Below are positions 1 to 40,957 of a stretch of 40,957 nt of DNA, in pieces. The notes beneath the pieces are model-generated. The model was not told the DNA's origin and did no database searches. It saw only the letters and a program-made list of their open reading frames with translations. Every line of letters begins with the position of its first letter. Position 1 is the stretch's first letter. Origin of the DNA: Kiritimatiellia bacterium (GTDB taxonomy: Bacteria > Verrucomicrobiota > Kiritimatiellia > UBA8416 > SLMC01); contig SLKS01000223.1 in the NCBI GenBank assembly GCA_007134465.1, positions 1 to 40,957 on the forward strand, given 5' to 3'. Made by a program: the position numbers and the translations under genes.

Positions 1-644
1 AGCACCGTGGCCCGCGCATGCGGCGTTTCTGCCTCGAACGGTTGAGCGGTGGGTTGCTGGGCGACGGTGGCGGTCAGAGCGCCTTGGTGGAGAACCATCC
101 GTTTCTGGAGAGACACGGACGGAACACCGACTGGCATGGAGAGAACGGACGATTCGGCGAGAGTCAGTTGTGCTGTCTTGTCGAGCCAGGCCAACGTTGC
201 GGCGCTGTCGGCGCCGGTCTCGATGCGCATGCCGGGCAGAATGTCGTCGCCAGGCCGCAGCGGACGGGGTTCGGTAGCGGCAGCGTTCGCGAAGCCGAAC
301 ACGGAGCCCTGCGCGCTTTCCACGCGGGCGATGGCGGCGCCGGGGAGCGGTTCGAGCCGGTCACGGTTCAGCCACAGACCGATGCCGAGCGCGGCCAGCA
401 GGCTGGCGGCCAGGGCCAGCGGCGCGCCGAACCGCAGCCGACGGCTCGTACGGCCCGTTCCCGCCGTTGCGGCCTGATTCTCCTGCGCCCATTCCCGGAG
501 CAGCGTACGCACATACAGGTCCTGACGATAGTGTTCGCGCAAGGCCGGGTCTGCGCGCAGCGCCTGCGCGACGCTGCGCACGATGCGTTCGTCGTCCGGC
601 CGCTCGTAGAGCGCTTCCAGCAGCATGTCGAACTTCGGATTCAC
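1..644 (-). CDS. FecR-domain anti-sigma/regulator protein (paralog 1, 3' end cut by window edge)
   Basis: Minus-strand translation from GTG at 644 gives MNPKFDMLLEALYERPDDERIVRSVAQALRADPALREHYRQDLYVRTLLREWAQ...RRLRFGAPLALAASLLAALGIGLWLNRDRLEPLPGAAIARVESAQGSVF, matching the full-length FecR protein at 6169-7635; TM segment followed by FecR-like domain. Confidence 0.8.
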   Translation of the reverse strand, partial: MNPKFDMLLEALYERPDDERIVRSVAQALRADPALREHYRQDLYVRTLLREWAQENQAATAGTGRTSRRLRFGAPLALAASLLAALGIGLWLNRDRLEPLPGAAIARVESAQGSVFGFANAAATEPRPLRPGDDILPGMRIETGADSAATLAWLDKTAQLTLAESSVLSMPVGVPSVSLQKRMVLHQGALTATVAQQPTAQPFEAETPHARATV

Positions 645-658
645 CGTTGCTCCCTAAC

Positions 659-673
659 GCGGGCTTCGCCCGC
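659..673. repeat. GCGGGCTTCGCCCGC palindrome (dispersed hairpin repeat family)
   Basis: Same core at 741-756, 17841-17855 and 32339-32354; related sequence at 26461. Confidence 0.7.
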
Positions 674-740
674 ATCCCAAATCTCAAATTCATATTTCAA
701 ATGAGCAAATGCGCAGCATCTCGTAGCGGAACAGTTTAAG

Positions 741-756
741 GCGGGCTGACGCCCGT
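741..756. repeat. GCGGGCTGACGCCCGT palindrome (same family)
   Basis: Preceded by TTTAAG, as is the copy at 17841. Confidence 0.65.
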
Positions 757-776
757 AACTCCATTAGTTTTTCTAC

Positions 777-840
777 CGCGGAAGACGCGGAAGGACACGT
801 GTATGCGGCAGCCCTTCATGTCCTTCATGCTCTTCATGGT
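777..840. repeat. Nonamer short tandem repeats: CGCGGAAGA/CGCGGAAGG (777-794) and CTTCATGTC/CTTCATGCT/CTTCATGGT (814-840)
   Basis: Read directly in the intergenic region between sigma 1 and fecR 1. Confidence 0.7.
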
Positions 841-870
841 GCGCATTCCGAAAGATATACGCGAAAAATG

Positions 871-1407
871 TCACGCGGGTTCGGCGCCGGCCCACTCGGG
901 TTCCGGCTGCACTGTTTTCAGGCATTTCATCAGGAAATTCTTCAATCGGAACAGGGTCGTGCGCAGCGATTTCACGTTGCGCCCGGTGGCTTTGGCCAAA
1001 GCCGGCCCTTTCAGGTTGTTTCCGTATCGCAACAGGAGCAGGCGGCGGTTATCGTCTTTCAAGCGGCCCAGGCAGTGCCGCAGCCTGCTTCGCTCTTCTT
1101 CCCAGGCATCGTCTTCGCCCTCGTCCACGACATCGGCCAGGAACTCGATGTCGTCCATGGCCACAATCTGGGGGCCTGCCTTTTTCGCGGCGAAATGGCG
1201 GCGGGCGATATTGCGCGCGATTCCGCGCGCCCACGGCAGAAATTCGCGGGTAGAATCGAACCGGTCGCCATGGCGCATGATTTCCAGAACAGCGTTCTGG
1301 AAAACGTCTTCGGCATCGTTGAAATCGCGGACCATGGCCACGACCGTGGCCATAATCGCCGAGCGATGCCGCGTTATTTCAAGATAAATGTCGTCGGCCG
1401 AATCCAT
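871..1407 (-). CDS. ECF RNA polymerase sigma factor (sigma-70 family)
   Basis: MDSADDIYLEITRHRSAIMATVVAMVRDFNDAEDVFQNAVLEIMRHGDRFD...LPWARGIARNIARRH...; region 2 and region 4 (RLLLLRYGNNLKGPALAKATGRNVKSLRTTLFRLKNFL) patterns. The longer ORF in the track is an upstream extension. Confidence 0.85.
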   Translation of the reverse strand: MDSADDIYLEITRHRSAIMATVVAMVRDFNDAEDVFQNAVLEIMRHGDRFDSTREFLPWARGIARNIARRHFAAKKAGPQIVAMDDIEFLADVVDEGEDDAWEEERSRLRHCLGRLKDDNRRLLLLRYGNNLKGPALAKATGRNVKSLRTTLFRLKNFLMKCLKTVQPEPEWAGAEPA

Positions 1408-1647
1408 GAACCGTCCTCGTCTTCGTATCCTGTTCGTGTTAATCGCCTGAACGTGCACAAAAAAAACGAAAAAAACAAGAAATTTGATCGGTCGTCTCCC
1501 GGCGCCAGTCCGAAAATAGATTGATTTATTTTCCACGATGGGATTTATTGGGCTTGATGTATTCCTGTGGGCGGCAGCAGGCCATTGGCCGCTTGCAGGC
1601 TGACGGTCGTAAAACAACCGATGACAATCAACATAGAGGGGCGCGGC

Positions 1648-3399
1648 ATGACTCAGGAACAAATGGAATCCGCCATTGACGGAATCATGGGGCGCTTGAC
1701 GCTCGACGACAAGATCGGGCAGTGTTTGACGCTGAATTATCTCGGCTGGCAAATCACGGGGTTTCACAAGCGGTTCGTTCGCGAATTCCGTTGCGGCGGC
1801 CTGCGCGTGACGCCGCATATCAGCGCCTCGAACGATGCGTACCACATTCGCAAGATGGCTCCGCATGTTTCTCCCGCCGCCACCGCCGCCAAACTGCGCG
1901 AGCTGCATGAGATGGCCCTGGACCGCAACGGGATTCCCCTGCATATGGCCACCGACCAGGAAGGGGACCTTTCCGTTGATCTCGTGCGAGGCGGCATACA
2001 GCTTTTCCCGTCGAACATGGGCATGGCCGCCACCGGCAATCCGGAGCTTGCCGGCGAGGCCTTTCGCGCGGTGGCTCGGCAGGTACGGGTCCATGGCATC
2101 AATATGCTGCATTCGCCCGAACTGGATGTCAATTTGGCGCCGGACAATCCGGAGATCGGCATGCGCTCGTTTTCGGACGATCCCGACCTGTGCGCGCAGT
2201 ATGGCGTGGCCGCCATGAAAGCGTTCATGGCCGAAGGGGTTATACCCACGGCCAAGCATTTTCCGGGCCGGGGCGACTCGCAGGTGGATGCGCATGACCA
2301 GCTCGATGTGTTGCGGGTGGACCGGCAGCGACTGGACGAGGTGGAGCTGTACCCCTACCGAGCGCTTATTCGGGAAGGGCTGCCGGCGATTATGACCGCG
2401 CATAACGCCTATACGGCATTGGATGACGAAAGCGTGCCGGCTTCCGTTTCGTACAGGATTACCACCGGGCTTCTCCGCGAGGAAATGGGGTTCGAGGGCG
2501 TGATTACCACCGATGCCATTGGCATGGCAGGCGTAATCGAGTACGCTGGCGGGCAATGGGGCGCCACGGTCATGGCGATCAAGGCCGGGGCGGATCTGGT
2601 CCTGATCAGGGAAGACGAGGCCACGACCCGTCAATGCTGGGAAGCCTTGCGGGAGGCGGTTAAACGCAAGGAGATTACCGAGGCCCGGCTGGATGAATCC
2701 GTGCGCAGAATCCTGCGCATGAAAATGCGGGCCGGTCTCTTTGGCCATGCGCGGCCCGATCCGGCCGCGACAGAATCGGAGCTTGCCCGTCCGGAGAACC
2801 GGCGCTTGTGCCGCAACGTCTTCGATTCGTGCTCGCTGATCGTGCGGGATCGCGAGAATATACTGCCGCTGCCGCGCGACGCGCGGGCTCTTGTGGTGGA
2901 GCCTTATCTGCCGCTCTATCACGACAAGGGCAATGATGCCGATTATCATGCCGGCATGTTTTTCGAAAGCATGTCCCGCTATTCCGAGGCGCTGCAGTTG
3001 CTCGAAACCCGCTGCCCGCCAACCGAAGACGACTGGACCCGGTACAGGGAAAGAGTGGCCCGGCACGACACCGTGGTGTTTTTTAATGCCTTCTGGCGCG
3101 GATCCGGATCGAACCGCCCGCTGATCCGCGACGCTGTCAGGCAAGGCAAAAAAGTGGTGGTGATCTCCAACGACCTGTACGACGCCTATTACCTGCCTTC
3201 CGTCGGAACCGTGGCCTGCACGTTCGGCGCGGTTCCCCAGGGAACCCGGATGGCGGCGGACATTGTGTTCGGCGCCTGTCGGCCCAAGGGAACATGGCCT
3301 TTGCGGCGCCTGCAACAGGATCGCACGGCCGATCCCGCCACGGAAACGGACCATGCGGTCAGCCATTACTCGAAAACGATCGAAAAGGTCGGCAAATAG
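1648..3399 (+). CDS. Glycoside hydrolase family 3 protein (beta-N-acetylhexosaminidase/NagZ-like)
   Basis: KHFPGRGDSQVDAHDQLDVL motif typical of GH3 NagZ-type enzymes; ITTDAIGMAGV; ATG at 1648 preceded by GAGGGG. Confidence 0.85.
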   Translation: MTQEQMESAIDGIMGRLTLDDKIGQCLTLNYLGWQITGFHKRFVREFRCGGLRVTPHISASNDAYHIRKMAPHVSPAATAAKLRELHEMALDRNGIPLHMATDQEGDLSVDLVRGGIQLFPSNMGMAATGNPELAGEAFRAVARQVRVHGINMLHSPELDVNLAPDNPEIGMRSFSDDPDLCAQYGVAAMKAFMAEGVIPTAKHFPGRGDSQVDAHDQLDVLRVDRQRLDEVELYPYRALIREGLPAIMTAHNAYTALDDESVPASVSYRITTGLLREEMGFEGVITTDAIGMAGVIEYAGGQWGATVMAIKAGADLVLIREDEATTRQCWEALREAVKRKEITEARLDESVRRILRMKMRAGLFGHARPDPAATESELARPENRRLCRNVFDSCSLIVRDRENILPLPRDARALVVEPYLPLYHDKGNDADYHAGMFFESMSRYSEALQLLETRCPPTEDDWTRYRERVARHDTVVFFNAFWRGSGSNRPLIRDAVRQGKKVVVISNDLYDAYYLPSVGTVACTFGAVPQGTRMAADIVFGACRPKGTWPLRRLQQDRTADPATETDHAVSHYSKTIEKVGK

Positions 3400-3413
3400 A
3401 AGCCAACCCGGCG

Positions 3414-3457
3414 GCGGAGCCGTTCAATGGCTCCGCTTAGGGTCAATCAGGTTGACC
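3414..3457. terminator. Two adjacent hairpins between convergent genes: GCGGAGCC-GTTCAAT-GGCTCCGC and GGTCAA-TCAGG-TTGACC
   Basis: Perfect stems directly after the GH3 stop and before the end of the beta-helix gene. Confidence 0.5.
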
Positions 3458-3489
3458 TTGTCGAATGGTCGTCCGTTTCGCGTATTCGC

Positions 3490-6114
3490 CTATTCGATCA
3501 GGCGCAACCGGTAAAACCTGCGGGCGGGCGGATCGGGATCGGCGATCTCCATGAGATGTCCCGTGCCGGCAACGGGATTGCCGGAGAGAACCTGCCAGTT
3601 GTTCGTATCCAGCAAATCGTCCTTGTATAGCGCTTCGTACCAGCGGTTGGACAGGCTTTCGAAGCTCAGAACCCATTGCCCGTTGGCGGGATGAACGGCC
3701 AAGCCCTCGAACCGCACCTTATGGAAAAAGGCCTTGATCGAATGCGCGTTTGTGACGGAAAGGAACGTATAATCCGTCTCGGGACCGATCGGAATCCCAT
3801 CCACCCGCACATCCCGGACGACATGCCCGATTTCCGGCGCGATGACGAAGGTTCGATCGGCGCCGTCCGGGGTTTCCACGGCGCCCTCGGGCTGGATGGT
3901 TCCGCCCGGCCCGGCGGAGGCGAGAATGATATGGGGCGCCACAACGGCAATCCGAACGACCGCGCTGGTGTATGCGATTCCGTCGGTGCTTACGGCCACG
4001 GCGGTCAGCGGATGGTTTCCGGCCGGCGCTTCGGCCCAGGCGATGCGATAGGGGTTGGCCGTCGCTTTGCCCAGTTTCGTTTCCCCGCAAAAGAATTCCA
4101 CGCGGGCGAGGGCGCCCAACGTTCCGGAAACCGCCGCCTCGATGTCCAGAGTGGCCGGTTCCGGGAACCGCGCGCCGTCCGCAGGCTTCGCGATCGCCAC
4201 GGTGGAAACCGGCTCGATTTCCAGCGTGACGGGAAAGCCGCCCGCATAATCGAACTGGATTTGGCCGAAGCCGCTGGCCGTAAGCACGGCAAGCGGCTGG
4301 CCATTGGCCCGCGCCCGGTACGGTTGGCCAGGCTCTAAACCGTGCACCGTGTGCCCCACAGAGCCAGGTGCGCCAACCGACATTACGGTCCATTCGCGGC
4401 GGCCGTCGCCTTCTCCGTTCCACACTCCGACCGACACATTGACAGCATCGGCGGCGGGCACAACATCCAACGGCATGGCGGCGAAGGTCTTTTCGCCGTT
4501 GACCATACCGGTGTTGAACACCGTTTCGCCCGCCGCGTTGATTCGCGTCGGCGCCGTGTTGAAAGGCCGTCGAAAATTCGCCAAGGTCAAGTCGGCCTGA
4601 TCGTTCGCGCCCCAAACGGTCAGTTCCTCGCCGCCGCAGGCGACCGAATCGGCCGTGGCCGACAAAAGCAACAGCATGCTGTCGCCGACGACGGAGCATA
4701 CCTCCGGCGAAACAGTTGTTTCGTAGTGGAAAACAGTATGGGAGGGCTGTTCGGGGTTGCCCGTTTCCACCCAGGGATCGTTGGCGATAAACTTGGCCGA
4801 CAAATAAAGCCATTCGATCGGGTAATCCAAAGTCCAATTCACGTTGCCGATCGTAAACTCGGCCCATTGCAGTCCCTCGCCGCCCCAGGAATTGGGCACA
4901 TCCGCGCTTCTGTCTATGGCTACGCCGAAGGTTGCATCGCGTTGGATGCCCAGAACCGCATCGTTGGGGCCGGGTTCGAATTTGAGCAGCAGATTGCAAT
5001 CGATGTTTCTGATGATCGCCGCCGGCAACGAGGGCAATTCGTCCGGCGATACCTGCACCCAGCCGCCGCATCGGCGAAAACTGTTTTCCGTCGGCAAATC
5101 GAGAAACATTCCTCCCGTATCGAAACCGGTTCTGGAGGTTTGGCCGTGTTGCGGATAGTTATGGGTCCAGTAGTATCTCAGCGATCGTACGGCGGTTGGC
5201 CCGACTAAAAATTGGGCCGTTCGCTTTTCCGTATTCCCGTTCGGGTCGGTAACCTCGACCACGAGCGCGTGCAGTCCCGGGCGTGACGGCGTGAAGTGTC
5301 CGGTCACGGTGTTCCCGCTTCTGGAGGAAGAAACGGGTGTCGGCGGCACGGTACGCACCGTGTATGTCGAAGTGGAGGACGCGCTGTTGTCGATGAGATA
5401 CATGTTGAAATCGAAAGCGATCGGCTGGCCCGGTTGACCAGTCCGCGAGACGTTGGCGAACCGAAAAAGGCGACGGTTGCCCTCCAATGCGCTCTGTGCC
5501 TGGTGGAGCAGGGTGTTTCCGGCGAACGTGCCTACCGTGCCGCGCACAGCCATGCGGCCGCCGAGCAGCGTGTTGCCAATCATGCGGGAGGTTGCCGTAT
5601 TGTTAAGAAGGAAATCGACAGCCGTATGTGTTTCCCGAATGACATTGTTCGCAAGCGTCAGCGTTTCGGCATTCGCCGCCCAGACGCCCGCAAGGATGTT
5701 GCCTTCTATTCGGCAATTCTCTATCGTGTTGTTCTCTCCCCCAAAAACCCGTATGCCTGTGTCAAAACCGCTGATCTGGCCGAAATTTCTGATCGTGACA
5801 TTCGTGTGCCCGTAGAGCCGAATCCCCTCCGTTATAAATGAGCCGCGATGGCCGATATACGTCAGGGAGTAACCTTTTCCATCGATCGTTATATTGTCCG
5901 CGCCAACGCTTAGCCCGTAATTCCACCAGGTAGTCAGGTCCTTGTCCAAAACCACGTCGGCGACGACCGTATCGCCTCCGCTCAACGCCAAGACATTGCG
6001 CGCCAGCAGCAACAGAAGAACCGAGGCCGGCGTTTTCCGCGCCCGCGCCGCCTGCCCTGCGTTTTTCATGTCTGCCGTCGTCATCCGCGTCCTCGGTATT
6101 GCCGCATGATCCAA
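3490..6114 (-). CDS. Secreted right-handed parallel beta-helix protein with Ig-like and InlB B-repeat-like domains
   Basis: Hydrophobic N-terminus; NITIDGKGY, NVTIRNFGQISGFDTGIRV, NTIENCRIEGN beta-helix rungs; VAIAKPADGARFPEPATLDIEAAV Ig-like segment; GGTIQPEG...AHSIKAFF InlB-like segment; C-terminus RRFYRLRLIE. Confidence 0.75.
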   Translation of the reverse strand: MDHAAIPRTRMTTADMKNAGQAARARKTPASVLLLLLARNVLALSGGDTVVADVVLDKDLTTWWNYGLSVGADNITIDGKGYSLTYIGHRGSFITEGIRLYGHTNVTIRNFGQISGFDTGIRVFGGENNTIENCRIEGNILAGVWAANAETLTLANNVIRETHTAVDFLLNNTATSRMIGNTLLGGRMAVRGTVGTFAGNTLLHQAQSALEGNRRLFRFANVSRTGQPGQPIAFDFNMYLIDNSASSTSTYTVRTVPPTPVSSSRSGNTVTGHFTPSRPGLHALVVEVTDPNGNTEKRTAQFLVGPTAVRSLRYYWTHNYPQHGQTSRTGFDTGGMFLDLPTENSFRRCGGWVQVSPDELPSLPAAIIRNIDCNLLLKFEPGPNDAVLGIQRDATFGVAIDRSADVPNSWGGEGLQWAEFTIGNVNWTLDYPIEWLYLSAKFIANDPWVETGNPEQPSHTVFHYETTVSPEVCSVVGDSMLLLLSATADSVACGGEELTVWGANDQADLTLANFRRPFNTAPTRINAAGETVFNTGMVNGEKTFAAMPLDVVPAADAVNVSVGVWNGEGDGRREWTVMSVGAPGSVGHTVHGLEPGQPYRARANGQPLAVLTASGFGQIQFDYAGGFPVTLEIEPVSTVAIAKPADGARFPEPATLDIEAAVSGTLGALARVEFFCGETKLGKATANPYRIAWAEAPAGNHPLTAVAVSTDGIAYTSAVVRIAVVAPHIILASAGPGGTIQPEGAVETPDGADRTFVIAPEIGHVVRDVRVDGIPIGPETDYTFLSVTNAHSIKAFFHKVRFEGLAVHPANGQWVLSFESLSNRWYEALYKDDLLDTNNWQVLSGNPVAGTGHLMEIADPDPPARRFYRLRLIE

Positions 6115-6168
6115 AGCAGACCATCTATTGCTCTCTTGTTTTTTACGGCAGCATCGGCAAAACAGCGC

Positions 6169-7635
6169 CTACTCGCCCTGTGCCGGAACTTCCGTGACCG
6201 GAATCAGTTCGCGGATTGTGCAGCGGACAAGAAATGCGTTTCCGGAATGAACGAAAAACCCGATCTTTTCCGGATCAAGATTGACTCGGTGAACAGACTG
6301 CAGTTCGCCCTCGTGGAACGTTTTTTGCAACCAACGATACGGTTTTGCCGATTCGTCAAGAGGGATCATCTCGTTCCGTTGTTTCCGCCATGCATCGCCA
6401 GCGGAAATGCGCTTTTCATTATGGATCACAACTTCCAAGTCTGTCACACCCCACCAATGCTGGGTCGCGCGACTGCGCGTTTGGCCTCGTTCGAATCCCT
6501 GCCGAAATTCCCATTCGACCGAATAGGCGGATGCTTTTACGGGGCGATTGAGCAGTATTATGGGAAACACCGTGCCCGAGTCTTCACGATTGCGTATCAG
6601 AACCCCTTGTTCTTTTCCTTTCGTCCCGCGTTTCGCCTCGATATGGCGACCGTCTTCCTGAACAAAAGCCTCGTAGGTCAAATTCTGGGTGGCCTTGTCC
6701 ACTCGACCCTGTAGTGTTAGCCAGCGTTTGAGCCCTTCCGAGAAATCGTCCTCGAAGATAACGCGGCCGTCAATCCATTCGGTATCGGCCGGATAGGCTT
6801 TCAGCCGGAAATCGTCCGGGGTCGCGCCGGCCACGGCGAACCGGCCCGCCGCCACCTCGATCGCGTCTTCGTCCGCCAGTCGCGCAAACCGAACCAAACC
6901 TTCCTCGACACTTAACCAGGTGCTATCTCCTTGGACATTGGATGTTCCTTGTTGGATGTTGGATGTTCTCTTTACATTCAGCCGAAACCGCGTGCCGAGC
7001 ACCGTGGCCCGCGCATGCGGTGTTTTGGCCTCGAAAGGTTGAGCGGCGGGTTGCCGGGCGACGGCGGCGGTCAGAGCGCCCTGGTGGAGAACCATCCGTT
7101 TCTGGAAAGACACGGACGGAACACCGGCTGGCATGGAGAGAACGGACGATTCGGCGAGAGTCAGGTGTGCTGTCTTGTCGAGCCAGGCCAACGTTGCGGC
7201 GCTGTCGGCGCCGGTCTCGATGCGCATGCCGGGAAGGATTTCGTCGCCCGCTTTCAATGCCAGACGCTCGGGAGCGGCATCCTGAACACTGAACACTGAA
7301 CCCTGAACGCTTTCCACGCGGGCGATGGCGGCGCCGGGGATCGGTTCGAGCCGGGCTCGGTTCAGCCACAGGCCGATGCCGAGCGCGGCCAGCAGGCTGG
7401 CGGCCAGGGCCAGCGGCGCGCCGAACCGCAGCCGACGGTGCGCCTTCGGTCGCCGCCGGGCATGATCGGCCAGCCAGGCGCTCAAATCGGTTTCGAACAC
7501 GGCCGTCTCGTACAACCGGTCGAGCACGGTCGGATCCCGTTCGATGGCGGCGCGCAAGGCCCTCGTTTCGGCCTTCGTGCTTTCGCCATCCAGGTGGCGG
7601 CGAATCCACAGGGAAATGTCCGATTCCGTTGTCAT
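6169..7635 (-). CDS. FecR-domain protein (paralog 2), C-terminal beta-sandwich-like domain
   Basis: N-terminal anti-sigma-like segment, TM, FecR domain (RVESVQGSVF...ILPGMRIETGADSAATLAWLD...), long C-terminal extension; ATGA overlap with upstream sigma gene. Confidence 0.85.
   Translation of the reverse strand: MTTESDISLWIRRHLDGESTKAETRALRAAIERDPTVLDRLYETAVFETDLSAWLADHARRRPKAHRRLRFGAPLALAASLLAALGIGLWLNRARLEPIPGAAIARVESVQGSVFSVQDAAPERLALKAGDEILPGMRIETGADSAATLAWLDKTAHLTLAESSVLSMPAGVPSVSFQKRMVLHQGALTAAVARQPAAQPFEAKTPHARATVLGTRFRLNVKRTSNIQQGTSNVQGDSTWLSVEEGLVRFARLADEDAIEVAAGRFAVAGATPDDFRLKAYPADTEWIDGRVIFEDDFSEGLKRWLTLQGRVDKATQNLTYEAFVQEDGRHIEAKRGTKGKEQGVLIRNREDSGTVFPIILLNRPVKASAYSVEWEFRQGFERGQTRSRATQHWWGVTDLEVVIHNEKRISAGDAWRKQRNEMIPLDESAKPYRWLQKTFHEGELQSVHRVNLDPEKIGFFVHSGNAFLVRCTIRELIPVTEVPAQGE
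6931..6968. repeat. Heptamer tandem repeat TTGGACA-TTGGATG-TTCCTTG-TTGGATG-TTGGATG inside fecR 2
   Basis: Five consecutive 7-nt units read directly; encode SNIQQGTSNVQ on the minus strand. Confidence 0.8.
7283..7310. repeat. Heptamer tandem repeat TGAACAC-TGAACAC-TGAACCC-TGAACGC inside fecR 2
   Basis: Four consecutive 7-nt units read directly. Confidence 0.75.
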
Positions 7636-8177
7636 GCCTCGGTCACCGCGCTTTCAAGCAGCTTGGCTTTCACGCATTTTTCCAGAGCGGCCCGCGCCCG
7701 AAACAGGCTTACGTTGACGGCCGACAAATTCTTGCCCGTCGCGCGCGCGATTTTTTCCAGCGACCAGGCCGCGCCGTACCGCAAATCCAGCAGCCGCCGC
7801 ACGGTGGCGGTCAGCCGTGCCAGGCATTCTTGCAGACAGGCGCTTCGTTGCTCGGCAAACTCGGGATCGGCGGATCGTTCTTCCTCGTTCGCCGCCAAAC
7901 GGTCCAGTCGTTCCATGGATTCGTCATGGCTCACCAGCGGATGGCGGGCGTTCTTCTTGCAATAGGCCAGCGTCAGGTTGCGGGCAATGGTGCGCAGCCA
8001 GCCGCCGAAATTCGTGCCGGGCACGAAACTGTCCCGTTTTTGATAGGCGATCAGAAAGGTTTCCTGCACCAGATCGTCGGCCGCGCTGCGGTTTCCGAGC
8101 AAAGACCAGACATACGCCGTGAGCCAGCGCCGGTTCTGTTCGATCGAGGACTCGCTCCAGGCGTCCATTCTCGGCAA
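7632..8177 (-). CDS. ECF RNA polymerase sigma factor
   Basis: AYVWSLLGNRSAADDLVQETFLIAYQKRDSFVPGTNFGGWLRTIARNLTL... and ...LEKIARATGKNLSAVNVSLFRARAALEKC; stop overlaps fecR 2 start (ATGA). Confidence 0.9.
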   Translation of the reverse strand: MPRMDAWSESSIEQNRRWLTAYVWSLLGNRSAADDLVQETFLIAYQKRDSFVPGTNFGGWLRTIARNLTLAYCKKNARHPLVSHDESMERLDRLAANEEERSADPEFAEQRSACLQECLARLTATVRRLLDLRYGAAWSLEKIARATGKNLSAVNVSLFRARAALEKCVKAKLLESAVTEA

Positions 8178-8505
8178 TCCTTCCGTTCAATTCTGTTGTG
8201 TCGCGAACAATGGCCCGGTTCGCCTTTGCCAGTATTCGGAGGGCGACTCATGAGGTTGTTCATGGCCTTATTGCACAAACCGAGGTTTTATTACATCTTT
8301 TTTTTCAAATAGTGCGGTGTGGCAGGCTGTCGGATTGGATACGGGAACCAACGTTGCAAAACCATTGGGTTGCAGCAAATCCCGCTTTTAATGGCCTACC
8401 TCACACCTTGGGCTCAGTCGCGGCTTTAAACATTGCAATATATTATCTAGCAGTGCTTTATGAGAGCGCTGATTCTTGATAGAACTAAGAGCCTACCTTG
8501 TTCGG

Positions 8506-10389
8506 TTATCTTGCAAGCAAAACGGAAAGAGCGGCGATATCGGCCGGGCTGACGCCGGGAATTCTTGCCGCATGGCCAAGCGTGCGCGGGCGAATTTTGG
8601 TGAGCTTTTCTCGCGCTTCATAGGAAAGCGCCTGACGAGACATAAAATCGAAATCGCTCGGAATGATTTTACGGTCCATTTCTTCCGTTTTACGAATGCG
8701 GACAAGGTCGCGCTCGATATATCCCCGATATTTCACGTGCAGTTCCACTTGCTCGATAACGGCGCGCGGAAGATCATCGCGACATCCGGGCATGGTCGCA
8801 TAGACAACCTCGGGGCGGGCCAGGATGTCGGCCAGCGCTTTCCCGCCGTGCCTCGTATTCGTCAAACGCAGAATTTCCTCGGCGATCATCTTCTCGTATC
8901 GTTCCGTTTCGTCGAGGTATTCTTTTTGCGCCAGTCCGATTTCGCGCGAAAGACGGCTCATCCTGAATCTGGCGTTGTCCTGTCGCAGCAGCAGCCGATA
9001 TTCCGCGCGCGACGTGAACATGCGGTATGGCTCGTCCGTTCCCTTGAGTACGAGGTCGTCAATCAGCACGCCAATATATCCGTCTCCTCGTCCGACAAGC
9101 GCAGGGGGTTTCCCTTTTATTTTCAAAGCGGCATTGACGCCGGCCATGAAGCCTTGTACCGCCGCTTCCTCGTACCCGGTCGTGCCGTTTACCTGTCCGG
9201 CGAGAAAAAGGTTTTCGACAACCTTCGATTCAAGAGCGTGCGTCAATTGGGTCGGATCGCAAAAATCGTACTCGATCGCATATCCATATCGCAAAATGCG
9301 CGCTTCTTCCAAACCGGGCACGGAATGCACCATCGCATCCTGAATTTCCTCGGGCAAACTGTTCGACAGTCCGTTCGGATATACCCAGTCGCTGTTCCGT
9401 CCCTCCGGTTCGACAAATACATGGTGAGAGGTACGGCCCCCGAACTTGACGATCTTATCTTCGATCGAAGGACAATAGCGTACCCCGGCCCCTTTGATGC
9501 CGCCCCCGTATAGCGAGCTTCTTTCGAGATTTTTCGCGACTATCTCATGCGTTTTCTCTGTTGTATGCGTCAAATGACAGGGAATCTGATCGCTGCCCGG
9601 TTTCCACGGCCGTAGCGGAGAGACGCTCTGTTCCACGTGGAACAATTTTCCCGACTGTTCCACGTGGAACAAATCCGCCTCTCTTCTGGCCTGCCAGGAA
9701 AAGAAAGGTGCCGGATCGGTTCCCGGTTGTTCCGTCATTCTGTCGTAGTCAATCGTTCTACTGCTCAACCTAGGCGGGGTTCCTGTTTTCAGGCGCGACG
9801 TACGAATGCCCAATTCTCTGATGCCATCGCGCAGAACTTCTCCTGTCGGCGCATCGAGTCTGCCGCCGGGCCATTGCCTGGCGCCCATATGAATGGCACC
9901 CGCCAGAAAAGTGCCAGCGGTCAAGATCACCGACTGGGCATGCACGGTTCTGCCGTCGCGCAAGGAAACGCCTGTTGTTCGGCGACCGGATGTCAGGATT
10001 CGGATGGCGTCGCCTTCCAGTATGTGCAAATTGGTCTGATCAAGGAGCACGTGGCGCATGCGCGAGGAGTAGCGTTCTTTATCGGATTGGACGCGGTTGG
10101 CCTGGACAGCCGGACCCTTCTTGGTGTTGAGCACGCGAAACTGGATGCCGGTACAGTCGGCATTGACCGGCATTTCTCCGCCCAGCGCGTCGAGCTCGAA
10201 AACCAGATGCGATTTGGCTATGCCACCCACGGCCGGATTGCAGGGCATCAAGGCCACATCGTTAATGCTGTGGGTGATCAGCGTTGTTTTCAGGCCCATG
10301 CGCGCGGCAGCCAAGGCCGCCTCGCACCCGGCATGCCCGCCACCAATTACGGCAATATCGAAAGTGGATGGATCAGGATTGTTTTGCAT
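8506..10389 (-). CDS. mnmG: tRNA uridine-5-carboxymethylaminomethyl(34) synthesis enzyme MnmG (GidA)
   Basis: DIAVIGGGHAGCEAALAAARMGLKTTLIT, MPCNPAVGGIAKSHLVFELDALGG, GLNTKKGPAVQANRVQSDK-like segments, CPSIEDKIVKF, FLAGQVNGTTGYEEAAVQG: near-diagnostic. Confidence 0.97.
   Translation of the reverse strand: MQNNPDPSTFDIAVIGGGHAGCEAALAAARMGLKTTLITHSINDVALMPCNPAVGGIAKSHLVFELDALGGEMPVNADCTGIQFRVLNTKKGPAVQANRVQSDKERYSSRMRHVLLDQTNLHILEGDAIRILTSGRRTTGVSLRDGRTVHAQSVILTAGTFLAGAIHMGARQWPGGRLDAPTGEVLRDGIRELGIRTSRLKTGTPPRLSSRTIDYDRMTEQPGTDPAPFFSWQARREADLFHVEQSGKLFHVEQSVSPLRPWKPGSDQIPCHLTHTTEKTHEIVAKNLERSSLYGGGIKGAGVRYCPSIEDKIVKFGGRTSHHVFVEPEGRNSDWVYPNGLSNSLPEEIQDAMVHSVPGLEEARILRYGYAIEYDFCDPTQLTHALESKVVENLFLAGQVNGTTGYEEAAVQGFMAGVNAALKIKGKPPALVGRGDGYIGVLIDDLVLKGTDEPYRMFTSRAEYRLLLRQDNARFRMSRLSREIGLAQKEYLDETERYEKMIAEEILRLTNTRHGGKALADILARPEVVYATMPGCRDDLPRAVIEQVELHVKYRGYIERDLVRIRKTEEMDRKIIPSDFDFMSRQALSYEAREKLTKIRPRTLGHAARIPGVSPADIAALSVLLAR
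9629..9644. promoter_or_regulatory. parS-like site TGTTCCACGTGGAACA (site 1)
   Basis: Perfect 16-bp palindrome matching the ParB-binding consensus (Pseudomonas-type TGTTCCACGTGGAACA; B. subtilis TGTTTCACGTGAAACA). Confidence 0.85.
9656..9671. promoter_or_regulatory. parS-like site TGTTCCACGTGGAACA (site 2)
   Basis: Second identical perfect palindrome, 27 bp from the first, in the same mnmG reading frame. Confidence 0.85.
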
Positions 10390-10466
10390 GGTTGAAACAA
10401 CTGTGGTATTTATAAGTCTTTCTACTACCTAGTTTTAGAGCTGCACAACGCTCGCAAATAGCCTGT

Positions 10467-10523
10467 GGGCCACCTCGCCTGTCCGCCATTATCGCGAAGC
10501 GTTAATGCGGGTAGCGGTGGCCC
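10467..10523. repeat. Long imperfect hairpin (GGGCCACC...CCGCCATTATCGC-GAA-GCGTTAATGCGG...GGTGGCCC)
   Basis: Outer 8-bp perfect stem plus inner paired blocks CCGC/GCGG, ATTA/TAAT, CGC/GCG with a GAA loop; intergenic. Confidence 0.7.
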
Positions 10524-10562
10524 TACTTGAGCATGCATCGAATCGCAGATGCAAATTCTCCG

Positions 10563-10583
10563 ACCTCTGACTTCTGCCATCTG
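10563..10583. repeat. Degenerate heptamer repeat ACCTCTG-ACTTCTG-CCATCTG
   Basis: Three consecutive 7-nt units. Confidence 0.5.
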
Positions 10584-10787
10584 GTTTGCTGGCGCAGCCC
10601 GCCTTGATTGATAGAACCATCATTCCGGGCGACAAGAACGGACCACGATTCACTTCTGTCGTTTCATAGAATGATCTTGGGTTATTTGCAACGACATTCA
10701 ACGCGGGCGCACTTCGTTTCCTTCGTTATCTTGAGCGAATGGGTCTCCCAAGTTCCCGGCTGTTCTTTCCGCGCGCGCTATCTCGTT

Positions 10788-11315
10788 TCACCCCGAAGGG
10801 GCTGGGCGGGAAAGCTTCGTGTAGTCCGCCCGAGCTTCGGCAAGCTTATAGAGCGATTTCCGGTCCGGCAACGGTTCGTAGCGGAAAGGGCGGCGCGGGT
10901 TCAGCCAGGCGTCGAGTCGCCGGCCCACGCGATCGGGATGACGATAGACGTCGCATTCCCACACCGCGCGCACACGCCAGCCAAGTCGCATCAGTTCCCG
11001 GCGGTTTCGCTGATCGCGCGCGACGTTCGTTTCGAATTTCTTCCGCCAATAGTCGCTGCGCGTACTGGGCATGGTTGCCGACGGGCACCCCGCATGCCGA
11101 TGCCAGAAGCAACCATGCACGAAGACGGCCGCGCGGTATTTCGGCAGAACGATGTCGGGTCGGCCCGGCAGAGCGCGATTGCGCGGGCCGCGCACGGTGA
11201 AACGATAGCCCATGCGATGCAAGAGCATGCGCACCATGATTTCGGGCTTCGTGTTGCGGCTGCGCACCCGGCTCATGATCCAGCGGCGATGGGCTTGGCT
11301 GATGCGATCGGTCAT
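10788..11315 (-). CDS. vsr: Very short patch repair (Vsr) endonuclease
   Basis: MTDRISQAHRRWIMSRVRSRNTKPEIMVRMLLHRMGYRFTVRGPRNRALPGRPDIVLPKYRAAVFVHGCFWHRHAGC...YWRKKFETNVARDQRNRRELMRLGWRVRAVWECDV: canonical Vsr motifs. Confidence 0.93.
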   Translation of the reverse strand: MTDRISQAHRRWIMSRVRSRNTKPEIMVRMLLHRMGYRFTVRGPRNRALPGRPDIVLPKYRAAVFVHGCFWHRHAGCPSATMPSTRSDYWRKKFETNVARDQRNRRELMRLGWRVRAVWECDVYRHPDRVGRRLDAWLNPRRPFRYEPLPDRKSLYKLAEARADYTKLSRPAPSG

Positions 11316-11476
11316 GTCAGAGTTTTCCGAGAACAAACACGGTTTCGCCAACACCATGAGCCATTGATTTCCGAACAAGCCGTCGCAGGCGATGTCCGTC
11401 AGCTATGTCGAGGACTAGACCGAGCGCTATTCGCTGCTTTCAACGAGAACGATTCTCCCGTCATCCTTCTCTCTTT

Positions 11477-11656
11477 TTTATCGGCGTCATGTATCACGGG
11501 ACGCCCAAGCTCGACGCGAAGGCCACCGCGGTCAACCCGGCGTTGCAGGCGGCGCTGGATCGCGACCTCGACGCCGAGCTGGACGACATGAGAAACGATC
11601 TGCGCTCGTTCACCTTCTATCCGGTCGTCAGCCTCGGCCTGGCTTTCCGCTTCTGA
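11477..11656 (+). pseudogene. 3' remnant of an outer-membrane beta-barrel protein
   Basis: FIGVMYHGTPKLDAKATAVNPALQAALDRDLDAELDDMRNDLRSFTFYPVVSLGLAFRF* resembles the C-terminus of a family of proteobacterial-type OMPs ending in YPVVSLG..(Y/F)RF; no upstream body of the gene. Confidence 0.6.
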
Positions 11657-11669
11657 AGCGAGAAAAGCG

Positions 11670-13202
11670 CTACGGCCGTGCCGCGCGCCGCAGGCGGTCG
11701 TTGATCGCGCGGCCGAGTCCACTCTCCGGGACGAGTTCGGCCTCGATTCGGTCCAGCCCGATTCCGTCCAACCGCCGCAACGAGCCGAACAGGCGCGCGG
11801 CGGCTTCGCGCAGATCGCCGGTTTCGGAAAGAATCTCGACCGCCGCGCATGGCGAAGCATCGGCGGGAACGGACTGAAAGGCCAGCAACCCGACGCGGTC
11901 GGCAACCGACGCCGGAAGCGGTTCAGCGATCGGCCTTAGCCGCAAGGGCGTACGGGACGCATAATGCCGCGTCATCATGCCCGGCGCGGGCGCCGGCTGG
12001 CCGTCCGCAACGGAAGCGCCTATTTCCAACGGTCCGATCAGGGCTTCAATCTCCTCGACCGCGATGCCGCCCGACCGCAAGAGCGCGGGCCGAGTCCCCA
12101 GCAGCGATACGATTGTGGATTCCACGCCCACGGCGCAGGGGCCGCCGTCCAGAACCAAATCGGCCCGTTCGCCCAGCCCGGCACGCACATGGTCCGCCGT
12201 CGTGGGGCTCACGCTGCCGAACGGGTTCGCGCTGGGCGCAGCCAGGGGAACGCCGGCCTGCCGGATCAGCGCCAACGCCAGCGGATGACGCGGCATGCGC
12301 ACGGCCACGCTCGGCAGGCCTGCCGTGGCCAGATCGGGCACGCATGGCCGTTTGGGCAGCACAAGCGTTAGCGGGCCGGGCCAGAAGGCGTCGGCCAGCC
12401 GTTGCGCGGGTTCGGGAACGGATTCGGCCAGGGTCGCCAGCGCGGCGCGGTCGGCGATATGGACGATGAGCGGATCGAAATGCGGCCGGTTCTTAGCCTC
12501 GAACACGCGGGCCAGCGCGCGTTCGTCAAAGACCGATGCGCCGAGCCCATACACGGTTTCGGTGGGAAAAGCAACGATGCCGCCCGAACGCAAGCGCGCG
12601 GCGGCATCTCTCAACGCGGACGGGTTCTCGTCCAGCAACGTACGCAGGTCCAGCGCGGCTTCGATCCAATCGGCGGCCTCGCGAATGCCGGGCACAACGA
12701 GCGTGTTCGCGGTCAGCTCATGCCGATGCTTTTCGCCATGACCGGTCCTGACGTACAGTCCGGTTCCTCCCGCATTTTCAGCGAAGAGTACGTCGGCCGG
12801 ATGATCGCCGACCATGAAACAGCGAGCGGGGTCCAGTCCATACTCGCGCGCGGCCTGTTCCAGAAAGAACGGCTTGGGCTTGACGCAGGCGCATCCGTCC
12901 TCGCGCGCATGCGGACAGCAATAGACCCGTTCGACCCGTACGCCGTCGCCGGCCAGCCGCGCGACGACGGCGTCGTTGACCGCGCGCACCTCGTCTTCCG
13001 TGGCCTCTCCCTGCGCGATGCAGGGCTGATGCGTGACGATGAACAGAAGCGCGCGCCGCTGCAAACGGCGCAAGGCAGGCGCGGCATCGGGAAAGAACAT
13101 GGCCTGTTCCGGCCGCCGCAGCACGCCGCGCTCCTCGATCAGCGTTCCGTCCCGATCCAGAAAGACGGCGGTCCCGCCCGCAGGCGATTCGTTGTTTGAC
13201 AT
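11670..13202 (-). CDS. Fusion: HAD D-glycero-D-manno-heptose-1,7-bisphosphate phosphatase-like (GmhB) + threonylcarbamoyl-AMP synthase (TsaC/Sua5)
   Basis: N-term AVFLDRDGTLIEERG...CCPHAREDGCACVKPKP...CFMVGDHPADVLFAENAG; C-term GGIVAFPTETVYGLGASVFDERALARVFEAKNRPHFDPLIVHI...PSANPFGSVSPTTADHV. Start at MSNNESPAGG (13202). Confidence 0.9.
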   Translation of the reverse strand: MSNNESPAGGTAVFLDRDGTLIEERGVLRRPEQAMFFPDAAPALRRLQRRALLFIVTHQPCIAQGEATEDEVRAVNDAVVARLAGDGVRVERVYCCPHAREDGCACVKPKPFFLEQAAREYGLDPARCFMVGDHPADVLFAENAGGTGLYVRTGHGEKHRHELTANTLVVPGIREAADWIEAALDLRTLLDENPSALRDAAARLRSGGIVAFPTETVYGLGASVFDERALARVFEAKNRPHFDPLIVHIADRAALATLAESVPEPAQRLADAFWPGPLTLVLPKRPCVPDLATAGLPSVAVRMPRHPLALALIRQAGVPLAAPSANPFGSVSPTTADHVRAGLGERADLVLDGGPCAVGVESTIVSLLGTRPALLRSGGIAVEEIEALIGPLEIGASVADGQPAPAPGMMTRHYASRTPLRLRPIAEPLPASVADRVGLLAFQSVPADASPCAAVEILSETGDLREAAARLFGSLRRLDGIGLDRIEAELVPESGLGRAINDRLRRAARP

Positions 13203-13286
13203 TTCGACTCCGGATAGGCTAGTTTCGTTTCCAATGCGAGTGCGTCGGCCCAGTGGCAGACCAGCCTCCTTTCGGGAGGACGAACC

Positions 13287-14585
13287 ATGAAGACGAACTA
13301 TCCGAATAAACCAAAGGACCGATTCGAGGTCTACCGTTTTTTCAACGGCCTTTCCGTCGAGGGGAAAGACGGGTTGGACCGTCAGCAAACCCGCTTGCCG
13401 CTAGTCAAGAGTTTTCTCTTCGAGCACGTGTCCTCCCGTAACGGTAGAACGCCCCGATCTCCGAAAGAAATTTTCGGATCTTTAGGGGTAAAATGCGAGT
13501 TTCTTGACGAAACGTTCACGGAGTTGCGCGATCTGGACCAAGTCGGCCCTTCGGGCAAAGAACGTCTAAGAACCGTTGGGTATGTCGAACAATACTCTGA
13601 ACGGTTTTTCGCGTACTACACCTGTGACGAATCGCAGAATTCCGGCAAACGCGCGGCCGGATGGATTACGCGTTCGCCCGATCTCGATTTCACATGGTTC
13701 AGCGGCCCCCTTTTGCAACGTCTTTGGGATACCGATGTGAGTCAACGGGACGACAATCGGTTCAGCAAATTGAGTTTCATGCACGAAAGCGTCTTCGAGA
13801 TGCCGGAAGATGCCAGCCATGAATCTTTGGACGCCGATGAAGACGAGTCGGCGGAGAGTATATCCGACACCCCAGACGATGACAATGATTCGCCGGAATT
13901 CGAAAGACGCAAGGCCCGCTTCCAAATGGCCGACCGCATAGGGCGAATCAAAGAGTCTCTTGGCAGTTTACAACAGACGTACAAGCCGCTCCATGCCTTG
14001 TATGCGCTTCGTTTCCCCTCGCGATCAGGCAAAGGGTGCCACGATCTCTATCAACAGGGACGCATAACCAATCGTTCGTCAAGCTTCGAGGAACATCGAA
14101 ACTTGGTCCGTTATTTGTATCGCACGTACGATTCCGTGCTCATGCGCACAGAGGAAACGGCTTGGCATAGCGCCGAAATCCTTCCCTCGGGAATGCGCGC
14201 GAACATCGGGACCAAAGGGGTGCCGCTTATTGTCCGTTTTCAAGAAGAGCTTACGGAAGCGACGTTCCGGCGATGGGTGACCCTTGCCTTCCGGAAGCGC
14301 AACGCGTTTCGCTTATGGGGCGAGCCAATCTGGCTGGGACCCAAAAAGGTGCATGTTTACGGGGCCGACCGCCATCTTTGGCAGCCGATCAACCTTGAGT
14401 TGACCGAAAAAGGTTTGACAGCGATCTTGCCGCAAGGAACGTGCGGGAACACGTTTCATCGTCTTGTGACAAATATCCAGACCTATGTCTGTCCCGCGAT
14501 AGACGCCTGGCTGGGCGCAGATGAATTCCGGTCCATCGTTGATAATTCCATCGAATCGTCTGGAGGGTATATTGATGAAGGCTGA
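13287..14585 (+). CDS. orfA: uncharacterised 432-aa protein at the start of the defence operon
   Basis: Good RBS (GGGAGG) before ATG; acidic linker EDASHESLDADEDESAESISDTPDDDNDSPEFERRK; overlaps orfB by 11 bp; no family recognised. Confidence 0.8.
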   Translation: MKTNYPNKPKDRFEVYRFFNGLSVEGKDGLDRQQTRLPLVKSFLFEHVSSRNGRTPRSPKEIFGSLGVKCEFLDETFTELRDLDQVGPSGKERLRTVGYVEQYSERFFAYYTCDESQNSGKRAAGWITRSPDLDFTWFSGPLLQRLWDTDVSQRDDNRFSKLSFMHESVFEMPEDASHESLDADEDESAESISDTPDDDNDSPEFERRKARFQMADRIGRIKESLGSLQQTYKPLHALYALRFPSRSGKGCHDLYQQGRITNRSSSFEEHRNLVRYLYRTYDSVLMRTEETAWHSAEILPSGMRANIGTKGVPLIVRFQEELTEATFRRWVTLAFRKRNAFRLWGEPIWLGPKKVHVYGADRHLWQPINLELTEKGLTAILPQGTCGNTFHRLVTNIQTYVCPAIDAWLGADEFRSIVDNSIESSGGYIDEG

Positions 14586-15648
14586 AGCGCTTTTGAGCGA
14601 TCCCGGCTTTCAGCTCAATTTATTGCTTTGGATGACACGCGCTCAGCCGCCGGAAGCTTATTTAGTTCGCCCGATTTTCAGGGAGCAAGGCTTCTCGTTG
14701 CTGTACATTGAGAACCCCTTGCCCCTGCCGGAGGAGACCGCGCAAAAGGCAGCATCGTCAGGAATGGCCGTCAGCGTCAATCCTGAACCAGATGTGCTTT
14801 TGCGTCGCGAGCGTGACAACACAGCGCTTTGCATCGAAGCCAAAGGACGGGCTTTTTCCAGCAACAGCTCTACCGCCAGGCAAGCGCGAGGGCACTTGCT
14901 GGCATGTGGCCCCGCCTTTGCCGAAACGCTGAAACCGTTGACAAGCAGCCTTTTATGCTACCTGGTCCCAAACGCGGAAACCGACTACATGGGGCAATGC
15001 CTTTCCGAGCTGAGTCGCGAACTGAGCAATGCAGGATTTAAGCCTGGCGATCACTGTGTTCATGGGCTTCATATGGACGGCTCCGCCGTCGTCTATTCAT
15101 GGGATTCTGAGTTCAGAGTGTATGCCGGATACGATTCCGACAGCGCAATTGTCATGCGAAACCTTCAAGACGGCACAGACCCCAGCCCTCTCTTTTTGGT
15201 TTTCAGCGACGAAGATTATCCCGATCCGGAACGACAAGAATTAAATCGCAAAGCTTTTCAAAACCAAGTTTATGCGGCTTTGCTCTGTCAAATCCAACAA
15301 ACGGCGGCTGGCGAAATCTATTCCCGGACGATTCGTGATTTGCTTTTGAACACCACAGACGGGATTTTTCAATATATCGGCAGGGATCGGCAATTGCGCA
15401 TGTGCCGATTGGTGCGCGAAAACATATTCAAACGCATATTGTCGTATTGGAAAGAGCGCATTCCTGACCTCGTGTCGCTAGACTCGGATTCCCTGATTGT
15501 GCGTTTTGCCGACAGCGCGCGCCGCGAGCAGTTTCTCGACTGGCTTGAAGATTACAAGAGAACTGCATTCGCCTGCGACAAACCGCCAGATGAAGAACCA
15601 CTGCCGCTTCTGGAAATGATGAACCGGAACGACACGACTGACACTTAG
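14575..15648 (+). CDS. orfB: uncharacterised protein with predicted PD-(D/E)XK nuclease motif
   Basis: RBS GGAGGG; PDVLLRRERDNTALCIEAKGR (D73...E88-x-K90) matches PD...ExK; ends 15 bp before hsdM. Confidence 0.75.
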   Translation: MKAEALLSDPGFQLNLLLWMTRAQPPEAYLVRPIFREQGFSLLYIENPLPLPEETAQKAASSGMAVSVNPEPDVLLRRERDNTALCIEAKGRAFSSNSSTARQARGHLLACGPAFAETLKPLTSSLLCYLVPNAETDYMGQCLSELSRELSNAGFKPGDHCVHGLHMDGSAVVYSWDSEFRVYAGYDSDSAIVMRNLQDGTDPSPLFLVFSDEDYPDPERQELNRKAFQNQVYAALLCQIQQTAAGEIYSRTIRDLLLNTTDGIFQYIGRDRQLRMCRLVRENIFKRILSYWKERIPDLVSLDSDSLIVRFADSARREQFLDWLEDYKRTAFACDKPPDEEPLPLLEMMNRNDTTDT

Positions 15649-15663
15649 ATCCCCGGAACAATC

Positions 15664-17814
15664 ATGACGCAAGTTGAATTGTCGAATTTCATTTGGTCGG
15701 TGGCGGACTTGATACGGGGTCCGTACCGCCCGCCGCAGTACGAACGCGTGATGCTGCCCCTGACGGTGTTGCGCCGGTTCGACTGTGTCCTGGCGGACAC
15801 GAAGCCGGCCGTGCTCAAGCGATACAGGCAGCTTGAGGGCGGGAAGGTCAAGAACCTGGACCCGATTCTGAACAAAGTGGCGGGGAACGGGACGGACATC
15901 GGATTCCATAATCACAGCGAACTGGATTTCGAGAAGCTCAAGGGCGAGCCGGACGCCATCGCGCTGAACCTCATGCAGTACATCAAGGGGTTTTCGGCCA
16001 ACGTTCGCGACATTTTTCTGGAATATTTCGAGTTTCAGGCCGAAATCGAAAAGCTCGAAGAGGCGAACCGCCTGTATCTGGTCGTTCAGAAGTTCGCAGA
16101 CATAAACATGCATCCCGACGTTGTGGACAACATTCACATGGGGATGATCTTCGAGGACCTGATCCGGCGGTTCAACGAAGCGGCGAACGAGACGGCCGGC
16201 GATCATTTCACCCCGCGCGAAGTCGTCCGCCTGATGGTGAATCTTCTGCTGGAGCCGGATTCGGATGTGTTCAAGCGCGGCGTGATCAAAACCATGCTCG
16301 ACCCGGCGTGCGGCACGGGCGGCATGCTCGCGGTGTCGCAGAACTGGATTCACGATCACAACCACGGCGCGACGCTCGTCGTCCATGGTCAGGACTACAA
16401 CAAGCGCGCGTATGCCATCGCCGCTTCGGACATGCTCATCAAGGGACACAAGAACAGCCGGATCGAGTTTGGAAACACGTTGATTGACGATAAGTTCCCG
16501 GATATCCGCTTCGATTATTTCCTGGCCAATCCGCCGTTTGGCGTGAACTGGGAGACGGAACGGAAAAGAATCGGCGAAGAACACAAGAAGAAGGGCTACG
16601 ACGGGCGATTCGGTCCGGGTTTGCCACGCGTCAGCGACGGCGCGCTGCTGTTCCTGCTTCACATGGCCTCCAAGTTCCAGGCGTACGAACCGGACAACCC
16701 CGAGAAGCAAGGCAGCCGGCTCGGGATCGTGTTCAACGGGTCGCCCCTCTTTACCGGCGGCGCCGGATCCGGCGAAAGTGAAATCCGGCGCTGGATCATC
16801 CAAAACGATTGGCTGGAGGCCATCGTCGCACTGCCCGAGAGCATGTTCTACAACACGGGGATCGGGACCTACCTGTGGGTGGTGACGAACCGTAAGGAGA
16901 AGCACCGTGCAGGCAAAATCCAGTTGATCGACGCGCGCGAGCGTTGGGCCCCGATGCGGCGTTCTCTGGGGGACAAGCGCCGCTACATTCCGGATGATAT
17001 GCTCGACCTGATTTCGAAGGAACATGGCGCATTCGCATCGGGCGAAACGTGCAAAATCTTTGACAACGAAGATTTCGGGTTTCGGCGTATTACAGTCGAG
17101 CGTCCTCTGCGCTTAAGCTTTCAGATCACACCCGAACGCCGGGAACAGTTTCTGGACCAATGTCCGCACCTGCTCGACTTGTTGCGAACGATCGAGGGAG
17201 AATTGGGGGCGGAGCGCTATGACGACTGGAACGAGGTCGCCGACCGCGTAGACGAGGCCGTCCAGTCCGAGGATGGCAAATGGACGGCCAAGGAGAAGGC
17301 CTTCTTCCGCGCCGTGTTCACGAGCACCGATCCCGAGTGCGTACCCGTCATCAAGAAGGCGAGCAAGAGCCTGCCTGCGACAGCGAAGGAACTGATTCGG
17401 CAGCGCACAAAAGCGACGGGGATGTCCAAGAGCGAACTGGCCCGCGTGTACGGGTATAGCGACGGAGGGTCGGCCTCCGTGCCGACCTCAAGAGGCGCGG
17501 GTGGAACCGCGCCCTCCAGCGGCGTGATTCAGTTCGAAGCAGACACGAAACTGCGCGACTTCGAGAACGTGCCGCTGAAGGAACCCATCGAGAGGTTCTT
17601 CCTGCGCGAGGTCCGGCCCTACATGGCCGACGCATGGATCAGCGACGCCGTGATCGACGACGGCGATAACGGCGTCGGCAAGGTCGGGTTCGAGATCAAC
17701 TTCAACCGCTACTTCTACCGTTACGAGCCGCCGCGGCCGTTGGAAGAAATCGACGCCGAACTTGAGGCTGTTGAAAAGCGTATTGTTCAGCTTTTGAGCA
17801 AGGTAACCGAATGA
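15664..17814 (+). CDS. hsdM: Type I restriction-modification system methyltransferase subunit
   Basis: DHFTPREVVRLMVNLLLEP, LDPACGTGGMLAVSQ, FDYFLANPPFGVNW. Confidence 0.97.
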   Translation: MTQVELSNFIWSVADLIRGPYRPPQYERVMLPLTVLRRFDCVLADTKPAVLKRYRQLEGGKVKNLDPILNKVAGNGTDIGFHNHSELDFEKLKGEPDAIALNLMQYIKGFSANVRDIFLEYFEFQAEIEKLEEANRLYLVVQKFADINMHPDVVDNIHMGMIFEDLIRRFNEAANETAGDHFTPREVVRLMVNLLLEPDSDVFKRGVIKTMLDPACGTGGMLAVSQNWIHDHNHGATLVVHGQDYNKRAYAIAASDMLIKGHKNSRIEFGNTLIDDKFPDIRFDYFLANPPFGVNWETERKRIGEEHKKKGYDGRFGPGLPRVSDGALLFLLHMASKFQAYEPDNPEKQGSRLGIVFNGSPLFTGGAGSGESEIRRWIIQNDWLEAIVALPESMFYNTGIGTYLWVVTNRKEKHRAGKIQLIDARERWAPMRRSLGDKRRYIPDDMLDLISKEHGAFASGETCKIFDNEDFGFRRITVERPLRLSFQITPERREQFLDQCPHLLDLLRTIEGELGAERYDDWNEVADRVDEAVQSEDGKWTAKEKAFFRAVFTSTDPECVPVIKKASKSLPATAKELIRQRTKATGMSKSELARVYGYSDGGSASVPTSRGAGGTAPSSGVIQFEADTKLRDFENVPLKEPIERFFLREVRPYMADAWISDAVIDDGDNGVGKVGFEINFNRYFYRYEPPRPLEEIDAELEAVEKRIVQLLSKVTE
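17464..17517. repeat. 54-bp in-frame palindromic element inside hsdM (GGAGGG...two hairpins...CCCTCC)
   Basis: Outer GGAGGG/CCCTCC stem enclosing GTCGG..CCGAC and GGCGCGG..CCGCGCC hairpins; exactly 18 codons. Confidence 0.65.
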
Positions 17815-19325
17815 CCATTCCGCGGACAAAGCCATTTAAGGCGGGCTTCGCCCGCAACCCAACGGCCTTCGGCCGAGATTCCTCGCAAGCTCGGAATGAC
17901 AAAATCCAGGGTGCCACGCTAAAACAGTCCGTCATCCCGAGCCTGCGAGGGATCTCGCCGAAGGCGCAAAAACATACACGCAATAACGTATATCTTCACC
18001 GGAAAGGCTTTAAATCGGCATGGAACGGGGTCAGGTTCAAATACCTGGCCGATGTCCGAAAAGGGCGTCTGCCGTACACTGCGGAATCATCCTCTGGCGA
18101 CGCTTTGCCATATCTTTCTATGGAGTATCTCAGGGGGCAAACTGACGAGCCGTCTTTCGCAGCAGCCCGAGAGGACAGTGTTGTTGCCGAAGATGGCGAT
18201 TCACTGCTCCTCTGGGACGGGGCAAACGCTGGCGAGTTTCTTCGGGCGCGCCGAGGCGTGGTCTCCTCGACAGCGGCGCTTGTGTCTCCAAGAGAGGTTG
18301 ACGGCGAGTTTTTGTATTGGACTTGCAAAGGCCATGAACGCTACGTGAGAGCAGAGACTGTCGTCATGGGTATTCCTCATGTCAATGGAGAGTTTCTGGA
18401 CAACCTTGTTCTCCGTGTGCCCCCCATATCCACGCAGAAGGCAATAGCCCACTATCTGTGCCGGGAAACGGCCCGCATAGACGACCTGATCGCCGAAAAG
18501 GAAAAGATGCTCAAGCTTTTGGAAGAGAAGCGAACGGCGCTAATTTCGCGCGCGGTGACGAAAGGCATTGACCCGAATGTGAGGATGCGCCCATCGGGAG
18601 TGGAACTTGTGCGGAGCATTCCGGAACATTGGAAAATCATCCGGCTGAAACACTTGGCAGAAATATACTATGGATTGAGTCAACCGCCCGAATATCGGAA
18701 TGACGGCATCGCGTTTGTGCGCGCCACGAACGTAAAGAGAGGTCGAATCGTAGCCGAAGGACTCGTTTTCGTGGAGGAGGCGGACTTGCCTTCATCGCGA
18801 GTGATTCGCCTACATGAAGGCGATATCATCGTGGTGCGGAGTGGTGCGTACACGGGCGATTCAGGCCTAGTAACGAAGGAATGGCGCAGATCAGTCGCCG
18901 GATACGATATGGTGTTGCGCTTCGGCGCCTCGGTCGAGCCAGAGTTTGTGCAATATGCGCTTCTTTCCCCTTATGTTTTGAACTATCAGATTGACCCCCT
19001 TTGCATCCGTGCGGCACAACCTCACCTGAACGCCGAGGAACTGGGCGACGTTGCGATTTTGCTCCCTTCCCGTCAAGAACAACAGGCAATTGTGGACTTC
19101 GTGCGGCCTATTCTTGCCGAGATGGATGACCTGATTGTCGTATTGCGCGATTCTCTCCGCCTTCTCGGCGAGCGCCGGACGACCCTCGTTTCCGCTGCGG
19201 TAACGGGACGGATTGACATCCCCGCCACGCCTGACTACCCCGAGTTCGGCGGTCGGGCCGCATTGCCGCTGGCGGCGGAGGGGCGGGCGGAGTATGGCAG
19301 CGCCATGGTAAAGAACAAGCATTGA
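17811..19325 (+). CDS. hsdS: Type I restriction-modification specificity subunit
   Basis: Two TRD-like halves; PPISTQKAIAHYLCRETARIDDLIAEKEKMLKLLEEKRTALISRAVTKG conserved helix; SGVELVRSIPEHWKIIRLKHLA; ATGA overlap with hsdM. Confidence 0.93.
   Translation: MTIPRTKPFKAGFARNPTAFGRDSSQARNDKIQGATLKQSVIPSLRGISPKAQKHTRNNVYLHRKGFKSAWNGVRFKYLADVRKGRLPYTAESSSGDALPYLSMEYLRGQTDEPSFAAAREDSVVAEDGDSLLLWDGANAGEFLRARRGVVSSTAALVSPREVDGEFLYWTCKGHERYVRAETVVMGIPHVNGEFLDNLVLRVPPISTQKAIAHYLCRETARIDDLIAEKEKMLKLLEEKRTALISRAVTKGIDPNVRMRPSGVELVRSIPEHWKIIRLKHLAEIYYGLSQPPEYRNDGIAFVRATNVKRGRIVAEGLVFVEEADLPSSRVIRLHEGDIIVVRSGAYTGDSGLVTKEWRRSVAGYDMVLRFGASVEPEFVQYALLSPYVLNYQIDPLCIRAAQPHLNAEELGDVAILLPSRQEQQAIVDFVRPILAEMDDLIVVLRDSLRLLGERRTTLVSAAVTGRIDIPATPDYPEFGGRAALPLAAEGRAEYGSAMVKNKH
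17841..17855. repeat. GCGGGCTTCGCCCGC palindrome in the 5' end of hsdS
   Basis: Identical core to 659-673; flanks TTTAAG/AACCC shared with other copies. Confidence 0.7.
17865..17965. repeat. 101-bp REPIN/MITE-like inverted repeat in the 5' end of hsdS
   Basis: Left arm GCCTTCGGCCGAGATTCCTCGCAAGCTCGGAATGAC; right arm reverse complement GCCTTCGGCGAGATCCCTCGCAGGCTCGGGATGAC; 30-bp spacer. Confidence 0.85.
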
Positions 19326-19384
19326 CGGAGCACGAGCCTGCTTGGCGGGCGCGCGGACGGCGGGATCGAGCCAGAAAGGACGCC

Positions 19385-20545
19385 ATGCAATTCAAACGCT
19401 TGAAGCTGAGGAACTGGCGGAACTTCGTCAACGTCGACATCGACATCGGACAACGGCTCTTTCTGACCGGCCCAAACGCGAGCGGGAAATCCAACATGCT
19501 TGACGTCTTCCGGTTCTTGCGAGACATCGCGAAAACAGGCGGCGGGTTGCAGCAGGCTGTCAGGGAACGCGGGGGGCTGTCGAAGATTCGCTGTCTCGCG
19601 GCGCGCCGATACCCGGATGTCGAAATCGAAGTCGCGCTTTATGACGACTCCGAGTCGCCAGCCGTGCAGTGGCGGTACGGGTTGGGGCTTCGGCAGGAAT
19701 CTCGTGGACAGCGGCGTGTGCTGCTCTCCTATGAACGCGTCTGGAAGGACGACCGAATGCTTCTAAATCGGCCTGCGGACAATGAGGAAGATCGGCGCGA
19801 CGAAGTGCGCCTGACGCAGACTCATCTTGAGCAGATCAACTCCAACGTGGCTTTCCGTTCGGTTGCCGGCGCGTTCGAGAAGGTGCTTTATCTTCACCTG
19901 GTGCCCCAACTTCTGAAACATCCCGAATTGGCCAATCGCGACGCAGCGGGAGAAGATCCGTTCGGCATACGTTTTCTTGAGCGTGTGATGATAACGCCGG
20001 AGAAGACGCGGCGATCGCGGCTAAAGAAGATTGAACAGGCGCTTCGGATTGCGGTTCCCGAATTGAAAGACCTGTCGGATATGCGCGACGAGCGCGGGTT
20101 TCCACATCTGGAGGCGCTTTACGAACACTGGCAGCCTCATGGGGGACGGCAGCGCGAGGACCAGTTCTCGGACGGGACACTGCGACTGATCGGTCTGCTG
20201 TGGACTTTGCTTGATGGCGATGCACTGCTTCTTCTGGAGGAGCCGGAGCTTTCGCTGCACGCTCAGATTGTGACGCGCCTGCCTGCCCTTATCTGGAAAC
20301 TTCAAAGGGGCAAAGGGCGGCAGGCGCTTGTTTCATCGCACAGCGCAGAGCTTTTTGGCGACAAGGGGATCAAACCGTCGGAGGTCGCGCTCTTGCGCCC
20401 GCGCGGAGCCGAGGGAACCGTCGTGGAGCTGGCGTCGGAGAAGGAAGACGTGCGCCTCCTGCTTGAAGGGGGCATGACCATCGCCGACGCCGTACTCCCC
20501 ATGACCGCGCCGGCAAATATCGAACAGTTGACGCTCTTCGAATGA
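19385..20545 (+). CDS. AAA family (SMC/OLD-like, COG4637-type) ATPase
   Basis: MQFKRLKLRNWRNFVNVDIDI, Walker A GPNASGKSN, Walker B DALLLLEEPELSLH, ALVSSHSAEL; RBS AAAGGA before ATG 19385 (alternative TTG start at 19322). Confidence 0.9.
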   Translation: MQFKRLKLRNWRNFVNVDIDIGQRLFLTGPNASGKSNMLDVFRFLRDIAKTGGGLQQAVRERGGLSKIRCLAARRYPDVEIEVALYDDSESPAVQWRYGLGLRQESRGQRRVLLSYERVWKDDRMLLNRPADNEEDRRDEVRLTQTHLEQINSNVAFRSVAGAFEKVLYLHLVPQLLKHPELANRDAAGEDPFGIRFLERVMITPEKTRRSRLKKIEQALRIAVPELKDLSDMRDERGFPHLEALYEHWQPHGGRQREDQFSDGTLRLIGLLWTLLDGDALLLLEEPELSLHAQIVTRLPALIWKLQRGKGRQALVSSHSAELFGDKGIKPSEVALLRPRGAEGTVVELASEKEDVRLLLEGGMTIADAVLPMTAPANIEQLTLFE

Positions 20546-21165
20546 AACAGCCGATACCAATCTACCTGGCCGTGGAGGACGAACTCAGCGAGTGGGTTGT
20601 TCGGCGGGTTCTGTCCGGTCGCAAAGATCGCTTCGTTGTTGGGCCTGTGTTCGGCCGGTCTGGCTTTGGCTACCTCAAGAAGCAGACCCTGGCCTTCAAC
20701 AACGCCGCCAAGGGATGTCCCTTTTTGCTCTTGACCGACCTCGACAAATACGCCTGCCCGCCCGAACTGCTTGCCGATTGGCTGCCTGTTGAAAAACAGA
20801 GGTTCTTTCTGCTGCGCGTTGCGGTTCGGGAGGTCGAAAGCTGGTTGCTCGGCGACGCGCTTGGACTGGGGCGTTTTCTCAGGCTGCGCGCATCTCCAGC
20901 CGTCTCGGATCCCGAGTCGTTGCAAGATCCGAAGCAGGAAGTGCTAGCCTGTGCGTATCGCTCTCCGAACAGGATAATGCGGGAATCTTTGGTCTGGCGA
21001 GACGAAGGCTCCGGACGGCTCTATCAAGGCCCAGACTACAACGGCACGTTATCGCGCTTTGTGAAAGGCTCGTGGAATCTCAGCGCCGCGAAACGCAAAT
21101 GCCGTAGCCTCGCCAAACTGTGCAAGGCCGTCGAACGGCTTGAAGCGGAGTACGAAAAGATATGA
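20542..21165 (+). CDS. DUF4276-family/TOPRIM-like protein
   Basis: PIYLAVEDELSEWVVRRVL, PFLLLTDLDKYACP (DxD), LRVAVREVESWLLGD; ATGA overlaps with ATPase and hsdR. Confidence 0.7.
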   Translation: MKQPIPIYLAVEDELSEWVVRRVLSGRKDRFVVGPVFGRSGFGYLKKQTLAFNNAAKGCPFLLLTDLDKYACPPELLADWLPVEKQRFFLLRVAVREVESWLLGDALGLGRFLRLRASPAVSDPESLQDPKQEVLACAYRSPNRIMRESLVWRDEGSGRLYQGPDYNGTLSRFVKGSWNLSAAKRKCRSLAKLCKAVERLEAEYEKI

Positions 21166-24100
21166 CAGGCTCCCACACAGAACAGCCTTTTGAATCTCTG
21201 ATCGAGGCGCATCTCCTTGCCCATGGGTGGGAGCCTGTGCCAAGCACAGGCTACGACCGCGCGCGGGGACTGTTCTCGGAAATAGCGCTCGATTTTCTCC
21301 GTACAACGCAGGCGAAAAAGTGGGGAAAATTGGAGAAGCTGCACGGCGAGCATACCGGCGAGATTGTACTGTCCGACCTGTGCCGGATGCTCGACAAGCT
21401 GGGGTGCCTGACCGTGATCCGGCACGGGTTCAAGTGTTACGGACAGCTTCTGCGGGTGGCGTTCTACCGGCCGGCGCATGGAATGAACCCGGAAGCGGCT
21501 AAGCTCTACCAGGCGAACCGGCTAGGCGTGACCCGGCAATTGCATTTCAGCGAGCGGCATCCCGAATACTCGGTGGACATGGTTCTGAGCCTGAACGGCA
21601 TCCCCCTGGCGACCGCCGAACTGAAGAATCCGATGACCGGTTCAACGGTGGAGGATGCCCAAAAGCAATATCGGAGCGAGCGTCGGGATCCGCATGAGCT
21701 GCTTTTGGCCTTCAAGCGGCGGACGCTGGTTCATTTCGCGGTGGATACGGAGCGCGTGGCGATGACCACGAAGCTCGCAGGCAGCGCAACCGCGTTCCTG
21801 CCGTTCAACTGCGGATTCAGGGACGGCGCGGGAAATCCGCCAGACGAGGCGGGCATGAAACATCGCACGGCATACCTGTGGGAGGACGTGTGGGCGCGGG
21901 ACACCTGGCTGGACATCGTGGGCCGGTTTGTCCATCTCCAGCTTGAAGAGCGTCGCACGGACGAGGGCGAGACCATCAAGAAGGAAGTGATGGTATTTCC
22001 CCGTTACCATCAGCTCGATGCGGTTCGGGTGCTTGAGCAGGCCGCGCGCGAAGAGGGGCCGGGACACAACTATCTTGTCGAACACTCCGCCGGGAGCGGC
22101 AAGAGCAATACGATCGCCTGGCTCGCGCACCGGTTGTGCAGTCTGCATGACGAGAAAGACCAGAAGGTCTTCGATACGGTGGTGGTGATCAGCGACCGCC
22201 GGGTTCTCGACCGGCAGTTGCAGGATACGATCTATCAGTTCGACCACAAGCAGGGCGTAGTGCAGAAGATAGACAAGGACTCGCGGCAGCTCGCGGAGGC
22301 GCTGAGTTCCGGTGTTCCCGTGGTGATCACGACCTTGCAGAAATTCCCTTTTGTGACCCGGCAGCTCGCAAAGATCGCGGAGGAAGCAGGCGAAGGCGGC
22401 AACGGGCTGCTTCCGAAGCGGCGCTATGCCGTGATTATCGACGAAGCGCACAGTTCCCAGAGCGGCGAGGGCGCGGCCGAAATGAAGGAAGTGCTGGGGG
22501 GCGAGACGCTGCGGGAGAAGGTGGCGAGGGAAGCCGAAGGCGAGAAGATCGAAGACTACGAGAAGGAAATTCTCCGCGCGATTGCCCGTCGCGGACGCCA
22601 GGAGCACATCAGCTTCTTCGCCTTCACGGCCACCCCGAAGCACAAGACTTTCGGAGTGTTCGGCCGAAACGGGAAGCCTTCCCACAGGTACACGATGCGG
22701 CAAGCGATCGAAGAAGGCTTCATCATGGACGTTTTGAAACACTACACGACGTACAAGACGTATTACCGTCTATTGAAGTCGTGCGAGGACGATCCGAACG
22801 TGGTGCGGAAGAAAGCGGCCAAGGCGCTTGCGCGCTTCATGCGCCTGCACCCCCACAACATTGCGCAGAAGACCGAAGTGATGCTGGAGCATTTCCGGTC
22901 GCAGACGCGGCACAAGATCGGGGGGCGCGCAAAGGCGATGGTTGCGACCGGATCGCGCCTGGAGGCCGTGCGGTACAAGCAGAGCTTCGACCGGTATATC
23001 AAGGAGAAAGGCTACAAGGGAATCAAGGCGCTGGTGGCCTTCTCGGGCGTCGTGAAGGACGACAAAGTCGAGGGCAAGACGTACACCGAAGAACAGATGA
23101 ACGACGGCATTCGGGAAAGCCAGTTGCCGGACAAGTTCGCCACATCCGAGTATCAGGTTCTGCTTGTCGCCGAGAAATACCAGACTGGCTTCGACCAGCC
23201 CTTGCTGCACACGATGTATGTTGACCGTCGGCTGGCGGGCATCCAGGCTGTGCAAAGCCTTTCAAGATTGAACCGCATGCATCCGTTGAAGGAGGACACG
23301 TTCATTCTCGATTTCGTCAACGACCGCAAGGAAATCTTTCGGGCGTTTCAGGATTATTACGAGGGGGCCGAGCCCGGCGAGGAGCCGCAACCGGCAAAGC
23401 TCTACGAGATCGAGGCGGATCTGAACGAGTCGGCTCTGTACACGGGCGGCGATGTGGAGTCGTTCTGCCAAGTGTTTTTCTTGGCGAAACGTCGGTCCAG
23501 CCCTGGCGACCATGCGCGAATGGAAGCGGCGCTCGAACCGTCCGTCGAGCGGTTCAAGAAGATGAAGGAAGAAGACGACGAAGCGGCCGAAACGCTACGC
23601 GCCAAGATTCAGACCTTTCGCAGCCTCTACGGCTATCTGGCGCAGATTATGCCGTTTCAGGATTCAGACCTCGAGAAGCTGTATACATTCCTGCGTTTCC
23701 TGAGCGCGAAGCTGCCGAAACGCGGGTCTGGACCGGAGTACGATTTCGACGACGAGGTCCGGCTGGAGTTCTACCGGCTGCAGAAAATCAGCGAAGGCTC
23801 GATTGCGCTCAAGTCCGGGTACGGTAATGCCCTGAAAGGCCCTGTGGACGTTGGAACCCGCGTTGTGCGGGAAACGCCCATGGAACTTTCGAGGCTCATA
23901 GACCTGCTGAACGAGCGTTTCGGCACCGATTTCACCGATGCGGATCAGCTTTACTTCGACCAAATTCGCCAAGCCGCCGTTCAAAGCGAAGATTTGCGCC
24001 AAGCCGCCGAAGCGAACCCTCTGGACAAATTTCAAATCCTGTTCCGCAACATTCTACAGTCTCTGGTTGTAGACCGAATGGAACAGAACGAGGAATTGAC

Positions 24101-24242
24101 GGCCAAGGTTTTGAACGACGATGCCTTCCAAAATCTGGTCTCGCGCTGGCTGGGCGAGGAAGTGTACCGAAAGCTGCTTGACCGCGCTTTGCCGTCGGAC
24201 AAAGCGCGCGCATCCTACGCCCGTTCCCCGATGGGCGTATAG
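21162..24242 (+). CDS. hsdR: Type I restriction endonuclease subunit R
   Basis: VDMVLSLNGIPLATAELKNP nuclease motif, LVEHSAGSGKSNTIAWLAHRL Walker A, YAVIIDEAHSSQSG, TATPKHKT, LLVAEKYQTGFDQPLLHTMYVDRRLAGIQAVQSLSRLNR. Confidence 0.97.
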   Translation: MTGSHTEQPFESLIEAHLLAHGWEPVPSTGYDRARGLFSEIALDFLRTTQAKKWGKLEKLHGEHTGEIVLSDLCRMLDKLGCLTVIRHGFKCYGQLLRVAFYRPAHGMNPEAAKLYQANRLGVTRQLHFSERHPEYSVDMVLSLNGIPLATAELKNPMTGSTVEDAQKQYRSERRDPHELLLAFKRRTLVHFAVDTERVAMTTKLAGSATAFLPFNCGFRDGAGNPPDEAGMKHRTAYLWEDVWARDTWLDIVGRFVHLQLEERRTDEGETIKKEVMVFPRYHQLDAVRVLEQAAREEGPGHNYLVEHSAGSGKSNTIAWLAHRLCSLHDEKDQKVFDTVVVISDRRVLDRQLQDTIYQFDHKQGVVQKIDKDSRQLAEALSSGVPVVITTLQKFPFVTRQLAKIAEEAGEGGNGLLPKRRYAVIIDEAHSSQSGEGAAEMKEVLGGETLREKVAREAEGEKIEDYEKEILRAIARRGRQEHISFFAFTATPKHKTFGVFGRNGKPSHRYTMRQAIEEGFIMDVLKHYTTYKTYYRLLKSCEDDPNVVRKKAAKALARFMRLHPHNIAQKTEVMLEHFRSQTRHKIGGRAKAMVATGSRLEAVRYKQSFDRYIKEKGYKGIKALVAFSGVVKDDKVEGKTYTEEQMNDGIRESQLPDKFATSEYQVLLVAEKYQTGFDQPLLHTMYVDRRLAGIQAVQSLSRLNRMHPLKEDTFILDFVNDRKEIFRAFQDYYEGAEPGEEPQPAKLYEIEADLNESALYTGGDVESFCQVFFLAKRRSSPGDHARMEAALEPSVERFKKMKEEDDEAAETLRAKIQTFRSLYGYLAQIMPFQDSDLEKLYTFLRFLSAKLPKRGSGPEYDFDDEVRLEFYRLQKISEGSIALKSGYGNALKGPVDVGTRVVRETPMELSRLIDLLNERFGTDFTDADQLYFDQIRQAAVQSEDLRQAAEANPLDKFQILFRNILQSLVVDRMEQNEELTAKVLNDDAFQNLVSRWLGEEVYRKLLDRALPSDKARASYARSPMGV

Positions 24243-24325
24243 GGCGTTTCCGGCGGGCCGACGTAAAGCTGGCGGGGGCGGCCGATACGCGTTTTCGGGT
24301 TGTCCAGAATTTCCTTATGTTGGGC
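24215..24325 (-). pseudogene. 3'-terminal remnant of citrate synthase
   Basis: Minus-strand translation QHKEILDNPKTRIGRPRQLYVGPPETPYTPIGERA* with the conserved citrate synthase C-terminal RPRQLYVGP motif; no upstream citrate synthase sequence. Confidence 0.75.
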
Positions 24326-24397
24326 AGCGGTATTCTTCCTATGGAAATTTGCCGCATTCGACCCGCAGGGCGATGCGGCAGGTGCCCCTGTGGCGGA

Positions 24398-24545
24398 TTC
24401 GGGGCCGGGCGAAGCCCCTCGCGGGCGGCTGTTCAGACGGCCTCGATCGCAAGGCGCGCGGGGGTGTCGCTACACTCTTGGTATGCGGCATCCCCGCGCA
24501 ACGCCGCGAGCGCGGCCGTCTGGACGGCCGCATGCGAGCCCCGAA
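24398..24545. repeat. Large imperfect inverted-repeat element
   Basis: Left arm TTCGGGGC..TCGCGGGCGGCTGTTCAGACGGCCTCGATCGC; right arm reverse complement TTCGGGGC-TCGCATGCGGCCGTCCAGACGGCCGCGCTCGC. Confidence 0.65.
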
Positions 24546-24632
24546 AACGCCACAATCCATGGTCGGAACCGCAACCCGCCTAATTCGGCAAAGTCAAACA
24601 AGCAAAAACGCATATCCGTTCCGGAAAGCGTT

Positions 24633-25799
24633 CTACAAACTCCGAACGAATCGCTCCAGCCGTTCCAGGCCTTTCTCGATCGTGGCCATGCCGGTGGCGT
24701 AGCTGAGCCGAATGTAGTCGTCGGCCCCGAACGCGATGCCGGGCACGGCGGCGACCTTTTCCTTTTCCAGGAGCCGGGCGCAGAAATCGGTCGATTTCAG
24801 GCCTGTGGCCGAAATGTTCGGGAACAGATAGAACGCACCTTGCGCCTTGCAGCAGGCGAGGCCGGGAATGGCGTTCAGTTTTTCCCAGGCGAACAGGCGG
24901 CGCTTGTCGAATTCGGCCAGCCAAAGCGGCAGATGGTCCATGGGGCCGGTCAGAGCGGCGATGCCGCCTTTCTGCGCGAAGCTGGTGGGGTTGCTGGTGC
25001 TGTGGCTTTGCATGGCGTCCATGGCCTTGGCCACCGGTTCCGGCGCGGCGCAGAAGCCCAGCCGCCAGCCGGTCATGCTCCAGGCCTTGGCCAGGCCGTG
25101 CACAATAATCGTACGCGCCTGGTATTCAGGTCCGAACGTCGCCATGTTCCTGTGCTCGGCGCCGTCGTAGAGCAGGCGCTCGTAGATGTCGTCGCTCATG
25201 ATCCACAGGTTGTGCTCGACGCAGACGGCGCCCAGCGCCTTGACTTCGTCGGGCGTGTACACGCTGCCCGTCGGGTTGCTCGGGGAATTCAGGATGAACA
25301 GCTTCGTGCGCGGCGTGATCGCGGCCCGCAACTGGTCGGGCGTCACCTTGAATTCGGTTTCGTCCGTTGTCTCGAGAATCACCGGCGTGGCTTCCGCCAG
25401 CTTGGCCATTTCCGGGTAGCTCAGCCAATAGGGCGCGGGGATAAGAACTTCGTCGCCTCTCTGGCAGGTGGCCATGATTGTGTTGAAACAGGAATGCTTG
25501 CCGCCGCAAGAGACGATGATCTGGCTCGGCTTGTATTCGAGCCCGTTCTCGCGCTTGAACTTGTCGGCCACGGCCTGGCGCAGCTCGGGCAGCCCGCTGC
25601 TGGGCGTGTACTTGGTGAAACCGGCGGCCAGCGCGGCGGCGGCGGCGTCCTTGATGTGTTGCGGCGTATCGAAATCCGGCTCGCCCGCGCCGAACCCGAC
25701 CACGTCCTGGCCTTCGGCCTTCATGCGTTTGGCCTGAGCGTCAATGGCCAGGGTCAGAGAGGGCGACAAGGCGGCGACACGATCGGAAACGCTGTTCAT
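24633..25799 (-). CDS. Pyridoxal-phosphate-dependent class I aminotransferase (aspartate aminotransferase-like)
   Basis: VVGFGAGEPDFDTPQHIKDAA, ILNSPSNPTGSVY, IIVHGLAKAWSMTGWRLGF. Confidence 0.95.
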   Translation of the reverse strand: MNSVSDRVAALSPSLTLAIDAQAKRMKAEGQDVVGFGAGEPDFDTPQHIKDAAAAALAAGFTKYTPSSGLPELRQAVADKFKRENGLEYKPSQIIVSCGGKHSCFNTIMATCQRGDEVLIPAPYWLSYPEMAKLAEATPVILETTDETEFKVTPDQLRAAITPRTKLFILNSPSNPTGSVYTPDEVKALGAVCVEHNLWIMSDDIYERLLYDGAEHRNMATFGPEYQARTIIVHGLAKAWSMTGWRLGFCAAPEPVAKAMDAMQSHSTSNPTSFAQKGGIAALTGPMDHLPLWLAEFDKRRLFAWEKLNAIPGLACCKAQGAFYLFPNISATGLKSTDFCARLLEKEKVAAVPGIAFGADDYIRLSYATGMATIEKGLERLERFVRSL

Positions 25800-26446
25800 G
25801 ATGAACTCCTGTTCACTTTGCTTCTTCTTTCCAGCTCCTGCAAGGATTCGGCCGACGAAACGGACACGTCCAAATCCTCGATGACACCATTGTCCAATCC
25901 GTAAATCCATCCGTGCACGGAGAGCCGTGCGCCCCGCGCCCATGCCGCCTGCACGGTCGAGGTACGGCCCACGGCGGCCACTTGCGCCTCCACGTTCATT
26001 TCGCACAGCCGGTTGACGCGCGCGGTATCGTCGGCGATCGCAGCCAGTTCCGCCTGCCGGGCCAGCGCAATGTCGCGCACATGGCCAAGCCAGTTGCCGG
26101 CGAGCCCGCACGGCTGCGCTTCCAGCGCCGCGCGTACGCCTCCGCATCCGTAATGACCGCACACGATAATATGGCGCACCCGCAGCGCTTCCACCGCATA
26201 TTCGACGACCGCCAGGCAGTTCAAATCGGAATGCACCACCAGATTGGCGACGTTGCGATGCACGAAAACCTCGCCCGGCGCCAGGCCGGCAATCACATTG
26301 GCCGGCACGCGGCTGTCCGAGCAGCCGATCCAAAGATACTCGGGCGCCTGCTGCGCGGCAAGCGTTTCGAAATAGCGCGGATCGGCCGCCTGCATGGCGG
26401 CGGCCCACCGGCGATTGTTCTCCAGCAAATCGCGAATGTCGCCCAT
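25796..26446 (-). CDS. Beta-carbonic anhydrase
   Basis: EYLWIGCSDSRVPANVI, GEVFVHRNVANLV, IIVCGHYGCGGVRAAL; ATGA overlap with the aminotransferase. Confidence 0.95.
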   Translation of the reverse strand: MGDIRDLLENNRRWAAAMQAADPRYFETLAAQQAPEYLWIGCSDSRVPANVIAGLAPGEVFVHRNVANLVVHSDLNCLAVVEYAVEALRVRHIIVCGHYGCGGVRAALEAQPCGLAGNWLGHVRDIALARQAELAAIADDTARVNRLCEMNVEAQVAAVGRTSTVQAAWARGARLSVHGWIYGLDNGVIEDLDVSVSSAESLQELERRSKVNRSSS

Positions 26447-26551
26447 AAGACCTGCCCAAGACGGGCTTCGCCCCAACCCCGCCCTTCCGCATCCTTTTTT
26501 CGTAACCGTTCACGGGGGTTATCATAAGCAATGCGCATCGAATGCCGACCA

Positions 26552-26666
26552 TTTTGAGTGCGCGTGCCTGCACGCGCTTTACGTGCCGGCGCCAGCGTCG
26601 GCACATGAGCCTTCTCCCGGAGCAGGCTCCGGGGCAGAAAGCGCGTGCAGGCACGCGCACTCAAAA
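26552..26666. repeat. 115-bp multi-hairpin element bounded by a perfect 29-bp inverted repeat
   Basis: TTTTGAGTGCGCGTGCCTGCACGCGCTTT (26552-26580) and its exact reverse complement (26638-26666); inner hairpins GTGCCG..CGGCAC and CCCGGAG-CAGG-CTCCGGG. Confidence 0.9.
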
Positions 26667-26721
26667 AAGCGCATTTCCTAACCCCGTGAACGGCAACCAT
26701 TTTTCTAAGCATGACGAAATG

Positions 26722-27684
26722 CTACGCGCCTGCCAGTTGCGCCAGCGCGGCGTTGACGCGCGGCCCGATCGGTTCGGGATGCGCCACGAAATCCAGGCCC
26801 GTTACCGTTTCATAGGCTTCGATATAGCGGCGCGCCGCTTCGAGCCGCACGTCGTCGGAAATGGCAGGCGGTTCGCCGTCGCCAAGAAAACCGCGGGCGG
26901 CCAGCCATTCCCGTACGTATTCCTTGTCGAGCTTGCGCTGCGTTTCGCCGGCGGCGAACAGCTGGTCGTAGGAATCCGTGAACCAATAGCGCGAGGAATC
27001 GGGCGTGTGTATCTCGTCGGTCACGATCAACTCGCCCTCGTATCGGCCAAGCTCGTACTTCGTATCCACAAAGATCAGGCCGCGGCTCGCCGCATGCTCG
27101 ACGGCGCGGTCGTAAAGCGCAAAGCAAATCTCGGCCGCCTTGTCGAACGTGGCGGCGTCAATCAGGCCTTCGGCAATGGCTTCGTCGCGAGAAATGGGCC
27201 GGTCGGTCGCCTCCAGTTTCGTGGTCGGCGTCAGAATGGGCTTGGCCAGCTTCTGGTCCTTGCGCAGGCCTTCGGGCAGGAGATTGCCGCAGAAATGGCG
27301 CACGCCCTTCTCGTAGTTGTACCAGGCCGAGGTTTTCGTGACGCCGGTAATGTAGCCGCGCACAATGAATTCGAGCGGAAGCTGCTCGCACTCGCGCACG
27401 ACCATGATGTTGGGATCGGGCACGTCCACGACGTGGTTGGCAACGACATCCCGGGTCTTCTCGAACCAGAACGCCGCCATCTCGTTCAGAGCCTGGCCTT
27501 TGAACGGGATCGTGCACAGCACGCGGTCGAACGCGGAGAGGCGGTCGCTCACGACGATGACGCGGCGATCGCCCTTCTTGTAGCTGTCCCTGACTTTCCC
27601 GTGCTCGACTCGCTCGAACCCGGACGCGTCGGTCCGTTCCAGCACATTGCCCAGCCCTTGTTCCAGCGTTTCTTTTGTCACCAT
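26722..27684 (-). CDS. purC: Phosphoribosylaminoimidazolesuccinocarboxamide synthase
   Basis: GKVRDSYKKGDRRVIVVSDRLSAFDRVL, PLEFIVRGYITG, LIFVDTKYELGRYEGELIVTDEIHTPDSSRYW; start at 27684 after GGAGG. Confidence 0.96.
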   Translation of the reverse strand: MVTKETLEQGLGNVLERTDASGFERVEHGKVRDSYKKGDRRVIVVSDRLSAFDRVLCTIPFKGQALNEMAAFWFEKTRDVVANHVVDVPDPNIMVVRECEQLPLEFIVRGYITGVTKTSAWYNYEKGVRHFCGNLLPEGLRKDQKLAKPILTPTTKLEATDRPISRDEAIAEGLIDAATFDKAAEICFALYDRAVEHAASRGLIFVDTKYELGRYEGELIVTDEIHTPDSSRYWFTDSYDQLFAAGETQRKLDKEYVREWLAARGFLGDGEPPAISDDVRLEAARRYIEAYETVTGLDFVAHPEPIGPRVNAALAQLAGA

Positions 27685-27819
27685 GCCGCATCCTCCTTGC
27701 CGAACGCAGCCGGGACGGGCAGGCAAGCCCGATCCCGCTGTTCTCGTTATGACGCCGTCCCACGCCGCCTTGCTTGTCCGCCGCAGCTTCTGGACGAAGG
27801 CAGGCGACGCGGGAACGGA

Positions 27820-27847
27820 AGATTGGGGCGGAATTCCGCCCCAATCT
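27820..27847. terminator. 28-bp perfect palindrome AGATTGGGGCGGAATTCCGCCCCAATCT, putative terminator
   Basis: Downstream of pckG; followed by a second hairpin CCTGCCGcacaaggCGGCAGG. Confidence 0.6.
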
Positions 27848-27888
27848 CAGGCTCCTGCCGCACAAGGCGGCAGGGGGCCTGTTCTGTT

Positions 27889-29691
<1,803 letters not shown>

Positions 29692-30123
29692 GTGGTTCTC
29701 CTTGCGCGCTTGGCTTGTTCAAACAAGGATCGCGTTCTGACGCAGGCCGACAGCCCATGCCCTGTCTTGCGGCGGCATGTTCCGTCTGCCCGGAAAAAAA
29801 CGGATCCGGAACAAAAAAGGCCAGCGCAATCCCGAGACCGTCGCTGACCTGGCGCCTTGACCAGCCTGCCGCTTTCGCGCTTGGCACGCGCGGCCCGCCT
29901 TCAACACGCATGAAAAAGAGGCGCAAACATAACGCAGGCGCAGGAGATGTCAAGCCCCGACGAAAAAAAAAGCGCGGCTTGGAGCTAGCGATGCTGGATA
30001 ACAAAAACATAGGGTCTCTCTATTTTCTCCGAAATATTTCTTCCGCGCGGGAAAGACCCGGTGAAGACCGACGCGCCAACGCGTTGTGAACCCCCGGAAA
30101 CCCCGGGCGAAAAGGAGAAATTT

Positions 30124-30459
30124 ATGAACGGGAAACCGCACAACGTATTCGCCAGCAAACATTTTTCCCATGAGCGGTTCGGGCGCGGGCTGGCGGGCCT
30201 GTTCGTTCTCGTGTCTGCCGGGCTGGGACTTGTCCATACCCCCTATTGGCTGTTTGTCACCCTGGGCATTGCGATCAATCTCATGATTTCTTCACTCACC
30301 GACCGTTGCCCGGTCAAGAGCCTGCTCGTCCGGCTCGGCGTTCCTGGCGAACGCGATCTCGGCCGAGCCGAAGCCTTGGGCGAAACGGACGCGCTTGCGC
30401 ATCCTCGCATGCAACGCTTTTCGGGTTCCGCCTGCCCGGATGTCGCTGTTTGGCAATAA
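30124..30459 (+). CDS. DUF2892-type inner membrane protein
   Basis: HERFGRGLAGLFVLVSAGLGLVHTPYWLFVTLGIAINLMISSLTDRCPVKSLLVRLG; RBS AAGGAG. Confidence 0.7.
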   Translation: MNGKPHNVFASKHFSHERFGRGLAGLFVLVSAGLGLVHTPYWLFVTLGIAINLMISSLTDRCPVKSLLVRLGVPGERDLGRAEALGETDALAHPRMQRFSGSACPDVAVWQ

Positions 30460-30481
30460 ACCCTTAACAAGGAGCCATGCC

Positions 30482-31384
30482 ATGTCCAATTCTTCCGACC
30501 TGTCCGCGCGCATCGTCGCGCATCCGTTTCCCGACCCGTCCGCCGTCTCGGACACAACCGGCGTTTCGGGCATGGAGAGCGTATCGTCATCGTTGCTCCC
30601 CCGAATCCACTGGTTCGAATGGGAAGATTGCTCCTGGCTGCCCGTCTTCCTGCGCGATGCCATTACCGACGCCCTCGGTCTGATCATGAAAACTTTCCGC
30701 GCCTACAGGCCGGCATTTCCGCTCCTGCGCGAATGGGCGGGCGAGAGTAAAACCTTGCTCGACATGGCCAGCGGCAGCGGCACGCATGTGCGCGAACTGC
30801 GGCAATGGGCGGATGCGAAGGGCGCCCCGATTCCTGCCGTGCGGGTCAGCGATTTGTACCCGTCCCGCGATCGCTTTCAGGCGCTGGAATCGGCATTCCC
30901 GAACCGCGTTCGCGCCGTGAAGGAACCGGTGGACGCCACGGCCGTTCCCGAACAGCTTCGGCGGCTCCCGCGCACCATGTTCACCGCCTTTCATCATCTG
31001 GCGCCAGATCAGGCCCGCGCGGCGCTGGCCGATGCCGCCCTCCACGCGGACGGAATTTTGATCTACGAGCCGCACCCGCGAACGATCCGCAATATGCTGG
31101 CCAACATCCCCGGCCTGATCTTCGGCATGCTGACGCCGTTTCTGGCGGGAAAATTCTCCTGGAAACGCTTGCTGTTCTGCACGCTGATCCCGATCGTCCC
31201 GCTTCTGCTGGTTCACGACGGCATCGTCTCCGTGCTGCGCTGCTACACGGCCGCCGAATTCCGCGCCATGATCGCCTCGTTGCCCGACAACAACATGACA
31301 TGGCGGATTGTCGAGGTTCCGGGCGAAGGCGCCATGCGCTTTATGAAAGGGCTCTGCGTGATCGGGAAAAGAGCAAAAGGATGA
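30482..31384 (+). CDS. SAM-dependent methyltransferase-like protein with C-terminal hydrophobic segment
   Basis: SKTLLDMASGSGTHVRELRQW motif I; ...IPGLIFGMLTPFLAGKFSWKRLLFCTLIPIVPLLLVHDGIVSVLRCYTAAEF. Confidence 0.7.
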   Translation: MSNSSDLSARIVAHPFPDPSAVSDTTGVSGMESVSSSLLPRIHWFEWEDCSWLPVFLRDAITDALGLIMKTFRAYRPAFPLLREWAGESKTLLDMASGSGTHVRELRQWADAKGAPIPAVRVSDLYPSRDRFQALESAFPNRVRAVKEPVDATAVPEQLRRLPRTMFTAFHHLAPDQARAALADAALHADGILIYEPHPRTIRNMLANIPGLIFGMLTPFLAGKFSWKRLLFCTLIPIVPLLLVHDGIVSVLRCYTAAEFRAMIASLPDNNMTWRIVEVPGEGAMRFMKGLCVIGKRAKG

Positions 31385-32301
31385 ATGCCATGAACGCTCC
31401 TTGCGAGATCGAAAGAACCGGAAGCCCGAGCGCGGTTTCATGGGCTCTGCCGAGGCAGGATTGGCTGACGAGCCCGCTGTCGGAGACATGGACGGCAAGC
31501 CGACAAACAGCGCACAGGGACGAAGCGCATGACAACGAGCTTATGCGTTTCGGAAAAGACGGCAGGTTCATTGTGCGGCGGGCGCGATCGGGCGAGGATC
31601 GGCTGCGCTGCTGGAATCTGGTCTATCGCGAATATCTGGCCATGGGCTATGTGCAGCCGCAGGACAAACCCTATCGCTACACGGCCCATGACGCCTTGCC
31701 GAACACGGCCACGTTCTTCATCGAAGTGGACGGGCGCCTGGCCGGATGCGCAACGGTGTTTCCATTTTCGCCAACGGGACAGCCTGCCGACGAAGCGTAC
31801 GGAGCGGAACTGGCCGCATTGCGCCAGGCCGGGCGGCGCCCGGTCGAAGTCGGGCGGCTGACGATCTCATCCGAATTCAAGCACGAACGGGAAATCCTGG
31901 CTCGCCTGTTCGACACGATTTCGATCGCGGCGCGGCGGCTGATGGACGGCACGGACCTGGTCGTGACCGTGAACCCTTCGCATGCGAAGTTCTATGAACG
32001 CATGCTTTGCTTCGAGCGAATCGGCAAGGAAAAGACGCTCGGTTGCGTATCCGGCGCGCCGGCGCTTCTGCTCCGCCTGTCGGCCGAAACGGAAACAGCC
32101 ATGCGGCGCTGGGCGCACGACGAAGGCCCGCTCCCCGAAAAATTCGATGGCGGACGCACCCTCTATCCGCGACTGTCCGACCGTGCCGGCGAGGAAACGC
32201 TGGTTCGGCGGTTGCGGCGCACGGGCTCCTCCGCGCCGCTGCCCGAATCGTTTCTGCGTCGCTGGTTCGCCTCGACGACTTCCGCCCATTCCGCCGCGTA
32301 A
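31381..32301 (+). CDS. FeeM-like N-acyl amino acid synthase/GNAT-superfamily acyltransferase
   Basis: CWNLVYREYLAMGYVQPQD...TATFFIEVDGRLAGCATVF...VEVGRLTISSEF...VVTVNPSHAKFYERMLCFERIGKEKTLGCVSGAPALLLRL; ATGA overlap with the methyltransferase. Confidence 0.75.
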   Translation: MNAMNAPCEIERTGSPSAVSWALPRQDWLTSPLSETWTASRQTAHRDEAHDNELMRFGKDGRFIVRRARSGEDRLRCWNLVYREYLAMGYVQPQDKPYRYTAHDALPNTATFFIEVDGRLAGCATVFPFSPTGQPADEAYGAELAALRQAGRRPVEVGRLTISSEFKHEREILARLFDTISIAARRLMDGTDLVVTVNPSHAKFYERMLCFERIGKEKTLGCVSGAPALLLRLSAETETAMRRWAHDEGPLPEKFDGGRTLYPRLSDRAGEETLVRRLRRTGSSAPLPESFLRRWFASTTSAHSAA

Positions 32302-32338
32302 GGGCATGAGCCCGCCTACGCCCAGCCCGCCCTGTTCA

Positions 32339-32354
32339 GGCGGGCTGCGCCCGC
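32339..32354. repeat. GGCGGGCTGCGCCCGC palindrome (dispersed family)
   Basis: Same core and AACCC flank as 17841. Confidence 0.65.
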
Positions 32355-32577
32355 AACCCAGAGGGCGGAAGTCAGGATGTGACTGTCGCTGAAGTTTACG
32401 GCAAAGGCGACGACGGAGTTAGAATCGGTGGTGTTTACGAGGCTGTTTGCGTTGGAGGAAGAGACGGCCTCGTCTGTTCCGTAAACTTTGCCGTCAACTG
32501 CATCGGAACTAACTCCACCGTAAACGTTGCCGTAAACGGATTCGATTGCCCTGTGCGAAGCGAGTGGGCCAACGGTA

Positions 32578-32651
32578 GACGACAAAGAGGTGACAAACGG
32601 AAATCAGGACGTGACGCGACACCCGACACACAACACCCGACACACGAGTCG
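32578..32651. repeat. 34-bp dispersed direct repeat (32578-32611) followed by a heptamer array CGACACC-CGACACA-CAACACC-CGACACA (32617-32644)
   Basis: GACGACAAAGAGGTGACAAACGGAAATCAGGACG matches 38085-38118 at 30/34 positions. Confidence 0.75.
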
Positions 32652-32750
32652 TTGCATGGCAAATGGCAGTGTATAGCGCTTCTTGTTTTTTACAGCAGAA
32701 ACGGTGGAACAAGGCGCTAAGTGCCGTTCCGGCCCGCCGCCCTGGCCGAA

Positions 32751-34940
32751 TCATGGCATCATGTCGGCCGGCTCGGAACCGGCGGCGAACGGCGTGGCCT
32801 GGCCGGCTTCGAAGAAACGAACCCATACCGCGCCTTCGCGGCCCGGCCGCGGATCGGGTATGGCGAGGGCGCCCGTCCGTTTCTCGTCCGGCAACGCATC
32901 CAGCGCTGTTCTTAAAGGCGTAACATCCGGAACGTCTTGCGGACGGACGGAATGCACGCTGAGCTGATGCAGCCGATTCAACGGAGCCATGGCGCTGACG
33001 GGAAAGCGCAAAGCCAGCCGGGCGCCCATCTCGAGCGGCGCGCGATCGTACAGGAACACTTCTCTGGGTCTGTTCTCCGCATCCACCGAAACAATGGCGG
33101 TATCCGTCACGTAAAAACGGGAGGTCAACTTGCGCGACCAACCCGAATCGTAGCGTCGGCCCCCGGTAACCAGCATTTCCTCGCGCGTTCTCAGCCGGGC
33201 AAACACCGCATGCTTTTCGTACTTGTCGAAAAACAGATTCGGAGGATTGACAGGCACCTCGTCGGCCAGCCCTTTCGGATTCGAGGACGAAATTCCCGCC
33301 TCCACAAGAAGGGGGAGTCCGCGCAAAGGAACAGCCAGTTGCATGCGCAATTCGGACCCGTCCGTTTCCATGCATTGCCGGTCCGGGACATGGCGCCATT
33401 GCCCGTGAAACACGCGAAACGTTTCCGGATCGGCCGGCTCGCGGAAGTCCCATCCGAGCCCCATGGGCAAATCGGGATCGGTTTCCGATAGAACGCCAAG
33501 CGCATCTAGGGCTTGCGCCGCATGACGCCCGATTTCCTCGGCGCTCAACGGCCGACCGTACACGGCCATCAGAAACAAATCGCCTTGCCAAGGAAACTTT
33601 CCGTCTCGCCGTTCTCTTGCATCCAGCGTTGGCGCAACGACTAGGCTATCCAGCGGTCTGGCAATTTGCTTTTGCCAGGCGCCGTCCAGAGGGGAAACAG
33701 AGTCCATCCGACCGTTTCCGTAAATGGTCAGATTCGGCTTGTCGCCGCTCCCGTCCAAAACAAAGGCGGCGTGGCAAGGCTGTCCAACATCCTCGAGATT
33801 CATTCTTTTCAAACGGGGATGGAGCCAGGAAACAAGGCGACCGCCGAATCCGACATTCATGAACACTCGCATTTCTTCCTCTTCGCCGATGGGCTGCGCC
33901 TGCCAAACCGCCTCCATCGTCAAACCGCCGCTCGCGCGGACGGCGTCGGCCAGTCTGGACACTGTTCGACAGGCCAGATCGGCTTCGCTGCGTATGCGCA
34001 AGCGGTCGGGCAGCCACTCAACGTTTTCCGGCCGGCCAATGGACAAATCCATGGGCGCGCCGATCCCGGAGACGTCATGCACGACATCGCCCTGGCCCTC
34101 GTTGAACAGGTACAGCGCCAGCAAGCCGTCCGTCGCCGCCCAAGGGAACACAGTCGGCCGCGCCCATGCCACCACCACCGCCGCCTGTCCGGCCGCCACC
34201 CCAACATCCTCGCCCCGTGCCAAATCGCGCAGAATCACCCGCCCTTCGCTCACCGTCGCGCGTGTCAGGTCCGGCGCCGCCACCAGCTCGAACCGGGTGC
34301 CGACCACGGAAACCTGCGCGTTCGGCGTGGAAAACACGACATCCCGATCCGGCCCCGTCGCCAGGTGCGCATCGAGACGACCTTGAACCAAACGATAGCG
34401 ATGGGCGCCGCTTTCCAAGATCAGCTCGGACTCCGCCGCAAGCCGGACACGGTCGCCCGTGCCGGAATGGGTCGTCGCCACCAGGGCCCCCGCCTCCGTT
34501 CGCAACCGGTCGCCCGGCCGCAGAACCGTGCCGGCCGCCGCCGGAAACACGCGCGGCCCGCGCTCGACAGCAACCGTCCCATGCGTTTCGGCAACCGTCA
34601 CACTCCAGACCGCAAGCGGAACGCGACTCGAAACATAAAGGAACATGCCCGCCGCCGCCAACGCCGCCGCGGCCGCCGCCAACGGCCAAGCCATGATACG
34701 CCAGCGACCGGGCCGCGTTGCGAGCGCCCGTGTTCCGGCCCCGCCCCGCCAGGGCAACCGCGCGTCGGATCCGGCCGCCATAGCCTGCCGCAACGCCTGA
34801 TCCGCATCCGCCAGATCAATGAACGCATCCGCATGCGCCACATCCTCGCGCAGCCAATCCTCGAGAACACGGAGCTCCCGTTCACGAATCGTGCCGTCCA
34901 AATACTGGTCGGCCAGCAGAGCGATCTCCTTGGGCATCAT
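32751..34940 (-). CDS. FecR-domain protein with LamG/concanavalin-like domain (paralog 3)
   Basis: MMPKEIALLADQYLDGTIRERELRVLEDWLREDVAHADAFIDLA...FSTPNAQVSVVGTRFELVAAPDLTRATVSEGRVIL; ATGA overlap with upstream sigma. Confidence 0.85.
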   Translation of the reverse strand: MMPKEIALLADQYLDGTIRERELRVLEDWLREDVAHADAFIDLADADQALRQAMAAGSDARLPWRGGAGTRALATRPGRWRIMAWPLAAAAAALAAAGMFLYVSSRVPLAVWSVTVAETHGTVAVERGPRVFPAAAGTVLRPGDRLRTEAGALVATTHSGTGDRVRLAAESELILESGAHRYRLVQGRLDAHLATGPDRDVVFSTPNAQVSVVGTRFELVAAPDLTRATVSEGRVILRDLARGEDVGVAAGQAAVVVAWARPTVFPWAATDGLLALYLFNEGQGDVVHDVSGIGAPMDLSIGRPENVEWLPDRLRIRSEADLACRTVSRLADAVRASGGLTMEAVWQAQPIGEEEEMRVFMNVGFGGRLVSWLHPRLKRMNLEDVGQPCHAAFVLDGSGDKPNLTIYGNGRMDSVSPLDGAWQKQIARPLDSLVVAPTLDARERRDGKFPWQGDLFLMAVYGRPLSAEEIGRHAAQALDALGVLSETDPDLPMGLGWDFREPADPETFRVFHGQWRHVPDRQCMETDGSELRMQLAVPLRGLPLLVEAGISSSNPKGLADEVPVNPPNLFFDKYEKHAVFARLRTREEMLVTGGRRYDSGWSRKLTSRFYVTDTAIVSVDAENRPREVFLYDRAPLEMGARLALRFPVSAMAPLNRLHQLSVHSVRPQDVPDVTPLRTALDALPDEKRTGALAIPDPRPGREGAVWVRFFEAGQATPFAAGSEPADMMP

Positions 34941-35497
34941 GCGAGCGCCTCCTCCCGATCCCGAACCTGCCGCCAGGCCTCCTCCATGCATTGGCGCACC
35001 GCATCGCGAATGCGGTACAGCAGCAGCCGCACCGCGTTCGGCGTCTTCCCGACAAGCGATGCGATCGCCTCGATGCGTTTCCGGTCGCGATATTTCATGT
35101 GCAGCAGGCCGCGGTGCTGTTCCGGGATCTTTTCCATGCATCCGTCAAGGAAACGGCGACGGCCGTCCAGCTCGTCCGCGCGCGTTTCCAAGCGGTCGCA
35201 CAGGGTCGAGGCCACGTCTTCCTGAAACACGAGCCGGTCGCGCCCGGCGTCGCGCCGGGACTTCAGCGCCTGATTCCGCGCAATGCCGAACGCCCACGCC
35301 TGAAAGGGACGGTCCGGATCGTACTGCCTGTAACTCCGCCACAACGCCATGGCCGTTTCCTGAAACGCATCCTCGGCCTGATGATGCCCCGGAACATGCG
35401 CCGCCATGTAGCGGCGCAAAGCCGTCTCCACGGACCGGAACCGCTCCGCAAACTCCGCGCTCGCATCCCGTTCGCTCTCTATGCGCTCTTCTTTCAT
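34937..35497 (-). CDS. ECF RNA polymerase sigma factor (Rhodopirellula/Verrucomicrobium-type)
   Basis: HHQAEDAFQETAMALWRSYRQYDPDRPFQAWAFGIARNQALKSRRDAGRDRLVF...LLHMKYRDRKRIEAIASLVGKTPNAVRLLLYRIRDAVRQCM. Confidence 0.92.
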   Translation of the reverse strand: MKEERIESERDASAEFAERFRSVETALRRYMAAHVPGHHQAEDAFQETAMALWRSYRQYDPDRPFQAWAFGIARNQALKSRRDAGRDRLVFQEDVASTLCDRLETRADELDGRRRFLDGCMEKIPEQHRGLLHMKYRDRKRIEAIASLVGKTPNAVRLLLYRIRDAVRQCMEEAWRQVRDREEALA

Positions 35498-35581
35498 GAC
35501 AAGACCAATCTACCTGGAAACCACAGATTAAATCAAGTCTGCGGCCGAGATTCTCACCCATTCGCGCTAGGGCATCCGGGT

Positions 35582-35621
35582 GCGCCGCTGAAGCGGCGCG
35601 AGAGTTTCCGGCTGAAGCCGG
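35582..35621. repeat. Two tandem hairpins GCGCCGCTGAAGCGGCGC and CCGGCTGAAGCCGG
   Basis: Perfect palindromic stems sharing a CTGAAG core; intergenic. Confidence 0.75.
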
Positions 35622-35824
35622 CACTCCGACAAAACCCAGTTTGCGTCCTTTTGGCTTCGGGCTTTCTTCGGATTTGGGTGTTTCGGATTTCGCGCTTGCT
35701 CCCTTTCCTTCGGTCATCTGTTCCGGACGCGCGTCTCCCTCCTGCCCTGTCTTTCCCTGTCCCTCGAATTATTTCCGAACATTTTCGCTTTTTTTTTCGC
35801 AAGACATCCCGTATAGCCTTTGCC

Positions 35825-36970
35825 ATGAATATCCTGCATGTTTTAAGCAACTTCAAGTGGACGGAACGGGCGGAACCGGCGGCGGATTTGGCCGTTGGCC
35901 AGAAGCTTTCGGGCGAAACCATCTGGTTCGCCTGCGGGCGAAATCGGGGGTTGGCCCAGGAAGACACGGTTTTTTATCGCCTGCAAAAGAAAGGGCTGGA
36001 TCCGCTGGAACTGCGCCTGACCAAGCATTTCCGGCTTCTGCCAGCCTTGCGGGATATCCAGGCGCTGCGCGGGATCATCGCCGAACGGCAGATTGACGTG
36101 CTGCACGCCCACATGCCCAACGCTCATCTGCTGGGCGCCGCCGCCGCGCGCCTCTCGAAACGCAGGCCGCTGGTCGTTCGCAGCATCTATCACCCCGACC
36201 GGGACGAGCAGCCGATTCGCTTCAAAGTTGCCACCAGGCTCGGCACGGACGGAATCGTGGCGATCGCCCCCGAAGCGCAGGCCTGGCTGACCACGGAACA
36301 GATGTGGCCAAGCGCCCGAATGCGCGTAATCGAGCCGAGCGTGGATATCGAGCGCTTCGGCAAAGACGCCGCCGGAGATTTGCGCAAAGAATTCGGTTTG
36401 GCTCCCGACGCCTTTGTCTTGGGCATGGTTACGGCCATCGGGCCGCGCCGCCGTCTCGACATTGCCATCCGAGCGCTCGCGCTGCTGGCCGAGAAACGCC
36501 CGAACGTTCGCTTGTTTATCGTCGGCCGCGGGAAAATTGAACGGGTCATCGAAGGACTCGCCCGCGAACTGGGCATTCGCGACCGGATCGTGCTGGCCGG
36601 CTATTGCCGCGAGGACCGGCTTGTGCAAGCCTACCGCACCATGGACCTGCTGGTCTATCCCGTGCCCGGCACCGACAAATCCTGCCGCACCGTCCGCGAG
36701 GCCATGGCGGCCGGCGTGCCCGCTGTCGCCTCTCGCATCGGCTTCCTGCCGCGCCTCATCGAAGACGGCAAGACCGGACGCCTCATGGAACTGGACCCGC
36801 GCAGCCTGGCGGATATCGTGGAGGACCTCATGGACAATCCCGCCCGGCTGGCCGCCATGGCCACCGCCAGCCGGGAAACGGCTCGGCAGCGCTTCGCGCC
36901 TGCTCTGCAGGCGGAAAAGACCATCGCCTTCTACCGGGCGCTGCGCGGGCTACAAACCACATCCTCGTAG
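35825..36970 (+). CDS. Glycosyltransferase (GT4-like)
   Basis: ALRGIIAERQIDVLHAHMPNAHLLG...LGMVTAIGPRRRLDIAIRALALLAEKRPNVRLFIVGRGKIERVI...LVYPVPGTDKSCRTVREAMAAGVPAVAS. Confidence 0.88.
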   Translation: MNILHVLSNFKWTERAEPAADLAVGQKLSGETIWFACGRNRGLAQEDTVFYRLQKKGLDPLELRLTKHFRLLPALRDIQALRGIIAERQIDVLHAHMPNAHLLGAAAARLSKRRPLVVRSIYHPDRDEQPIRFKVATRLGTDGIVAIAPEAQAWLTTEQMWPSARMRVIEPSVDIERFGKDAAGDLRKEFGLAPDAFVLGMVTAIGPRRRLDIAIRALALLAEKRPNVRLFIVGRGKIERVIEGLARELGIRDRIVLAGYCREDRLVQAYRTMDLLVYPVPGTDKSCRTVREAMAAGVPAVASRIGFLPRLIEDGKTGRLMELDPRSLADIVEDLMDNPARLAAMATASRETARQRFAPALQAEKTIAFYRALRGLQTTSS

Positions 36971-38013
36971 AACCGCAGCGTTTCCCGGACGGTCGTCTCG
37001 ATATCGAATGCCGTGCGGATGCGTTCGCGCGCCCGCTCCCCGAACGTCCGCCGGCGATCCGCATCCTCGGCGAAAAAGGCGATCGCCTCGGCCAGAGCGG
37101 CCGGGTTTCCGGGCTCGACCACTCGTCCGCTCTTTCCGTCCTCGACGATCTCGGGCATACCGCCCACGTTCGTAACCATGGCCGGCACGCCCTGAATCAT
37201 GGCTTCGATCACAGCCCGCGGCAGACCTTCCCGTCGCAAGGACGGCATGGCGAACAAATCGCACGCGCCCATCAGCGCGGCCGCGTCGGCGCGGAAGCCC
37301 GGCGTATGGACAACCTCGCCCAGCCCGTGTTCGGCGATGCTGCGCATAACCTTGGGGTCGCTGATCGAGCCGACCAGCAGCAAATGCGCGCTTCCCTTCG
37401 GCAATCGCGCAAGCGCGGCCACCAGCGTATCTAGGCCCTTGCGCGGACGCAGGTGCCCGGCAGAGCCTACGACAAATGCGCCGGGCGGAATGCCCAGCCG
37501 TTCCAATTCCCTGCGCTCCGCCGACGCATACCATGCCGGATCGTGTCCTTTGTAGATGCGCCGCGCTTTGGCGGAGGCAATGCCCGCCGCCACCACATAC
37601 TCGCGTACGGCATCGCACACGCACACGATGCCGGCCAGACGCGCATTGAAAAACGTCCAGCGCACCTCGGGATTCCAACGGCTCAAATTGCCGATGATGC
37701 CGCGATAGGTCAGAATCCTTGTCGGCAATCCGCGCGAAGCCAGCATGACATGCGTCAGCGCCCGCTTGTTGAACGTGTGGACAATGTCGTAGCCCCGCTC
37801 CTTGATCAGCGCCCGCAGAAAGCGGACGGCCGCCCAGTCGAACCGGGAACGGAACGGCAACGGATGCACGGGCACGCCTGCCTCTCGCAATTCGCCCAGC
37901 CGCGTCGCCGCCGGATCGCACAACACGTCCAGTTCCACGCCTGCTTCACGCAACCGGCGGTACAGATACGTCTCCGACCTGTCGCAATGGGATGTCGCCG
38001 CCAATACTCGCAT
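36931..38013 (-). CDS. Glycosyltransferase (GT4-like)
   Basis: GYDIVHTFNKRALTHVMLASRGLPTRILTYRGI...GSAGHLRPRKGLDTLVAALARLPKGSAHLLLVG...FAMPSLRREGLPRAVIEAMIQGVPAMVTNVGGMPEIVEDGKSGRVV. Confidence 0.92.
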   Translation of the reverse strand: MRVLAATSHCDRSETYLYRRLREAGVELDVLCDPAATRLGELREAGVPVHPLPFRSRFDWAAVRFLRALIKERGYDIVHTFNKRALTHVMLASRGLPTRILTYRGIIGNLSRWNPEVRWTFFNARLAGIVCVCDAVREYVVAAGIASAKARRIYKGHDPAWYASAERRELERLGIPPGAFVVGSAGHLRPRKGLDTLVAALARLPKGSAHLLLVGSISDPKVMRSIAEHGLGEVVHTPGFRADAAALMGACDLFAMPSLRREGLPRAVIEAMIQGVPAMVTNVGGMPEIVEDGKSGRVVEPGNPAALAEAIAFFAEDADRRRTFGERARERIRTAFDIETTVRETLRFYEDVVCSPRSAR

Positions 38014-38084
38014 AACAGCCTCGCATCAAAAACCCGACCATGCCGCACAACCCGCGCCGACGCAAGCGGAAAAGGCAGACTGTT

Positions 38085-38229
38085 GGCGACAATGAGGTGA
38101 CAAACGGAGACCAGGACGCGGCTTATAACGGGAGAATCGTCCTCGATGAACGAAGCGAACGGCGCTCGTTATCGTCCTCGACAATTCCGACAAGAGAAAT
38201 CGAGGACGAGAACGCCGTCGAGGGCGATT
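38085..38229. repeat. Dispersed repeat plus nested palindromes (AATCGTCCTCGA / TCGAGGGCGATT and inner TCGTCCTCGA / TCGAGGACGA)
   Basis: 38085-38118 matches 32578-32611; nested inverted arms at 38135-38146/38218-38229 and 38172-38181/38200-38209. Confidence 0.75.
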
Positions 38230-38351
38230 GGTCAGCTCAATCGCAGAGGCGCCCGACATGGCGCGTATGATCAAAAAAAAACGCGTTTCAAGCATTGTCA
38301 TGCCGCCCGGAATGCGCTATGCATCATTCGTCAATTAGGAGGCAAACTATT

Positions 38352-40957
38352 ATGGCTTTCTTGAATAACCCAGGCATCCGCAAAACATTCGTCCTAACCT
38401 TGGCCACGGCCTTTTTGTTCCCCGCCCATCGGACGGCGTTCGCGCAAGAGAAAAAAGATGGTGCCTTGGCGCCCTGTCCGGTGCGAGGGGCCTACGAGGG
38501 CTACAAGCCCGATTTCGTTGACAAGACGCTGCACGAGGGCGGCAGGCGCGGACCCAGCAAGGAACTGATGGAACTGTCCGCGGAGTTGTCGTTTTTCACG
38601 CTGAACCTGCTGCCGGAATCGGATCGGGCCTACGCGCTGGTCGAGGCGGCGCGGGAACGGGCGAAGGAAGGCGTGTACGGCGAGGCGCTGGACATTCTGC
38701 ATCGGATCATCGAGGAATATCCCGACGAGCTGTACCGCGCGAGCGACTACGGGGTATTCGTGCCGATTACGCACTACGCGCAGTTGCGCATGCTGACGTT
38801 TCCGCGATCGAGTTTGGCGCATTATCGCACGAAGCACGATGCGCGGGCGCGGGAGGCGTTCGAGCTGGCGCGGCAGAGCCATTCGCTGGAGGGTGTGGCG
38901 CACGTGCGCGACACGATGCTGGCGACCTCGTACGGGGCGCCGGCCATGATTTTGCTGGGCGACGCGGCGTTGGATCGCGGTCACTTTCTGGAGGCGCTCG
39001 AGTACTACACGATGGTGCGCGATCATTTTCCGGATCCCGATGCGCGTACGCCGGAGTTGCGCCTGAAGATCGCGTACTGCCGCAAGATGCTGGGGGAGAG
39101 CGCCGAGCGCAAGAAGCCGGCGCGCGGGCGGGCGAAGGAAGCCGAGAGCCGCCTGCGGCCCGAGGATCTGAAAGCGTTCGAGCGCTATCTGGCGGCGGCG
39201 AAGCCGAGCGAGCGCGAGTTTTTCGAGCAGCGCAGCAGTCCGCCGCATGTGACGTCGGACGACTACGCGCTGATGCCGCCGACGTCCGATCCGCTGGGGC
39301 TGGTCGAGCCGCAGTGGACGCGGTCGCTGCCCGGCGCCGTGCGCGGTTCGCGCGACTGGGACGTCTATGTCTATTCGAATCCGGTGATCACGGAGAACAG
39401 CGCGATCTACCGGCACAAGAACATTCTGTATTGCCGCTCGCTTCTCAACGGCCAGTTGCGGTGGGTGAACGACACGGGCGGGCGCGTGACCTGGCAGAAC
39501 TGGCCGGAGCGGCAGTATACGCACGAGGATCTGCTCGTGCAGGACGGGCTGGTGTTCACGCCGATGCATCAGGTCGGGCCAACGCTGGTGGCGCTCGACG
39601 AGATCACCGGGGAGATGCGCTGGGCGTACGGGCCGATGGTGGCGACGACATCCGAGGAGGCGAACATGCGCTTCGAGGCAGCGCCGGCGGGCGGGCCGAT
39701 GACGGTGTACGCGGGCTACATTCTTGACAATATCGAGGGGATGACGCATACCGACACGGAGTACGGGCTGATCGCCTTCGAGAGCGCGACGGGCCGCATT
39801 CGCTGGCGCCGGTCGCTGGGGCGTTTGCGGCCGGGCCGGTTCGTGGCGGAGGGCGGGGCGCGTCGTCGCAACCGCATCCGCAGTTTCGCCTCGCCGCCGC
39901 TGTATCATCAGGGCACGGTGTACCATACGACGAATTCCGGCACGATCGCGGCGCTGGACGCGCTCTCGGGCCGGATCAAATGGATCATGCGCCATCCCTA
40001 CTGGTATCACCCGAACGCGGTGCACGACGCCACCCGCCGTTTCGGAGGCGGCGGCGAAGCCACGAGATATACGCGCCTGTATCTCAGTCCGCACAATCCC
40101 ATGTTCTGGTACCCGCAACGGCCCATGCTGATCGGCGACGATCTTTACGTGCTGCCCGTGAACTCGAAGTTCATGTACAAAATGTGCCGGCGCAGCGGCA
40201 AGGTTCACTGGACGGCCGAGTTCGGCGGGGCCCGCTACTTCATGGGGCCGCTGCCTTCCGGAGAGCTGCTCCTCGCTTCGTCCGGTTCGGCGCAGCAAGC
40301 CAGTTATGGGCTTGGCTATCCAGGCCGTTCCCCTCGCCGTCGCAGCAATCCGAAACACACGAGCGAAATCATGCTGTTGGACCCGAAGACGGGACGGGTG
40401 CTGACGAAACTGGACGATCCTGTAGCGCGGCAGCCGCTGACCCATGTGCGGAGCGGATACGGCAAAGGCGGATCGGGGTCTCCGGTCCAGTTCGGCTGTC
40501 TAGGCCACGACAGCAAGCATTATATGATCAACGCCCGTCCGTTTCTGAGCCGGACCGGCCAACTGATCGTGGGCGGCCTGACCTACTGGGGCTACAACAC
40601 CTACGGGTACGCTGTCAATTTAGGCCTGTTCGACTTGAATGCCAAAGGTCGGCCGGTTGTCGAACATCGCCATTATTTCTCGCCTGAAATGCTCGCCGTG
40701 GCCGACAACGCGATCAGCGAGTCGGGCCGATGGCTGCGCGACTATCTGGAGAAGCTGCCGCACCAGGACAAGCGCGTGAAAGAGGAGATGGAGCTGATTC
40801 GCAAGATCATCGCCGAGGAACCGGTGCAGAACGAGCTGCCGCAGTTCATGCCGTTCCAGCGCACGACGTTCGAGCGCTACGGGACGGTGTTCGAGCTGCG
40901 GATGAGTCCGCGCACGGTTGCGATGGTGTACGACGCCGGCGCGGTGGACAAGGCGCT
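38352..40957 (+). CDS. Exported PQQ-like beta-propeller repeat protein (3' end beyond window)
   Basis: Signal-like N-terminus MAFLNNPGIRKTFVLTLATAFLFPAHRTAFAQ; TPR-like segment; repeated GLVFTPMHQVGPTLVALDEITGEMRWAYG, YGLIAFESATGRIRWRRSLG, GTVYHTTNSGTIAALDALSGRIKW; RBS GGAGG. Open to window end, so absent from the ORF track. Confidence 0.88.
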   Translation, partial: MAFLNNPGIRKTFVLTLATAFLFPAHRTAFAQEKKDGALAPCPVRGAYEGYKPDFVDKTLHEGGRRGPSKELMELSAELSFFTLNLLPESDRAYALVEAARERAKEGVYGEALDILHRIIEEYPDELYRASDYGVFVPITHYAQLRMLTFPRSSLAHYRTKHDARAREAFELARQSHSLEGVAHVRDTMLATSYGAPAMILLGDAALDRGHFLEALEYYTMVRDHFPDPDARTPELRLKIAYCRKMLGESAERKKPARGRAKEAESRLRPEDLKAFERYLAAAKPSEREFFEQRSSPPHVTSDDYALMPPTSDPLGLVEPQWTRSLPGAVRGSRDWDVYVYSNPVITENSAIYRHKNILYCRSLLNGQLRWVNDTGGRVTWQNWPERQYTHEDLLVQDGLVFTPMHQVGPTLVALDEITGEMRWAYGPMVATTSEEANMRFEAAPAGGPMTVYAGYILDNIEGMTHTDTEYGLIAFESATGRIRWRRSLGRLRPGRFVAEGGARRRNRIRSFASPPLYHQGTVYHTTNSGTIAALDALSGRIKWIMRHPYWYHPNAVHDATRRFGGGGEATRYTRLYLSPHNPMFWYPQRPMLIGDDLYVLPVNSKFMYKMCRRSGKVHWTAEFGGARYFMGPLPSGELLLASSGSAQQASYGLGYPGRSPRRRSNPKHTSEIMLLDPKTGRVLTKLDDPVARQPLTHVRSGYGKGGSGSPVQFGCLGHDSKHYMINARPFLSRTGQLIVGGLTYWGYNTYGYAVNLGLFDLNAKGRPVVEHRHYFSPEMLAVADNAISESGRWLRDYLEKLPHQDKRVKEEMELIRKIIAEEPVQNELPQFMPFQRTTFERYGTVFELRMSPRTVAMVYDAGAVDKA

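Follow-up and report, generated by a model that had tools for sequence, protein, structure and literature searches.

Two overlapping genes from a Kiritimatiellia bacterium, orfA and orfB, probably form a two-protein restriction-type defence module with a PD-(D/E)XK nuclease, a module new to the libraries searched. The pair lies in a 40,957-nucleotide stretch of contig SLKS01000223.1 (hereafter the window). It couples a probable DNA-cutting enzyme to an uncharacterised partner and recurs in mobile elements and distant hosts; it therefore looks like a mobile defence system.

On the forward strand, orfA runs from an ATG at 13287 to a stop at 14585 (432 aa) and orfB from an ATG at 14575 to a stop at 15648 (357 aa), as an earlier note on this DNA had proposed; the two genes overlap by 11 bp. 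Each is preceded by a good Shine-Dalgarno sequence. For orfA the probable ribosome-binding site is a purine-rich GGGAGGA stretch at 13272 to 13279, ahead of the ATG at 13287. An in-frame ATG at 14521 would give a longer orfB; the start at 14575 has a good Shine-Dalgarno sequence (CTGGAGGGTATATTGATG) and is the same in relatives. The placement of the pair directly upstream of hsdM was likewise confirmed. A gap of 15 bp on the same strand separates orfB from hsdM (15664 to 17814), which was identified by PF02384 (4e-48) and PF12161 (1e-21). The neighbouring operon, outside the module, continues on the forward strand with hsdS (17811-19325), an AAA ATPase gene HEC-01A (19322-20545), a DUF4276-like gene HEC-01B (20542-21165) and hsdR (21162-24242). 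Throughout 15664-24242 each gene overlaps the next, and the HEC-01A/HEC-01B pair nested between hsdS and hsdR is a candidate second defence system inside the type I restriction-modification (R-M) operon. Downstream of the island, positions 30805-32301 encode a FeeM-like N-acyl amino acid synthase (PF21926, E 2e-41). Scans for tRNAs, Rfam families and flanking repeats revealed none bounding the orfA-orfB pair, and promoter and terminator scans gave chance-level results only. A clean empty site was not found in sister genomes because the flanking Sua5-like gene has other neighbours there.

Full-length OrfA was accompanied by an adjacent OrfB at all eight loci recovered, with the genes overlapping or abutting (0 to 32 bp). 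The seven loci beyond the window belong to two uncultured bacteria of the same phylum, plasmids of Metabacillus and Lysinibacillus, a Bacillaceae-type prophage, a Halobacterium plasmid and the large plasmid of M. jannaschii; the mobile carriers of the pair are thus four plasmids and one prophage. A tblastn search of plasmids revealed OrfA homologues on the Metabacillus, M. jannaschii large, Halobacterium and Lysinibacillus plasmids, each followed immediately by an OrfB-sized gene, with the Metabacillus protein sharing 31% identity over 95%. The prophage copy resides in a prophage-like viral contig (L014) near an ImmA-like gene and the start of an integrase. Both same-phylum copies are chromosomal, one among phosphomannomutase and other genes (L005, contig CAITUY010000197) and the other inside a cobalamin gene cluster (L003/L011). 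Including the window's own genome, the family was present in 3 of 388 genomes of the phylum, as counted from one search with OrfB and one with an OrfA profile whose genome sets overlapped without being identical, and in 2 of 346 genomes of the class. The same-genus and same-family genomes available for search yielded no match. The family is therefore rare and patchy, yet it spans Bacteria and Archaea. In the OrfA tree, Lysinibacillus falls near the archaea and apart from Metabacillus (support 0.85-1.0, from only eight sequences), a placement consistent with horizontal transfer; its position in the OrfB tree is unsettled (support 0.22).

Decayed copies were also observed. Locus L006 (8242-9697; also recovered as L012) retains about 20 N-terminal residues of OrfA and the C-terminal third of OrfB, and between these remnants lies an insertion containing a deaminase-like ORF whose end resembles a helix-turn-helix. 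Beside this decayed pair (10012-16286) lie genes for a 1535-aa protein without an assigned family and then a response-regulator/phosphotransferase-like protein, neither of which gave a PADLOC match. In L022 (5902-7616, G042), part of the OrfA C-terminal domain is fused to a TnpB-like zinc-finger end; a Csx3 gene lies about 0.8 kb away.

The putative nuclease core of OrfB, D73...E88-x-K90...Q103-x3-H107, was located at 14791 to 14895 on the forward strand from column conservation in the alignment. The order D...E-x-K...Q-x3-Y is that of RecB/Cas4-type nucleases. The earlier note had assigned D73, E88 and K90 to a PD-(D/E)XK core, and this numbering is correct from the 14575 start. Since the minimal core motif arose in 4.4% of shuffled OrfB sequences (0.4% with the Q-x3-[YHF] extension), the motif alone is weak evidence; the evidence is its conservation across homologues. 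Columns 73, 88, 90, 103 and 107 are D/E, E/D, K, Q and Y/H in all alignment rows, and the protein is otherwise diverged, with 14-20% identity between distant groups. Conservation in every aligned homologue, bacterial and archaeal, lifts the predicted core above chance and, at the level of aligned residues, supports an active site of the PD-(D/E)XK type in OrfB. In profile comparisons, the window group matched the Bacillaceae group at E 4e-10, while the match between Bacillaceae and archaea (E 2e-4) was confined to the active-site stretch. The AlphaFold inputs for OrfA and OrfB were alignments of 3-4 rows, and the models were consequently poor; Foldseek matches were therefore kept out of the homology evidence. 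The OrfB model had a mean pLDDT of 44.7, with residues 1-216 below 50 apart from residue 81, and, poor as it was in the nuclease region, gave no significant fold match in Foldseek. Since the nuclease region was modelled without confidence, the restriction-endonuclease fold of OrfB is a prediction. The C-terminal region (residues about 218-330, predicted helical) was modelled with moderate confidence in the order helix-strand-helix-strand-strand-helix and looks like a winged helix.

OrfA is better conserved than its partner; a profile-profile comparison of the window and archaeal groups gave E 4e-17 over 355 columns. An N-terminal region (residues about 1-170) is followed by an acidic linker (about 170-206), a middle helical region with invariant G258, T261, H270, Y281 and E289, and a C-terminal domain (residues about 310-425; 14214 to 14561, forward strand) with the signature GxDxH...C[GA]NTxxRLxxNI. 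Drawn from seven sequences, the list of invariant residues further includes D361, H363, C386, N388, T389, R392 and N396, the last of which is H in the prophage homologue. The earlier note had suggested that the acidic linker may separate two domains. The linker is real (18 of the 40 residues from residue 167 are D or E) and a separable C-terminal domain exists, but the linker is a lineage-specific insertion confined to the window, L005 and L003 proteins and missing from the Metabacillus and prophage homologues. The C-terminal domain also occurs by itself: viral contig L013 encodes it as a 145-aa protein, and a diverged stand-alone form is a 146-aa plasmid protein in L018. In L013 (297-1403) it is followed by DNA methyltransferase genes instead of orfB; in L018 (9959-10399), a Natronosalvus plasmid, it belongs to a run of small overlapping genes and matches phrog_22469 at E 1e-11.

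The predicted strand-helix-four strands-helix order of this domain fits a beta-alpha-beta4-alpha repeat (block-mean pLDDT about 55-84, no significant fold match) and recalls RnlA, the RNase LS toxin, and TBP-like domains. Weak Foldseek matches to AdoMet decarboxylase, RnlA and TBP relatives, none below 1e-3, suggest a possible TBP-like fold. Its invariant polar residues could constitute a binding or catalytic site, beyond a mere DNA-binding surface. OrfA lacks the R-x4-6-H catalytic motif of HEPN RNases and RnlA-like toxins: H270 is invariant, but the R that should precede it in the motif is R or K. Unlike RnlA, OrfA does not keep the R/K in what might be an R-x6-H motif. No HEPN match was found.

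Searches of OrfA and OrfB against Pfam, PADLOC and the PDB (single sequences and family alignments) and NCBIfam (single sequences only) returned nothing above noise; matches at E 0.003-0.5, including a centriole protein and TBP, were rejected as noise. The contention that orfA belongs to no known family was borne out in these libraries, and no characterised non-defence family matched either gene. No PADLOC-DB 2.0.0 system model matched OrfA, OrfB or six homologues of each, the sole exception being a weak Cas8f match (E 0.029). OrfB shares with RecB/Cas4-order PD-(D/E)XK nucleases the P-[D/E]...[E/D]-x-K element followed by Q-x3-[Y/H] in all aligned homologues; it differs in having no Pfam or PDB sequence match, the M. 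jannaschii OrfB giving only a sub-threshold match to HSDR_N_2 (E 0.058), and any likeness in fold is predicted. Among PHROG families, phrog_22469, which has no assigned function, matched residues 253-402 of the window OrfA (E 1.3e-13) and OrfA homologues, in Halobacterium over the full length (E 2e-53). Archaeal OrfB homologues matched phrog_27163, which does not reach the window's OrfB, and in the PHROG library the pair bears no system name. Four OrfA queries found no relatives among the INPHARED phage records. In the literature searched, which lacks many subscription-journal papers and preprints, neither the M. jannaschii pair nor a two-gene system matching it was described, and the OrfA-OrfB pairing appears undescribed there. 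PD-(D/E)XK effectors are already known; the OrfA partner is missing from the curated family and defence libraries searched here, and PHROGs contain it only as unnamed families.

The defence reading draws on genomic context. The neighbours in the window are type I R-M and HEC-01; on the Lysinibacillus plasmid PDC-S28 is divergent and 336 bp upstream of the pair, and the large plasmid of M. jannaschii carries hsdM/S/R together with genes for an EVE protein and an ATPase-nuclease resembling OLD/AriA. Both Bacillaceae-type loci (L014 5336-7893; L007 14045-14761) have a gene for a PemK/MazF-like toxin upstream of orfA-orfB, with a transposase between toxin gene and pair in L014. Counting against defence, the two chromosomal copies (L005 and L011) and two plasmid copies (Halobacterium and Metabacillus) lack any recognised defence gene nearby, bar the PemK-like toxin in Metabacillus. 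Like HEC-01/PARIS-like pairs of an ATPase and a TOPRIM-like protein, orfA-orfB is a candidate two-gene effector pair of defence islands, and in the window a HEC-01 pair sits in the same operon. However, no ATPase domain is detectable in OrfA, the signature of OrfB is instead of the PD-(D/E)XK type, and neither protein matched the HEC-01 models.

The 15-bp same-strand gap to hsdM might suggest that orfA and orfB supply the adjacent type I R-M system with accessory subunits. We consider this very improbable. A type I component would be expected in constant association with hsdM/S/R, yet hsd genes adjoin the pair in the window only; none is adjacent at the seven other loci, those of M. jannaschii lying about 8-15 kb away on the same plasmid. 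Adjacency to hsdM in the window alone therefore argues that the module is not a set of R-M subunits. Base composition agrees, the G+C of the pair (53%) being lower than that of the adjacent hsd genes (56-59%) and of the window (61%). A separate module in front of the type I R-M/HEC-01 operon is strongly supported. Equally hard to credit is a coincidental motif, in which OrfB never was a nuclease or has lost the activity and the pair has another conserved function: the shuffle frequency of the motif in a single protein and the absence of structural confirmation from AlphaFold and Foldseek would allow it, but the catalytic columns are kept in all homologues while the surrounding sequence changes almost completely.

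Carriage on plasmids and a prophage also fits maintenance or replication roles. An addiction module akin to toxin-antitoxin systems, whereby OrfA restrains a toxic nuclease OrfB to maintain the plasmid or prophage, possibly with abortive infection as a by-product, is unlikely but deserves some weight. The four plasmids and one prophage, the overlapping and probably translationally coupled genes, and the PemK/MazF-like toxin genes upstream in the Bacillaceae-type loci all speak for it; conversely, proteins of about 310-440 aa are large for a classical type II pair, and stand-alone chromosomal copies exist. A plasmid or provirus DNA-processing module, accessory to replication, recombination or mobilisation, is a doubtful alternative. 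Carriage by plasmids and a provirus, the matches to phrog_22469 and phrog_27163 (neither with an assigned function) and the lone OrfA C-terminal domain, encoded on a viral contig and by one of several small, consecutive plasmid genes, are compatible with such a role, whereas copies amid chromosomal housekeeping genes (the cobalamin cluster of L011, phosphomannomutase and others in L005) and beside an R-M operon are unlike replication modules.

We therefore return to the defence module as the preferred reading. The earlier note had ventured a distinct nuclease-based defence module; its distinctness follows from relatives that have no adjacent hsd genes, and the defence role is supported by genomic context only. 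The conservation of the gene pair and of its predicted catalytic residues, the independence from R-M and the defence-rich mobile surroundings are directly observed; from these we infer nuclease activity, complex formation, a role for OrfA and invading DNA as the target. The two genes would act as a self-contained, horizontally mobile unit. OrfB would be the cutter, its N-terminal metal-dependent PD-(D/E)XK nuclease of RecB/Cas4-like motif order probably being steered to DNA by the winged-helix-like C-terminal domain. OrfA, the constant partner, is probably produced via coupled translation; its C-terminal domain, with the invariant polar site, probably recognises a trigger or invading nucleic acid, after which OrfA would license OrfB. 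More tentatively, the pair may represent a new two-component defence family of Bacteria and Archaea in which an OrfA sensor controls a PD-(D/E)XK nuclease by a recognition principle that other systems are not known to use; as part of the same tentative reading, the sensing site would be the D-x-H/C-N-T-R-N residues of the C-terminal domain, which is capable of standing alone.

Mutants of OrfA and OrfB can be designed directly from their conserved residues, and convenient test material is available in the copies from Metabacillus, the prophage and M. jannaschii. As OrfA is the more conserved protein and belongs to no curated family, its recognition target is a testable question. If the defence reading is true, the defence repertoire would gain a mobile nuclease pair that appears undescribed and is rare, yet shared by Bacteria and Archaea.
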